A program made the translations under genes and the position numbers. Positions 1 to 54,516 of a DNA stretch of 54,516 bases are shown here, piece by piece. Under the pieces are notes generated by a model. It saw nothing but the letters and a program-made list of their open reading frames with translations. It searched no databases and was not told the origin of the DNA. The DNA comes from Anaerolinea thermophila (GTDB taxonomy: Bacteria; Chloroflexota; Anaerolineae; Anaerolineales; Anaerolineaceae). The stretch's first letter is position 1; each line of letters opens with the position of its first letter. Where the stretch lies: NCBI RefSeq assembly GCF_020723905.1, contig NZ_DYHZ01000010.1, positions 1 through 54,516 on the forward strand. Reading direction: 5' to 3'.

Positions 1-270
1 CGGATCTGGAGGGCGTTTTGATAGTGTGCCTGGGCGGTTTGGGCGTGGGCGTCCTGGCCGCTGCGCTCATAGCGGTCCAGGAACAGGTTGCCCAGGGAGT
101 GCTGGGTCATGGCCCAGTGGGAGGGGGCGTCGTCGCGGGTGCGGATCTGGAGGGCGTTTTGATAGTGTGCCTGGGCGGTTTGGGCGTGGGCGTCCTCGCC
201 GCTGCGCTCATAGCGGCGTAAAAATAGGTTGCCCAGGGAGTGCTGGGTCATGGCCCATTCCTGTGGATAT
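1..270 (-). repeat. 141-bp tandem TPR-coding repeat
   Basis: The sequence starting at 1 recurs at 142 with very few changes, a period of 141 bp or 47 codons. Translated on the minus strand the unit is a tetratricopeptide repeat with the core YQNALQIRTRDD, HWAMTQHSLGNLF and RYERSG. At least two copies are visible and the array probably continues past the left edge. Confidence 0.8.
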
Positions 271-2219
271 TGCTCGCGGTTAAAGATCAGGCTGACCTCT
301 GTGAAGGTTTTTTGCGCCTGCTCTGCCCATAGCGTGTTACCTGTCACTTCGTACAGCATTGAGCATGTGTTTGCCAGGTTCACCCGCGCCAGGGCTGCCA
401 GCCGGTGGTTTCCCTTCCGCTCGGCTTCCACAATCAGGTTCTGCCAGCCGCTCAGCGCCTCCCCCCAGAGGGCGGGCTGGTTTTGGGCTTTTTCCTTCAG
501 GGTAAGCAGGCTCTGGAAACGCTGATTCAGTTCGTCTTCCTCCCGCATCTCCGCAAAAGCCTTTTCAGTACCCACCTCGCGGGCGCGGCGCAGGATCTGG
601 AGATGCTCTTCGAAAATGTTTCGGGCTTTTTCGTCATTTTTTTCCTGGGCTGTTTGCACCAGTTGCTCCAGAATTTGCTCCGCCTTATCGCTGAGCAGTT
701 CGGGATGGGCATTGATAAATTCTTCTGTCTTGCTCCATGTTTCTGCGGTAATCATCTTCATAATTGTTGAGTGAAGGGAATCCTCCTCTTCGGTCTGCAT
801 TTCCGCAAAAGCCTTTTCGGTACCCACCTCGCGGGCGCGGTGCAGGATCTGGAGGTGCTCTTCGAAAATGTTTCGGGCATTTTCGTCGTTTCTTTCCTGG
901 GCTGATTGCACCAGTTGTTCCAGAATTTGTTCTGCCTCATCGCTGAGCAGTTCGGGATGGGCATTGATAAATTCTTCTGTCTTGGTCCAGGTTTCTGCGG
1001 TAATCATCTTCAAAATTGTTGAGCGAAGGGAATCCTCCTCTTCGGTTTGCATCTCCGCAAAAGCCTTTTCGGTACCCACCTCGCGGGCGCGGTGCAGGAT
1101 CTGGAGGTGCTCTTCGAAAATGTTTCGGGCATTTTCGTCGTTTCTTTCCTGGGCTGATTGCACCAGTTGTTCCAGAATTTGTTCTGCCTCATCGCTGAGC
1201 AGTTCGGGATGGGCATTGATAAATTCTTCTGTCTTGGTCCAGGTTTCTGCGGTAATCATCTTCAAAATTGTTGAGCGAAGGGAATCCTCCTCTTCGGTCT
1301 GCATCTCCGCAAAAGCCTTTTCAGTACCCACCTCGCGGGCGCGGTGGTGCACGCTCAGGAAAAAGCGTAATCGTTGCTGTGCCTGCGGGCGCGATTCCTG
1401 TGCCAGCAGTTCTTCCAGCAGGTGCAGTCCGGCATCCTCCAGCAGTTCGGGGTGTGCTTCCAGCAACTGCCGGTGCTCCTCCGGCGAACGCACCTGCAGG
1501 CAGGCAAGCAGTGTCTGCCCCAGGTCCCCGGCTTCCTCGAACAGGCGCTGGATCGCGGGGTTAATCTCTTTGCTTTCCTCAGTTCCCTCTTCAGGCGGCG
1601 GTTCTTGCGCCGGTGGGGCGTCTCCGGAGGTCGGTTCCGCGGGCGCGTCCTCCGGCTGGGGGGTGTTCAGGGCGCTTTCCAGGCGCTGGCGCAGGTCAGG
1701 GCGGCGCTCCAGCAGGCGGCGCAGGTCTTCCTCGGAGCGTATCTCTTCGCCGCTTTCCTCCAGCAGGGCAATTGCCTCGCGCAGGGAGGGGGGCAGGGCT
1801 TCCAGCAGGCGCTGGCGCAGGTCTTCCGGACTGGCGCTGGACAGCGCCACTGGCAGAATCGGGCGCGGGACAATCTGCAGGGTCTCCAGCCAGGCGTCCT
1901 GCCAGTCCGCGCCCAGCAAGCCCTGCAGGGCGCCCAGCAAGCCCTGCAGGTGTTCCTGATCCTGCTCGCGGGTGGTGTGTTCTGCCGGGCTGAATAACAG
2001 CGGGGCGGGGGCGCCGGGGCGCAGAATCAACAGGGGCGTGTCCACCGTTCCTGCGTTTCCGCACTGCGGGCAGGGCAGGCGGTGCAGGTCGCCGCTGGCG
2101 GCGCGCGCCAGCAGGTCGGGGCGTTCGTCGCCGTCCACAATCAACCAGATTTCGGCAGGAAAGGCGTGTCCACACTGAGGGCATGCCAGCGTGGCGGTTT
2201 GAGAGATCGAATGGGTCAT
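1..2219 (-). CDS. Zinc-ribbon (CpXC-like) / coiled repeat / TPR protein, 3' end beyond window
   Basis: The minus-strand frame is open from an ATG at 2219 to the window edge (739 codons visible, no stop). The N-terminus has two CPQCG knuckles (Cys13/16 and Cys50/53), as in CpXC zinc ribbons. Residues about 60-300 are Leu/Glu/Arg-rich and probably helical. Residues about 305-556 are three tandem 84-residue repeats plus the start of a fourth, containing AEMQTEEEDSLRST and EEFINAHPELLSDEAEQ. From about residue 640, 47-residue TPR units appear with the core WAMTQHSLGNLFL. The start is supported by a purine-rich AGGGGG site and a promoter just upstream. Proteins of this build are scaffolds, and some carry a C-terminal CHAT protease domain; none is visible here because the gene is cut. 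The specific role is unknown. Confidence 0.85.
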   Translation of the reverse strand, partial: MTHSISQTATLACPQCGHAFPAEIWLIVDGDERPDLLARAASGDLHRLPCPQCGNAGTVDTPLLILRPGAPAPLLFSPAEHTTREQDQEHLQGLLGALQGLLGADWQDAWLETLQIVPRPILPVALSSASPEDLRQRLLEALPPSLREAIALLEESGEEIRSEEDLRRLLERRPDLRQRLESALNTPQPEDAPAEPTSGDAPPAQEPPPEEGTEESKEINPAIQRLFEEAGDLGQTLLACLQVRSPEEHRQLLEAHPELLEDAGLHLLEELLAQESRPQAQQRLRFFLSVHHRAREVGTEKAFAEMQTEEEDSLRSTILKMITAETWTKTEEFINAHPELLSDEAEQILEQLVQSAQERNDENARNIFEEHLQILHRAREVGTEKAFAEMQTEEEDSLRSTILKMITAETWTKTEEFINAHPELLSDEAEQILEQLVQSAQERNDENARNIFEEHLQILHRAREVGTEKAFAEMQTEEEDSLHSTIMKMITAETWSKTEEFINAHPELLSDKAEQILEQLVQTAQEKNDEKARNIFEEHLQILRRAREVGTEKAFAEMREEDELNQRFQSLLTLKEKAQNQPALWGEALSGWQNLIVEAERKGNHRLAALARVNLANTCSMLYEVTGNTLWAEQAQKTFTEVSLIFNREQYPQEWAMTQHSLGNLFLRRYERSGEDAHAQTAQAHYQNALQIRTRDDAPSHWAMTQHSLGNLFLDRYERSGQDAHAQTAQAHYQNALQI
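551..1346 (-). repeat. 252-bp in-frame tandem repeats (84 aa)
   Basis: The motif starting CCGCAAAAGCC occurs at 551, 803, 1055 and 1307, exactly 252 bp apart. That gives three full units and the start of a fourth. The 803 and 1055 units are almost identical at DNA level, and the 551 unit is more diverged. The period is a multiple of three, so the protein frame is kept. The pattern suggests recent unit duplication by slippage or unequal recombination. Confidence 0.9.
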
Positions 2220-2249
2220 GATTTCCCCCTACGGGAAGGTGTTTCTTTC

Positions 2250-2277
2250 ATTATAGAAATTTTTTCTCCGCCTGCAA
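2250..2277 (-). promoter_or_regulatory. Sigma70-type promoter of the TPR gene
   Basis: On the minus strand TTGCAG (2272-2277) and TATAAT (2250-2255) are separated by 16 bases, about 30 bases before the ATG at 2219. It lies in the 87-base gap after the GH127 gene, so the TPR gene is likely transcribed on its own. Confidence 0.55.
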
Positions 2278-2306
2278 CTACCCGGTGGAAAACTGCAACG
2301 CAACCG

Positions 2307-4310
2307 CTATCCGCGCGGCGGGGCTTCCTTCAGCCACACGGTCATCGCCGAAGGACCGCGGTTGCCCCACAGGAAGTAGGGGATGAGGGTCAGGCGGTTG
2401 CCGGAGGCGTCTCTGCCCTGAATCAGCAGGATGCGCCCGAGGATGCCGTCATCCCACACCGGTTCGAGCGAATCCGCATCCAGGCGCAGGTGGAAGAGGT
2501 CCAGCCCGGGGTGATCCAGGCTCTCGGCGCAGTACACCAGCGGTCCGCGGGAGACGGCCACCCTGCCGCGGTGGTCCTTCAGGCGTGGGGCGGCGCGGCG
2601 CAGGCGGATGGGCAGGTCAAAGCGCAGTTCGAGGGTGTCGCCCTCCGCCCAGGGCTGGGAGAGGGCAACAAAGACGGCTTCACGCGGGTCATAGCCGCTG
2701 GCGGGGGCAATGCCATCGTGCACGGGCTGAGGGATGGAGAGGAAGAGCGGCTGTCCGTTGAGGGTGAAGCGTGGGTTCTCCGCCCAGGAGGGGATGCGCA
2801 GGAGAATCTCCAGCGGGGCGGGCTGGTCGGGGTCGAGCGGCTGCCAGCGGCGCAGGCGCAGGACCACATGTCCGTGCCAGGGCAGTTGCGAGTCCATCTG
2901 CAGGGAGAGGCGTACGCGGTTGCCGTTGGCGCAGGCCACTTCCTGTGTGGGCAGGTCGCCGGTCATGTACTGATGCACGTACAGCCTGCCCGGGCGGGCG
3001 GCGTAGAGGTACTCTCCCAGCCAGGCAAAGGTGCGCGAGAGGTTGGAAGGACAGCAGGGCACGGCGTACCAGGGGCGGCGCTCCACCCCGCCGCGGCAGG
3101 TCAGCGGGTTGTTGTAGAGGTAGGTGGTGCCGTCCAGCCCCATGCCCACGCTGGCGGCGTTGTACAACTGCCACTCGAACAGGTCGCTGTAGCGGGCGTT
3201 GCCGGTGATCTGCGCCAGTTCCCAGTTCCAGAACATGCCTGCCAGCGCCGCGCAGGTTTCGGCGTAAGCCGCTTCGGGGTCGAGTTCGTCATCCCTGCCA
3301 AAGCCCTCGATGCCCGGGACGGCGCCCAGTCCACCGGTGAGGTACATGCGCCGCAGCACCATGTGCTCCCACAGGCGTTCCTGCGTCTCAAGGTAGCGTT
3401 CGTCGCCGGTCAGGCGCATCCAGCGGGCGACGGCGGTGTGCAGGTAGCCAAAGCGCACGGCATGCCCCACCGGCACGGTCTGGCGCTCAATGGGGGCGTG
3501 CTGTTGAAAGTACTTGCCCGAAAGGGCGTTCGCGTACCAGCGCAGGGTGGTGTTCCAGGGTTTTTTGTAGGCGTTGCCCGGTGGCAGGACGTAGGGGTGG
3601 GCATCCGGGTGAGCGCTCAGGTAAGCCTGCCGCTGTTTCTGCACAAAACGGGCGCGCCGGTTGACGCTGGCGTTCTGCCAGAGCAGTGCCAGCCCGAAGA
3701 AGGGCGCCCGTCCGCGGCGTTCCAGAAATGCCTGCGCCATGTCCAGATAGGCGCGTTCGCCGGTGACCTCGTACAGGCGCAGCAGGGCAATCTCGATTTC
3801 CTCGTGTCCGGGGGTGTACAGGGGACCTTTATCCCGAAAATCGGCAACGATGCGGTCGGCGGCACGGCGGGCGATCTCCAGCAGGGTGGTCTTGCCGGTG
3901 GCGAGGAAGTGCGATACCCCCGCCTCAATGAGGTGCCCGTGGCAGTACAGTTCATGCTCAATTTGCAGGTTTTTCCAGCGCGTTCCGGGGAAGAAAATCT
4001 GGTTGTAGGTGAAGAGGTAACCGTCTGGCATCTGTGCCCGCCCCAGCAGGGCGATGAAGCCGTCCACGCGTTCTTCCAGCAAACGGTCGGGGTGGTGCTG
4101 CAGGATGCGCGCGGCGGCTTCCAGCCATTTGTAGGCGTCCGAATCGGCGAAGAACCAGCCCTCGCGCAAGCCCTGGGCTTCTCCGGCGGCAATGCGGAAG
4201 TTGTGAATACAGCCGGAGGCTTCCAGTTGCTCCCACTGATGATGAATGGCTTGATGAGCGTTGACTTCCAGCCGTTCGTGCCAGAATCCGCGGGTAAGGA
4301 TGGCGTGCAT
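2307..4310 (-). CDS. GH127 family glycosidase (beta-L-arabinofuranosidase type)
   Basis: The 667-residue protein matches the length and layout of GH127 enzymes such as HypBA1: an N-terminal (alpha/alpha)6 barrel followed by beta-sandwich domains. The motif ETCAALAG (about residue 349) and the CCPSN motif (about 417-418) correspond to the Glu/Cys and Cys-Cys residues that bind zinc and supply the cysteine nucleophile in this family. Members release beta-L-arabinofuranose or related sugars from plant glycans. There is no signal peptide, so it should act in the cytoplasm on imported oligosaccharides. GGAGGA precedes the ATG at 4310. Exact substrate is not readable; related families GH142/146 also use Cys chemistry. 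Confidence 0.9.
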   Translation of the reverse strand: MHAILTRGFWHERLEVNAHQAIHHQWEQLEASGCIHNFRIAAGEAQGLREGWFFADSDAYKWLEAAARILQHHPDRLLEERVDGFIALLGRAQMPDGYLFTYNQIFFPGTRWKNLQIEHELYCHGHLIEAGVSHFLATGKTTLLEIARRAADRIVADFRDKGPLYTPGHEEIEIALLRLYEVTGERAYLDMAQAFLERRGRAPFFGLALLWQNASVNRRARFVQKQRQAYLSAHPDAHPYVLPPGNAYKKPWNTTLRWYANALSGKYFQQHAPIERQTVPVGHAVRFGYLHTAVARWMRLTGDERYLETQERLWEHMVLRRMYLTGGLGAVPGIEGFGRDDELDPEAAYAETCAALAGMFWNWELAQITGNARYSDLFEWQLYNAASVGMGLDGTTYLYNNPLTCRGGVERRPWYAVPCCPSNLSRTFAWLGEYLYAARPGRLYVHQYMTGDLPTQEVACANGNRVRLSLQMDSQLPWHGHVVLRLRRWQPLDPDQPAPLEILLRIPSWAENPRFTLNGQPLFLSIPQPVHDGIAPASGYDPREAVFVALSQPWAEGDTLELRFDLPIRLRRAAPRLKDHRGRVAVSRGPLVYCAESLDHPGLDLFHLRLDADSLEPVWDDGILGRILLIQGRDASGNRLTLIPYFLWGNRGPSAMTVWLKEAPPRG

Positions 4311-4444
4311 CGTCTGTCCTCCACAGGATGGGGAATTGGTTTAATATTAATATCGTTTTAAGAAAAGGAGGAGAAAAAACGCTGGAATGATTGCACACTG
4401 CCTTTCGGCTCTGTCCGGAAGGGGGTAAGATAAAGAAGGCAGAA

Positions 4445-4870
4445 ATGGAGAAAACGATGGAACAGACATCCGTAACGTTACCGGAATGGACGCAGAAAGC
4501 CCGCTATATCAACCTGACTACCTTTCGGCGCAACGGTCAGGCCGTCCCTACGCCGGTGTGGTTTGTGGTCTATGATGGGCGCCTGTATGTCATTACTGAT
4601 GAGCAGTCGGGCAAAGCCAAACGCATCCGCGCCAACGGAAGGGCGCAGGTAGCACCCAGTGATTTGCGCGGTACGCCGCTGGGGGAATTTGTGCAGGCGC
4701 GCGCCCGTGTGGTGCAGGACGAATCCCTGCGCCGGGCGGTGGATGCGGCATTCGACCGCAAGTACGGCCTGCAGAAGAAATTCATGGGGCTGGTGGCACG
4801 GCTGAGTTCGCGTCAATCGGGCGATTCCACCTGCTTCATTGAACTGGAACTGGACAGCCCGTCCCGCTGA
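4445..4870 (+). CDS. PPOX-class probable F420-dependent enzyme (Rv2061-like)
   Basis: The 141-residue protein has the split-barrel signature INLTTFRRNGQAVPTPVWFV near the start, then RLYVITDEQSGKAKRIR and a RYGLQ-like KYGLQKKFMG segment. This matches the Rv2061-type branch of the pyridoxamine-phosphate-oxidase fold, many of which bind F420 or flavin. The ATG at 4445 is preferred because AAGG precedes it; a second Met four codons later (4457) is possible. It is divergent from the GH127 gene. Reaction and substrate are unknown. Confidence 0.8.
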   Translation: MEKTMEQTSVTLPEWTQKARYINLTTFRRNGQAVPTPVWFVVYDGRLYVITDEQSGKAKRIRANGRAQVAPSDLRGTPLGEFVQARARVVQDESLRRAVDAAFDRKYGLQKKFMGLVARLSSRQSGDSTCFIELELDSPSR

Positions 4871-4956
4871 ACGCAAATCCGCCAGCATCCGCCCTCCCGC
4901 TTTAAAATTGCAGATACAATCATTAAGCATCATGATTGTGCAAGGAGGGTACTGCC

Positions 4957-5991
4957 ATGCAGGTCGAGATTACGCAGCCCGGGGTGTTGCTGAACCCCGA
5001 TGGTACGCTGGCGCAGGTGGGCTGGTCGCGTCAACCGCTCCTGGATTGCAATCTGGAACAGGCGCGCTTTTACGCCCTGCGCTTTTTCCAGCGTTTTCGC
5101 CTTAAACGCTGGGATTACTACGCCGTGTTCACCCCGCGGCGGTTTTTCTCTGCCACCATTGCTGATCTGGGGTACGCGGGCAATCTGTTTGTGTACACGC
5201 TGGATTTCGAGACCGGCGATCTGCACGAGGAGGGTATCGTCGTGCCGCTGGCGCGGGGCATTTCCCTGCCGCGCAACAGTACGGAAGGGGGGAGCCGTTT
5301 TGAGAATCGCCGCCTGCAGATGACCTTTGAGGTGTTGCCCACCGAACGTCACCTGCGGGTAGACTGGCAGGACTTCCACGGGGGACGCGGCATCCACGCC
5401 GATATCCGCCTGCAGTGCCTGCCCGAATACGAATCCATGAACATCGTCATCCCCATTGGCAAACGCCGCTTCTACTTTAATCGCAAGATCAACTGCCTTC
5501 CGGCGCAGGGGGTTATCCGTTACGGGGATGAGGTGGAGCAACTCAATCCGCGCACCTGCCTGGGATCGCTGGACTGGGGGCGCGGGGTGTGGGAATACCG
5601 CTCCTACTGGAACTGGGCATCGGCGTCCGGATTCCTGCCTGATGGGCGCACGTTGGGATTGAATCTGGGGTGCGGCTTTGGCGATCTTTCCCGTGCGGAC
5701 GAAAACGCCCTGATTCTGCAAAACCGCATCCATAAACTGGAGGGGGTGCGCTTTGAATACACATCCGGCGATTACATGAAGCCTTGGCGCTTCCGCGATG
5801 CGCAGGGCAGGCTGGATCTGGTGTTTACTCCCTTCAAGGAGCGGGTGGCGCAGACCAATCTGGGCATCATTTTCAGCGAGGTGCATCAGATGTTCGGGCG
5901 TTATCAGGGCACAGCCATCACCGATGAGGGTGAGGAAGTACGCATCCACGACCTGATTGGCTTTGCCGAAGAGCATCACGCCCGCTGGTGA
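4957..5991 (+). CDS. DUF2804 domain protein
   Basis: The 344-residue protein has the DUF2804 hallmarks: GVLLNPDGTL and GWSRQPLLDCN at the N-terminus, KRWDYYAVFT, FFSATIADLGYAGN, and later SLDWGRGVWEYRSYWNWASA and LGLNLGCGFGD. The family is widespread in bacteria and some eukaryotes, is probably a beta-rich fold, and has no established function. An AGGAGG at 4943-4948 sits eight bases before the ATG at 4957 and fixes this start over an in-frame codon further upstream. There is no signal peptide and no membrane segment. Confidence 0.85.
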   Translation: MQVEITQPGVLLNPDGTLAQVGWSRQPLLDCNLEQARFYALRFFQRFRLKRWDYYAVFTPRRFFSATIADLGYAGNLFVYTLDFETGDLHEEGIVVPLARGISLPRNSTEGGSRFENRRLQMTFEVLPTERHLRVDWQDFHGGRGIHADIRLQCLPEYESMNIVIPIGKRRFYFNRKINCLPAQGVIRYGDEVEQLNPRTCLGSLDWGRGVWEYRSYWNWASASGFLPDGRTLGLNLGCGFGDLSRADENALILQNRIHKLEGVRFEYTSGDYMKPWRFRDAQGRLDLVFTPFKERVAQTNLGIIFSEVHQMFGRYQGTAITDEGEEVRIHDLIGFAEEHHARW

Positions 5992-6011
5992 AAAGGCATT
6001 GCACCAGAACC

Positions 6012-6414
6012 CTTGCCTCGCGCCCCTCGACGGGATGCCAGTTGGCTTAAAAAAAGAGAGGCGACGATGGGATTTGAACCCATGATCAGGGTCTGGCAGG
6101 CTTGCCTCGCGTCCCTCGACGGGGTGCCGGTTGGCTTAAAAAAGGAGAGGCGACGATGGGATTTGAACCCATGATCAGGGTCTGGCAGGCTTGCCTCGCG
6201 TCCCTCGACGGGGTGCCGGTTGGCTTAAAAAAGGAGAGGCGACGATGGGATTTGAACCCATGATCAGGGTCTGGCAGGCTTGCCTCGAGTCCCTCGATGG
6301 GATGCCAGTTGGCTTAAAAAAGAAGAGGCGACGATGGGATTTGAACCCATGATCAGGGTCTGGCAGGCTTGCCTCGCGTCCCTCGACGGGGTGCCAGTTG
6401 GCTTAAAAAAAGAG
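6012..6414 (-). repeat. 89-bp tandem array of degenerate tRNA-Cys copies
   Basis: The block GCGACGATGGGATTTGAACC and the bases after it (31 identical bases) begins at 6061, 6150, 6239 and 6328, and again at 6417 inside the intact tRNA-Cys. The spacing is exactly 89 bp each time. Read on the minus strand, each unit keeps the tRNA-Cys 3' half (T arm, acceptor 3' strand, discriminator), followed by CTC and a run of about seven T (sometimes interrupted). The 5' half is altered: fragments GCCAACTGGCA and AGGCAAG survive around an insertion of about 17 bases, the anticodon loop is changed and the 5' acceptor strand is missing. A partial unit closes the left end at 6012. No plausible protein gene lies here. 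Confidence 0.85.
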
Positions 6415-6485
6415 AGGCGACGATGGGATTTGAACCCATGATCAGGGTTTTGCAGACCCTTGCCTTGCCACTTGGCCACGTCGCC
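6415..6485 (-). tRNA. tRNA-Cys (anticodon GCA)
   Basis: The minus strand folds as a cloverleaf: acceptor GGCGACG/CGTCGCC, D arm, anticodon loop TCTGCAAAA with GCA, and T arm ATGGG-TTCAAAT-CCCAT. The discriminator is U, as expected for Cys. CCA is not encoded. It lies downstream of tRNA-Gly and upstream (in transcription) of the degenerate copies. Confidence 0.93.
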
Positions 6486-6488
6486 TGA

Positions 6489-6515
6489 TAAAAAGCCGCC
6501 CTGTTTCTGGCGGCT
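6489..6515 (-). terminator. Hairpin with T run between tRNA-Gly and tRNA-Cys
   Basis: On the minus strand AGCCGCC (6515-6509) pairs with GGCGGCT (6500-6494) and is followed by TTTTATC. It resembles an intrinsic terminator or attenuator placed between the two tRNA genes, so tRNA-Cys may be made by read-through. Confidence 0.55.
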
Positions 6516-6518
6516 CAG

Positions 6519-6591
6519 AGCGGGCGATGGGACTCGAACCCACGACCTCTTCCTTGGCAAGGAAGCATTCTACCAACTGAACCACGCCCGC
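6519..6591 (-). tRNA. tRNA-Gly (anticodon GCC)
   Basis: The minus strand gives acceptor GCGGGCG/CGCCCGC, anticodon arm CTTCCTTGCCAAGGAAG with GCC, and T arm with TTCGAGT. CCA is not encoded. It is the first gene of the tRNA unit. Confidence 0.95.
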
Positions 6592-6609
6592 ATGTCTGTT
6601 GTGTGCGTA

Positions 6610-6638
6610 TTTATACCCGAACTCTTTTTTTCCGTCAA
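6610..6638 (-). promoter_or_regulatory. Promoter of the tRNA-Gly/tRNA-Cys unit
   Basis: On the minus strand TTGACG (6633-6638) and TATAAA (6610-6615) are 17 bases apart, ending about 20 bases before the tRNA-Gly 5' end. The close match to consensus fits a stable-RNA promoter. Confidence 0.7.
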
Positions 6639-6667
6639 GACCCTCAGTGTCATTTTCTCCAACCTTT

Positions 6668-6695
6668 TTGAAAACCCCTGCTGGTATTCTATGCT
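6668..6695 (+). promoter_or_regulatory. Likely promoter of the deacetylase/symporter operon
   Basis: TTGAAA (6668-6673) and TATGCT (6690-6695) are 16 bases apart, about 40 bases before the ATG at 6738. Confidence 0.5.
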
Positions 6696-6737
6696 AAACT
6701 GAATCTGGTTTTAACCCTCTCCTCAGGCAGGATACAA

Positions 6738-7625
6738 ATGAATCCCAATCCTCTCTTGAAAAAACTGGGCTTCTCCGATTCGGATCGGGTGGTTTTGATT
6801 CACGCTGACGATGTCGGTATGTGTCAGGCGAGTGTGCAAGCCTTTGCAGACCTGACCGCGTTTGGGCTGGTTTCCTGCGGGGCAGTGATGGTTCCCTGTT
6901 CCTGGGCGCCTCTGGCAGGGGCTTATGCTCGAGAGCATCCGGAAGCCGATTTAGGAGTGCACCTGACCCTCACCAGCGAGTGGGAGCATTACCGCTGGGG
7001 ACCGTTATCCACCCGCGATCCGCGCTCGGGGCTGCTGGATGAACAGGGATATTTCCCCCGCCGCACTGAACCTGTGCAGGAAAAGGGCAATCCACGGGCT
7101 GTCAGGCGTGAACTGGAAGCGCAACTGGCGCATGCCCGCGGTTTGGGTATCACTCCCTCTCATGTGGATACGCACATGGGCACCGTGATTCATCCCAGAT
7201 TTCTGGATGCCTATATTGGCACGGCGCGGAAATACCACCTCCCGGCGATGATTTTACGTCAGGATGAAACTGCCCTGAGGCAAATGGGGTTGAATCCCCT
7301 GACGGCAAAGATTGCCGCACGCTGGATTGAACGTCTGGAACGGGAAGGCTTTCCTTTGCTTGATCACATTGTGATGATGCCGCTGGATCAATGGGAAGAT
7401 CGCCTTGAACTGGCAAAGGAAGTGTTCAAAACGGTAAAACCGGGACTGACCCACTTCATTATTCATCCGGCGGCAGACTCGCCCGAGATACGCGCCATCG
7501 CTCCCGATTGGCGGGCACGGGTGGCTGACTGGCAGGTATTCCAGAGCCCGCAACTGCGTCAGTTTCTGCAACAGGAAGGCATTCACGTCATCGGCTACCG
7601 TGCCATTCAATCCCTCATGAGGTGA
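6738..7625 (+). CDS. YdjC/ChbG-family carbohydrate deacetylase
   Basis: The 295-residue protein carries the family metal site: HADDVGM (Asp24/Asp25), a His in GVHLTLTSEW, and HVDTHMG around residues 142-147. YdjC/ChbG proteins remove N-acetyl groups from chitobiose-like or other acetylated oligosaccharides in the cytoplasm. AGGCAGGA precedes the ATG. The next gene begins almost at its stop codon and is a sugar symporter, which supports a role in processing an imported oligosaccharide. The exact sugar cannot be told from sequence. Confidence 0.88.
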   Translation: MNPNPLLKKLGFSDSDRVVLIHADDVGMCQASVQAFADLTAFGLVSCGAVMVPCSWAPLAGAYAREHPEADLGVHLTLTSEWEHYRWGPLSTRDPRSGLLDEQGYFPRRTEPVQEKGNPRAVRRELEAQLAHARGLGITPSHVDTHMGTVIHPRFLDAYIGTARKYHLPAMILRQDETALRQMGLNPLTAKIAARWIERLEREGFPLLDHIVMMPLDQWEDRLELAKEVFKTVKPGLTHFIIHPAADSPEIRAIAPDWRARVADWQVFQSPQLRQFLQQEGIHVIGYRAIQSLMR

Positions 7626-7630
7626 TTCCA

Positions 7631-9013
7631 ATGACCTTGCAACCGGTAAAACTTTCGCGTTCCTATAAATTTGTGTGGGGAGTGGCGGCGCTGGGAACTT
7701 CTCTGCTTTCGGGAATTTATGGCGCTCTCCTGCCCATTTTCTATCAGGATTACCTGGGGCTGTCCTCCCGATGGATCGGGCTGGCTTCGTTCATTTACGC
7801 CGTCTGGAATGCGCTCAACGATCCTTTGTTTGGATATATCACCGATAATACCCGTTCCCGCTGGGGGAGGCGTATTCCCTACATGCGCTTTACTGCGCCC
7901 TTCCTGGCATTGACCTTTGTGCTGGTATGGTTGCCCCCGAGTCATGCCGGCGAACCGGCGATCTTCTGGTGGATGCTGGTAACCATGCTTTTATATGATA
8001 CCTGCTATACCATCGTAGGGCTGGTGTATTCGGCGTTATTGCCCGAGGTGAGCGAGTCGGATGCGGAGCGTAACGATTTACAGGTGTCTTCCTCCCTGTT
8101 CGGTTTGCTTGGCACGTTGCTGGGTTTCATGATTCCGGACTTCTTCCGTCCCAAGGCGGGTGGAGGTACGGATTTTCTTCCCCTGCAGATGAGCATGGTG
8201 GCTGTGGCGGTGGTTGCCATGCTTTTGATTATTGCCACCACCCTGAAGGTGAAGGAACGCCCGGAATTTACCCGCGTGGACCGTCCCATTCCCCTGGGCG
8301 AAGCCATCCGGTTTACCCTGGTGAATCGTTCGTTTCTTGTACTGGTAGCGGCAAATTTCATGTCCATTCTGATGCAATCGCTTCTGCTGGGAGCCATTTA
8401 CTACATGGCAGATTATCTCCTGCAGATGAATACCCTCATTCTGCTGGCTTGTATTTTTATTCCCCTGATCATTGGCGTTCCGCTGACTCGTCCCATCCGT
8501 CAGAGATTTGGCGTGGTAGGTGCTCAGCAGTTATTGTTAATTATTGCGGGAGTTGGTCTGGTGCTGATTACCATTGCGCCCAGGTTTTTGATTCCCATAT
8601 GTATTGCGGTTGCCGGCTTTGGATTGAGTGGACCGCAAACTCTGACCAATGTATTGTTCGCTCAGGTGGCGGATGAAGACGAACTGCGTTCCGGAGTGCG
8701 CCGGGAGGGCGCTTTCTTTGGGGTCAATGCGCTGATCACCAAACCTGCTCAATCCGTGGCGCTGTACCTGTTCCCGCTCATTCTTGAAGCCACGCACTTT
8801 GTCAGCCGTGGACAGAATGCGGGTGAAATCTTTCTCAACCAGCCGGAGAGTGCTTTACTGGGAATTCGCTTGCTGGGTGGTTTTATCCCCGGGGTTGCCC
8901 TGCTGATTGGAGCGGGATTATTAGCCTTCTTCCCTCTGCGTGGAGAGTATCTTCAGAAAGTCCAGCAGGCGGTGCTGGAACTTCATGCAAAGAAGAAAGA
9001 ACAACTCGGATAA
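7631..9013 (+). CDS. GPH-type sugar:cation symporter (MFS)
   Basis: The 460-residue protein is hydrophobic throughout with about 12 membrane spans. It has the glycoside-pentoside-hexuronide symporter signature NDPLFGYITDNTRSRWGRRI between spans 2 and 3. The ATG at 7631 is chosen because GAGGTG lies seven bases upstream; a GTG at 7622 overlapping the deacetylase stop is an alternative. It likely imports a glycoside together with H+ or Na+. It is co-transcribed with the deacetylase and followed by a clear terminator. Confidence 0.9.
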   Translation: MTLQPVKLSRSYKFVWGVAALGTSLLSGIYGALLPIFYQDYLGLSSRWIGLASFIYAVWNALNDPLFGYITDNTRSRWGRRIPYMRFTAPFLALTFVLVWLPPSHAGEPAIFWWMLVTMLLYDTCYTIVGLVYSALLPEVSESDAERNDLQVSSSLFGLLGTLLGFMIPDFFRPKAGGGTDFLPLQMSMVAVAVVAMLLIIATTLKVKERPEFTRVDRPIPLGEAIRFTLVNRSFLVLVAANFMSILMQSLLLGAIYYMADYLLQMNTLILLACIFIPLIIGVPLTRPIRQRFGVVGAQQLLLIIAGVGLVLITIAPRFLIPICIAVAGFGLSGPQTLTNVLFAQVADEDELRSGVRREGAFFGVNALITKPAQSVALYLFPLILEATHFVSRGQNAGEIFLNQPESALLGIRLLGGFIPGVALLIGAGLLAFFPLRGEYLQKVQQAVLELHAKKKEQLG

Positions 9014-9031
9014 TTCACCTGCCAATTTTTG

Positions 9032-9062
9032 AAAAACCGGCGTTTCAACGCCGGTTTTTTTA
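9032..9062 (+). terminator. Rho-independent terminator after the symporter gene
   Basis: AAAACCGGCGTT pairs with AACGCCGGTTTT around a two-base TC loop region and is followed by T residues. It ends the deacetylase/symporter operon. Confidence 0.85.
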
Positions 9063-9157
9063 TGCTCGTGTCCTTACTGGCATACTCCTTGCACAGAAAA
9101 GGATAGTGCCTGCCGGTGTGAAATCTGTCCGGTTTCATCGTATGAGGAAAAAGTTCT

Positions 9158-10984
9158 ATGGAAAAAAGCCAGCAGTTCGTCGAAACGGAAAATGAAATTC
9201 TCGTGCAGGAATGTTTAAGGGTAATTGCCAATCTGACCGGCGCAAAACGCGCTCATCTTCATTTTCTTCTGCAGGAGCGAAAATTTGAAAAAGAAGCATT
9301 TTTCTGGGCAGACTCTCCAGAAGGACTGCTGGAATGTTCCGAAATGGCAGCAATTCGCCTGGATCATCCCTGGTGGGTGATGAATTTACGCGCTCAGGAT
9401 TTATTGAAAATTGAGGACTTGACCCGTTTGCCGGAAGAAGTCTCTGCCGATCGTCAAGCCTTACAGCATTACGGCGTTCATAATTTGCTGATTTTGCCCG
9501 TCTATGACGGAAAGCGCCTGGCTGGGATGATTCGGCTGGAAAATGTGAGCGAGGACCTTTCCCTGCAGGAAATTGAAATTTCACTTTTACACATTTGCGC
9601 CCAATTGATTGTGCGGATGCTCTGTCTGGCGCGGGATTTAGGGGAATTGCGGCGGGATCGTGCCCGGATTGCTCATCATCAGGAATATGATGACCTGACA
9701 GGATTACCTAACCGTACCCTCTTTCTTGAGCGGGTCAAGCAGGCATTTGAAGGAAATTCCAGTTTGCTTTTTGCGGTTCTGGTCATAGATATTGACTACT
9801 ACCAGCTCATCCATGAGCGTTTTGGCAGAGCCATTGCAGAGCGGCTGGTTCAGGCGGCGGTGAACAAAATTCGGTTGAACTTACGTGCAGAAGATCTCAT
9901 GGCAAGGTTGGGAGAAGATCAGTTTGGGGTTCTGATTCAGGATGTCCAGGATCGTTCTGTAATTGAAATGGTCGCCACACGCATTCTCGAGCGGGTGCGT
10001 GAACCCTTTGTGATTGAAGGCGATGAAGTTGCCGTGACTGCCAGTATTGGTATTGCTTTGCGCAATGGGCACCTGCGTACCCCTGAGGAGATATTACAGG
10101 AAGCCGGCATCGCCTTGCTGGAAGCCAAACAATCCGGGCGTGGGAAGTGGCTGGTCTTTGATGAGAGCATGCGCGAGGAGTTGATTCGCCGCATGGAAGT
10201 GGAGAATGACCTGCGTCGTTCTCTGGAAGAAAACCGTCTCATTCTTCACTATCAGCCCATCACTGAATTGAAATCCGGCAGGCTGATTGGCTTTGAGGCG
10301 CTGGTGAGGTGGATTCACCCCCGGAGAGGAATGATCTGGCCCACCGAATTTATCGAAATTTCGGAGAAAACGGGTTTAATTGTGCCATTGGGTTTATGGG
10401 TATTACGGCAGGCTTGCTGGCAGATGCACCTGTGGCAGGAACGTTTTCCCATCAATCCTCCATTGATGATCAGTGTGAACATCAGCCCACGTCAGTTGGA
10501 AGAGCCGGATTTCAGCGAACAGGTAAAAAAGATATTAGAGGAAACGGGACTTCCTCCCTCATCTTTGCGGCTGGAAATTACCGAACATACTGTTGTCCAG
10601 CGAAGTGGTGCATTAATTGAAGCCCTGGATTCGCTACGCACTTTGGGGGTGCAACTGTATATTGATGATTTTGGAACCGGTTATTCTTCTCTGGGGTATC
10701 TGGATCGTCTGCCTGTGGACGCCATTAAGATTGATCGTTCCTTTGTCAGCAATCTGGGAAAAGCCAAAAGCAGTCAGGGTGTAGTTCAAGCCATTATCCA
10801 GTTAGCCCATGAACTGAACATCGAAGTGGTGGCTGAGGGTGTGGAAACCTTTGAGCAGCATCGTGAACTTAAACGCCTGCAGTGTGAATTCATGCAGGGG
10901 TTTTACATTTCAGAGCCCCTTGATGTTCTGGCTGTAGAGCGGTTTATCGCCGGAAGGTCGGGTTTTGTTTTTGGAGCCGATTGA
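9158..10984 (+). CDS. GAF-like / degenerate GGDEF / EAL cyclic-di-GMP phosphodiesterase
   Basis: In the 608-residue protein, residues about 1-165 look like a GAF sensor. Residues about 180-335 are a GGDEF domain, but the signature reads RLGEDQF (about residue 249) in place of RxGGDEF, so cyclase activity is unlikely. The EAL domain (about 350-595) keeps the key elements: FEALVRW, DDFGTGYSSL, KIDRSFV and VVAEGVET. The predicted net role is cyclic-di-GMP hydrolysis, perhaps tuned by GTP binding to the altered GGDEF. There is no membrane segment, so sensing should be cytoplasmic. GAGGA precedes the ATG. Its stop directly abuts the stop of the convergent mltG gene. Confidence 0.92.
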   Translation: MEKSQQFVETENEILVQECLRVIANLTGAKRAHLHFLLQERKFEKEAFFWADSPEGLLECSEMAAIRLDHPWWVMNLRAQDLLKIEDLTRLPEEVSADRQALQHYGVHNLLILPVYDGKRLAGMIRLENVSEDLSLQEIEISLLHICAQLIVRMLCLARDLGELRRDRARIAHHQEYDDLTGLPNRTLFLERVKQAFEGNSSLLFAVLVIDIDYYQLIHERFGRAIAERLVQAAVNKIRLNLRAEDLMARLGEDQFGVLIQDVQDRSVIEMVATRILERVREPFVIEGDEVAVTASIGIALRNGHLRTPEEILQEAGIALLEAKQSGRGKWLVFDESMREELIRRMEVENDLRRSLEENRLILHYQPITELKSGRLIGFEALVRWIHPRRGMIWPTEFIEISEKTGLIVPLGLWVLRQACWQMHLWQERFPINPPLMISVNISPRQLEEPDFSEQVKKILEETGLPPSSLRLEITEHTVVQRSGALIEALDSLRTLGVQLYIDDFGTGYSSLGYLDRLPVDAIKIDRSFVSNLGKAKSSQGVVQAIIQLAHELNIEVVAEGVETFEQHRELKRLQCEFMQGFYISEPLDVLAVERFIAGRSGFVFGAD

Positions 10985-12121
10985 TCACGGGCATGCGTTT
11001 TGTAAATGCTCATCAAAGGTGCGTGCAAACTGGTGGCGTCCGGAACCGTCGCATGCTGCCCGGAAGTACAGATACGGCGTCTCTGCTGGATAAGCCACTG
11101 CCTGAAGAGCGGAAAGCCCTGGATTACAAATTGGGGTGGGGGGTAAGCCTGGATAAAGATAAGTGTTATAGGGCGAATCGATTTTCAGGTCGTCCAGCGT
11201 GAGAGGAACTTTCCACCAGGTTCCCCATGCTTCGCCATATCCAAGCGCATATTGCACGGTGGGATCGCTGTCCAGTTTCATGTTTTGTTGTAAGCGGTTA
11301 TAAAACACGGAGGCAATTAAGGGCTGTTCTTCGGTTACGACTGCTTCTCGCTGAACGATTGATGCCAGGGTCACTGCTTCTACCAGAGAGAGCCCTCGCT
11401 GAGCATAGGCATTCCGTAAATCGTCCGTCACGGAGCGTTCAAACTCATGGTAAAACGCCTGTACCATCTCTTCGGCGGTGACATCTCGTAAAAAGCGGTA
11501 GGACCCCGGAAACAAAAAACCTTCGTATGAGTCCAGCGGCTCTTCGCCATCTTTTCCCCGTCGGACAACTTCCAGGAACGATTGGGCATCCACGTTCAGT
11601 CCGGAAGTGGCTAAAGAGGCGGCAATTTCCTCAGCGCGCCATCCGGGCAGGATATTGAAAGCCACTTCTTGGGATAAGGGGTCTTGTAGTTTTCCGGCAA
11701 TTTCCAGGGCGTTCATGGCTGCGGAGAGGGTATAACTGCCAGAGCGAATACGGGTATCTCTCCCACTGTAAATCAGATAGGCTCGAAACATCTCCCGATC
11801 GCGAATCAACCCTGCGTCATACAGACGGGTAGCCACGGTATTGGCGGTTTCGCCTTCTCTAATCAGGAATTGGATCGGCTGTCCCTCAGGATTTGCAGGA
11901 AGGGTCAAGGCATCCTGATGGATCAGCAACTGCAGGGATAAATACGTGCGCTGGATGAGAGGAAGGCCAGGCCGGGGCTCGCCAAAAGCATCGCTTGCCA
12001 TTTGTGGAATCAGCCCGAATCCTACCAGTAAGACAATCCCTGCAAGGCAGACTGTCCCGAGAAAGGCCGTAACCAGGAAGGTAAAGCAAGCGCGAGATTG
12101 CTTTTGACGCGATCGTTTCAT
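10985..12121 (-). CDS. mltG: Endolytic murein transglycosylase MltG
   Basis: The 378-residue protein has an N-terminal membrane anchor (about residues 13-35), a LysM-like segment, and the YceG/MltG catalytic domain. The signature ASIVQREA carries the catalytic Glu (about residue 257), followed by SVFYNRL and the SDPTVQYALG segment. MltG cuts nascent glycan strands and so sets their length. The gene overlaps ruvX by 4 bp (ATGA), a pairing common in bacteria. There is no gap between its stop and that of the convergent EAL gene. Confidence 0.93.
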   Translation of the reverse strand: MKRSRQKQSRACFTFLVTAFLGTVCLAGIVLLVGFGLIPQMASDAFGEPRPGLPLIQRTYLSLQLLIHQDALTLPANPEGQPIQFLIREGETANTVATRLYDAGLIRDREMFRAYLIYSGRDTRIRSGSYTLSAAMNALEIAGKLQDPLSQEVAFNILPGWRAEEIAASLATSGLNVDAQSFLEVVRRGKDGEEPLDSYEGFLFPGSYRFLRDVTAEEMVQAFYHEFERSVTDDLRNAYAQRGLSLVEAVTLASIVQREAVVTEEQPLIASVFYNRLQQNMKLDSDPTVQYALGYGEAWGTWWKVPLTLDDLKIDSPYNTYLYPGLPPTPICNPGLSALQAVAYPAETPYLYFRAACDGSGRHQFARTFDEHLQNACP

Positions 12122-12576
12122 TCTTTGAAATCCTCTTCTGTTGTTTCTGGGTAAGCCGGGGGAAGATGCGCTTCCAGATAATCCTGGAGAATGATTACTG
12201 CTGCCAGGTCATCCAGATGGCCTCGCCGGAGTTTCCGCGGGACGCCCATCATGCGGCGTGTGTCTTGCGCTTTGCTGGTACTACCGCTTTCATCCCACAG
12301 TTCCACTGGAATGGAAGTCTGTTGCTGGATGGCTTCCGCCAGTCGGGCGGATTTTCTGCCTTGAGGGGTAGGATGCCCCATGTCGTCCAGGGCTTGTCCC
12401 ACGATAATGCGAACTGCCCCCTGCTCAGCGGCAATCTGGGCAATGGTTGCGGCATCAATCGCGCGGGCAACGTGTCGAATGACCCCTAAAGCGCGGGCTA
12501 TCGTGCCCGTTGGATCGCTGATGGCTAACCCGATACGGACATCCCCCGGATCTACAGCCAGAATGCGCCCCTTCAT
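12118..12576 (-). CDS. ruvX: RuvX/YqgF Holliday-junction resolvase-like nuclease
   Basis: The 152-residue protein starts MKGRILAVDPGDVRIG with the conserved Asp9 of the RNase H-like fold, and has VGQALDD and ELWDESGST. The family processes pre-16S rRNA 5' ends and is related to RuvC. The ATG at 12576 overlaps the upstream stop in ATGA, which supports this start over in-frame codons further upstream. It sits in the middle of a translationally coupled three-gene operon. Confidence 0.92.
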   Translation of the reverse strand: MKGRILAVDPGDVRIGLAISDPTGTIARALGVIRHVARAIDAATIAQIAAEQGAVRIIVGQALDDMGHPTPQGRKSARLAEAIQQQTSIPVELWDESGSTSKAQDTRRMMGVPRKLRRGHLDDLAAVIILQDYLEAHLPPAYPETTEEDFKE

Positions 12577-14078
12577 GGTCGACTCACCTGAATGCGGAAT
12601 GGGAAAAACGGCAGACGATTCCACCATGTGGGGAACACAACGATTCCAGGATCTTTCTCCAGATCCAGCATTTTGCGAATCCTTTGCTGAGCCGTCTCTA
12701 CAGGTTGCCCGACAATCTCCCGGGATATCCTTTGAGGTGACCAGATGGGTTCCAGTATCCTGCGTGCAGTGAGGGTGAATTTGACACTACCGTCAGTTCC
12801 CCGGGTGGCAGGGCTGTTCTGCTGACAGGAAAGCGTGTTCTCGACCACCTGGAAGTTTTCGGGGCGATTCAGATCCAGAATGGTCTGGCACACTGCGCTC
12901 AAGTCTGATTGATGGACGCTCAGTCCGGTGAACCGCATGCGCAGGGTTAGACGGGCAACATCACCCGGCATACCCGCCTCGGGTTCACGGGATTCTTCCA
13001 GAATTTCAGCAGGTTGGAGCGATCCATCTACAAAGAGGTGACCTTCCGTAAGTTGAAAGGCAATTTCTTTCCCGGCTGTCTCGGTCAGAATAGCAATCAG
13101 TTTTTCTCTGGCTTGCTGGTAGTCTCGAAGTGTCGGTGCAGGCACAGGTTGATCGCTTCCACCCATGGTTGGCTGAGGGTTGTTCACAGTCACCAGTAAA
13201 CCGGTGGAACCCTCCAGTGCGACGATGGCATTCGCCGGTAGATTCCCGGAACTGCCGGGCAAGACAGCACGAATTCCAACAGTGCGTTTTTGTCCAATAC
13301 CGGCTGGTAATGTTACAGTTCCCAGAGTCTGGAAAGCCAGAGGGGGAGTCCCGTTCGAGAGAACGGTCGCACCGGCTGGAATCACCACACGCTGATCGGT
13401 CAGGTTGGTGAACTCCACCTCACCGGTTGCAGGAGTCTGGGGGAGTGGAGTGTTTCCGGAGGACGGAACCTCAATGCTGCCTTCCACAATGGTTTCCACC
13501 TGTTGGGCAGGAAGGACGCCTGCCGAAGGTTTCAGGCTGATATCGGGCACTGCCCGGGTTTCGAAGGCTAAAGCCTGTTCCTGTTGTGGAAGCGGGAGAA
13601 TCACCTGTGCAGAAGGCACAAATACCGCCAGAAGCGCCAGAACAGAAAGCAAGGCAATAAGGAATACCGCAATCCTCTGCCAGCCTGAGAGGGAAGGTCT
13701 GGCGTGAAATTCTTTCAGCATCAGGCGATACTCGTTGGGCGAAATTCTCGGGCGCTCTTTATTCCAGCGGAAAGAAAGACGTTTGCGTGCCCGTGATCTT
13801 CGCCATGAACCTCGCTGTGCCTGGATGGGATTGGCAAAACAGGGAATGCCCAGTTCTTTTGCATGACGAATCACTGTGGGAGACTGGCTGACGATACCCA
13901 GGGTTGCGCCGAGAGATTGCGCATATCTTTGCAACAGGAGCAAATCCAGAGGACGTTCCAGCGGCGACCCTTTTTGAGGAAATACCACGAGAACCCGCGG
14001 GGATTTGTTCCAAGACAGTTTATCCCGGGCGGAGATGACATCGTCATGGGCTTCCAGTTGGATAATGTAGGTTTTCAT
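12573..14078 (-). CDS. Baseplate-J/gp47-like single-span membrane protein
   Basis: The 501-residue protein has a cytoplasmic N-terminal domain (about 1-130) with a Rossmann-like pattern: RVLVVFPQKGSPLERPLDL and LGATLGIVSQ. One membrane span follows at about 130-153. The large outer part includes ATGEVEFTNLTDQRVVIPAG and PGSSGNLPAN, motifs of the baseplate-J-like family. In phages this domain builds baseplate rings. In Chloroflexota a membrane form next to ruvX/mltG appears to be a standalone cell-envelope protein, but its function is not established. It is first in the operon, and no other phage gene lies nearby. Confidence 0.75.
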   Translation of the reverse strand: MKTYIIQLEAHDDVISARDKLSWNKSPRVLVVFPQKGSPLERPLDLLLLQRYAQSLGATLGIVSQSPTVIRHAKELGIPCFANPIQAQRGSWRRSRARKRLSFRWNKERPRISPNEYRLMLKEFHARPSLSGWQRIAVFLIALLSVLALLAVFVPSAQVILPLPQQEQALAFETRAVPDISLKPSAGVLPAQQVETIVEGSIEVPSSGNTPLPQTPATGEVEFTNLTDQRVVIPAGATVLSNGTPPLAFQTLGTVTLPAGIGQKRTVGIRAVLPGSSGNLPANAIVALEGSTGLLVTVNNPQPTMGGSDQPVPAPTLRDYQQAREKLIAILTETAGKEIAFQLTEGHLFVDGSLQPAEILEESREPEAGMPGDVARLTLRMRFTGLSVHQSDLSAVCQTILDLNRPENFQVVENTLSCQQNSPATRGTDGSVKFTLTARRILEPIWSPQRISREIVGQPVETAQQRIRKMLDLEKDPGIVVFPTWWNRLPFFPFRIQVSRP

Positions 14079-14142
14079 ACAGGGTCTGCCTGTATGAATT
14101 ATACCTGAGCCTTAAACCCTTTTGTGCAGAGATAAAAACGAC

Positions 14143-15522
14143 TCATTCCCCTGTAGTATAGGAAAGTGCATATTGGAGAATGTTGTTTTGCGATGGTGGA
14201 AAGACACTGCCATCCACCCAGGGCATCACAAAACGCCCAAATCCATTAAAAGGATAAACCCCAGACGATTGCACGCCTGTGGTTTTGCTGATAATTGTGT
14301 ATGTCCCGTCACTGGAGAAAGATGGTGAGAATTCAATTCTTTCCACCCCTTGATCATTCCGAAAGGTGCCTGTCAGAGAGACTTCAGAGTCAATCTCAAT
14401 GCTACAATCCAGTTCATCTTTTATAAGAAGATGTTCGGAAAAAGAGATATGTCCCTGTCCTTTTAACGTGGCAGGTACTGAGTTTGCTTCACTTTCAAAC
14501 TCAATTTTCCCTATAGTAGTCCATTTCTGAGAACACACAGAAAAAATTCTGACCTCCAGAGTACCTCTGACATTGCACGGCTCTTCAGCGACCATCAGCG
14601 AAGGCGAGAGTCCTCGTTTGCGAATCAGGTCATTAAATTGATGGTTCATGGCTTTGGTAATCCGTCCGCGAATTTGATTGTAGAAAGGTTCGTCCAGTTC
14701 CATCCCCTGTACTCCCAGAAGATAAGCCTGCCCTTCGGCATTGAGCAGGCGGACGACGGCGCTCTTATCTGAGTGACAGGGATCAAAGTCCTCCAGTTCT
14801 GCCGCAAGCATCTGTTCACCCATTTGAGTAGCCAGTCGGTTTGCCTGTGCCTCCACGGTATTCAATCCCAGAATCCTTGCGTCATAAGCCAGACTTAATA
14901 CTTCTCTGATTCCTGAAGTATCAGGTTTGATAGGAGAGGATTGATTGCCTTCAGATAAACTCGTGGACAATGCATTCAATTCTTTTTCAATACCGTTTTG
15001 TGCCAGTTGAGTGGCAAGGCTCAGAATTTCTTGAGGATTCCCTCCCACTTCAGCCATGGCTTCGGCAAAATCCAGACGCTCTTTCACAGTGACTCGCCAG
15101 TTCTCATTGCTTTTGGATTTTTGAGAGGCTGTCATCAGCAGAATCTGGGCTTCCTTGTCTTTCCCCTGCTGATGCAGTTGCCGGGCTTTTTCAAGGGTAC
15201 CGGTGGTTTCCGATGAATGGGGTGTCTGGCACAGGGAATTTCCGGGCTTAAGAAGTTCTGCGATGGCTTTGGCTTGCTCTTCTCCTAAAGGAATTAACTG
15301 CGAAGGCTGGTTTTCGATTTCCTGTAAAGCAAACGGCATATGCGCCAGATGGGTTACTTCTCTTGGAAAGAAGAAGGGCGTTGAACAGGGATGGGTAAAT
15401 GCCATGCTTTGAGAAGGGGAAGAAGCAGACGTTGAAGCGAGAGTGCTTTGAACGGAAGTCGGATTACAGGCAAACAGCAACAGAATTGCCCCCAGAATTT
15501 TTGCAAGCAAATGCCATTTCAT
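14143..15522 (-). CDS. Lipoprotein of unknown function
   Basis: The 459-residue protein begins with a signal peptide ending in the lipobox LLFAC (Cys19). A Ser/Thr-rich stretch follows. Residues about 110-230 are Gln/Glu/Ala-rich and helical, TPR-like in feel (ARQLHQQGKDKEAQILL). The C-terminal third is beta-rich with paired cysteines. No family is recognised. It lies 23 bases downstream of another lipoprotein gene and probably shares its promoter. Confidence 0.7.
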   Translation of the reverse strand: MKWHLLAKILGAILLLFACNPTSVQSTLASTSASSPSQSMAFTHPCSTPFFFPREVTHLAHMPFALQEIENQPSQLIPLGEEQAKAIAELLKPGNSLCQTPHSSETTGTLEKARQLHQQGKDKEAQILLMTASQKSKSNENWRVTVKERLDFAEAMAEVGGNPQEILSLATQLAQNGIEKELNALSTSLSEGNQSSPIKPDTSGIREVLSLAYDARILGLNTVEAQANRLATQMGEQMLAAELEDFDPCHSDKSAVVRLLNAEGQAYLLGVQGMELDEPFYNQIRGRITKAMNHQFNDLIRKRGLSPSLMVAEEPCNVRGTLEVRIFSVCSQKWTTIGKIEFESEANSVPATLKGQGHISFSEHLLIKDELDCSIEIDSEVSLTGTFRNDQGVERIEFSPSFSSDGTYTIISKTTGVQSSGVYPFNGFGRFVMPWVDGSVFPPSQNNILQYALSYTTGE

Positions 15523-15545
15523 TTTCTTTTTACCTCAGGGAAAGT

Positions 15546-16166
15546 TTATCGGCAATTGGGATTGGGATCGAAATTTACCTCGAATTGCGGTTGAGTGGTG
15601 AACACTGTGGCATATGGGATTGTCCGGTCTCCCTCAGGAGTATGAAAGGTGATCGTGCCTTTTCCCGTACTGATAAGAGTTAGTTTTGCTCCTTGAAAAT
15701 CAGGGTTCAATTCAAAACGGAAAAGCAGTGGATCTTGAATATCTCCGGTACCTGTCGTTGTAGCAGTCTGGAATGTGCCTGTGCCTGCAGTAGGGATCTC
15801 TATTTCCACCAGTGTACTCCCTTCCGGTAAGGTGAATTGCACCTTTCCACTTGTCTCGACTGTGACTCCAGCCTCTGGATGACCTGTTACCTCAACGGTT
15901 AAGTTCCAGGGTCCAGACAGTCCAAGACAGGTTTCTCCTCTCCCCCGAACGGAGGCGGTGGAGATAAAGTTGTAATCGAAGGTGAAAAAATACCCGACAG
16001 ATGGGGTAAAAGAAGGAAGAGAGGGGGGCTCGTTCAGGATCTCCGTTGGAGTTGGGGACGGAAATACAGTTAAGGTATGGAGCGGTTGAATTTCTGTGAA
16101 CAATCCACTGCAACCACTCAGAAGAAACCATAGGATGAACAGAAACCATTTTGAAATCTTGGTCAT
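15546..16166 (-). CDS. Small lipoprotein of unknown function
   Basis: The 206-residue protein has the lipobox LLSGCSG (Cys19). The mature part is beta-rich, with Thr/Gly-rich runs (TAGTGTFQTATTTGTGD) and paired cysteines. The ATG at 16166 is preferred over an in-frame TTG at 16190 because it gives a compact signal peptide. It is the first gene of a two-lipoprotein operon with its own promoter. No family is recognised. Confidence 0.65.
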   Translation of the reverse strand: MTKISKWFLFILWFLLSGCSGLFTEIQPLHTLTVFPSPTPTEILNEPPSLPSFTPSVGYFFTFDYNFISTASVRGRGETCLGLSGPWNLTVEVTGHPEAGVTVETSGKVQFTLPEGSTLVEIEIPTAGTGTFQTATTTGTGDIQDPLLFRFELNPDFQGAKLTLISTGKGTITFHTPEGDRTIPYATVFTTQPQFEVNFDPNPNCR

Positions 16167-16222
16167 CCTGATCCCAGCCAGAAAACACAATCTGGATACG
16201 TTGATTTAAATAGTTTATTATT

Positions 16223-16251
16223 ATCATATCCCGTTAGAAAGGAAAGTTCAA
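16223..16251 (-). promoter_or_regulatory. Promoter of the lipoprotein pair
   Basis: On the minus strand TTGAAC (16246-16251) and TATGAT (16223-16228) are 17 bases apart. It forms a divergent promoter region with the plus-strand promoter at 16274-16302. Confidence 0.55.
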
Positions 16252-16273
16252 TATATTTTGAAAAAATGTGTGT

Positions 16274-16302
16274 TTGACTGGATTCAAACGCACATGTACA
16301 AT
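16274..16302 (+). promoter_or_regulatory. Promoter of the kinase/uridylyltransferase fusion
   Basis: TTGACT (16274-16279) and TACAAT (16297-16302) are 17 bases apart, ending 34 bases before the ATG at 16337. Confidence 0.65.
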
Positions 16303-16336
16303 CTACCTGAATTCTATTAAGTGGAGTACTGTTCTC

Positions 16337-18259
16337 ATGAAATTGTTTGTACCGGGAAGAATTTGTTTGCTTGGAGAGCATTCAGATTGGGCAGGCGGGT
16401 ATCGCCGCATCAATGCCGAGATTGAAAAAGGATATGCCATTATCTGTGGCACCAATCAGGGCATTTATGCCGAGGTGGAACCCCACCCGAATAAACTTGT
16501 CCTGACTTCGACAACCCCTGAGGGGGAAGTGGTAGGACCTTATGAGATTGACATGACCCCCCAGGCTTTGCTGGAAGAGGCGCAACGGGGTGGTTTCTGG
16601 AGTTATGTGGCGGGAGTGGCTTATCAGGTATTGATTAATTACCACGTGCGGGGATTGGTCATCAACAACTACAAAACTGACTTGCCCATTAAAAAAGGGC
16701 TATCTTCCAGTGCGGCAATCTGTGTGCTTACGGCGCGGGCATTTAACCGCATTTATGATTTGAAATTAACCGTCCGCGGCGAGATGGAATTAGCCTATCA
16801 GGGTGAAATTACCACCCCCTCGCGCTGTGGGCGCATGGATCAGGGGTGCGCTTTTGGAAACCGTCCTGTCCTGATGACTTTCGATGGTGACCGACTTGAG
16901 ACCAGAGAACTGCGTGTGGACAAGGACATGTATTTTGTTCTGGTGGACCTGCTCTCTCAAAAAGACACCCTGGAAATTCTGAATCGCCTTAACCGTTGCT
17001 ATCCATTTGCCGAGAATGAAATGGAGCGCAACGTTCAGCAGTTGTTGGGACCCATAAACAAAGAGATTATCCACCGTGCTATCGACGCGCTTCAGCGTTC
17101 GGACGCGGAAACCCTGGGCAAGATCATGGTTGAAGCCCAGATGTACTTTGACCGTTACGCCATGCCCGTCTGTCCTGAGGAATTGACCGCTCCCATGCTT
17201 CACCGGGTGCTGGACTACGAACCACTCAAACCGCATATTTATGGGTGTAAAGGGGTTGGCTCTCAAGGGGATGGCACGGCTCAGTTTTTATGTCGAAGTG
17301 CTGAGGATCAGGAAAAGGTGGTTCAGATCCTCGAACGGGATTTGGGTTTGCCTGCCATGAAACTGACCCTGCATGCAGGACCAAAAGTGAGAAAGGCGGT
17401 CATTCCTGCCGCTGGATTTGGAACGCGTCTTTTCCCAGCCACGAAAGCCACCAAGAAAGAACTCTTCCCCATCATTGACCGTGACGGCATTGCCAAACCT
17501 GCAATTTTGCTAATCGTCGAAGAAGCCCTGGACGCAGGAATTGAAGAGGTCTTTATCATTGTCCAGCGAGGTGATTTGGAAGATTTCCGGCATTTCTTCA
17601 ATTCACAGATTTCGATTGAGAACTTCAACAAACTGCCTCCGCATTTCCAGGAATATTCGCGGCGATTGCTTCAAATGGGGCAGCATGTTCATTTTGTGGT
17701 GCAGGATAACCAGGAAGGTTTTGGACATGCGGTTTATATCACCAGAGATGTGATTGGCGATGAACCTTTCCTGTTGATGCTGGGAGATCATATTTACCGC
17801 TCGAACACTTCAATTTCCTGCGCCCGTCAGATGATTGAAGCCTACAACCAGTACGGAGTCAGTATTGTGGGGTTGAAGCGGACTCCTGAAGAGGATATCA
17901 GCAGTTTTGGCGTGGTGAATGGCGTCTGGTTGGAAGAAGATCGGGTGTTGAACATCACCGAGTTTGCTGAAAAGCCTACTCTGGACTATGCCCGAGTCAA
18001 TCTCCGTACACCCCGAATCCCTGATGGGGAATACCTGACCGTTTTCGGGCAGTACATCATTAAACCCGAAATTTACGATATTCTGGAAACCAGCATTCGC
18101 AACAATTTACGGGAACGCGGAGAGTTTCAACTTACTCCTGCGCTGGATCGTCTGCGTCAGATGGATGGGTTTCACGGTTTGATGATTGACGGGCGACGCT
18201 TCGATATCGGGATTCCCGAGCATTACCTTCAGACTTTGCAGGAATTTGCCCGTCCGTAA
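16337..18259 (+). CDS. Fused GHMP sugar kinase / UTP-sugar-1-phosphate uridylyltransferase
   Basis: The protein has 640 residues. The N-terminal half (about 1-350) is a galactokinase-like GHMP kinase: GRICLLGEHSDWAGG (7-21), KKGLSSSAA (about 118) and CGRMDQGCA with the likely catalytic Asp (about 167). The C-terminal half (from about 353) is GalU-like: VIPAAGFGTRLFPATKA, KELFPIID, GFGHAVYITR, FAEKP, and GRRFDIG at the end. The simplest reading is a single polypeptide that phosphorylates a free sugar at C1 and couples it to UTP, giving a UDP-sugar. The idea parallels the Bacteroides fucokinase/GDP-fucose pyrophosphorylase FKP, but with the domains in opposite order and a GalU-type partner. The sugar is unknown. 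The frame crosses the junction with no stop or frameshift. Confidence 0.85.
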   Translation: MKLFVPGRICLLGEHSDWAGGYRRINAEIEKGYAIICGTNQGIYAEVEPHPNKLVLTSTTPEGEVVGPYEIDMTPQALLEEAQRGGFWSYVAGVAYQVLINYHVRGLVINNYKTDLPIKKGLSSSAAICVLTARAFNRIYDLKLTVRGEMELAYQGEITTPSRCGRMDQGCAFGNRPVLMTFDGDRLETRELRVDKDMYFVLVDLLSQKDTLEILNRLNRCYPFAENEMERNVQQLLGPINKEIIHRAIDALQRSDAETLGKIMVEAQMYFDRYAMPVCPEELTAPMLHRVLDYEPLKPHIYGCKGVGSQGDGTAQFLCRSAEDQEKVVQILERDLGLPAMKLTLHAGPKVRKAVIPAAGFGTRLFPATKATKKELFPIIDRDGIAKPAILLIVEEALDAGIEEVFIIVQRGDLEDFRHFFNSQISIENFNKLPPHFQEYSRRLLQMGQHVHFVVQDNQEGFGHAVYITRDVIGDEPFLLMLGDHIYRSNTSISCARQMIEAYNQYGVSIVGLKRTPEEDISSFGVVNGVWLEEDRVLNITEFAEKPTLDYARVNLRTPRIPDGEYLTVFGQYIIKPEIYDILETSIRNNLRERGEFQLTPALDRLRQMDGFHGLMIDGRRFDIGIPEHYLQTLQEFARP

Positions 18260-18851
18260 GGCGCAAACTGCGCTTCAGTAAAGTCAATTCCTGAGCAGTG
18301 AGGTCTCGCCATTCACCGGGGGAGAGACCTTCCAGGGTGAGTGGGCCGATTGCCACACGCACCAGCCGCAGGGTGGGATGTCCCACTGCGGCGGTCATGT
18401 GGCGAATCTGTCGTTTTTTTCCTTCTGAAAGAACGATGCGCAGCCAGGTGGTCGGACCGTGTGGGGTAACAGGCTTGGGACGCGGCGGCAGGTCCGGCTC
18501 CGGAATCACCATAGCCTGGCAGCGCCGGGTTTGTCTCCCTTTTACCTCTACCCCTCGGCGCAGTTTTGCCAGGGCTTCGCTGGAAACAATTCCTTCCACC
18601 TGCACCAGATACGTTTTGGGATGCTGGTAGCGCGGGTCGGTCAGACGGTGCATTAAAACGCCATCGTTGCTGAGGAAAAGTAACCCTTCGCTGTCCATAT
18701 CCAGCCGTCCTGCGGGGTACACATCTGGCACAGGAATCCAGTCTTTCAGGGTTGGGCGTCCTTCGGGGTCGGTAAATGCAGTCAGCACCCCGTAAGGCTT
18801 GTAAAAGAGGAGGTATCGAAATGATGCGCGTGGGTCCTCTCTGGTTTTCAT
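18132..18851 (-). CDS. RsuA/RluE-family rRNA pseudouridine synthase
   Basis: The 239-residue protein has KPYGVLTAF near the start and GRLDMDSEGLLFLSNDG with the catalytic Asp51, then EGKKRQIRHM and GHPTLRLVRVAIG. These define the RsuA/RluB/E/F family that makes pseudouridine in rRNA. There is no separate S4 domain at the N-terminus, as in RluE. The enzyme core ends near residue 196. The remaining charged tail of about 42 residues is encoded by DNA antisense to the end of the fusion gene (128-bp tail-to-tail overlap). AAGGTGGT precedes the ATG. Confidence 0.9.
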   Translation of the reverse strand: MKTREDPRASFRYLLFYKPYGVLTAFTDPEGRPTLKDWIPVPDVYPAGRLDMDSEGLLFLSNDGVLMHRLTDPRYQHPKTYLVQVEGIVSSEALAKLRRGVEVKGRQTRRCQAMVIPEPDLPPRPKPVTPHGPTTWLRIVLSEGKKRQIRHMTAAVGHPTLRLVRVAIGPLTLEGLSPGEWRDLTAQELTLLKRSLRLTDGQIPAKSEGNARESRYRSVARQSSNRETHPSDADDPAQE

Positions 18852-18928
18852 CCTGTACCACCTTTCTCATGATATTTTAAATGGAGAGTGGACGAAATGG
18901 TTATAATTAGAGGAGATTGGTCAAAAAC

Positions 18929-19753
18929 ATGAAAAAAATTTCCGTCTTGCTCATTGTCTTCAACCTTGCATTAAGTGGTTGTAATCTGCCGGTTTCCCCT
19001 GCAGAGACGCCTGTCCCCACGGCGGATCTGATTGCCACTCAGGTCAGTATTCTGATGACCAGCCAACCGACTTCGACGGTAACACCGACGGATATTGTGC
19101 CGCAGGTGGAAACGCCAACTCAGGTGCCTTCTGCCACCTTGCCTGCTCCTTCTCCAACCCCTGTGCCGGGTGATCCGGCTCTCGCTCTGGGCACTCCCTC
19201 CTGGCAGGATAATCTGGATACGGCGAAAAACTTTTATCTCTACGAGAATGACAATACCAGAATTGAAGCCGAAGATGATGGCAGTATTGCCCTGACGGGA
19301 AGAAATGCCAATGGCTGGCATGGCTGGACATTGACCTATGCTTCTCCGGCTGTGGATCTGTACGTGGAAGAGGTTTTCCGCACCCGCGATTGTGCAGGGA
19401 ATGATTTATACGGCATTGTCTTTCGTGCCAGCAAAGAAAACAGCGCTTATTTCTTCGGTGTAACCTGTGATGGGCGTTTCAACCTGTATGCGCGGGATTT
19501 TAATAACAACGTGAATGCGGAACTGGTCAGTCTTACGGCAGATGCGGCGATTCGTTCGGGCTCGAATCAGACGAATCGTCTGGGGGTAATGGCAAAAGGG
19601 AATGTGATTCGCCTGTATGCCAACGGCGTTCTCCTCAAGGAACTGGAAGATTCAACCTACACCGCGCCGTATTTTGGTGCCTTTGTTGCCGCAAACCAGA
19701 CCGCGAATTTCCGTGTGGACCTGGATCAAATTTCAATGTGGAAACTGGAATAA
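18929..19753 (+). CDS. Lipoprotein with Thr/Pro linker and lectin-like C-terminal domain
   Basis: The 274-residue protein has the lipobox ALSGC (Cys18), followed by a Thr/Pro/Ser-rich linker to about residue 90. The C-terminal domain is beta-rich (WHGWTLTYASPAVDLYVEEV, YGIVFRAS, NRLGVMAKGNVIRLYANGVL), a pattern typical of concanavalin-A-like/DUF1080-type jelly rolls. It may bind glycan or act as a surface scaffold. The ATG at 18929 is used because it begins a standard lipoprotein signal; GAGGAG lies somewhat far upstream. A TATAAT at 18902-18907 may be its -10. Confidence 0.72.
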   Translation: MKKISVLLIVFNLALSGCNLPVSPAETPVPTADLIATQVSILMTSQPTSTVTPTDIVPQVETPTQVPSATLPAPSPTPVPGDPALALGTPSWQDNLDTAKNFYLYENDNTRIEAEDDGSIALTGRNANGWHGWTLTYASPAVDLYVEEVFRTRDCAGNDLYGIVFRASKENSAYFFGVTCDGRFNLYARDFNNNVNAELVSLTADAAIRSGSNQTNRLGVMAKGNVIRLYANGVLLKELEDSTYTAPYFGAFVAANQTANFRVDLDQISMWKLE

Positions 19754-19758
19754 AAAAG

Positions 19759-20343
19759 ATGAGTACAACGGTTACCCCTACATTAAGACAGAGAGCCATT
19801 CAAATTGCGCGGGAAGTGCTCAAACACAACCCGATTTATCTGGACACAGAGACCACCGGTTTAGGCGCTCAGGATGAAATTATTGAAATCTCCATTGTCA
19901 ACGATCAGGGGCAGGTGGTCTATGAGAGCCTGGTTCGTCCAACCCGTCCGATTCCTCCGGATGCTATAGCGATACATGGAATCACCAATGAGGAGGTACA
20001 GAAAGCCCGCCCCTGGCATATTGTCTGGCAGGAAGTTCGTCCGGTTCTGCTTAATGCCGGCGTGGTGGTGATTTACAACGAAGAGTTTGATCTGCGTATG
20101 ATGCAACAAACTCATGCACGATTGGGTTTGCCGTGGCGTGATCGTTTCCGCACTTTTGATCTGATGAAACTGTACGCCGAATATTACGGGGAATGGGATC
20201 CCAAACGCCGTTCTTATCGGTATCACTCACTGGAAGCGGCAGGAAAGCAGTGTGGCATTGCCCTTCCAAATGCTCATCGTGCCACTGCCGATACGCTTCT
20301 CACCCGGGCATTGTTGCATTTCATTGCCGGTGTGCCGTACTAG
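19759..20343 (+). CDS. DEDDh 3'-5' exonuclease (DnaQ/epsilon-like)
   Basis: The 194-residue protein has YLDTETTGLG (ExoI, Asp/Glu), YNEEFDLRMM (ExoII, Asp) and HRATADTLLT (ExoIII, His and Asp). All DEDDh metal ligands and the general base are present. Without a polymerase or other domain it is a stand-alone proofreading- or repair-type exonuclease. It begins five bases after the upstream lipoprotein stop, so the two may share a transcript. No strong ribosome site is seen. Confidence 0.88.
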   Translation: MSTTVTPTLRQRAIQIAREVLKHNPIYLDTETTGLGAQDEIIEISIVNDQGQVVYESLVRPTRPIPPDAIAIHGITNEEVQKARPWHIVWQEVRPVLLNAGVVVIYNEEFDLRMMQQTHARLGLPWRDRFRTFDLMKLYAEYYGEWDPKRRSYRYHSLEAAGKQCGIALPNAHRATADTLLTRALLHFIAGVPY

Positions 20344-20388
20344 TTGCTTTGTCATGAATTCAGATAAATTGTTCTTAAAGGTAGTGCC

Positions 20389-21306
20389 ATGAAAAAGATT
20401 CCCTCATCTGAAATAACCCCTGAACATGTGTATTTTTCGCGCCGGCGATTCCTTCGGGAAGGGATGTTACTGGCAGGCGCGGCTTTGCTTGCGGCATGTG
20501 CTCCTCGAGCGTTGCAGGCAGGTTCTCCTGCTGATGCCACCCCCACGCTTCTTCCGGATCGTCCCAACACTTATGAGGAAATAACGAACTACAATAATTT
20601 CTACGAATTCAGTTTTAGCAAAGAAGCCGTTGCCAGACTTTCTGCCGGGCTGGTAACATCCCCCTGGGAAGTGCGGGTGGAAGGTCTGGTGCGCAACCCT
20701 GGGGTGTACGATTTGGATCAAATCCGCAAGCAGTTTGATCAGGAAGAGCGTATTTACCGTCTGCGCTGTGTGGAAGGCTGGTCAATGGTTATTCCCTGGG
20801 TGGGTTTCCCATTGCACAAACTGCTCAAGGCTGTAGAGCCCACCTCAGATGCCCGCTACGTTCAGTTCACCACCCTGTACGATCCTCAGCAAATGCCGGG
20901 TCAGAATAATAAGATGTTTGAATGGCCCTACGTGGAAGGCTTACGAATGGACGAAGCCATGCACGATCTCACGCTCCTCGCCACGGGGATTTATGGCAAA
21001 GACCTGCTGCCGCAAAATGGTGCGCCAGTCCGTCTGGTTGTTCCGTGGAAGTACGGATTCAAGAGCATAAAATCCATTGTAAAGATTGAACTTACAGCCG
21101 AAATGCCGCCTACTTTCTGGTCGGAAGCCTCGCCGGATGAATATGGCTTTTATGCCAATGTCAACCCTGAGGTGCCGCATCCACGCTGGTCTCAAGCCAG
21201 TGAGCGCCGAATTGGAGAATCCGGCAGGCGTCCAACGCTTAAATTTAACGGTTACGAGGAAGTCTCCTCTCTGTACGAGGGTATGGATCTGCGGCGTAAC
21301 TATTAA
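20389..21306 (+). CDS. msrP: MsrP/YedY-like molybdoprotein (protein-methionine-sulfoxide reductase catalytic subunit)
   Basis: The 305-residue protein has a twin-arginine signal SRRRFLREG (Arg18-20) followed by LLAAC (Cys37), so it may be exported folded by Tat and then lipidated. The sulfite-oxidase-fold core has WEVRVEGLVRNPG and RLRCVEGWSM, whose Cys (about 127) is the expected molybdenum ligand, then PWVGFPL and PWKYGFKSIKSIVKIEL. MsrP repairs oxidised methionines outside the membrane, with electrons from the haem protein MsrQ. No msrQ is present beside it. AAAGGTAG precedes the ATG. Confidence 0.88.
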   Translation: MKKIPSSEITPEHVYFSRRRFLREGMLLAGAALLAACAPRALQAGSPADATPTLLPDRPNTYEEITNYNNFYEFSFSKEAVARLSAGLVTSPWEVRVEGLVRNPGVYDLDQIRKQFDQEERIYRLRCVEGWSMVIPWVGFPLHKLLKAVEPTSDARYVQFTTLYDPQQMPGQNNKMFEWPYVEGLRMDEAMHDLTLLATGIYGKDLLPQNGAPVRLVVPWKYGFKSIKSIVKIELTAEMPPTFWSEASPDEYGFYANVNPEVPHPRWSQASERRIGESGRRPTLKFNGYEEVSSLYEGMDLRRNY

Positions 21307-21320
21307 TCAAAATAAAACGC

Positions 21321-21346
21321 GGAGCCGTTGATAAGAAATCGGCTCC
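21321..21346. terminator. Hairpin between convergent genes
   Basis: GGAGCCG (21321-21327) pairs with CGGCTCC (21340-21346) in the gap between the msrP and SET genes. The T run is poor on both strands, so termination is only suggested. Confidence 0.4.
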
Positions 21347-21384
21347 GTGTTGATTTCACAGGCTCTTCGCTCAGGAGAGTGCCT

Positions 21385-21906
21385 TTACTGTTTAATGCGC
21401 ATTTTCTGGATGCGCCGTTGCAGATAAGGCGAGAAGTAACCCTCATAGCGGGCTTGCAGTTCAGGCAATTGCCAGTCGTTGCCGGTCACTTTCCCGCGGC
21501 AATTCGGCTCGCCGCAGTGACATTCAAACTCATCGTATGGACTGCTATCACTCATGGCGTAATCAAAGCAGACTTCTTCATCAGGTTCAATGTCCCGCAT
21601 GGCAACCAGCGCAATTTGGCCAAATAACCCGGCGTTGGGATTGCAGGAATGATTAAACATGTCTGCGGGCTCGTCAATTCCTAGAGGAATAAGGTAAATC
21701 CCTTCATCCACCTGAATGCCGTGGGTAGCCTGTTCAACGGGAATCTCATCCAGTTCTTCCTCGGTGACCACTCTTCCGCCCCATACGGTAATCAGTTCTC
21801 CCGCAAGAATTTTTTCTCTGGCAAATACACCGTAACCACCCTTATCCGGGCAATGCCGGGCTTCGACTTTGGGGGAAAGGTATGAATAGCGTTCTGGTTG
21901 CTTCAT
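21385..21906 (-). CDS. SET-domain protein (possible lysine methyltransferase)
   Basis: The 173-residue protein has the SET landmarks GGYGVFAREKILAGELI, MFNHSCNPNAG, EEVCFDYA and a post-SET zinc-type CHCGEPNCRG. The pattern covers the S-adenosylmethionine pocket and the catalytic region. SET enzymes methylate lysines on proteins; bacterial members are scattered and their targets are mostly unknown. It is a stand-alone domain with a basic C-terminal tail, and no histone-like gene is adjacent. Confidence 0.88.
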   Translation of the reverse strand: MKQPERYSYLSPKVEARHCPDKGGYGVFAREKILAGELITVWGGRVVTEEELDEIPVEQATHGIQVDEGIYLIPLGIDEPADMFNHSCNPNAGLFGQIALVAMRDIEPDEEVCFDYAMSDSSPYDEFECHCGEPNCRGKVTGNDWQLPELQARYEGYFSPYLQRRIQKMRIKQ

Positions 21907-21938
21907 GGTTTCTCCGTTCTTGAAGTGTCAAGGCGTTA

Positions 21939-22400
21939 TCATATCAGGGAATCGTTTGAGGTCAAGGGCAAAACCTTTTCCTTTTGTTCTTCCGGAATGA
22001 CCTGATACACCCGAATCACCAGCCGTTCCCAGGGATCTTTTTCCGGGTCAAACTCCATCACTTCGGCTTCAAGAGGAATTCCCTGGTCAGCGATTCTGGC
22101 GGGGACTTCGTTCAGGGTGCGGGGGATGTACCCTACATGATACCCCTGCAACGTATGAACGGCGATGGCGTTTTCGTCATAAGGATTTTGTGGTTCGCGT
22201 TCCAGTTTCAATGCAATGCCGGGTTTCAGCGTTTGAGCGACCTTTCTGCGCATCCCGCTGTGATACTGAAAACCGGCAACGCAGGTTTCCAGAAGGACAA
22301 TTTTTTGTCTGGGTGTTTCCTTCTTTCGGATGATCGGTGGGAGCGATACCCAGACCATCATGCCCAGAAGGGCTTTCAGAAAGTTTCGTCGAGAATCCAT
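21939..22400 (-). CDS. HIRAN-domain protein with Tat-like N-terminus
   Basis: The 153-residue protein begins MDSRRNFLKALLG, a twin-arginine-like signal with a hydrophobic stretch after it. Residues about 38-135 match the HIRAN pattern: VAGFQYHSG, LKLEREPQNPYDENAIAV, GYHVGYIPRTLN. HIRAN domains usually bind DNA 3' ends, as in HLTF, so predicted export is unexpected. GGGGGAATGAC precedes the ATG. The function is unknown. Confidence 0.82.
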   Translation of the reverse strand: MDSRRNFLKALLGMMVWVSLPPIIRKKETPRQKIVLLETCVAGFQYHSGMRRKVAQTLKPGIALKLEREPQNPYDENAIAVHTLQGYHVGYIPRTLNEVPARIADQGIPLEAEVMEFDPEKDPWERLVIRVYQVIPEEQKEKVLPLTSNDSLI

Positions 22401-22492
22401 GTCATTCCCCCAGAGGAAAAACTTTTTTCAAAAATTTGGATAATTTTATCATGACCTGAAATGACCTTGACCAAAAGTTTTATTTAAATGGA

Positions 22493-24904
22493 TTAATGTT
22501 TATTCAGGGCAACGGATTGGGGGAGAGGTAATCCAGCAGATTCCCAACGCTCCGGCGAAACTTCTGTAATCTTTAAGGCAGTCAACAGCAGGGCTTCGGC
22601 GCGGTTTTTGAGCGGGCTGCAATCCATCGGAGACTGGTCCAGTTCGGTGAAACTCTGGAAAGTTCTGCGATCCCATGCGCGGCAAGCCCCTCCGCAAAGA
22701 TAACGGTAGGGACATTCTTTACAGGTCTGGCGGGAATCAACGCTGTGGTGGGACAGGCTTTGAAAGACAGGGGATGCTCTCACTTCCTCTAATCCGCCAG
22801 TTTCCAGGACATTCCCCACTTTAAGAGAGGGGAAACTCAGTGCGTAGCAGGGATAGACACTTCCATCCGGTTCAATGTAGAGGTTTTGCCCCAGTCCGCA
22901 GGAAGAAGCCGGGGTGAAACCGTATGCCATCCGCTCTTCAGGGCTCATACTGAACCAGACCGCTTCAACGGGGATATCGGGATAGGTATGGGCGGCTCTT
23001 CCCAACGGCAGTAAAGGACGAATGCGTACCCGCCGAATGCCCATTGTGCGTGCCAGCGCGCGTACGTGTTCGCCGGGGGCGCTTTTTGCCTGCTCGAGCG
23101 GTAGAACCGCTGCAAGGGAGACTTCTGCATTGCCGTGCATTGAGAGCAAGTGCTGCAGATTTTCTACCGTCCGCTGATAGGCTTGATCTCCTCTGCGGGC
23201 GTTATGGGTTTGCGGGTCGCCATCCAGGCTGACCACAACTTCATGGGGATAGTTTGCGACTGCCTGCAGTTCTTCATCCGAGAGGGGAGAGACCAGACTG
23301 GTGCGTAAAACAATTCGCATAGGCAGTATTTCCGACCGGATGCGGGCGAGGCTCTCCAAAATGGGGAAAATTTCAGGATGAACCAGTGGTTCCCCACCGG
23401 TCAGAATGAAATGGCGGAAACCTGCCTGTGAGGCTTGCTTTGCCAGCCGGATGACTGCTGATGCAGGGAACGAAGGGGATGAACGTCCTCCCCGTGCGTA
23501 ACAGTGATTACAGTGGAGGGGACACTCAAAGGTGAGATGAAGATAGAGGTTATTGCGGATACTTTTGGGTGTGGTCAGGCGCTGATGCAGGTTCTCCAGG
23601 GCTTGCCTTGCCTGCCGGGGATTGCCAATCACCCCTGCCGAGGTCAGCCGCTGGAAGGCTTCATCGACGGTTTGGGAGGCTCCCAGCGCCACCACCGCCA
23701 GGGTTTGTCGGGCGTGGGCAATGGCTTCTGTGGGATGAGGGCGTCCGCTCATCAAATCCAGCAATGCGCCCCGGCGGAGCAGGTTGGGCGCGGGAGATTC
23801 AACCACTTCCTGGAGATTCTCCGGAGAAAATGCCTGGCGGGTTGCCAGTTCGGTGATTTCGGTGAAGATTTGTTGATAGGCTGTGCAATAGGGATCGCGC
23901 ATCTCGGTGGAAAAGCCTGCCTGGTTTTGCGCCAGCACGTTATAAGGGCAACCCCCCCGGCAAATATCCAGGAAGGCGCAATCCCTGCACCGATTCTGAA
24001 TGGTATTTTGACGTTGCAGGAAGGCTTGCCAAACAGGGGATTGTTCCATCGCTTCGTGGGATTCCTGGATCGATCCAAGGCGAAAGCGGGGATTTCCGGT
24101 AAATCGCTGACAGGGATATACACTTCCATCCGGTCCTACCGCAAGGTATCCTCCCAGACAGTCGCCAAAGGTGCAAATACCGCCCTTTCCCCGTGCAATC
24201 GAGCGGGCAATGGCGTCGAGGGTTTCAATGCGCAGTTTGCTCAAGTTTTGCAGGTAATAATGGAGAATTTGCACAAGCAAATCTCCATAGGCTTGAGGGG
24301 GTAAAGCCCAGTCCGGTTGTTGGAATGGGGTACCGTTCAACATTGGCTGGGCGGGATGAATGGAAATATTTAACCCTTCCCGGATGAAAAAAGCGAGGAT
24401 TTCTTCCCAGTGTCTGGCGCTCTGTCGGGTAAAGGTGACAATACACCCTACAGCCAGACCTTTCTGTCGGGCTTTTTCAATTCCCCGCATGGTACGGCGA
24501 AAATATCCTTTTCCCCTCTGGGCATCGTTGATGAGTTCCGGTCCATCCAGACTGGTGCCAATAGATACCTGATGCTCGGCGAAAATTTCCAGTAAGGTTT
24601 CATTGAGTAACCACAGATTGGATTGCAAATTGAAACGGATGTTTTTATCGGGAGCGCTTTGGCGCAAAAGAGGCAGGGCAGTGCGATAAAATTTTGTTCC
24701 TGCGGTTAGGGGTTCACCCCCGTGAAAGGTGATTTCCAGTGCATTGGCTTTTTCCTCTGCTATCCACCGGGCAGTGGATTCCAGGGCCTGTCTGCTCATG
24801 ATCTCCCCTGTCTGATGGGGACCAAAACAATACTGACAGGATGCGGGACAGCCCAGGGAAGGGACAATCATGCGATGCAGGGTCATATTCATGATTATAA
24901 TCAT
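22493..24904 (-). CDS. Double radical SAM/SPASM protein
   Basis: This protein of about 803 residues contains two complete radical SAM modules in one chain. The first has CPASCQYC near residue 20, FHGGEPL, and a SPASM-type region (about 245-345) with CRDCAFLDICRGGC. A helical link follows (about 350-450). The second starts near 460 with CPLHCNHCYARGG and LTGGEPL, and ends with a second SPASM region containing CKECPYRYLCGGACRAW. SPASM enzymes often mature ribosomal peptides or activate sulfatases. No candidate precursor peptide was found in the flanking gaps. The start is uncertain: several ATG/TTG codons, no clear ribosome site, and the first ATG lies in a palindrome. Confidence 0.88.
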   Translation of the reverse strand: MIIIMNMTLHRMIVPSLGCPASCQYCFGPHQTGEIMSRQALESTARWIAEEKANALEITFHGGEPLTAGTKFYRTALPLLRQSAPDKNIRFNLQSNLWLLNETLLEIFAEHQVSIGTSLDGPELINDAQRGKGYFRRTMRGIEKARQKGLAVGCIVTFTRQSARHWEEILAFFIREGLNISIHPAQPMLNGTPFQQPDWALPPQAYGDLLVQILHYYLQNLSKLRIETLDAIARSIARGKGGICTFGDCLGGYLAVGPDGSVYPCQRFTGNPRFRLGSIQESHEAMEQSPVWQAFLQRQNTIQNRCRDCAFLDICRGGCPYNVLAQNQAGFSTEMRDPYCTAYQQIFTEITELATRQAFSPENLQEVVESPAPNLLRRGALLDLMSGRPHPTEAIAHARQTLAVVALGASQTVDEAFQRLTSAGVIGNPRQARQALENLHQRLTTPKSIRNNLYLHLTFECPLHCNHCYARGGRSSPSFPASAVIRLAKQASQAGFRHFILTGGEPLVHPEIFPILESLARIRSEILPMRIVLRTSLVSPLSDEELQAVANYPHEVVVSLDGDPQTHNARRGDQAYQRTVENLQHLLSMHGNAEVSLAAVLPLEQAKSAPGEHVRALARTMGIRRVRIRPLLPLGRAAHTYPDIPVEAVWFSMSPEERMAYGFTPASSCGLGQNLYIEPDGSVYPCYALSFPSLKVGNVLETGGLEEVRASPVFQSLSHHSVDSRQTCKECPYRYLCGGACRAWDRRTFQSFTELDQSPMDCSPLKNRAEALLLTALKITEVSPERWESAGLPLPQSVALNKH
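24891..24904. promoter_or_regulatory. Perfect 14-bp palindrome at the radical SAM gene start
   Basis: ATGATTATAATCAT is self-complementary and contains TATAAT on both strands. It covers the possible start codon of the radical SAM gene and lies in the divergent gap with the NBR1-Ig lipoprotein gene. It could be an operator or a shared -10 region; this is suggestive only. Confidence 0.35.
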
Positions 24905-24984
24905 CAAAGAGAGAAAGTTTTCAGGAACTTTTCAATTTTTTCGAACGTCTTAAATTTTGAAGGAAAACTGGAAAGGAAATCAGG

Positions 24985-26154
24985 ATGAAAAAGAAACTTT
25001 GGTTAATGCCTGTCCTACTGGCTTTGGTTTTAATGTTTACGGCGTGCAATCTTCCAGTTGCCCAGACAAGTGTGCCGGAAAATCTTGCCAGCACACTGGC
25101 GGCGCAAACCCTGGAAGCCATGATGACACAACTTGCGGTTACGCCCACCAGAGGGCAGGGTACGCCTCCGCCCACACAGGTTCTTCCGACGGCGACCCCG
25201 GCTCCAACGAACACCCCCACGCCCAGTCCTACCGCTACCCCTGTTCCTGTTCCATGTGATGCCGCTGCGTTTGTTGGGGATGTGAATATTCCCGATGGAA
25301 CGGTAATGGTACCGGGTCAGAAATTTAATAAGACCTGGCGAATCAAGAATACAGGCTCGTGTACGTGGACGAAAGATTATGCTGTCGTCTTTGTGGATGG
25401 GAATGCCATGGGTGCGTCTGCCGCGATACCTTTAACGGGCACAGTGGCACCCGGACAGACCGTAGATATTACTATCCCGCTCACCGCGCCTTCTCAACCG
25501 GGTACGTATCGCGGCAATTTCAAGTTGCGCAATCCCAATAATATGGTGTTTGGTACAGGAGCGAATGGACAGTTTTCCTTTTATGTGGAAATTAAAGTCG
25601 TTCCTCCTGCTACCAGCGATGGCTACAACTTTGTTTACAACTTCTGCAATGCCGAATGGAGCAGTGGTGCGGGCTTTTTGCCTTGCGGCGGCAAAGATGG
25701 CGATGCCAGAGGGTTTGTGATCTATCTGGATAAACCCCGCCTGGAGAACGGTCAGGTGGATAATGAACCTGCCCTGTTAACCGCGCCGCAAAATATCAAC
25801 GATGGGGTTATCCGGGGGAAATACCCTGTCATTAAGGTCAAATCGGGTGACCGTTTCCGGGCTATCATAGGTTGCGAATACAATGCACGTAATTGTAATG
25901 TGCGCTTCCAACTGGATTATCAAATTGGCGATGGCGCGATTCAAACGCTGGCATTCTGGAATGAAAGTTATGATGGCAATTTCACCAGCGTAGATGTGGA
26001 CTTGAACGCACTGGCAGGAAATGACGTTCGTTTCATTCTGACGGTGCTGGCGAATGGCTCTGCTGATGGCGATCGTGCTCTCTGGCTGATGCCGCGAATT
26101 TTGAATGTGCCTCCAACGCCAACGCCGACCACGCCGCCGACTCCAACACCATAG
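24985..26154 (+). CDS. NBR1-Ig-like domain lipoprotein
   Basis: The 389-residue protein has the lipobox FTACN (Cys21), then a Thr/Pro-rich spacer to about residue 88. An NBR1-type Ig domain follows (about 90-210: DGTVMVPGQKFNKTWRIKNT, GSCTWT, APSQPGTYRGNFKLRN). A Cys-containing beta domain (about 215-370) and a short TP-rich tail complete it. Such domains are common in Chloroflexota surface lipoproteins and probably mediate protein contacts. An AGG-containing site precedes the ATG and a terminator follows the stop. Confidence 0.82.
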   Translation: MKKKLWLMPVLLALVLMFTACNLPVAQTSVPENLASTLAAQTLEAMMTQLAVTPTRGQGTPPPTQVLPTATPAPTNTPTPSPTATPVPVPCDAAAFVGDVNIPDGTVMVPGQKFNKTWRIKNTGSCTWTKDYAVVFVDGNAMGASAAIPLTGTVAPGQTVDITIPLTAPSQPGTYRGNFKLRNPNNMVFGTGANGQFSFYVEIKVVPPATSDGYNFVYNFCNAEWSSGAGFLPCGGKDGDARGFVIYLDKPRLENGQVDNEPALLTAPQNINDGVIRGKYPVIKVKSGDRFRAIIGCEYNARNCNVRFQLDYQIGDGAIQTLAFWNESYDGNFTSVDVDLNALAGNDVRFILTVLANGSADGDRALWLMPRILNVPPTPTPTTPPTPTP

Positions 26155-26167
26155 CGGTTTATCTCTT

Positions 26168-26210
26168 TCCCCCTTGCGGCGAAATTTTCTGCAAGGGGGA
26201 ATTTTGTTTT
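26168..26210 (+). terminator. Rho-independent terminator
   Basis: TCCCCCTTGC (26168-26177) pairs with GCAAGGGGGA (26191-26200), followed by ATTTTGTTTT. It ends the NBR1-Ig lipoprotein transcript. Confidence 0.85.
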
Positions 26211-26264
26211 AATCCGATTGATTTTGTGCGATAATGGATAAAACCCGATTGCTGGAGGAAAATA

Positions 26265-27332
26265 ATGCCTTCCTCGTTTTATTCCGCACGAGTGACGTAC
26301 GCCAATGGAATTGCTGCATCCGGGGTTCAGGTGCGCCTGTATGATCGGGATGCTCCCGATGGAGAAGATGATGACCTGACGATTACTCCTGGAATGAGTG
26401 ACGCGCAGGGCTTTTTCACGGTAGGCTACGATCCATCTCGTGCTCGTGATGTTCATCGGGTTCAGCGGGTGGAGCCCCGCAACCCCCCGTGGGACTGGAC
26501 ACCTGTGGAGAGGGAAGTTCTGGAACCCGATCCGCATGATTCATTTCAACCTTATCTGCTATTTACGTATTTATTTCAGGGACGGGAAGTCAAAGCGGTC
26601 GCAGATTTAAAGTCTCCACATTATGTTTATGCGCTTCAGGAAATTCAGGAAAAACGTTTTGTCCCATCTATCCATGGATTTCGTTTTATCAATTCATTCC
26701 CGGGTTTTTTCCTTCCTTTCAGCATTCCTTTTTTCCCTGAAACCCAGAGCAGTAGCGTGTATGGCTTATGCGGAGGAATGTCCTCTGCCGCGCTGGATTT
26801 TTTCTTGATGAATTTGCCCGTTCCATCCCAGACGCAAGTGCCTCCTACCGGAACGCCCCTTCATCAATACCTGTATCAGCGTCAGTTAGATTCCTTTGGT
26901 ATGTTGGGAGCCGTGATTCGGCGTTTTATTGAATGGATGGGATTGCCGGATGAGGGTGAGAAAGGAACGCTCAAAAGGACACTGGATGAATTTGAGAAAA
27001 TCCGAACACGTTTGAATCGCTTCAGTCCTGTTCCATTGGGAATTCAATATGTCAAATGGCGGGATACCCATCAGGTCTGGCAGAATCATCAGGTTTTAGC
27101 CCTGCATTACACCCGTCCGACAACCGGAGAAATTCACCTGTTTCTGTACGATCCCAATCATCCGGGGCGGGATGATGTGTATATCGAAGCACACAAAGTC
27201 TCCGTTGGACAGGGTAAGGAAGGGCTGCGCTGTTTTCAACGGATCGGCAATGAACGTGCCATACCCCTTTACGGATTTTTTGCCCTCCCTTATCAACCGG
27301 CGATTCCGCCCGCTATCCTCTTATCGGGTTAA
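26265..27332 (+). CDS. Unknown protein, possible papain-like cysteine peptidase fold
   Basis: The 355-residue protein has no signal peptide. Residues 1-110 are beta-rich and transthyretin/Ig-like (YANGIAASGVQVRLYDRDAP). The rest contains YGLCGGMSSAALDFF (Cys about 168), NHQVLALHY (His about 276) and LFLYDPNHPG (about 295-301). The order Cys at a helix start, then His, then Asp/Asn is that of papain-like peptidases, but this is a pattern inference; no named family is recognised. GGAGG precedes the ATG. Confidence 0.6.
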   Translation: MPSSFYSARVTYANGIAASGVQVRLYDRDAPDGEDDDLTITPGMSDAQGFFTVGYDPSRARDVHRVQRVEPRNPPWDWTPVEREVLEPDPHDSFQPYLLFTYLFQGREVKAVADLKSPHYVYALQEIQEKRFVPSIHGFRFINSFPGFFLPFSIPFFPETQSSSVYGLCGGMSSAALDFFLMNLPVPSQTQVPPTGTPLHQYLYQRQLDSFGMLGAVIRRFIEWMGLPDEGEKGTLKRTLDEFEKIRTRLNRFSPVPLGIQYVKWRDTHQVWQNHQVLALHYTRPTTGEIHLFLYDPNHPGRDDVYIEAHKVSVGQGKEGLRCFQRIGNERAIPLYGFFALPYQPAIPPAILLSG

Positions 27333-27436
27333 CCCGAAATTTCATCCACAATCAAACTGGCGCTTTTCTTTTTTCTTGCTACAATAGAAGTGAAGAATTT
27401 AGCCCAAATTCATCCTGTTTGAGTGGAGGTGTGCCT

Positions 27437-27856
27437 ATGTCATCCATGAAGACCACCCTGGAGGGCTACGCCAGTTACCGGGGTCGGGAAGGTCATTGGT
27501 CGTTCCTGCTTCATCGTATTACGGGTTTGGGGGTGGTTCTCTTTCTGGCAATTCACATTGTGGATACCTCGTTTGTCTATTTTGCGCCCAAACTCTACGA
27601 TGAAGTCCTCAATGTGTATCGTTCGACCCTCTTTGGCTTGGGCGAGATAGCGCTGGTTTTTTGCCTTTTCTTCCACGGGGTTAACGGGTTGCGCATAGCC
27701 TATCTGGACCTGTTTGCGCCTCAAAACTGGACGATTGAAAAGACGCGTCGTTCCACCTACATCGCCCTCATTGTGACACTGGTATTGTGGTTGCCTTCTG
27801 CGGGCATCATGCTGTACAAACTGCTTTACCACAATTATGGGTTATTCGGGGGATAG
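27437..27856 (+). CDS. sdhC: Succinate dehydrogenase/fumarate reductase cytochrome b subunit
   Basis: The 139-residue membrane protein has three or so spans. LLHRITGLG and LFLAIHIVD provide the conserved SdhC serine/arginine region and a haem-ligand-type His. GGAGGTG precedes the ATG at 27437, which rules out the in-frame codon at 27419. It is first in a four-gene operon in order C-D-A-B. It anchors the complex and, with SdhD, forms the quinone site. Confidence 0.88.
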   Translation: MSSMKTTLEGYASYRGREGHWSFLLHRITGLGVVLFLAIHIVDTSFVYFAPKLYDEVLNVYRSTLFGLGEIALVFCLFFHGVNGLRIAYLDLFAPQNWTIEKTRRSTYIALIVTLVLWLPSAGIMLYKLLYHNYGLFGG

Positions 27857-27865
27857 GAGGATGCC

Positions 27866-28249
27866 ATGACGACGACAACTCGACCGGTAAAAGTTAAACG
27901 GACATTTGAGCAAACTGCCTGGTTATGGATGCGTTACAGCGCATTCCTCCTCATTCCGCTGGCATGGGGACACATGATTCTGCAGGATGTGGTGGTGGGG
28001 GTGCACAACATTAACGCAGATTATGCCATTCAACGGATTGCCAACCTGGGGTGGAAAATTTACGATATTTTCCTGCTGGGATTTGCCTTTGCTCATGGCA
28101 TGAACGGTGTGCGGCAGGTACTCCGGGATTATATCCGCAACCCGCAGACGTTTCAGGTAGTCAGCATTATTTTGCTGGTGGTATGGTTCGTCATTACCAT
28201 GATGGGGGCAATTGCTCTGCTGGCAATTAACCAACCCCTGGGAGGATGA
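27866..28249 (+). CDS. sdhD: Succinate dehydrogenase membrane anchor subunit
   Basis: The 127-residue protein has three predicted spans. GHMILQDVVVG and FAHGMNGVRQVLRDY are typical of the small SdhD anchor, with His residues placed to bind haem b. It starts nine bases after sdhC. Confidence 0.85.
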   Translation: MTTTTRPVKVKRTFEQTAWLWMRYSAFLLIPLAWGHMILQDVVVGVHNINADYAIQRIANLGWKIYDIFLLGFAFAHGMNGVRQVLRDYIRNPQTFQVVSIILLVVWFVITMMGAIALLAINQPLGG

Positions 28250-28265
28250 GGAGAAAATAAAGCCT

Positions 28266-30059
28266 ATGGAAAACTTTCATCAGTACGATGTGATCGTCGT
28301 TGGTGGTGGTGGTGCTGGATTGATGGCGGCGATGTATGCTTCGCGTACCGCCAAAACCGCAGTGATCAGCAAACTGTATCCGGTTCGTTCCCATACTGGT
28401 GCGGCGCAGGGTGGGATTGGTGCCGCGCTGGGCAATCTGGAAGAAGACCGTCCTGAATGGCATACCTTTGATACCGTCAAAGGCTCGGATTATCTGGGAG
28501 ATCAGGATGCAATTGAATTCATGTGTAATGAAGCCGTTCAGGCAGTTTATGACCTTGAACATATGGGCTTGCCCTTTTCCCGTACGGCAGATGGGCGCAT
28601 CGCTCAGCGCCCGTTTGGGGGACATACCAATAATGTGACCGGTAAACCAGTACGCCGTTCCTGCTACGCCGCTGACCGCACCGGGCACATGATTTTACAA
28701 ACGCTCTATCAGCAATGCATCAAGAATCAGATTGTGTTCTACGACGAATTTCAAGCCATGGATGTCTTGATTCGCGATGGTAAGGTAGCCGGGGTGGTTG
28801 CCGTTGAACTGGCGACCGGGGAATTGCACGTGTTTCAGGCAAAAGCCGTGGTCATTGCCACAGGCGGGCATGGGCGCATGTGGGAAATTACCTCAAATGC
28901 CTACGCTTATACCGGCGATGGCGCGGCAATTGTTGCCCGCCGCGGGATTCCTCTGGAAGATATGGAGTTTTTCCAGTTCCATCCCACGGGCATCTATAAG
29001 TTGGGAATCCTCATCACCGAAGCTGTGCGTGGGGAAGGAGGGATTTTATTCAACGGCAAAGGGGAACGCTTCATGGAAAAGTACGCTCCCCGCATCAAGG
29101 ATCTGGCATCGCGTGATGTGGTCAGCCGTGCCATGTATCTGGAAACCCGTGCCGGCAATGATGTCAACGGTCAGCGTTTCTTCTATCTGGATGTGACTCC
29201 CGAAACGGTGAATAAATACGCCGAACTGGACGGTCGCACCCGCCCGGACGGTACTCCCTACCGCGTCACCGCGGAAGAAATCCGCAGTAAGATTCCGGAT
29301 ATCACCGATTTCTGTGTCACATATCTGGGTATTGACCCCACCCGCGAACCGATTCCGGTTCAGCCTACCGCTCACTACGCCATGGGAGGTATCCCGACCA
29401 ATAAATTCGGCGAGGTAGTGATTGACTCTCAAAATACCGTTCTGCCAGGCTTGTATGCCGCCGGAGAGGTGGCGTGCGTTTCCGTCCATGGAGCAAATCG
29501 CCTGGGGACAAACTCGCTGGTAGATTTGATTGTGTTTGGAAAACATTCCGGTTTGCGCGCGGCAGAGTATGCGCTTGGCGCTGACTTCACCCCCCTGCCT
29601 GATGATCCCACCGGTTACGTTCGGGAACAAATTGATCGTCTGCGCACAGGGAGCGGCAAAGAACGTGCTGCTCAGATTGGACGGGAATTGCGCTCTACGA
29701 TGTTCGATCTGGTAGGCGTATTCCGCACCGAAGAAGGGCTTACCCAGGCAATGGAGAAAATTCAGGAACTGCGCGCCCGTTTCCGGGAGGTGCGTGTAGC
29801 AGACTCGGGCAAAGTGTTTAACATGGAATTGATGCAAACCTGGGAACTGGGTAATTTGCTGGATCTGGCGCTGGTGACCACCCGTTCGGCGCTGGAACGC
29901 CGCGAGAGCCGCGGCGCTCACGCAAGGGATGACTTCCCGGCACGTGATGACGTCAACTGGCTGAAACACACGCTGGCTTGGCTGGAGGGTGATTCGGTGA
30001 AACTGGATTACAAACCTGTCGTGATTACCAGGTATCAGCCCAAGGAGCGGACTTACTAG
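28266..30059 (+). CDS. sdhA: Succinate dehydrogenase/fumarate reductase flavoprotein subunit
   Basis: The 597-residue protein has the dinucleotide-binding GGGGAGLMAA at the N-terminus and RSHTGAAQGG, where His43 is the expected covalent FAD attachment site. FHPTGIY and SRDVVSRAM supply substrate-site residues. It catalyses succinate/fumarate interconversion at the membrane, linked to menaquinone. Direction cannot be told from sequence; in a fermenter fumarate reduction is possible. GAGGAG lies upstream of the ATG at 28266. Confidence 0.95.
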   Translation: MENFHQYDVIVVGGGGAGLMAAMYASRTAKTAVISKLYPVRSHTGAAQGGIGAALGNLEEDRPEWHTFDTVKGSDYLGDQDAIEFMCNEAVQAVYDLEHMGLPFSRTADGRIAQRPFGGHTNNVTGKPVRRSCYAADRTGHMILQTLYQQCIKNQIVFYDEFQAMDVLIRDGKVAGVVAVELATGELHVFQAKAVVIATGGHGRMWEITSNAYAYTGDGAAIVARRGIPLEDMEFFQFHPTGIYKLGILITEAVRGEGGILFNGKGERFMEKYAPRIKDLASRDVVSRAMYLETRAGNDVNGQRFFYLDVTPETVNKYAELDGRTRPDGTPYRVTAEEIRSKIPDITDFCVTYLGIDPTREPIPVQPTAHYAMGGIPTNKFGEVVIDSQNTVLPGLYAAGEVACVSVHGANRLGTNSLVDLIVFGKHSGLRAAEYALGADFTPLPDDPTGYVREQIDRLRTGSGKERAAQIGRELRSTMFDLVGVFRTEEGLTQAMEKIQELRARFREVRVADSGKVFNMELMQTWELGNLLDLALVTTRSALERRESRGAHARDDFPARDDVNWLKHTLAWLEGDSVKLDYKPVVITRYQPKERTY

Positions 30060-30068
30060 GAGGAGCAT

Positions 30069-30779
30069 ATGCAGGTCAAATTGCGTGTTTTCCGCTTCGA
30101 CCCGGAAAAGGATCAAAAACCCCGCTATGATACTTTCATTATGAATGTGGATCCCAATGATCGGGTCCTGGATTTACTGGAATATGTCAAAGCCGATTTT
30201 GATCCCTCGCTGGCTTTGCGCCGTTCCTGCGCCCATGGCGTATGTGGTTCAGATGCCATGCGTGTGAATGGACGCAATTATCTGGCGTGTAAGGTGCTGG
30301 TGAAAAACCTCAACGCCGATACCATCACCGTCGAACCCCTTCTGGGGTTGAGGGTCATCAAGGACCTGATTGTAGATATGGGACCGTTCTTTGAGAATTA
30401 TCGCTCGGTTCTACCTTATCTGATTAACGATGAACCTTTGCCTGCCGACGGGAAAGAGCGTCTGCAAACCCCGGAACAGCAAATGCGCTTTGAAGAAACC
30501 ACAAAGTGCATTCTCTGTGCGGCGTGTACTACATCCTGTCCTTCCTTCTGGGCGGATGACCGCTACGTTGGACCGGCGGCAATTGTCAATGCCCACCGTT
30601 TCATCTTTGATAGCCGTGATCGCGGAGCGGAAAAACGCCTGAATATCCTCAATGAGCAAATCGGGGTATGGCGCTGTCGTACGGCATTCAACTGCACCGA
30701 AGCCTGTCCACGGGATATTCATATCACCCAGGCGATTGCTGAAGTGAAGAAAGCCATTATTACCGGCAAAGTTGAATAA
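30069..30779 (+). CDS. sdhB: Succinate dehydrogenase/fumarate reductase iron-sulfur subunit
   Basis: The 236-residue protein has three cluster motifs in the usual order: RSCAHGVCGSDA with a later Cys (2Fe-2S), CILCAACTTSCP (4Fe-4S) and CRTAFNCTEACP (3Fe-4S). It passes electrons from SdhA to the quinone site. It is the last gene of the operon and is followed by a terminator. Confidence 0.95.
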   Translation: MQVKLRVFRFDPEKDQKPRYDTFIMNVDPNDRVLDLLEYVKADFDPSLALRRSCAHGVCGSDAMRVNGRNYLACKVLVKNLNADTITVEPLLGLRVIKDLIVDMGPFFENYRSVLPYLINDEPLPADGKERLQTPEQQMRFEETTKCILCAACTTSCPSFWADDRYVGPAAIVNAHRFIFDSRDRGAEKRLNILNEQIGVWRCRTAFNCTEACPRDIHITQAIAEVKKAIITGKVE

Positions 30780-30797
30780 CGGACAGAAGTACGGTTT

Positions 30798-30840
30798 AAG
30801 GGCTGCCCGGTACTTCTTTCCGGACAGCCCTTTTTTCTTT
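30798..30840 (+). terminator. Rho-independent terminator after sdhB
   Basis: AAGGGCTGCCCGG pairs with CCGGACAGCCCTT with one mismatch, followed by TTTTTTCTTT. It also marks the border with the convergent GH5 gene. Confidence 0.85.
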
Positions 30841-32720
30841 CAACGGATGGGCAATATTCGCAGGCGGAATGTATCCAATGGTTGTGTGACCCACACCTTG
30901 ACTTTTTGCGCTTCGGGAATGCTTTCTATCCTTGCGTGAGGGGCTTCTACCAGAAATCCCCTGGGATATTGATACTGCGGCACGTATAATTCAGTGGGAG
31001 CGGCAAGGGAAGGATCGGGCTTAAAGATAAATTCCAGAACTTTCGTGCGGATGTCAAAGGCGAGGGATATGGGTTCGCCTGCGGTGGCAATGGGGTATGG
31101 GCGCAGGATGGCTTCCAGGGCTCTGCCGCCTGAATGGATATCGGCAGGATTCTTCTGGTCATCGCGGCTGAAGATGGAAAGGTCTTCGTCATTCCATTGA
31201 TCCCCATGGGCGTGGTCGTTATCGGGACTGTAATTCCAGATAGTATATGAAAGCAGGTTCTCTTCCAGTGCCCTTAACGAGCGGTCCATTGCCTGGATTT
31301 GGGCAGAGTAATCTCCCGTACGGTAAGCGCGTTTCCTGGAGAGATCAAAGGGGATTCCCACCTCACCGATGAAAACCGGACAGCCGTTCAGGCGTTCGCG
31401 GGCTTCTTCTACGTACCGATGAAGTTGCTGACGGAATGACCGCTGGATGGCTTTCTTGCCAAATACGAACTTCCCGCTGAAGAAATCCACTGAAATCCAG
31501 GGATTGTATTCTTTCAAAATGAGGGTAAACCCGTCATACCAGTGTGGGGCATAGACGATATTTTGAGCGTCGTCTGGTTCCCAGCGCGGAGCAGGACTGG
31601 AGGGTTCGGTTTCAATAAAAATGATGGCATCGGGCATTTCTTTCCGGATTTCTCGTGCAAAGCGATTGGCAAAGGGACGGTAATAGTCCTGATTGAAGTC
31701 CAGAATGTGCCCATCTTTTTCGTAAAAATGGTGAGGACGAATAATTCGGGGTTTTCCGTCGGCGCCAATGTCCCAGACGCCGTTCTGCCGCCAGATATCC
31801 TCAAAGCCTTCTTTCCACAGGCGTACTCCCTGGGGATTCAGCAGGCGTTTTCCTACCGGACGGTTGCCGCGCAGGTCAATATCCCAGATATGCACTTCCT
31901 GAGGCAAGCCTGAAGCCAGTACCATGGCTTGAAGGGGTGTAGGAAAATCTCCCAGACGAGGGCGTCCACAACAGTGATTTAAATCTTTGACCCCGATGTA
32001 TCCTTTGGCAGGTTCATTCATGGTGTCGAAGCCAACAACATTGGGCAAATCTTTGAGCGTGTTTGCCACCTTACGTATGGCGGCAATGTAATGGCGTTGC
32101 AAAAATTCCTGGGCTGATTCTCCCTCGATGGTCGTAAGCGGGGCAAGATCCTTCCCCGCAAAAAAGAGGGCATACATGGTGGCTGCAGCCAGTTTGTGGG
32201 CATTGGTGGGCCAGATCATGCGCGGGAAAGGATCTCCATGGACGGCATGGACAATAGCCGCGCCAGTTTCGTGCAGGCGGGTGAGGTCAAAGCCAACCAT
32301 TTCCAGAGTCCAGCCGGGAGCGCCATCCCCACCGGTAAACCGTGACCACACATCCTGATGCGGGTCAATAAAAACCTGGATATCGAACTCAGCCGCAATC
32401 CGAAGGACTTCGTGAAGATATTCAAGATAGGCTTCGTCGTATATGCCCGGTCCGGCGTGTTCTACGGCTTCCCAGGTGATGAGAAAACGCAGAAAAGTAA
32501 ATCCCCAGGTCTTGAGGCGCTGGAAGTGTTCGCGGGCTTCTTCTAAAGGAAAAGGACGTCCTATAAACGAGACGTTGCGATGGTCAAAGAAACCTTCTTT
32601 TACGTAAGTGGCGCCGTGAGGATAAGGGACTTTACTGCTCCCTGCAAGATTGACCCCGCGGAGCATGAGGGTACGTCCATATGCATCCACAAAACGATTC
32701 TTCTCTGTCCTGATTTCCAT
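30840..32720 (-). CDS. GH5-family glycosidase (endoglycoceramidase/glucosylceramidase-like)
   Basis: The 626-residue protein has a GH5 barrel with LRGVNLAGSSKVP near the start and two catalytic glutamates: DTMNEPAKG (about residue 237) and FIGEVGIPFD (about 451). A beta-sandwich tail (about 530-626) resembles the C-terminal domain of endoglycoceramidase-like GH5 enzymes. There is no signal peptide, so a cytoplasmic substrate such as a small glycolipid or aryl/steryl glucoside is likely, but the target is unknown. The ATG at 32720 has GGGAG upstream; one nine codons earlier does not. Confidence 0.87.
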   Translation of the reverse strand: MEIRTEKNRFVDAYGRTLMLRGVNLAGSSKVPYPHGATYVKEGFFDHRNVSFIGRPFPLEEAREHFQRLKTWGFTFLRFLITWEAVEHAGPGIYDEAYLEYLHEVLRIAAEFDIQVFIDPHQDVWSRFTGGDGAPGWTLEMVGFDLTRLHETGAAIVHAVHGDPFPRMIWPTNAHKLAAATMYALFFAGKDLAPLTTIEGESAQEFLQRHYIAAIRKVANTLKDLPNVVGFDTMNEPAKGYIGVKDLNHCCGRPRLGDFPTPLQAMVLASGLPQEVHIWDIDLRGNRPVGKRLLNPQGVRLWKEGFEDIWRQNGVWDIGADGKPRIIRPHHFYEKDGHILDFNQDYYRPFANRFAREIRKEMPDAIIFIETEPSSPAPRWEPDDAQNIVYAPHWYDGFTLILKEYNPWISVDFFSGKFVFGKKAIQRSFRQQLHRYVEEARERLNGCPVFIGEVGIPFDLSRKRAYRTGDYSAQIQAMDRSLRALEENLLSYTIWNYSPDNDHAHGDQWNDEDLSIFSRDDQKNPADIHSGGRALEAILRPYPIATAGEPISLAFDIRTKVLEFIFKPDPSLAAPTELYVPQYQYPRGFLVEAPHARIESIPEAQKVKVWVTQPLDTFRLRILPIR

Positions 32721-32807
32721 AACTTCAACTCCCTCTGTTGCATGCAAATAGGCTTTTTAGCAGGTTGGTTTTTGCAAAATGACCAGAGAAAAATCCATCA
32801 AAGATCG

Positions 32808-32822
32808 CTATAATAATTATAG
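32808..32822. promoter_or_regulatory. Symmetrical TATAAT palindrome between divergent genes
   Basis: CTATAATAATTATAG is palindromic around its central A and provides TATAAT on both strands. It lies between the GH5 gene (minus) and a small ABM-like gene (plus). It may hold overlapping -10 elements; no convincing -35 was found on either side. Confidence 0.4.
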
Positions 32823-32854
32823 AAGAAGTCCTCCATGGAAAGGAGGTGAATGGT

Positions 32855-33148
32855 ATGTACGCGACGATTTTGAGGGGACAGGTTGGTCGTGAAAATTGGG
32901 GGCGTTTACAAACCGAGTATGAAAAACTGTTGCTCTCCAAACCAGAGGAGGTGCTGGAGACTTTTCTGCTCCAGAGTGAAGATCAGCCAAATCTGTGGGA
33001 AATTGTGACTCTTTGGCGAAGTGAAAAAGCCTTCAGGAAAGCCGTTGAGGAAAAGAAAACCGAGGCTTGTGAAGCGTTGTTTTGCGATATGGGAAGCGTA
33101 CCGGAACGACTTCATTTCCATGTACGTAGAGGGTTTGAACGAATTTAG
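32855..33148 (+). CDS. Small ABM-like (dimeric alpha/beta barrel) protein
   Basis: The 97-residue protein has the pattern of antibiotic-biosynthesis-monooxygenase-like domains: MYATILRGQV at the start, a helix, then NLWEIVTLWRSEKAFRKAVE. AGGAGG at 32841-32846 sits eight bases before the ATG at 32855 and rules out a GTG at 32846. Such proteins act as small oxygenases, haem-binding proteins or have unknown roles. It is monocistronic. Confidence 0.65.
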   Translation: MYATILRGQVGRENWGRLQTEYEKLLLSKPEEVLETFLLQSEDQPNLWEIVTLWRSEKAFRKAVEEKKTEACEALFCDMGSVPERLHFHVRRGFERI

Positions 33149-33162
33149 AACTTTACTATAGT

Positions 33163-33199
33163 AAAAAGGGGCAGAGCAATGCTTCTCTGCCCTTTTTAC
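33163..33199 (+). terminator. Rho-independent terminator after the ABM-like gene
   Basis: AAAAAGGG(G)CAGAG pairs with CTCTGCCCTTTTT, with one bulged G. The A and T runs make it potentially bidirectional. Confidence 0.8.
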
Positions 33200-33262
33200 T
33201 TAATTTTGATATGTATATGTAATTTGGTGATATATTACCCTCTGTTTGTGGAAACCTATCAC

Positions 33263-33292
33263 ATGACAATCCCCATTGGATTGCTGTATAAG
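33263..33292 (+). promoter_or_regulatory. Promoter of the hydrogenase operon
   Basis: ATGACA (33263-33268) and TATAAG (33287-33292) are 18 bases apart, about 35 bases before the first hydrogenase gene. No other good promoter is seen before the end of the eleven-gene run. Confidence 0.5.
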
Positions 33293-33327
33293 CGAAGAAG
33301 CGTAATTTTTCCCCGGAGGCGTGCCTC

Positions 33328-33831
33328 ATGGTAGATTTGTTCATTGGTGCAGGAATCCTGTTCTGTGCCTATAAAGCAATGCAGGAAAATCGCTTGCTGG
33401 TTTCTGCTCTCTGGCTGGCGTTGACCAGCGCGCTGGTCTCATGGATGATGTATCGAGTGGGAGCGGCAGAGGTAGCCGTAGTAGAACTCAGCGTTGGCGC
33501 CGGTTTGGTTACGGTTCTCTTCGTCTTTGCCATCAACATTGCTGGTGATGAGTCTCTCACCAGGCAATCTCTGGTCCCTCGCCCTCTGGCGTGGTTTGCA
33601 GTAGTGTTTTCTATGGGCTTGCTGGTATGGATGATCATGCCTGCCCTGCAAAGCGAACGCATGCGAGCCGTTTTAGAGCAAACCGGGGTGCTGGCAGGGT
33701 TGTTCCGCTCCGTGTTGTGGAATGATCGCCGGGTGGACACCCTGATGCAGGTGGTGCTCTTTTTTGCGGGTGCGCTGGCAGTGCTGGGGTTAATTGGCGA
33801 ACCAAACAAGTCTCGGGAGGAGCGTGAATAA
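33328..33831 (+). CDS. Hydrogenase membrane subunit, MbhD/NuoJ-like
   Basis: The 167-residue protein has about five spans. AEVAVVELSVGAGLVTVLF resembles the MbhD/MrpB core (GAPDVALTEAAVGAG type), and the C-terminal spans resemble NuoJ/MbhE. It probably contributes to the ion path of the membrane arm. CGGAGG precedes the ATG, and it shares a base with the next start, so translation is coupled. Confidence 0.7.
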   Translation: MVDLFIGAGILFCAYKAMQENRLLVSALWLALTSALVSWMMYRVGAAEVAVVELSVGAGLVTVLFVFAINIAGDESLTRQSLVPRPLAWFAVVFSMGLLVWMIMPALQSERMRAVLEQTGVLAGLFRSVLWNDRRVDTLMQVVLFFAGALAVLGLIGEPNKSREERE

Positions 33832-34139
33832 TGTTTTACCTTCCCAATATCGTTCTGGTAGTGGTTCTTGCATTGCTGGGAATTGGGATTTACTGTATCC
33901 TGATCAGCCGTAATCTCATCAAGATTGTGGTCGGTCTGCAGATTGCCGTCAAAGGGGCTTTTCTGGCGCTGGTGCTGGCTGGAAAACTTGCCAGCCAGAT
34001 TGACGTGGGACAAAGCATTGCGCTGACGGTGATTGTCGCCGATACCATTGTGGCGGTGGTGGCGCTTGCTCTGGCAGTGCAGATTCGTCGCAAGTTTGGC
34101 ACGCTGGATGTTCACGCACTTATGTCATTGCGGAGGTGA
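33831..34139 (+). CDS. Hydrogenase membrane subunit, NuoK/MrpC-like
   Basis: The 102-residue protein has three spans and the NuoK layout, including NLIKIVVGLQIAVKGAF and VADTIVAVVALALAVQIRR. At the place of the conserved NuoK Glu in span 2 (IGLEIM type) it has Gln (VGLQIA), and an Asp lies in span 3. It is part of the antiporter-like ion channel of the complex. Confidence 0.75.
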   Translation: MFYLPNIVLVVVLALLGIGIYCILISRNLIKIVVGLQIAVKGAFLALVLAGKLASQIDVGQSIALTVIVADTIVAVVALALAVQIRRKFGTLDVHALMSLRR

Positions 34140-34142
34140 GCG

Positions 34143-35891
34143 TTGACAGCAGGCATTCTTCTCCTCACCATTTTCCTGCCCTGGGCTGGTGCCCTTTTTG
34201 TCTGGCTGGTGGGCAATGACCGTCCGCGCCTTCAACACAGTCTCGCAGTGGGATTTTCAGTGGCAGGCGGGGTGGCAGGACTGGCTTTGTTAGCACTGGG
34301 GTCTCCAGACGAGATGGTCGTCCTTTCGATTGGTGGAGCGTTTGGAAACTTCTCCTTCCGTCCCGATGGCTTGGGAGTCTTCCTGGCGACCATTGCCACG
34401 GTGATTGGCTCGCTGGCGGTCATTTTCTCAGTAGATTACATGCGTCATGAAGCCCAGTTGGGACGGTATTACGCGCTCGTGCTTTTCTTCATCGGGAGCA
34501 TGTCAGGGCTGGTGCTGACGGGTAACCTCTTCCTCATGTTTGCCTTCTGGGAAATGACCGCGCTCTGCTCCTACGCATTGATTTCCTTTTATAACGATGA
34601 CCCCAAAGCCGTAGCGGGTGGTATTAAAGCCCTGGTGATGACTCAACTGGGCGGCATCGGGTTATTGATTGGGGCGATCCTTTCGTACAGTTATCTGGGC
34701 ACAGTGGAGATCAATGTGCTTTTAGACAAGGCGGAACTGTTGCCGTCCAATGTGTTGGGCATCATGGCTTTTGGCTTCCTGATTGCTGCGGCGGCGAAAT
34801 CGGCGCAATTCCCCTTCCAGACCTGGTTACCCGATGCAATGGAAGCGCCTACGCCGGTCAGCGCGCTCATTCATGCCGCCACAATGGTCAATGCAGGGGT
34901 GTACCTGCTGGCGCGTTTTTACCCTGCCTTTGCCGGGGTTCCCGGCTGGCAGGAGGCTGTCATGGTGGTGGGCATGCTTTCTGCTTTACTGGCTGGATTG
35001 ATGGCGCTGGTTGCTACGGATCTGAAACGGGTGCTGGCGTATTCAACCGTAAGCCAGTTAGGTTATATGGTCTATGCGGTGGGAGCCGGAGGAGTGTTTG
35101 CCAGTCAGTTTCATCTTTTTTCTCATGCCATTTTCAAAGCCCTGTTGTTCCTCGGGGCAGGGGCTGTCATCCATTCGGCAGGAACGCGGGATATGCGTGA
35201 GATGGGAGGGCTGGGAAAGCAGATGCCCTTTGTGCGCACCGTCTTTGTCATTGGGGCTCTGGCTTTGGCGGGAATTCCAGTGCTCAACGGGTTCTGGAGC
35301 AAAGAACTGGTCCTGGAGGCGGGCTTGCAAGGCGGTGCCACCTGGATGTTTGGCGTCATGCTCTTTACAGCCGGGTTAACGGCACTCTACACCTTCCGGT
35401 GTGTCTGGATGGTCTTCTGGGGCGAACCTCACCATCCTGCTCATCTGCATGATGCCGGTCCTGCCATGAAAACGGCTCTGGCGCCGCTGGCTTTTGGTAC
35501 GCTTTTCTCATGGCTTCTGGCAGGAAGTTTTTCTCATCTTCTGGAAAAGACATTGCCGTATCACGATATCCACGCAGTCTCTCTGGTTGAAATTCTTGAG
35601 GAAGTCATCTTTGCTCCTGCTACCTGGATTGCACTGGGTGTTGTGGCACTGGGTGTGCTTACCTGGGTTTTCCGCGACTCTTTGCGACTTTGGCAGGAAG
35701 TGTTTGCTGGAATTGGACAGACGGCTCGTCAGTCTTTTGGCTTTGAATGGCTGAACCAGGCTGTTGTGCGCACCACCATTCAGGTAGCCGAGGATTTGAG
35801 AAACCTGCATACAGGTGTTTTGAACTGGAATGTTCTGGCAATTGCTTTGACATTGCTGGTTGTGGTGGTCATTCTTGCATTGGGAGCGTAA
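34143..35891 (+). CDS. Hydrogenase membrane subunit, NuoL/MrpA-like
   Basis: The 582-residue antiporter-like protein has about 15 spans. It has the key Glu in FWEMTALCSYALI and the Lys in AAKSAQFPFQTWLPDAMEAP, the residues thought to move protons in NuoL/M/N. The start is TTG at 34143, supported by GGAGGTGA just upstream. It is shorter than full NuoL and lacks the long lateral helix. Confidence 0.88.
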   Translation: MTAGILLLTIFLPWAGALFVWLVGNDRPRLQHSLAVGFSVAGGVAGLALLALGSPDEMVVLSIGGAFGNFSFRPDGLGVFLATIATVIGSLAVIFSVDYMRHEAQLGRYYALVLFFIGSMSGLVLTGNLFLMFAFWEMTALCSYALISFYNDDPKAVAGGIKALVMTQLGGIGLLIGAILSYSYLGTVEINVLLDKAELLPSNVLGIMAFGFLIAAAAKSAQFPFQTWLPDAMEAPTPVSALIHAATMVNAGVYLLARFYPAFAGVPGWQEAVMVVGMLSALLAGLMALVATDLKRVLAYSTVSQLGYMVYAVGAGGVFASQFHLFSHAIFKALLFLGAGAVIHSAGTRDMREMGGLGKQMPFVRTVFVIGALALAGIPVLNGFWSKELVLEAGLQGGATWMFGVMLFTAGLTALYTFRCVWMVFWGEPHHPAHLHDAGPAMKTALAPLAFGTLFSWLLAGSFSHLLEKTLPYHDIHAVSLVEILEEVIFAPATWIALGVVALGVLTWVFRDSLRLWQEVFAGIGQTARQSFGFEWLNQAVVRTTIQVAEDLRNLHTGVLNWNVLAIALTLLVVVVILALGA

Positions 35892-35894
35892 ATC

Positions 35895-37406
35895 ATGGAT
35901 GCTGGACGGGCTCTGTTGTTGCTCCTTCTAATCCCTTTTGCGGCTTCTCCTGTCATTTATTTGACCGGGAGATTGAGTGTGTTGAGGCAGGGGACAGGAC
36001 TGTGGTTGGCTCGCTGGTTCACCCTGATCGTGTACCTGGGAATGGGTTTACCCCTTTACACTCTGGGCAGATACGTCCTGGAACTGGGTCCCGTTGATTT
36101 GAAAATTGGCAGAATTGTCCTTCAAATGGACGGGCTTGGTTTATTCCTTGCGGTCACCGTCTGGCTTCTTTCAACGCTGGTGACCATTTTTTCCTTTCCT
36201 TACATTCGCGGAGAAGAAGACGAGGAAAAGTACTACGCGCTTTTACCCGCCCTTTCCGCTACGATGATCGGGCTGGGGTGCACTCGCGATTTGTTCAATT
36301 TGTGGGTCTGGTTTGAAGCCATGGCAATCACCTCGTACTTGCTGGTTGCCTTTTACCACCACCAGAAAGGGGCTTTGGAGGCGACAGTCAAGTATCTGGT
36401 TCAGTCTGCCGTTGGCTCTATCATGATTCTTCATGGCATCTCGCTGGTGTTTGCCAGGACCATGACCCTCGATTTGCAGGAAATCCCACCCCTGATGGCA
36501 GATTCCGGTTTATTTGGTCTGGCGGCGGGAGCGCTGTTTGTGGTGGGGTTTGGCGTCAAGATTGCCCTGGCGCCTTTGCATACCTGGCTGCCCGATGCTC
36601 ACTCCCGCGCTCCCAGCGGAATCAGTGCAATGCTCTCCGGGGTGGTCATTGAAAGTGGTCTGGTGGCATTATTACGCGCTTTGGGGACGCTTTCACAGGC
36701 TTCTCCGGCATGGGGAGCGCTGCTTCTGGGCTTTGGCGCGATCAATATATTGATCGGTAACCTCATGGCGCTTCGGCAGGAGGAGGTCAAACGTATGCTG
36801 GCGTATTCCAGCGTGGCACAGGTGGGATACATGCTGTTGGGTTTTGGTGTAGCCATGTCCTATGGAATTGCCGATGGCGCAGAAGGCGGTTTTTATCACC
36901 TCTTCAACCATGCCCTCATGAAAGGGCTTGCCTTTTTAGCCGTCGGGGCTTTTCTGTATGCCCTCTACATTACAAAAGGCAGTCATGCCCCGCTCATGGT
37001 CTCCGATCTGGATGGCGCCAGCAAGAAGTACCCCCTGACCGCATTTGCGCTCAGCATCGCCCTGCTGGCGCTGGGAGGTTTGCCGCCGCTGGCAGGCTTT
37101 GTCTCCAAATGGCAAATTTTTGTGGCGGGTGCTGAAGTGCGCAGTACGCCGTTGCTATGGCTGATCATTTTTGCGGGATTGAACAGCGTGCTCTCTCTGG
37201 GATATTACGCTCCGCTGATTAATCGCATGTACCGCAATCAGCCATCTGAAGTGGTGCAGGCGGGACAGCCTATTGCGGTTTTAATCTCCCTGCCATTACT
37301 CATCCTTACCCTCGCCATTGTGGCAATTGGATTTTTCCCGGGATGGATGGTGCCCTTAAACGCCTCAGCGGCTTCCAGTTTGTTGATGGCATTTGGATTT
37401 CGGTAG
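35895..37406 (+). CDS. Hydrogenase membrane subunit, NuoN/MrpD-like
   Basis: This 503-residue protein is the second antiporter-like subunit. WVWFEAMAITSYLLVAFYHH holds the conserved Glu, and GFGVKIALAPLHTWLPDAHS holds the Lys. LAYSSVAQVGYMLLG is also typical. Together with the NuoL-like gene it gives the complex two ion-translocating modules. It starts three bases after the previous stop. Confidence 0.88.
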   Translation: MDAGRALLLLLLIPFAASPVIYLTGRLSVLRQGTGLWLARWFTLIVYLGMGLPLYTLGRYVLELGPVDLKIGRIVLQMDGLGLFLAVTVWLLSTLVTIFSFPYIRGEEDEEKYYALLPALSATMIGLGCTRDLFNLWVWFEAMAITSYLLVAFYHHQKGALEATVKYLVQSAVGSIMILHGISLVFARTMTLDLQEIPPLMADSGLFGLAAGALFVVGFGVKIALAPLHTWLPDAHSRAPSGISAMLSGVVIESGLVALLRALGTLSQASPAWGALLLGFGAINILIGNLMALRQEEVKRMLAYSSVAQVGYMLLGFGVAMSYGIADGAEGGFYHLFNHALMKGLAFLAVGAFLYALYITKGSHAPLMVSDLDGASKKYPLTAFALSIALLALGGLPPLAGFVSKWQIFVAGAEVRSTPLLWLIIFAGLNSVLSLGYYAPLINRMYRNQPSEVVQAGQPIAVLISLPLLILTLAIVAIGFFPGWMVPLNASAASSLLMAFGFR

Positions 37407-37419
37407 GAGGTATTGAGGT

Positions 37420-37725
37420 ATGATCTTAACCCCACCTGTTGCGCTTTTGATTTATATTGGAGTTGTTTTGCTGATTGTCTGGTTTGGACGCCAGCTGGCG
37501 GGCATTTACCGCCGGGATCCATTAAAAAGCCAGTTATACGCTTCGGGTGAAGAGGCGCCGAGTTTCCTGGCAGCGCCCGGCTATCGTCCTTTCTTCCTGG
37601 TTGCTCTGTTTTTTGCTCTGTTGCATTTAGGGATGCTGGTGCTGGGTTTGAGTGAGTTCTCTACCGCATCCGTAATTTATGGAGTCGGTCTGGCGATAGC
37701 GTTGCTGGTGTTATTACTTGGATGA
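37420..37725 (+). CDS. Small hydrogenase membrane subunit, possibly NuoA-like
   Basis: The 101-residue protein has three predicted spans. The cytoplasmic loop LKSQLYASGEEAP is similar in position to the SPYECG loop of NuoA, although that Cys is absent. Its place between the antiporter genes and the NuoB-like gene supports a linking role. Family assignment is tentative. Confidence 0.55.
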   Translation: MILTPPVALLIYIGVVLLIVWFGRQLAGIYRRDPLKSQLYASGEEAPSFLAAPGYRPFFLVALFFALLHLGMLVLGLSEFSTASVIYGVGLAIALLVLLLG

Positions 37726-37744
37726 GGGATGGGAGGGATGTATT

Positions 37745-38263
37745 ATGGAACAATCCTTGCGGTCGCCGTGGCAGGAAATTCTTGAAAAAGTGCGGGTATG
37801 GGCGCGGGTCAATTCTCCCTGGGCAATCCATTACAATAGTGGTTCTTGCAACGGGTGTGATATTGAAATTGTGGCTACACTCACTCCGCGTTATGACCTG
37901 GAACGGTTTGGGGTCAAACTGGAAGGCAGTCCTCGCCATGCTGATGTTTTGATTTGTACCGGTCCGGTTACTCGTCAGTCCAGAGACCGCTTGTTGCGCA
38001 TTTACCATCAAATGCCGGAGCCTAAATTTGTTGTTGCGGTGGGGTCTTGCGGGCTTTCGGGAGGTGTGTTTCACGGGCTATATAACATTGCCGGAGGAAT
38101 TGATGAGGTTTTACCGGTGGATGTGTTTATTCCTGGTTGCCCGCCGCGCCCTGAAGCCATCATTTATGGGCTGGTACAGTTGCTGGAAGGACTCAGGGGG
38201 CGCGAACCTTCTCCCGAAGTTAAAAAGATGCTTCAGAAAACAGCAAAGGAGGAGAGACAATGA
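37745..38263 (+). CDS. [NiFe]-hydrogenase small subunit, NuoB-like
   Basis: The 172-residue protein has the four cluster ligands of group 4 small subunits: SCNGCDIEIVA (two Cys), AVGSCGLSGG and PGCPPRPEAI. It carries the proximal 4Fe-4S cluster that feeds the NiFe site. The ATG at 37745 has GGGAGGG upstream. It overlaps the next gene by four bases (ATGA). Confidence 0.93.
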   Translation: MEQSLRSPWQEILEKVRVWARVNSPWAIHYNSGSCNGCDIEIVATLTPRYDLERFGVKLEGSPRHADVLICTGPVTRQSRDRLLRIYHQMPEPKFVVAVGSCGLSGGVFHGLYNIAGGIDEVLPVDVFIPGCPPRPEAIIYGLVQLLEGLRGREPSPEVKKMLQKTAKEERQ

Positions 38264-38736
38264 CCGCCGAAGAAACCCTTCAGCAGGCACAAAAAATCAT
38301 TGAACCTTTTGTCGTAGAGATGCGCTCTCCGGAATCCTCACGGTTGGATGGAATTGTTTCACCGCAGAATTTAATCCCTGCTTTGCAAGCCCTCAAGGAT
38401 GCCCACTGGGGATATCTCTCTGCCATTACCGGGCTGGATTACCCCCCTTCGGAAGGAGAGGAAGGGCATCTGGAAGCCCTCTATCATCTGGTGATGGATG
38501 GAGCGGTGTTGACCGTGCGGGTGAAAGTGCCCTATTCCCGTCCAGAATTGGAAAGCGTCTGTCAGGTGTATCCGGCGGCTTCGCTTTACGAACGGGAATT
38601 GATGGAAATGTTTGGTTTCATCCTCAAAGGAACCCCCAGCACAGACCGCCTTCTGTTATCCGATGACTGGCCCCAAGGGGTGTACCCATTACGAAAATCT
38701 TTCCAGAGTGGAAAAGTACAGGAGGAGTCGTTATGA
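38260..38736 (+). CDS. Hydrogenase subunit, NuoC/HycE-N-terminal-like
   Basis: The 158-residue protein has HWGYLSAITGLDYP and the C-terminal SLYERELMEMFGFILKGTPS, DWPQGVYPLRK. These match the 30-kDa NuoC-type subunit. Here it is separate from the large subunit, whereas in HycE the two are fused. It overlaps both neighbours by four bases. Confidence 0.9.
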   Translation: MTAEETLQQAQKIIEPFVVEMRSPESSRLDGIVSPQNLIPALQALKDAHWGYLSAITGLDYPPSEGEEGHLEALYHLVMDGAVLTVRVKVPYSRPELESVCQVYPAASLYERELMEMFGFILKGTPSTDRLLLSDDWPQGVYPLRKSFQSGKVQEESL

Positions 38737-39914
38737 CCTCGGAACGGAAATTCATTGTACCCATTGGCCCCCAGCATCCGGCATTGAAAGAACCCGGTCA
38801 TTTTGAGTTTACTGTGGACGGCGAAATCGTCACGGATGCATCCGTGCGTCTTGGGTATGTGCACCGCGGGATTGAGAAAGGGGCGGAAGAGCGTTCCTAT
38901 ATCCAGGATTTGTACCTGTTTGAGCGGATATGTGGCATTTGCTCCCATGTTCATGCTACGGCATTTGCCCTGGGAGTTGAGCGGCTTGCGGGGGTCGAGG
39001 CACCGCTGCGCGCTCAGGCAATCCGCTCGCTGGTAGCAGAAATGGAACGCATTCACAGTCACATGCTCTGGCTTGGTGTGGCGGCGCACGAAGGGGGATT
39101 TGATACCCTCTTCATGTACTCGTGGCGCGATCGGGAAATTGTCATGGATTTGCTGGAAGCCTTCACCGGTAACCGGGTGAATTACTCAGTCAATCTGCTG
39201 GGCGGGGTAAAGTGTGACGTGAATGAATCCCTGCGGGATCAGATTCTACGAGGCATGGATCAACTGGAAAAGCGCATCCAGCATTATCTCAATGTGGTGA
39301 CGACCGATCGCACCTTCCTGGCACGCACAGAAGGTGTGGGCAGGATGACCCGGGAGCAAGCCGACCTGTTTGGAGCAGTGGGACCCACTGCCCGGGCTTC
39401 CGGCGTTCCCAGGGATGTGCGTGTAGATGCACCTTACGCCTATTATTCAACGGTACCGGTTCGGTTAATCACCGATGAGCGCGGGGATTTGCTGGCGCGG
39501 TTTGTGGTTCGCATTAATGAACTCTTTGAAGCCATTCGGGTCATCCGTGAAATTTTGGATCATCTCCCTGAGGGAGAGTTAACCGCGCGCATGCCGCGCC
39601 GCATTCCTGCGGGTGAGACCATCAGCCGGGTAGAAGCGCCTCGTGGGGAGTTGTTTTACTTTGTCAAGAGTAACGGTGGAGAAAAGCCTGAACGGGTGAA
39701 AGTACGCACACCCAGTCTGTGCAACTGGGGTTCGGTCATGCAGGTGGCTGTAGGACATAAACTGGCAGACATGCCCATGATTCTGGCAGGGATTGACCCG
39801 TGTTTTTCCTGCAACGACCGCATGGTTCAACTCAAAAGAAAAGATTCCCAGCAATGGATGAGTTGGGAAGATCTACGCCAATACGGAATCGAGTACTATA
39901 AAAAGGTGCTATGA
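38733..39914 (+). CDS. Group 4 [NiFe]-hydrogenase large subunit
   Basis: The 393-residue protein has both nickel-site motifs: ERICGICSHVH (Cys about 68 and 71) and DPCFSCNDR (about 355-363). All four Cys ligands are present, so it is a true hydrogenase and not a NuoD relative. PIGPQHPALKEPGHF at the start and GYVHRGIEKGAEERSY are group 4 features. About 30 residues follow the last motif, a C-terminal extension that would be removed during Ni insertion, consistent with the protease gene at the operon end. Predicted reaction: reduction of protons by ferredoxin, coupled to ion pumping. Confidence 0.95.
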   Translation: MTSERKFIVPIGPQHPALKEPGHFEFTVDGEIVTDASVRLGYVHRGIEKGAEERSYIQDLYLFERICGICSHVHATAFALGVERLAGVEAPLRAQAIRSLVAEMERIHSHMLWLGVAAHEGGFDTLFMYSWRDREIVMDLLEAFTGNRVNYSVNLLGGVKCDVNESLRDQILRGMDQLEKRIQHYLNVVTTDRTFLARTEGVGRMTREQADLFGAVGPTARASGVPRDVRVDAPYAYYSTVPVRLITDERGDLLARFVVRINELFEAIRVIREILDHLPEGELTARMPRRIPAGETISRVEAPRGELFYFVKSNGGEKPERVKVRTPSLCNWGSVMQVAVGHKLADMPMILAGIDPCFSCNDRMVQLKRKDSQQWMSWEDLRQYGIEYYKKVL

Positions 39915-40840
39915 ATAACTGGTCTGTACCTCCCTTGATTGCCCTGTTCCTGTTCCCGGGTGGGTTGTTTCTCTTCCTCTGGGGGTTGTTCTACGAGTGG
40001 GTGGACCGGAAACTGGTGGCTCGATTGCAGAATCGGGTGGGCCCACGCTGGTATCAGCCGCTTGCCGATCTGGTGAAACTGCTTGCCAAAGAAGAAATTG
40101 TCCCTGAGGGAAGTGACCCCACCCTGTTTTATCTCCTACCTGTTCTTGCCCTTGCCTGTGCCATGACCTCGGCGCTTTATCTTCCAATGGCGGGGTTCAT
40201 GCCGGCATACAGTTTCCGTGGGGATTTGATAGTTGCTCTTTACCTGCTCTCCATGCTGACTATCGGTTTGGGTGTGGCAGGAGCCAATACGCCCAATCGG
40301 TTCTCTCTCATTGGAGCAACCCGAACGCTCACGCAGTTATTCTCTTACGAAGCCCCGTTCTTGCTGGCGTTGTTAGGCCCTGCGATTGTGGCTGGCTCGT
40401 GGAGAATTTCTGAAATTAACTTCTACACCCAGCAACAACCGCTGTGGATCATGGTGACCCAGCCGATTGGTTTCCTGGTGGCGCTGGTGGGGTTGATGGG
40501 GAAACTGGAACTCCCTCCTTTTGATGCGCCGGAAGCCGAAACCGAGATTGTCGCTGGGGCGCTGACGGAATATAGCGGTCGAGGGTATGCTTTGTTTCGG
40601 CTGGGCAAGAATGTGGAACTGGTGATTGCTCTCACTCTGGTAGCCACCTTTTATCTGGGAGGGCTGGCAAACCCATTGCAATTTCTGGTAAAAACGCTTG
40701 GGCTTCTGGTGTTCCTTGCTGTTTTGCAAACGCTTTTTGCCCGCCTCCGCATTGATCAAACCGTAGGGTTATGGTGGCGGATTGGCGCATTACTGGCAAT
40801 TGCACAGTTGTTAATCTTATTTGTTATAAATCTGGTTTAA
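39911..40840 (+). CDS. Hydrogenase membrane subunit, NuoH-like
   Basis: The 309-residue membrane protein has EWVDRKLVARLQNRVGPRWY, the NuoH/HycD signature, and LELPPFDAPEAETEIVAG. It joins the soluble hydrogenase module to the antiporter-like arm. It overlaps the large subunit gene by four bases. Confidence 0.93.
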   Translation: MNNWSVPPLIALFLFPGGLFLFLWGLFYEWVDRKLVARLQNRVGPRWYQPLADLVKLLAKEEIVPEGSDPTLFYLLPVLALACAMTSALYLPMAGFMPAYSFRGDLIVALYLLSMLTIGLGVAGANTPNRFSLIGATRTLTQLFSYEAPFLLALLGPAIVAGSWRISEINFYTQQQPLWIMVTQPIGFLVALVGLMGKLELPPFDAPEAETEIVAGALTEYSGRGYALFRLGKNVELVIALTLVATFYLGGLANPLQFLVKTLGLLVFLAVLQTLFARLRIDQTVGLWWRIGALLAIAQLLILFVINLV

Positions 40841-40850
40841 GGAGGCTGTC

Positions 40851-41288
40851 ATGCGGAAACGCCTCGGAACAATGGTAAGCGATGTTTTGCGCTCGGTTTT
40901 CAAAAAACCCGCCACGCAGTTATATCCGTTTGAGCGCAAACCTGCGCCGGTTGCGTTTCGTGGAAAACTTATCTGGGAACCGGAAAAGTGCGCCGGGTGT
41001 ATGCTTTGCGTGAAAGACTGTCCTGCAAATGCCATTGAACTCATTGTGCTGGACAAGGTCAATAAACGCTTTGTCATGCGATATCATGCGGATCGGTGTA
41101 TTTACTGCGCGCAGTGTGTGGTCAGTTGCCGATTTAAGTGTCTGGACCTTTCTGATGAAGAATGGGAACTGGCATCCACGGGGAAAGAACCTTTCACGGT
41201 GTATTATGGAAAAGAAGAGGATATCGCCTTTTTACTGGAAAAAATGGCTCGCGATAACGCTGGAGAGAACGCATCCTGCGAGGAGTGA
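40851..41288 (+). CDS. Hydrogenase ferredoxin-like subunit, NuoI-like
   Basis: The 145-residue protein has two 4Fe-4S motifs, CAGCMLCVKDCP and CIYCAQCVVSCRFKC. In the second the usual Pro after the last Cys is replaced by Arg. It carries electrons from ferredoxin to the NuoB-like subunit. AAGGAGG precedes the ATG. Confidence 0.93.
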   Translation: MRKRLGTMVSDVLRSVFKKPATQLYPFERKPAPVAFRGKLIWEPEKCAGCMLCVKDCPANAIELIVLDKVNKRFVMRYHADRCIYCAQCVVSCRFKCLDLSDEEWELASTGKEPFTVYYGKEEDIAFLLEKMARDNAGENASCEE

Positions 41289-41298
41289 GGGAGGAAGC

Positions 41299-41790
41299 CT
41301 GGTTTTACTGGGCATCGGGAATCCCCTGAACGGTGACGATGCTGTTGGACCGGAGTTCGTAAAAACATTGACACAGGCGCTCAGGCAGGCAGGGGTTGAA
41401 GAGGAGGTGATCAGCGGAGATGCCTCCTCTTTTTTCCATCACAGGCTGATTCTCATCGCCGCAAATCAGTCGCCCGAAAATTTTACCGGTTTGCTCAGGC
41501 GCATATCCCCACAGACGGTGATTCTGGTTGATGCAGCCTGGATGAATCGAAAGCCCGGCACCATTTGCGGATTGCGCTGGCATGAAATGACGGGATTTAG
41601 CGCATCTACCCATTTGCAACCTCCATCGGTCCTGGCGCAATTTTTGATGCGGGAACTGGATTGTGAGGTTTTGATGCTGGGCATCCAGCCGCAACAGTTA
41701 AATTTTGCCGATCCACTCTCGCCGCTGGTTCGCCGCGCACTGAATCGTCTGGCAGATGAATGGCTTGTCTTGCTTCAAAGAAGAAAGTAA
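41299..41790 (+). CDS. Hydrogenase maturation protease (HycI/HyaD family)
   Basis: The C-terminal 160 residues are clear: VLLGIGNPLNGDDAVGPEFV, ILVDAAWM and STHLQPPS supply the Asp/Glu, Asp and His expected to recognise nickel. It should trim the C-terminus of the large subunit encoded upstream. The start is unusual. The family begins directly before VLLGIGNP, and the only codon there is CTG at 41299, with GGGAGGA upstream. An in-frame ATG at 41206 would overlap the NuoI-like gene by 83 bases and add a 31-residue tail not seen in the family. I chose CTG with limited certainty. Confidence 0.8.
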   Translation: MVLLGIGNPLNGDDAVGPEFVKTLTQALRQAGVEEEVISGDASSFFHHRLILIAANQSPENFTGLLRRISPQTVILVDAAWMNRKPGTICGLRWHEMTGFSASTHLQPPSVLAQFLMRELDCEVLMLGIQPQQLNFADPLSPLVRRALNRLADEWLVLLQRRK

Positions 41791-41814
41791 TCTTTCTTTC
41801 ATGATCTCTATGAA

Positions 41815-41842
41815 TTGTCACCGGAAGGTTCTGGCATAAAAT
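41815..41842 (+). promoter_or_regulatory. Promoter of the first CDF gene
   Basis: TTGTCA (41815-41820) and TAAAAT (41837-41842) are 16 bases apart, about 40 bases before the ATG at 41882. This separates the metal transporter genes from the hydrogenase operon. Confidence 0.55.
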
Positions 41843-41881
41843 GGGGGATTATTCCATTCTGATTTCATTGAAAGATACCCT

Positions 41882-42790
41882 ATGGCTGAATTGAGCATTT
41901 CTCATCACCAGGAAAAGAAAAAAGCCGCCCTGACTTCTGTGCTTGCGGCAGTGGGATTGACCAGTTTCAAAATCGTTGTGGGAATTTTTACCGGAAGTCT
42001 TGGGATTTTAGCCGAAGCCGCCCATTCATCTCTGGATCTGGTTGCCGCGCTGGTGACTTTCTTTGCGGTGCGAATTTCGGGAAAACCCGCAGATGAAGAG
42101 CATCTTTACGGACATGGAAAGATCGAAAACCTCTCTGCTCTGTTTGAAACCCTGCTCTTGCTGGCAACCTGCGTCTGGATCGTGTATGAAGCCATTCAGC
42201 GTTTATTCTTCCGCTCGGTCGAGGTCGAGGTTTCCATCTGGGCTTTTGTGGTTATGTTTGTATCTATCGTTGTGGATATCAATCGTTCGAAGATGCTGTA
42301 TGCTGCGGCGCGGAAGCATAACAGTCAGGCATTGGAAGCCGATGCTCTGCACTTTTCCACAGATATCTGGTCTTCCAGCGTGGTGATTTTGGGCTTGATC
42401 GGGGTTTGGTTAAGCGAGAAATTCCCTCAACTGGGTTTTCTCCGGCACGCGGACGCAGTGGCTGCAATGGGGGTTGCGCTGATTGTCATTTTCATCAGCC
42501 TTGAACTGGGGCGGCGCACGATTAAAGCCTTGATGGATGCCGCACCTCAAGGAGTGGTCAACGACATCAGGGAAGCAGTGGAACAACTTCCGGGAGTTGT
42601 AAATTGCCATCAAATTCGGGTGCGTAGTTCGGGAGCCGAAACGTTTGTAGATTGCCATGTGATGGTGGATGGGACATGGTCGTTACAGCGCACTCATGAC
42701 CTTGCTGATGAAATTGAAGCCGTCATTCAAAAGCGTCTACCGGGTGCCGATGTGACCGTGCATCCTGAACCGGCAATGGTAGAAAAATAA
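41882..42790 (+). CDS. Cation diffusion facilitator, zinc-type metal site
   Basis: The 302-residue protein has six spans and a cytoplasmic C-terminal domain (about 205-300). The span 2 motif is AEAAHSSLDL and the span 5 motif is ALHFSTDIW, both HxxxD, the ligand set of zinc/cobalt/cadmium exporters. GHGKIENLSALFE is also typical. It exports divalent metal in exchange for H+. Confidence 0.9.
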   Translation: MAELSISHHQEKKKAALTSVLAAVGLTSFKIVVGIFTGSLGILAEAAHSSLDLVAALVTFFAVRISGKPADEEHLYGHGKIENLSALFETLLLLATCVWIVYEAIQRLFFRSVEVEVSIWAFVVMFVSIVVDINRSKMLYAAARKHNSQALEADALHFSTDIWSSSVVILGLIGVWLSEKFPQLGFLRHADAVAAMGVALIVIFISLELGRRTIKALMDAAPQGVVNDIREAVEQLPGVVNCHQIRVRSSGAETFVDCHVMVDGTWSLQRTHDLADEIEAVIQKRLPGADVTVHPEPAMVEK

Positions 42791-42869
42791 AAACAGGTGA
42801 ATGTCTGCTGGGAAGATTATCCTAGTGATACCCTTATGGTAAACTATGTGTTTGAGGAATTAGTGGTTT

Positions 42870-43766
42870 ATGCGCTGGATACGAGATTACAAACCGCAAC
42901 CTGAACATCAACGGCTGTATCGTCAGGCTCTGGTCATTACCCTGGCGGGGAATATTTTGCTTGCAAGCACCAAAGCCCTGGTGGCGTATTTAACCGGAAG
43001 CGTCGCCATCTATTCCGATGCCGCGAATTCCATCTCTGATGTGGTGTACTCATTAATGATGGTATTCGGGTTGTGGTTTGCCCAGCGTCCGCCTGATTTG
43101 TCTCATCCTCAGGGACATAGCCGCTTCGAGCCGCTGGTGGGGCTCTTTGTGACCGCCTCAATGGCGTATGCAGGTTTTGAGGCGGCGAGAGCCTCTGTCA
43201 CGCGTTTCATGGCTGGTGGTCTGGCTGTCAGTCCCGATTTACCCACCCTGATTTTATTATTCAGCGCCGGGGTGAAGGTGTGGATGTTCTTCATGATTCG
43301 CAATCTGGCAAAGCGCTTAGCCAGTCCTACCCTTGCCACAACGGCAGTTGATCATCTGAGCGATGTTCTAACCTCGGTTGCTGCGTTTGTTGGGGTGGTA
43401 TTGTCCTCCGTGCTTCATCCTCTGGCAGATCCGATTGCCGGTATGGCGGTTGCCTTATGGATTTTCCGCGCTGTTTTCCGCGCAGCAAAGGAAAACCTTG
43501 GCTTTTTGACCGGTGCTGGTGCAGATGAAGAACTGCGCCATAAACTGGTTGAGGTTGCTGAAAGTGTTCCCGGCGTGTTGAGGGTGCATCACCTGATGAG
43601 CGAATATACCGGTCCTCAACTGGTAGTGGATTTACATGTCAATGTGAATGGGCAGATGACCCTCAACGAGGCACATCAAATTGCGGATGAAGTGATTGAA
43701 CGCCTCCAGGCGCTCCCGGAAGTTGACCGTGCTTATGTGCATATAGAACCCGAAGATTACGATTGA
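42870..43766 (+). CDS. Cation diffusion facilitator, manganese-like metal site
   Basis: The 298-residue protein is a second CDF transporter. Its motifs are SDAANSISDV in span 2 (NxxxD) and AVDHLSDVL in span 5 (DxxxD). Asn/Asp-rich sites of this sort are known in manganese exporters such as MntE, so it may handle Mn or Fe where its neighbour handles Zn. It has a C-terminal dimerisation domain with HHLMSEYTGPQLVVDLHVNV. The next gene starts within its stop codon. Confidence 0.88.
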   Translation: MRWIRDYKPQPEHQRLYRQALVITLAGNILLASTKALVAYLTGSVAIYSDAANSISDVVYSLMMVFGLWFAQRPPDLSHPQGHSRFEPLVGLFVTASMAYAGFEAARASVTRFMAGGLAVSPDLPTLILLFSAGVKVWMFFMIRNLAKRLASPTLATTAVDHLSDVLTSVAAFVGVVLSSVLHPLADPIAGMAVALWIFRAVFRAAKENLGFLTGAGADEELRHKLVEVAESVPGVLRVHHLMSEYTGPQLVVDLHVNVNGQMTLNEAHQIADEVIERLQALPEVDRAYVHIEPEDYD

Positions 43767-44644
43767 TCCCTTTGCGTCGCATAATCCGATGGATATTATT
43801 CCTCTCCCTCACCCTGTTGCTGGTGTGGTCAGGGGGGATTTTGTTTCTCAGCCAGCGCTACGTCCAACGCCTGCTCCACCCGCCCTGTCTGGATCAAATC
43901 ACTACCCAGCCGGATCGTTTTCTGAATCAATCTATTCCCCTGCCTTCTGGAAACAGTTTGCGGGCATGGTGGCATCCTCCTCAAAATGGGTTAGCCGTTC
44001 TTTTAATTGGCGGGCATGGCTCCAGTCGAGATAACCTGATGTGGGAAGCCGATGTCTTTGCTCGCCATGGCTTTGGCGCGCTTCTAATTGATAGCCGCGT
44101 GTGCCGGGGAATGCCAGCCACATTGGGCGTCCGGGAAAGCGAGGATGCTCAGGCAGCGTTAGATTGGTTGCAAAACCAGCCAGGGGTCAAGCAAATCGCC
44201 GTCTTTGGCTTTTCGGCAGGCGGTGTAGCAGGGCTGAGGCTTGCGGTCAGAAATCCTCAAGTCGCCGCGGTCATCACCGCGGGAAATTATCCGTCCTTGC
44301 AGGAAGAGGTCTTAGAGACCCCTGCCGCTGAGCCGTTCTCTTTACGCTGGCAAATCCAGCAGGGGGTTGCCCTTTTGCTAGAGTTGTACCTTGGAATGCC
44401 TTTGAGCCGTGTTCGTCCAGTTGAAGATTTGGAGAAAATCACCCCCCGCCCTGTTCTGCTGATCTTTGGAGAAAAAGAAGCCCGCGAAACCCGCGCTCTG
44501 GATCAGTACCATGCCGCCGGAGAACCTAAAATGTTGTGGATTGTTCCCGGGGCAGATCACGGAGAATACAGAGAGGCAGATCCTCAAGCCTATGAAGAAA
44601 CCCTGATTCGTTTTTTGAATCAATCCTTACCGGTACAGCCATAA
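43763..44644 (+). CDS. Membrane-anchored alpha/beta hydrolase
   Basis: The 293-residue protein has an N-terminal membrane anchor (about 8-30). The hydrolase core has GGHGSSRDNL as the oxyanion region, GFSAGGVAG with the nucleophile Ser, an acid in the LIFGEKEA region, and GADHGEY with the His. Substrate unknown. A TTG at 43763 overlaps the CDF stop (TTGA); a second TTG at 43772 is possible, and no strong ribosome site separates them. Confidence 0.8.
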   Translation: MIPLRRIIRWILFLSLTLLLVWSGGILFLSQRYVQRLLHPPCLDQITTQPDRFLNQSIPLPSGNSLRAWWHPPQNGLAVLLIGGHGSSRDNLMWEADVFARHGFGALLIDSRVCRGMPATLGVRESEDAQAALDWLQNQPGVKQIAVFGFSAGGVAGLRLAVRNPQVAAVITAGNYPSLQEEVLETPAAEPFSLRWQIQQGVALLLELYLGMPLSRVRPVEDLEKITPRPVLLIFGEKEARETRALDQYHAAGEPKMLWIVPGADHGEYREADPQAYEETLIRFLNQSLPVQP

Positions 44645-44653
44645 GGAAAGCGG

Positions 44654-46528
44654 TTATGGAGCAAACAGCACGTATTGCACCAGAAACCGCTCCAGTTCCT
44701 GATAGTAATTCAGCAAGTTCTCTGACTTTCGAAAACCATGCCCCTCGCCTTCATAGAGGATGTATCGATGCGGCGTTCCGGTTTGCTGCAAGGCTTTCAC
44801 AATGGATTCAGATTGGTTCGGTGGTACCACCCTGTCTTCGCTCCCCTGGAAGATGATTAATGGATCGCGAATATTGCGGGCATGGAAAACAGGAGACCAG
44901 TCGTGGTATTTCTGTGCCGCATCAGGTAACTCTCCCACCAGCGAAGCCGTGTAGCGTGCCTCGAATTTGTGGGTATCCATGTCCAGGGTGAAGAGGTTGC
45001 TGACTCCATAGAGACACACTCCCGCCTTGAAGGTGCCGGGATGATGTGCCAGAGCGTTGAGCACGGTGTATCCGCCGGCGCTTCCGCCTTTGATAATAAG
45101 GCGCCCGGGATCGGCTAGGCGGCGTTCACCAAGCGCTTCAGCGCAGGTCACGGCATCCTCAACATCTGCTTTTCCCCAGTTCCCCCGCAGGGCGTCCCGA
45201 TAGCGGCGTCCATAGCCTGTGCTTCCGCGGTAATTGACTTCCACGTAGGCGTATCCCCGGCTGGTAAAGTAAGCCGCTTCGGGGTTGTACGCCAGCGTTG
45301 CCTGACTGGTTGGACCTCCATGAATGTTGAGAATGGCAGGTGGTAATCCTTTGCTTTCGCAGTTGGGGTGTGTAGGTGGATAATACAACCCGTAAGCCAT
45401 TGTCCCGTCCATCGTTTTCCACTGGATGGGTTGGGGAACTGAATAAAATTCCGGCGAGATCATTTCGGTCTCGCTATATGCCAGGACGTGAAACCTGTTG
45501 CCATCCAGCAGGACGATTTGAGAGGGGATTTGCGGAGAGGAGGCGATGAATGCCAGCCTTCCATCCATGGGAGAAATGCTGATCTGACTGAGCCATGTGT
45601 AGGGGGAGATGGGAATCTCCTCCGGATCTCCATTCAAACCGATTCGATACAGATGGGTTTCCCCTGCCGCATTTTGCAAAACGTAAATGGATTGGCTATC
45701 AGGTGCCCATGCCAGGGTGCGCAGTCCCTGCACCCAGGCTGGAAGCATCAGGTGAGCCTGCTGTGGGGTGTAAAGCACCCTTCTTTCTCCGCTGGTAATA
45801 TGGAAGAGAATCAACCGTTCCCAATCCCCATCGCCTTCAACAAAGCAAAGCCATTGCCCATCGGGGGAGAAGGCGGGCTGGAAAGAGGGTGTGTGTTCAT
45901 CTCCTCCAATGGTCTGTACTTTGCGGATTGTGGGTGGGGTTCCTTCCAGTTCTGCCAGCATGAGGCGCGTACCATCCCAGGGCATATTGGGGTGATTCCA
46001 TTCTACCCAGGCAAGGTATTGCCCATGGGGGTGCCATGCCGGTTGCATGTAGAAATCAGCCCCTCGAACCAGTTTTTGGGGCCATTGCTCTCCCTCACTG
46101 TCAACGATTCCCAGCACATCGTCTTTGCCATCGCTCCAGACAAAAACCACCCATTTTCCATCAGGAGATACAACGGGAGAGGCACAGGCTCCAAAAGGCG
46201 GGGTGATAGGGCGGGGGATTCCGTGCTGAAATGGTTGGGTGTAAATGCGTCCATCTTTTTCGACGAATACAAGGGTATGATCTGCCAGACTGAATTCTCC
46301 GCCACCGTAGCCGACCCCTCCGCGCAACGAATGGATGGAATTTAAATCACGACGAACGCCGGTAGGTGTACACAGCACCGGAACAGATTGTCCGGATCGC
46401 GATTCGGTCCATACCAGAGCGTTTCCATCAGGGGACCACTGCACATCCTCAAAACGAATCCGCCGGCTGAGTAACTGTGGGGTGATTGGGCTTTCCCAAA
46501 GCCCAAATGCCTGTTTGATTTTTGCCAT
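44654..46528 (-). CDS. S9-family prolyl-oligopeptidase-type peptidase
   Basis: The 624-residue protein has an N-terminal beta-propeller (about 25-360, repeated WSPDG / SPDGKWVVF blades) and a C-terminal hydrolase. The catalytic triad is visible: GGSAGGYT (Ser about 479), GSEDRVVPP (Asp about 561) and GEGHGF (His about 595). NYRGSTGYGRRYRDAL is an S9C-type signature. It cleaves short peptides in the cytoplasm. AAGGGAGG precedes the ATG. It is convergent with the alpha/beta hydrolase with a nine-base gap. Confidence 0.93.
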   Translation of the reverse strand: MAKIKQAFGLWESPITPQLLSRRIRFEDVQWSPDGNALVWTESRSGQSVPVLCTPTGVRRDLNSIHSLRGGVGYGGGEFSLADHTLVFVEKDGRIYTQPFQHGIPRPITPPFGACASPVVSPDGKWVVFVWSDGKDDVLGIVDSEGEQWPQKLVRGADFYMQPAWHPHGQYLAWVEWNHPNMPWDGTRLMLAELEGTPPTIRKVQTIGGDEHTPSFQPAFSPDGQWLCFVEGDGDWERLILFHITSGERRVLYTPQQAHLMLPAWVQGLRTLAWAPDSQSIYVLQNAAGETHLYRIGLNGDPEEIPISPYTWLSQISISPMDGRLAFIASSPQIPSQIVLLDGNRFHVLAYSETEMISPEFYSVPQPIQWKTMDGTMAYGLYYPPTHPNCESKGLPPAILNIHGGPTSQATLAYNPEAAYFTSRGYAYVEVNYRGSTGYGRRYRDALRGNWGKADVEDAVTCAEALGERRLADPGRLIIKGGSAGGYTVLNALAHHPGTFKAGVCLYGVSNLFTLDMDTHKFEARYTASLVGELPDAAQKYHDWSPVFHARNIRDPLIIFQGSEDRVVPPNQSESIVKALQQTGTPHRYILYEGEGHGFRKSENLLNYYQELERFLVQYVLFAP

Positions 46529-46544
46529 TTTACCCTCCCTTGAG

Positions 46545-46577
46545 AAAAAACATCACCCGGTAAAGCCCCGGATGATG
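46545..46577 (-). terminator. Rho-independent terminator after sixA
   Basis: On the minus strand CATCATCCGGGG and CCGGGTGATG form an imperfect hairpin followed by TTTTTT. It sits between the SixA-like gene and the S9 peptidase start, so the two are likely separate transcripts. Confidence 0.7.
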
Positions 46578-46594
46578 CATGGAAAGATCCAATC

Positions 46595-47200
46595 TTACTC
46601 TTTCTTTTCCTTCTTCTTTTTATCTTTCTTTTTTTCTTTCTCTTTCTTCTCTTCCTGGTCTGCGACTTTGGTTTCTTTGCGCAGTTCTTTTTCCTGTTCG
46701 ATAATATCTTCCGGTAATTCTTTGGGTTTCCAGACCTCGATCAGGGACCCTTCGGTATGCTCATTCAATTCAGACCAGTGCTGGATTGGCAGGGTCAGAT
46801 GCGCAATGACTGAGGTGGGCAGAGAAACCAGTTCACCGCTAAGCATTTGCAGCAGGAATTCCAGCCCGGGATTGTGTCCAATAATCATCACCCGTTCCAG
46901 TTCGTCGGGCAGATTTTGCAAGGCGCGAATATAGGTCTCGGCTTCAGCCATGTACAGTTCATCCAGGACTTCAACGGTGTCCGGACATCCGCAGGTTTCA
47001 CAAAACAGTTGTGCAGTTTGAACAGACCGTCTGGCTGAAGAACAGAGAATTCGTTGAGGAATCAGTTCCTTTTCCTGAATAAACAATCCCATTCTGCGTG
47101 AGGCTTTGATTCCTTTTTTGGCAAGTGGTCTTTCGCGGTCTGGCAGAGCAGGATCTTTCCAGGAAGATTTCCCGTGCCGCATGATGAGTAAGGTCTTCAT
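46595..47200 (-). CDS. sixA: SixA-like histidine phosphatase with charged tail
   Basis: The 201-residue protein starts MKTLLIMRHGKSSW with the RHG phosphohistidine motif, then CSSARRSVQTAQLF and IIGHNPGLE with the second catalytic His. In E. coli SixA removes phosphate from histidine phosphotransfer proteins. The last 40 or so residues are nearly all Lys and Glu, an extension unusual for the family that may be a flexible tail. GGGGAGG lies upstream of the ATG at 47200, which is preferred to a codon ten residues earlier. Confidence 0.85.
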   Translation of the reverse strand: MKTLLIMRHGKSSWKDPALPDRERPLAKKGIKASRRMGLFIQEKELIPQRILCSSARRSVQTAQLFCETCGCPDTVEVLDELYMAEAETYIRALQNLPDELERVMIIGHNPGLEFLLQMLSGELVSLPTSVIAHLTLPIQHWSELNEHTEGSLIEVWKPKELPEDIIEQEKELRKETKVADQEEKKEKEKKKDKKKKEKKE

Positions 47201-47248
47201 AAGGGCTTGCCTCCCCAAAAAATTTAACAACGGTTAACAGTATAACAT

Positions 47249-47280
47249 AACTGGATGTTAACGCAGGTTAACATCCAGTT
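47249..47280. promoter_or_regulatory. Perfect 14-bp inverted repeat (AACTGGATGTTAAC)
   Basis: AACTGGATGTTAAC and GTTAACATCCAGTT are exact complements around a four-base GCAG spacer. A further GTTAAC lies at 47233-47238. The palindrome is between the nine-heme cytochrome stop (47315) and the SixA start (47200). It lacks a T run on either strand, so an operator for a dimeric regulator is at least as likely as a terminator. Confidence 0.6.
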
Positions 47281-47314
47281 TGATCCGGTGAACGGGTCTC
47301 AGAAAAGGGTTGGG

Positions 47315-49072
47315 TTATTTTTCTGGCGCGCCGTTCAAAATCCAGCGTTCAATTCGTGTCAGTTCATCCATGGTAAATTTGCCGGGATGTTGCCCCTTTT
47401 GCACTTTCACCAGGAGACTGTTATCAGGATCACCTGGCAAAATCACTGCGCCGCTCGTGCTTCCCTTCATCAGGTTGTTGTAATCCAGCACATTGAGTCC
47501 TTTCATGGCGTTGCTCCCATGGCAGGCGTTGCATTTGGCTTTGAAGAGGTCCTGTAAAGTCTGGTAGGTGTCCTGCGTTTTCCCAGATGACGGTACCGGG
47601 GTTGGGGTGATATTGGTCTCTATACCGGTGCCGTAACTGGCTGGTTCTTCTTCCGGTTTGGGGGTTGGAGTGGCAAACAGTTTGACCTGTTCTTCCAGCA
47701 CAGCGCGCAATTTAGGGGCATCAAAACCGGCAAACGTCCATGAGGCTCCATGACAGGCGCTATTGGAACAGAACGAGGTATCGCTTGTGCCCCCGGCATC
47801 TTCTACGGTGTGGCATCCGGCGCAGGTCTGATCAAAGACGTTGCGGTGAAGGGTGATCCAGTTCGGATTTTTGTGCGATTCGGGTTCAAATCCTTTGTTG
47901 AGTTGCAGATTGGCGGTGATCTGATTGGATGAAGAGACTACAGGGATGGAATGGCACAGATTGCATTCCAGGCGAATGGCTTCCTGTTGGGCTGTCAGAT
48001 GCTTGCCATCGTGGCATCGGAAACATCCTGGTGAGGTGACGTGTCCGGCGTTGTCCGGATGAGTTTGCCAGTTGACTTTTTGCTCGGGAAAGTTGGTTTG
48101 CTGGTAGGTTGCTTTTAAAACTTCAACAGCCTGGTCCAGAAGATTTGCGTTCTGCGCCATAAAGTCGGCATATTGAGTTTGATATTGGGCTTTAAGACCT
48201 TCAATGGCTTGAAGGGCTTCTTCCTGGCTGGTGTAACTGGCGCTTAAAATCGCCGTGGCATTTCTCTTGATGGCAGGAATTTCTGCGGAAATCATTCCAC
48301 GAGCGAGTAATTGATCAATAACTCTGGATGGTTCGGGAATTGCATGGGCAGTACGGTTATGACAGGTGATGCAGTCCATCTTTTGCAACTGCTCTGGCTG
48401 GATGGAAGAAGGATTAAATCCGGACTCAATATCAACGTATTCGGTCTTGCTTCCATCGGGGTTTTGAACCATCACATAAGGGATATTCTGGCGTTCCCGA
48501 TCGACGGCGTAAAAATATACCGGGTTTTCGATGTGCCAGTGGATTCCATATCCCAATCCCTCTCGTTGTGAACCGCCCCCCGTTTTAACAACCAGGAAAA
48601 TCGAGGTTGGAGTATTGGCTTCGTCTTCAGCAAAGCGTTTGATCTCTACCAGTGTATCGGTGGAGAATTTCTCAGGTTTGTGGCAATTCTCACAGGCATC
48701 CCTTGCAGGGCGCATATTTTTAGCCACAATCGGATATTCATACCTTCCAGTAAGCATGGCAGTACCGGTTTGCCAGGAATAAGAAATTTTCCTTCCGATC
48801 ATTACCGGAAGGCGATCTCGTCCCATGTGGCAGTCTTCGCAGGTTACATTTGTATGTGGCGATGCCTGATAGGTGATGTACTCAGGGGGCATGGTATGGC
48901 AGGTCAGCCCACAAAAGGAGGGCGAGTTGCTTTCCTCCCATGCAAAACTGGCAAATCCCATCAGTACTATTACGAGAAAGGCAACCACGATAAAGGGTAC
49001 AAGGCGAATCCATAATGATGCCGTGGCAGGTGGAAAGAAAAACCGGTTCAGAGCCTGTTTCAGTTTTGGCAT
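47315..49072 (-). CDS. Membrane-anchored multiheme cytochrome c with nine haem sites
   Basis: The 585-residue protein has an N-terminal span (about 22-45) followed by an NapC/NirT-like start: FCGLTCHTMPPEY, then CEDCHMG. Canonical CxxCH sites are CEDCH, CENCH, CITCH, CFRCH, CNLCH, CAGCH and CNACH. CGLTCH (Cx3CH) and CSNSACH (Cx4CH) are two atypical sites. A Thr/Pro linker (about 490-520) leads to a C-terminal mono-haem domain with CNACHGSNAMKG. Such proteins take electrons from menaquinol and pass them to outer partners. AAGGAG precedes the ATG. Confidence 0.92.
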   Translation of the reverse strand: MPKLKQALNRFFFPPATASLWIRLVPFIVVAFLVIVLMGFASFAWEESNSPSFCGLTCHTMPPEYITYQASPHTNVTCEDCHMGRDRLPVMIGRKISYSWQTGTAMLTGRYEYPIVAKNMRPARDACENCHKPEKFSTDTLVEIKRFAEDEANTPTSIFLVVKTGGGSQREGLGYGIHWHIENPVYFYAVDRERQNIPYVMVQNPDGSKTEYVDIESGFNPSSIQPEQLQKMDCITCHNRTAHAIPEPSRVIDQLLARGMISAEIPAIKRNATAILSASYTSQEEALQAIEGLKAQYQTQYADFMAQNANLLDQAVEVLKATYQQTNFPEQKVNWQTHPDNAGHVTSPGCFRCHDGKHLTAQQEAIRLECNLCHSIPVVSSSNQITANLQLNKGFEPESHKNPNWITLHRNVFDQTCAGCHTVEDAGGTSDTSFCSNSACHGASWTFAGFDAPKLRAVLEEQVKLFATPTPKPEEEPASYGTGIETNITPTPVPSSGKTQDTYQTLQDLFKAKCNACHGSNAMKGLNVLDYNNLMKGSTSGAVILPGDPDNSLLVKVQKGQHPGKFTMDELTRIERWILNGAPEK

Positions 49073-49150
49073 GACGATTCTCCTTGTTCTGGCATGTGTA
49101 ATCTGATATTAAAACTCATTTTACTTTAATCTGTATAGAAAGAAAGTAGA

Positions 49151-49181
49151 AAAACACCCCGATTTTTCGTCGGGGTGTTTT
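49151..49181 (-). terminator. Rho-independent terminator after the ten-heme gene
   Basis: AAAACACCCCGA pairs with TCGGGGTGTTTT around a short loop, with T runs at both ends. It lies between the two cytochrome genes, so each probably has its own promoter or only read-through links them. Confidence 0.85.
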
Positions 49182-49203
49182 CAAACAGGTTATGCTGAAA
49201 GAT

Positions 49204-51399
49204 TTATGGCCGAACCAGTCCTGTGGTATCGATGGACGGCACTTTGGCTTTCAGGTCCAGGATGGAATCGTACATCGCCTGCAAGACATAGCGGGGATTG
49301 TGGGTGTAACCACCTGGGTCTTTCATAGCGTATTGATAGTTATAGGCGGCTTTGAGCAAGCGTGGAGTCCAGGAAGCGTAAGCCACAAGTCCCTTGTCGG
49401 AAGTATCGGCTTTGCCATCGCCATCAGCATCGGCGAAGAAATAAGGGTAAGCCACCGGGTTGTAGACAATACCCACTCCCGCCACATCTCTGGCATAAGC
49501 CTGGATGGCAGCGTAGAGTTTCTCCTGGTAAGTTTCAATCTCGCCAGCCAGCCCTTCGGTAGCATCGCCGTCACCATCGTAATCTTCTTTGAGCGAGAGG
49601 CGAATCTTTTCAGGATCATCCACGCCGTGGCACCCAGTGCAGGCTGCTACTTTGACTTCCAGAGTATGAGAGTCGTGGCAGTCGGTGCACTTGTTCAGGT
49701 TGCCTTCGTGCATGAACTGACCGGCATACTCTTTACCCTCGTATTGATAGATGCCCTGTGCATCCTTGCCGAACAGCGTAGCGCCTGCGGCGAAGTAATG
49801 GATGTTGCGGAAGCGAATCTTATCGCTGGGGGTGTCTTCATCGAGTCCCTTGAGGGCATTGTTCACGCTGACTGTGGATTCGCGTCCCTGGTGGCAAAGC
49901 AAGCACAGATTCGCATCCACTTTTTCGCCAAAGGTGAGTTTGGCGCCGCTGGGGAAGGTAACCGAGTTCACCTCGTAGCGTGCAGGCCAGCTGGCTTCAT
50001 TGTGGCAGGTGGAGCACTGGAAGCCGTTCGAGGCATGATTGGTGATGTTGGTCCCTTCCTTGAGGAATTGCGGCAAACCGGTCGCGGTATGGCATTTGGC
50101 GCATGCGCCTGGAACATTACCTTCTTCAGCATCCCAGTGACGGAACGCCTCGGTGTTGCCAGCAAAGTGTCCGGCATCATCGCGGTGCATCTTGCTCATA
50201 TCCACCGGTGTGGACAGTTTGGTATTGAGATCCTCAATGGAATCGTAGAGCAATTGGACAATGTACTTGTTGCCGTGAGCATATGCTCCGGGGTCTTTGA
50301 CAGACAGTTGATAGTTGTAGGCGGCTTTGAGCAGGCGAGGAGTCCAGTTGGAATACGCCACCGGACCTTTATCGCTTGTATCGCCTTTGCCATCGCCATC
50401 TGCATCGGCAAAGAAGTACGGGTATGCCGCAGAATCGTACACAATCGCCAGCCCGGCTACTTCTTTAGCATAGGCTTGAATGGCAGTGTACAGCGCCGCC
50501 TGCAGCCCTTCGATTTCTCCCGCCATACCTTCTTTGACGTCACCATCGCCGTCGTAATCGGGTGCGGAAGAAATCATGCGGATGCTCTTCAAATCCTCGG
50601 CGGTCTTGACCCCTTCGTGACAGAGGGCGCATTGCTCCACCTTAACTTCAGTGGTATGCGGATTGTGGCAACCCAGGCAGGTATTGAAGCCTTCTACATG
50701 ATCGTTCTTGAAGTCATAGGCTTTGCCATCATACTCATAGCCACCCTTGACTTCGTCGCCATATAAAGTTGCCGCTGCAGCGTAGTAGTGGATATTGATG
50801 AAGCCAAAGCGAACCTCTTTGTCACCTTCTTTAATGGGTTGGACAACCGTATCGGGATCGGTCGCCTGGAACTTCTCGATTTGAGCATCCACCTGAACCT
50901 TACTGGCGCGACCTTGGTGGCAGACCATACAACGGGCTTCAGCTCCCAGTCCGGTGACTTCGACACCAGAGGGGAATTTCACGCTGGTGAGCACCGCCGC
51001 GGCATCGTTATGGCAGGCATTGCAGGTCACTGTAGTGCCAATATCGGCTGGCTTATCCACCTTGCCTGCTTCAGAGCCATCGGCGCCAAGGAAGTCCAGA
51101 TAACCCGGCGTGCTGTGGCAGGCAGCGCAGGCTACAGGGATCTTTTTGTCTGCGGTTTCGTTCCAGTAGACAAAGGCTAGTGCATTGGCATCGTTATGTG
51201 GGGATGCCTTCCATTCCGCCTCAAACGGTGCCTCCATGGCAGGAGGCTGTACAGGGCAGGGTTCGGGCGCCGGACAGGTTGGAACCGGTGCCTGGGTAGG
51301 CGCCGGAGTAGGCGTTGCGGCCTGACAAGCCGTCAGGGCAACCAGGGTAACCAGAAGCAATCCAGTGACGAGAAGGAGCTTGATAGTCTGTTTACTCAT
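49204..51399 (-). CDS. Ten-heme cytochrome c lipoprotein with internal duplication
   Basis: The 731-residue protein has the lipobox ALTACQ and a Pro/Thr/Ala-rich spacer with CPAPEPCP. The first half has haem sites CAACH, CNACH, CMVCH, CLGCH, CALCH; the second half has CAKCH, CSTCH, CLLCH, CTDCH, CTGCH. Each half ends with the same block: an acidic loop DYDGDGD, FFADADGDGK (calcium-type loops) and SDKG-VAY-WTPRLLKAAYNYQ. So it is a duplicated five-haem unit with possible Ca sites. As a surface lipoprotein it could carry electrons outward from the nine-heme protein. GAGGAG precedes the ATG at 51399. Confidence 0.92.
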   Translation of the reverse strand: MSKQTIKLLLVTGLLLVTLVALTACQAATPTPAPTQAPVPTCPAPEPCPVQPPAMEAPFEAEWKASPHNDANALAFVYWNETADKKIPVACAACHSTPGYLDFLGADGSEAGKVDKPADIGTTVTCNACHNDAAAVLTSVKFPSGVEVTGLGAEARCMVCHQGRASKVQVDAQIEKFQATDPDTVVQPIKEGDKEVRFGFINIHYYAAAATLYGDEVKGGYEYDGKAYDFKNDHVEGFNTCLGCHNPHTTEVKVEQCALCHEGVKTAEDLKSIRMISSAPDYDGDGDVKEGMAGEIEGLQAALYTAIQAYAKEVAGLAIVYDSAAYPYFFADADGDGKGDTSDKGPVAYSNWTPRLLKAAYNYQLSVKDPGAYAHGNKYIVQLLYDSIEDLNTKLSTPVDMSKMHRDDAGHFAGNTEAFRHWDAEEGNVPGACAKCHTATGLPQFLKEGTNITNHASNGFQCSTCHNEASWPARYEVNSVTFPSGAKLTFGEKVDANLCLLCHQGRESTVSVNNALKGLDEDTPSDKIRFRNIHYFAAGATLFGKDAQGIYQYEGKEYAGQFMHEGNLNKCTDCHDSHTLEVKVAACTGCHGVDDPEKIRLSLKEDYDGDGDATEGLAGEIETYQEKLYAAIQAYARDVAGVGIVYNPVAYPYFFADADGDGKADTSDKGLVAYASWTPRLLKAAYNYQYAMKDPGGYTHNPRYVLQAMYDSILDLKAKVPSIDTTGLVRP

Positions 51400-51424
51400 A
51401 GATGCATTCTCCTCAAACAAAATT

Positions 51425-51478
51425 TCAAAAAGTGGGTAAAAACGGGTAGATACGCTGAAGGATTATGTAATTCCTCAT
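51425..51478 (-). other. Possible 17-residue leader peptide
   Basis: On the minus strand ATG at 51478 opens a 17-codon frame (begins MRNYIILQ) ending at TGA 51425-51427, inside the leader of the ten-heme gene. AGGAGGTG lies directly before it, but only two bases separate it from the ATG, which is too close for good initiation. It is listed as a possibility only. Confidence 0.2.
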
Positions 51479-51506
51479 CACCTCCTAATTTGACAGGATA
51501 TATAAG

Positions 51507-51535
51507 ATTATAGCCAGATTAAAGAAGAGGTGCAA
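51507..51535 (-). promoter_or_regulatory. Promoter of the ten-heme cytochrome gene
   Basis: On the minus strand TTGCAC (51530-51535) and TATAAT (51507-51512) are 17 bases apart. Transcription would start near 51500, giving a leader of about 100 bases. Confidence 0.7.
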
Positions 51536-51580
51536 GGTTAAATCAAAATGAGAAATCTGGGAAAAAAGTCATATTTTGTC

Positions 51581-51608
51581 TTGACGAGAAGGTTTGACAT
51601 GGTATAAT
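51581..51608 (+). promoter_or_regulatory. Promoter of the initiator tRNA
   Basis: TTGACG (51581-51586) and TATAAT (51603-51608) are 16 bases apart, ending 12 bases before the tRNA. Confidence 0.75.
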
Positions 51609-51620
51609 AACCACTGTTGC

Positions 51621-51692
<72 letters not shown>

Positions 51693-51725
51693 CTTCCACA
51701 GGGATTCCATCCCTGTACCGCACAG

Positions 51726-51757
51726 CGCACCCGATGGATCCCTGGGTGCGTTTTGTG
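51726..51757 (+). terminator. Terminator-like hairpin after the initiator tRNA
   Basis: CGCACCC (51726-51732) pairs with GGGTGCG (51744-51750), followed by TTTTGTG. A second hairpin, ACAGGGAT with ATCCCTGT, lies at 51697-51715 between it and the tRNA. Confidence 0.7.
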
Positions 51758-51777
51758 TACTTTACCAGAAAAAAAAA

Positions 51778-51925
51778 GAGGTACCCCTGACACGGGGCGT
51801 GACCTGTCCAGGATCCACGCTCGCCTACCCGGCGAGCGAGCGCGCAGATAGACCGGTGGCTAACCCGCCGACCGGTGACCCTGGCCTGCAGGAAGGGTCG
51901 TTGCGCCCCGTGTCGGGAATACCTC
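51778..51925 (+). ncRNA. Unrecognised branched structured RNA (~148 nt)
   Basis: GAGGTA (51778-51783), CCC and GACACGGGGCG (51789-51799) pair with CGCCCCGTGTC (51904-51914), GGG and TACCTC (51920-51925), a closing stem of about 20 bp. Inside, GACC pairs with GGTC and CCAGG with CCTGG, and two hairpins branch out: CGCTCGCC-TACCC-GGCGAGCG (51818-51838) and CCGGTGGC-TAACCC-GCCGACCGG. No protein frame fits. It does not match the hallmarks I know for SRP RNA, 6S, tmRNA, RNase P or a T-box. It could be a stable RNA or the leader of the HTH gene 60 bases downstream. Strand is inferred from the flanking genes. Confidence 0.6.
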
Positions 51926-51984
51926 ATGGAGATTTGTCAAGGTTCAGGATGATTCGACCCGTGTAAGTTTTGAGATTGTTGATT

Positions 51985-52452
51985 ATGACTGCCTTACCTG
52001 TATTTATACCACTTTCCGAAGCCGCCCGCAAATACGGGCTGGAAGAAGCCTGTTTGCGCCAACTGATTGAGAAAGGTAAAATCAAGGCTGCAATGATCGC
52101 AGGTGAGATGGTGGTGAGCGAAGAGGAAGTAAAAAAGCGGGCAGAGCAAGATCTTATCTCCGGCGTAACAAAAGAAGATTTACCGGAGTATCAAAGATTT
52201 TCTCAACTGTCGGGTGTTGGAATTGGAATAAACGAGGCTGCAAAAAAATATAACATTCCATATACAACTTTATATAGATGGCTAAAAAGAGGTTTCATTT
52301 CAACAATAGGAAGAGACGGACAAAAAGTTCTCATCAATGAGCAGGAAGTAGCTTTTTGCGAATTTTTTTATCGTCCTCACAAACATCGAGGCAAGAAAAT
52401 TTTTACTTCAAATGGGTTACCATTACAAAAACAATATAAGTCTTTAGTATAA
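51985..52452 (+). CDS. Excisionase-like HTH DNA-binding protein
   Basis: The 155-residue protein appears to hold two MerR/excisionase-type helix-turn-helix units: IPLSEAARKYGLEEACLRQL near the start, and INEAAKKYNIPYTTLYRWLK near residue 90, followed by INEQEVAFCEFF. The tail is basic. The second half of the gene is clearly A+T-rich compared with the flanks, which suggests transfer. No ribosome site is seen before the ATG at 51985; a TTG at 51970 is an alternative. It may regulate or direct excision of a mobile element. Confidence 0.7.
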   Translation: MTALPVFIPLSEAARKYGLEEACLRQLIEKGKIKAAMIAGEMVVSEEEVKKRAEQDLISGVTKEDLPEYQRFSQLSGVGIGINEAAKKYNIPYTTLYRWLKRGFISTIGRDGQKVLINEQEVAFCEFFYRPHKHRGKKIFTSNGLPLQKQYKSLV

Positions 52453-52464
52453 AGCAAAATCGTT

Positions 52465-52734
52465 ATGGAAGAATTAAAGTGCCAATATCCTCAATGTAAA
52501 AACAAACCGAAGAAGAAATGCACCAAGTGCGGCAAATTGTTTTGCGAATTACATCTCAGATATGGAAATCCCAGACTTGCATTTGGATCTTTACAAAGTA
52601 GTATTGGTAATTATTGTGATGATTGTTGGATGTTATTAGAAAAACAAGGTAGACTTGAAAGAATTTTAGTGCCACTTATAGGAGGGCTAACAATGATTAT
52701 CATAGCTTTGGCTATTAGATGGTTGTTGTTTTGA
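52465..52734 (+). CDS. Small zinc-finger protein with C-terminal membrane span
   Basis: The 89-residue protein starts with CQYPQCKNKPKKKCTKCGKL and then FCELHL, with a later YCDDCW. This is a compact Cys/His zinc-binding arrangement similar to AN1/B-box fingers. Residues about 68-88 form a membrane span. It follows the HTH gene by 12 bases and is A+T-rich like it. Function unknown. Confidence 0.6.
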   Translation: MEELKCQYPQCKNKPKKKCTKCGKLFCELHLRYGNPRLAFGSLQSSIGNYCDDCWMLLEKQGRLERILVPLIGGLTMIIIALAIRWLLF

Positions 52735-52761
52735 GAATTATTATTGTTAACAAATATTTGG

Positions 52762-52784
52762 CGGGAGATTCTCCCGTTTTTTTT
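52762..52784 (+). terminator. Rho-independent terminator
   Basis: CGGGAG-ATT-CTCCCG followed by eight T. It ends the HTH/zinc-finger pair. Confidence 0.88.
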
Positions 52785-52809
52785 GTCTTAAAACTTATCC
52801 ATGTTGTTG

Positions 52810-52838
52810 TTGACAAACATGGATAAGTATGTTATATT
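52810..52838 (+). promoter_or_regulatory. Strong promoter before a gene-free region
   Basis: TTGACA (52810-52815, perfect consensus) and TATATT (52833-52838) are exactly 17 bases apart. The next protein gene is nearly 800 bases away, so the transcript would begin with a long non-coding stretch. Confidence 0.75.
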
Positions 52839-52844
52839 CAGCAT

Positions 52845-53042
52845 AGCACCTTCCCAAACCGACATTCAACAGCCTCAAACACAACGCCCCGGCACAGGGC
52901 GTTGTGCGCCCGACCGGGGCGTTCCGTGAGCCGTGTTGGTGGCACGCTCACGGTGAGGCAAGCAGGGCATATCTGCTCACCTCGCTGATTATTGTATCAC
53001 GAGAGAACGGACACCCTGCCAAACCCGGCAGGGTGTTTGTTT
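52845..53042 (+). ncRNA. Candidate structured RNA with promoter and terminator (~200 nt)
   Basis: Successive hairpins follow the promoter: CACAACGCCC/GGGCGTTGTG (52880-52906), CGCCC/GGGCG (52907-52921), CCGTGAGC/GCTCACGG (52924-52953) and GGTGAG/CTCACC (52952-52981, sharing two bases with the previous one). Last comes a perfect 10-bp stem ACACCCTGCC/GGCAGGGTGT (53011-53036) with TTGTTTAG after it, which could terminate or merely be another stem. No protein frame fits. Family unknown. Confidence 0.55.
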
Positions 53043-53057
53043 AGCGGTGTTGGCTCG

Positions 53058-53105
53058 TTCAGGCGGTTGGCGCGTAGTGGCAGGTTCGATTCCTGCCCGC
53101 CTGAA
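53058..53105 (+). other. Minimal tRNA-like module (acceptor plus T arm)
   Basis: TTCAGGCG (53058-53065) pairs with CGCCTGAA (53098-53105). Inside is GGCAGG-TTCGATT-CCTGCC (53079-53097), with a canonical tRNA T loop. The 13 bases between hold GTTGG, similar to a D loop, but there is no anticodon arm. It may be a tRNA-like domain or a remnant of a tRNA 3' end. Confidence 0.6.
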
Positions 53106-53111
53106 TGGACA

Positions 53112-53127
53112 GCCGGGAGAGACCGGC
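53112..53127 (+). other. GAGAGA-loop hairpin, copy 1
   Basis: GCCGG-GAGAGA-CCGGC, followed by AAAGCACCT. A second hairpin with the same six-base loop lies at 53338-53353. Confidence 0.65.
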
Positions 53128-53183
53128 AAAGCACCTTACCAACTCGACGACATGGTAAATCCTCCTTTCTCACCTCCTTTCAG

Positions 53184-53247
53184 CCAGCCGCGCAGAGACG
53201 GGGGCGCTGTCCCGCCCCCGTGGTGGGTGCAACTCCCACCCGGCTGG
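53184..53247 (+). other. Cloverleaf-like three-way junction
   Basis: CCAGCCG pairs with CGGCTGG (7 bp). It encloses ACGGGGGCG-CTGTCC-CGCCCCCGT (9 bp) and GGTGGG-TGCAACT-CCCACC (6 bp, seven-base loop). The plan is that of a tRNA without a D arm. Confidence 0.6.
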
Positions 53248-53262
53248 TCTGCCGAACCTGTC

Positions 53263-53285
53263 GGGGCTGCTGACCCCATCAGCAG
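53263..53285 (+). other. Possible H-type pseudoknot
   Basis: GGGG (53263-53266) pairs with CCCC (53274-53277). The loop CTGCTGA between them is complementary to TCAGCAG (53279-53285). The two stems may stack as a pseudoknot, or the second may form alone as a hairpin. Confidence 0.45.
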
Positions 53286-53337
53286 GCAGGTGCAGCCCGG
53301 CGCACCCTAACCAGTGCCGGGAACAGGCAGGGTGACG

Positions 53338-53353
53338 GCCCGGAGAGACGGGC
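53338..53353 (+). other. GAGAGA-loop hairpin, copy 2
   Basis: GCCCG-GAGAGA-CGGGC, followed after AGGGG by CAAAGACCT, similar to the sequence after copy 1. The stem differs from copy 1 by a compensating C-G swap with the loop unchanged. Confidence 0.65.
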
Positions 53354-53622
53354 AGGGGCAAAGACCTGGCGGTGTATGAGGATAAACCGCCGACTGTCCT
53401 GTCCGTGAATGCGACGAGCGGCGCTAACCACCCTCCGACAGCGAAAGCGGGAGAAGGCGCCGATCCGATCCCGTGGTGGTACGGGGATGGACCGGGCGGC
53501 AGGACGGCACGGGCAACCGGTGTAGTCAGCAGGTTGAGCGAGGGGTGCGAATTCGAAACCACGCACACACGCAACCACGGCGCAAATAAATGCGATCCCA
53601 AAAGAGAAGAAAGGACTTGAGC

Positions 53623-53970
53623 ATGTTAGAACTCCAACTGATTGGCAACCTGGGCAAAGACCCGGAAGGACGTTACACGCAGGAGGGTGTGTTCGTATGC
53701 ACCTTCCCGGTGGCAGTCTCCACCCGCAAGGACGAAACCGTCTGGGTGGAAGTGAGCGCCTGGCGGGAACTGGGCGAACGCTGCCACCAGTTTCTGGCGA
53801 AGGGACGCCAGGTGTTCGTGCGGGGCGTTCCCACCCTGGAAGCCTTCACCCGCAAAAACGGCGAAGCGGGCGCCGCGCTGAAAGTCACCGCGCAGACGGT
53901 GCAGTTTCTGGGTGTGAAAGGCGGCGGCGAGGAACGCGGTCACGCCGCTGAAGAAGAGATTCCGTTTTAG
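53623..53970 (+). CDS. ssb: Single-stranded DNA-binding protein
   Basis: The 115-residue protein has an OB fold: LQLIGNLGKDPEGRYTQEG, VCTFPVAVS, WVEVSAWRELGERCHQFLAKG and RQVFVRGV. It ends in the acidic tip EEEIPF, which binds partner repair and replication proteins. It is shorter than housekeeping SSBs because the linker is brief, as is common for copies on mobile elements. AAAGGA lies before the ATG at 53623. It lies directly after the structured RNA region. Confidence 0.92.
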   Translation: MLELQLIGNLGKDPEGRYTQEGVFVCTFPVAVSTRKDETVWVEVSAWRELGERCHQFLAKGRQVFVRGVPTLEAFTRKNGEAGAALKVTAQTVQFLGVKGGGEERGHAAEEEIPF

Positions 53971-54006
53971 GCAGGCAGTCCCTGCCTTTTTTGTTGGGAG
54001 GGTGGA

Positions 54007-54174
54007 ATGGAACACGACCTGAACCCGGAGGAACTGGACGAGGTACTGGCGTTTGAAGCCGAGAGGCGCGAGCAGGAAGAGCGCAAGTTTGCCATCCTGT
54101 ACCGGCTGGAACTGCTCCCGGCGGACGATCCACTGTGGGAGGAGATTACACGGCGGTTGGGAATGAGGTTATGA
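54007..54174 (+). CDS. Small acidic protein, unknown
   Basis: The 55-residue frame is rich in Glu, Leu and Arg and probably helical (starts MEHDLNPEELDEVL). GGGAGGG lies at a good distance before the ATG. It starts 36 bases after ssb in the same direction. It overlaps the convergent zincin gene by six bases at the stop codons. No family recognised. Confidence 0.6.
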   Translation: MEHDLNPEELDEVLAFEAERREQEERKFAILYRLELLPADDPLWEEITRRLGMRL

Positions 54175-54516
54175 GACTGGAAGAGGGGACAAAGGCAGTA
54201 TGAGCGGGAACAAGGCATTGGCGATCCATGATCTTTTGGAAGAGCAGCGGACGAATACATTCGTACCTTTTGCCGAGATGCCTTTTGCCCCGAACCAGTG
54301 GGCGGCAATTGCATGCAGTCCTTCGTGGACAGCGCGCATACCTTTGAGACAACCAAACAGAATGAACCAGATTCCAGATGCAGTCAAAAATATAAAGTCG
54401 TGTTCGGACGGAGCAGAGGGGAAAGGTAAGCCCAACAGCCACCCGAACCAAAGCCAGGCTATTGAAGCAAATAACACTGACAACCATATGAGACCCAAAA
54501 TCCGCCAGGCGGGGCG
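54169..54516 (-). CDS. Membrane zincin-like protein (DUF3267-type), 5' end beyond window
   Basis: The minus-strand frame is open to the window edge. It has two N-terminal hydrophobic stretches (WLSVLFASIAWLWFGWLLGL and IFLTASGIWFILFGCLKG), then AVHEGLHAIAAHWFGAKG. The HEGLH fits the HExxH metal site of DUF3267-type putative zinc peptidases. A TTG at 54498 could start the protein, but the frame continues upstream, so it may be longer. Catalytic activity is inferred. Confidence 0.65.
   Translation of the reverse strand, partial: RPAWRILGLIWLSVLFASIAWLWFGWLLGLPFPSAPSEHDFIFLTASGIWFILFGCLKGMRAVHEGLHAIAAHWFGAKGISAKGTNVFVRCSSKRSWIANALFPLILPLSPLPVS

Follow-up and report, generated by a model that had tools for sequence, protein, structure and literature searches.

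In Anaerolinea thermophila, the DNA in front of an ssb gene specifies a conserved RNA that lies at the left end of a mobile element of Anaerolineae. The stretch of 54,516 nt that was analyzed, here called the window, contains this RNA together with its promoter and a regulatory gene (Table 1). Judged from its sequence features, the region resembles a long control leader more than a giant RNA that acts on its own: a terminator-like hairpin, a convergent antisense −10 element and the lack of a separate promoter-like site for the next gene together argue for the leader of an operon. It is probably a repressor-plus-antisense-RNA attenuator fused to a long, tRNA-mimicking leader of the element's first operon. 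The window RNA has no Rfam family: at gathering score, no RNA family except tRNA was found in the window and related loci, and a literature search, judged by titles, retrieved no report of this RNA.

Table 1. Features of the leader region and its surroundings (window coordinates).
Feature	Position	Strand	Basis and remarks
tRNA-Met(CAT)	51621..51693	+	ARAGORN, Rfam; presumed chromosomal attachment side of element
HTH_17 protein	51985..52452	+	Pfam HTH_17, E 4e-14; two HTH-like stretches; presumed cognate repressor/regulator
Small Cys-rich protein gene	52465..52734	+	Separates HTH gene from promoter; L022 has a similar ORF
Presumed operator	52793..52828	.	Perfect inverted repeat, 13-bp arms; spans −35 box
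Sigma-70 promoter TTGACA-17-TATATT	52810..52838	+	TG before −10; 11/12 consensus matches
RNA leader/ncRNA	52845..53622	+	Homologous copies, alignment; presumed start 52845 (conserved AGCACCTT)
Predicted antisense RNA, ~105–110 nt	52876..52984	-	Ends inferred from antisense −10 and terminator position
Long hairpin AACGCCCCGG...CCGGGGCGTT with inner hairpin	52883..52923	+	MFE, antisense terminator scan
Hairpin P4 CCGTGAGC...GCTCACGG	52924..52953	+	Invariant in 13/14 copies; not found in L149
Hairpin P5 AGCAG...CTGCT	52961..52977	+	14/14 copies
Convergent extended −10, TGATACAAT on minus strand	52991..52999	-	TGnTAnAnT in 13/13 copies
Terminator-like hairpin ACACCCTGCC/GGCAGGGTGT + TTGTTT	53011..53042	+	Candidate attenuator
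tRNA mimic	53058..53105	+	Acceptor helix, D-loop-like linker, T-arm; covariation
GAGAGA hairpin 1	53108..53128	+	Stem GCCGG/CCGGC (53112–53127)
Three-way tRNA-like module, T-loop TGCAACT	53184..53247	+	Covariation; model R2
GAGAGA hairpin 2	53334..53354	+	Different stem GCCCG/CGGGC (53338–53353)
3' module	53400..53566	+	75% identity over 171 nt to L149 (another family), E 1e-25
ssb	53623..53970	+	Pfam SSB, E 1.6e-19; first known gene behind RNA in window

Coding Status, Folding and Covariation

The preliminary description of this DNA had singled out positions 52845–53600 as ornate, RNA-like sequence. This reading holds, as the region is non-coding and unusually foldable (z −4.5), and the tRNA-like modules and the GAGAGA twins are present as read in a G+C-rich, gene-free stretch. 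A coding sequence, named there as one way in which the reading could fail, is disfavored by an ORF test and by indels: none of five window ORFs tested is nearly full-length and stop-free in more than two of 11 other copies (identity about 30–40% in those that are stop-free), and the indels among copies include lengths of 1, 4, 10, and 13 nt. Folded as RNA, 52845–53600 reaches −356.7 kcal/mol compared with −318.9 ± 8.5 kcal/mol for 20 shuffles (z −4.46), none of which was as stable. The signal lies in the first 400 bases, with z-scores of −4.27 for 52845–52990, −4.31 for 52991–53110, −2.8 for 53110–53250, −1.4 for 53250–53390 and +0.26 for 53390–53530; the last third is average, though partly conserved. 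For 52845–52990, the opposite strand is just as foldable (z −4.37).

Compensatory changes occur in both tRNA-like modules and disfavor decayed tRNA, the other origin considered in the preliminary description. In the first module, the T-stem has changes on both sides at three pairs, and 100% of cells are paired (12 sequences, nine of them distinct); of 500 shuffles, eight matched this count of both-sided pairs and 482 matched the number of pair types. The second module shows both-sided changes at five of 19 pairs (12 sequences), and its variable arm has at most two unpaired sequences per pair in a part where the alignment is poor. The stems of the 5' domain have no both-sided changes in the counted copies and hence no covariation by that count. 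An RNAalifold pairing of this domain, P2/P3, was rejected, as its stems barely vary; the long hairpin is preferred because of the MFE fold and because of L149, which reads CGCCCCTC...GAGGGGCG at this place and is compensated there by eye.

Relatives and Distribution

A DNA search of 61 relatives returned matches in six genomes and a second copy in the window's own genome; one of the six (G019) proved to be merely a terminator-like hairpin between ordinary genes. Relatives were also found by a genome search with a covariance model, as proposed in the preliminary description: R1, a model of the 5' domain for which matches above 120 bits are called strong, has 13 strong places in eight of 147 family genomes. 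Counts over loci are not independent, since these 13 copies are related to one another and L151 barely differs from L154. Partial or degenerate R1 copies are present in G004 and G062. No further strong place was found in a sample of 396 class genomes, and in a sample of 251 order genomes four had a match, one of them (G848) from another family. Outside the family, one divergent and one cut copy are located in two other families; the copy in G298 (L125), from another family, is cut by the contig end. Among the named records with copies are Anaerolinea thermolimosa, Bellilinea caldifistulae and Thermanaerothrix daxensis. Weak R1 matches (17–22 bits) in G062 (C37), G129 (two) and G109 were discarded, as they resemble coding or intergenic DNA or tRNA; the weak matches in total also include G106 and six at class level, which lie outside the inspected set. 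Phage and plasmid records searched by blastn and viral contigs gave no match.

Behind the RNA, ssb follows in eight of the nine family copies with a continuing contig (window, L021–L023, L028, L029, L031 and L085), while L030 has no ssb match there; copies cut by a contig end (L026, L027, L082, L086) stand outside this count. In several relatives, the first known gene behind the RNA is Cys-rich or PolX-like. These homologous copies, together with the compensatory changes, bear out the idea of a real, selected and structured RNA borne by a mobile element. That the region is functionless debris of decayed tRNAs or introns is barely credible: its tRNA-like modules and one degenerate copy (L025) would suit such an origin, whereas the compensatory changes, an alignment in which the near-invariant 5' domain is kept between genera and R1 scores above 120 bits at 13 loci speak against it. 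The motif GTGCGCCCG resembles the 5' ends of group II introns; as no intron family was found in Rfam at E ≤ 5 or 3, this candidate was dropped.

At L025 (6623–6900), a degenerate 5' domain directly behind a tRNA-Pro gene is apparently the remnant of a lost element. In L029, a second tRNA-like module with a GAGAGA hairpin stands alone at 1700–2300, apparently in intergenic DNA and about 5.5 kb from the full RNA locus. Several contigs end in or beside the RNA region (window 54516, L021 8733, L026 9899, L027 1), as expected because the element is repeated. The window contig stops 546 bases behind ssb, so that most of its element is out of view.

Integrative Elements and Their Host

The copies mark the left end of integrative elements (37–65 kb where measured), where they follow a tRNA gene. 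A tRNA gene of the Met, Arg, Lys, Cys or Pro type precedes the RNA on the same strand at 10 of 11 loci (L021–L031, with L029 as the exception), and direct repeats of the tRNA 3' half lie 37–65 kb apart in three of four elements tested. One of these three, G004, has more copies of the tRNA 3' half close by at each side; the fourth element has no such repeat in the stretch searched, and the window element, whose contig ends, stands outside this test. Further tRNA-Met(CAT) genes are located just behind the RNA, inside the element, in L021 (8462), L029 (8292), and L030 (8096). The proximity to tRNA genes that the preliminary description gave for GOLLD and ROOL is thus seen at the related loci and sometimes extends to both sides of the RNA.

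The elements encode tyrosine recombinases, ParA, a TadA/VirB11-like ATPase, a T2SSF protein, a prepilin peptidase, an Erf-like annealing protein and an NF033849 protein with weak HerA/CedD likeness. Among the element proteins searched, which are part of the gene set, neither a relaxase nor a capsid gene was found, and the single terminase match is weak (E 4.5e-5). The secretion-type ATPase, T2SSF and peptidase genes, the adjacent ssb and the folding of both strands over the first 146 bases could be accommodated by a folded single-stranded DNA site (a single-strand promoter, oriT or ssi) in the leading region of a conjugating element. This reading is highly unlikely, however, given the missing relaxase among those proteins, the RNA-like T-loop motifs and T-stem covariation on the plus strand and the ordinary double-stranded promoter with its operator upstream.

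A CRISPR array in the window's own genome comprises 134 parsed spacers. One of them, located at L032 7878–7913 (G000:C10), is identical at 36 of 36 positions to the module with the GAGAGA hairpin in the RNA of a relative (L086), and shares 33 contiguous bases with the second copy in its own genome. Another (L032, at 8684) shares 22 contiguous bases with a GAGAGA-type module in L149, and GAGAGA hairpin 1 of the window matches a spacer of its own genome at 26 of 27 bases. Since these spacers match RNA modules of the element, the element has been sampled as an invader.

Promoter, Presumed Operator and HTH Protein

The regulatory gene upstream of the promoter has a relative in L031 that belongs to PHROG 66 (excisionase/regulator). 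Zinc-binding Pfam matches of the small Cys-rich protein are sub-threshold. An inverted repeat is centered on the −35 box in 13 of 14 RNA promoters, a count made without shuffle control; in the exception, L083, the script chose a repeat other than the −35-centered one. The operator sequence differs among copies while its symmetry is retained, and over 13 copies operator distance correlates with distance between the C-terminal domains of the HTH proteins (Mantel test, r 0.45, p 0.0006; partial r 0.47, p 0.0003), more strongly than with that of the N-terminal domains (r 0.33, p 0.013). At the level of sequence, the region shows a putative repressor gene and a putative operator over the sense promoter, as in systems of the CopR/RNAIII type.

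Predicted Antisense Unit and Terminator-Like Hairpins

The antisense −10 element lies in a short variable linker whose invariant letters include A.T.TA.CA, which on the other strand reads TGnTAnAnT and faces the sense promoter. Its background in the window is 0.22 per kb per strand, and the shuffle chance is 0.0076 per 40-base region, as opposed to its presence in 11 of 11 copies tested. A consistent antisense −35 was not found in the main family (13 copies). On the minus strand, the long hairpin is followed by a T-rich tail and is a candidate antisense terminator, with a weak T tract in the window family (six of 13 copies scored, without shuffles).

On the sense strand, a terminator-like hairpin is present in 13 of 13 copies according to our own script, run without shuffle control; it starts between +161 and +186, and its stems differ. 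In the window it begins at about +167, with a predicted stop at about +195. A tool scan lists this hairpin in L085 and L170 but not in the window, apparently because the stem there runs into the T tract. No promoter-like site was found on the coding strand between the RNA and ssb in the three loci scanned (window, L085 and L170). An antiterminator pairing of P5 with a terminator arm was considered and abandoned, amounting by eye to just 4–6 bp and being inconsistent.

The search was extended with a profile of the HTH proteins, which have relatives in 20 of 298 class genomes (E ≤ 1e-20) and 23 of 251 order genomes (E ≤ 1e-30). Of 41 distant loci, 28 were scored, seven are cut by a contig end and six, including L157, are without a promoter-like site. 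A strict antisense −10 lies within 230 bases of the start in nine of the 28 distant leaders compared with 1.08 expected; the mirror strand gave none. They do not count as nine fully independent cases, since L149 also matches R1 and the sequences of L151 and L154 barely differ. The other 19 leaders, among them L126, L155, L156, and L167, have no strict antisense −10. A hairpin with a T tract is present in all 10 antisense units scored (the nine distant leaders and L157), and at most two of 100 shuffles were as good in eight of these (six in L164, 30 in L138). The tool scan finds antisense terminators in L151, L154, L127, L157, L170, and L172 and none in L132 and L134. In L127, the leader is short and has a strong terminator at its end, ahead of the genes of this locus. 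By eye, other hairpins replace the 5' domain in the distant leaders. As far as the letters go, then, a convergent antisense promoter and a terminator are both found inside the leader, with a weak terminator and no −35 in the window.

Proposed Control of the First Operon

In the preferred reading, the RNA would be the 5' leader of the element's first operon, comprising ssb and the following genes in the window. The HTH protein may keep the promoter shut by binding to the inverted repeat at the −35 box, which is specific to each element. Once the promoter fires, polymerase would first transcribe the near-invariant 5' domain, while the convergent promoter, located between the last hairpin of this domain and the terminator-like hairpin, would produce an antisense RNA to it that is short, with about 108 nt in the window. 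By analogy, pairing with the antisense RNA, or its absence, could decide between a stop at about +195 and read-through into ssb by way of the long, tRNA-mimicking part. The tRNA-like, GANAGA and T-loop modules further downstream would be additional modules of the leader, and the output a copy-number-like or immunity-like control of element activation.

The plasmid pIP501 (inc18) has a repressor gene upstream, an operator that overlaps the sense promoter, a leader of some 200–300 nt with attenuation in it and a convergent antisense RNA, RNAIII, of 136 nt (PMC4981023). The upstream repressor gene and the operator on the sense promoter (both presumed here) and the convergent antisense RNA (predicted here) are common to both, and the window arrangement may work like CopR/RNAIII/repR, which is meant as an analogy and not as a claim of homology. 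The plasmid system, as described there, controls a replication initiator, whereas ssb comes first among the known genes of the window operon; the window also differs in its HTH_17 protein, its integrated element and the several hundred tRNA-mimicking bases behind the terminator. As an integrative element in which transcription termination would matter, the window element resembles the integrative and conjugative element Tn916.

Processive antitermination leaders of the put or EAR type modify RNA polymerase and cause terminator read-through. If the 5' domain RNA acted on polymerase in this manner, transcription would pass the terminator at about +195 and later ones; a near-invariant domain that directly follows the promoter and precedes a terminator-like hairpin of conserved place and changing sequence could be understood in this way. 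It is nevertheless quite unlikely, as the invariant bases ahead of the hairpin are better explained by a −10 on the minus strand than by a motif of the RNA, and, by eye, the distant leaders have other hairpins in place of this domain.

With the attenuator reading, a family of integrative elements of Anaerolineae, for which the literature search found no description, would gain a recognizable control region, consisting of a repressor with diversified operators, a predicted convergent antisense RNA gene and an attenuator-like stop, that occurs in elements of several families with little leader sequence in common. It would also suggest a way in which a short attenuator can be extended into a large ornate RNA, and would make it possible to test whether operon leaders are a source of the giant RNAs of mobile elements.

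Modules Behind the Predicted Stop

This best explanation does not account for the elaborate RNA that continues for several hundred bases past the terminator. Both tRNA-like modules of the preliminary description were recovered. The first, the tRNA mimic, has a TTCGATT loop and is devoid of an anticodon arm; the second comprises an acceptor, a variable arm and the TGCAACT loop. The GAGAGA loop is likewise carried by two different stems, as had been stated. L149 retains the tRNA mimic with an altered acceptor helix, TTGGGCGG/CCGCCCAA. mascRNA and other tRNA-like RNAs are processed by RNase P, and the tRNA mimic shares with mascRNA the combination of acceptor and T-arm. The mascRNA-menRNA match is sub-threshold and at chance level (E 0.08–0.09 in L023 and L031), and homology is not claimed. 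As a guess, RNase P might cut at the tRNA mimics and either free the 3' part or trim the mRNA. A rather unlikely extension would make the leader both switch and product, with the RNase P cut, after relief of repression and escape from the antisense RNA, freeing a stable, ornate RNA of 400–800 nt. If true, this would be a further class beside GOLLD and ROOL and a large-RNA system tied to element-specific immunity control, in which the GANAGA-loop hairpins and T-loops might serve in assembly or target the translation machinery of the host.

The preliminary description had further suggested kinship with GOLLD and ROOL. Size, mobile-element setting and nearby tRNAs are similar, but membership of either family is not supported: the comparison with the GOLLD, ROOL, OLE, and HEARO models proposed there gave no match for any of them, neither at relaxed Rfam thresholds for the first three (E ≤ 5 or 3) nor for HEARO at gathering score or E ≤ 5. 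GOLLD is described as having a universally conserved 3' region, and GOLLD env-38 lies downstream of a Met-tRNA (PMC12286853). Both RNAs are large, ornate, borne by mobile elements and near tRNA-Met; the window RNA differs in having no model match, in its position in front of an operon and in its conserved 5' end, the GOLLD pattern of a conserved 3' and variable 5' part being absent, as the window 5' domain is near-invariant and the 3' modules vary, with one 3' module conserved. ROOL shares the size and the mobile-element setting, and again there is no model match.

Alternatively, the RNA might be a free, trans-acting, large ornate RNA of the GOLLD/ROOL kind, possibly a homo-oligomer, that is merely transcribed upstream of ssb. 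This is less likely than the attenuator reading. Its size, stacked structured modules and association with tRNA genes, including the tRNA-Met genes just behind it in three loci, would fit, as would the twin hairpins with a common loop and the 3' module conserved in another family. On the other hand, Rfam offers nothing except tRNA, the conserved end is the 5' one, and modules vary between copies even within one genome; furthermore, the terminator-like hairpin stands early in the RNA, and the following gene is without a separate promoter in the loci scanned.

Several distant leaders contain modules of a similar kind. By eye, L155 has a GAAAGA hairpin, a terminator-like stem (unlisted by the tool) and a T-arm minihelix. 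Directly behind the element promoter in L156, positions 2090–2177 form a tRNA according to Rfam (48 bits) that is missed by ARAGORN and has an odd anticodon arm. In the element leader of L172, positions 7271–7392, whose tmRNA match of 13.6 bits (E 0.0013) is below the gathering score, are tRNA-like with a 3' CCA and a large insertion.
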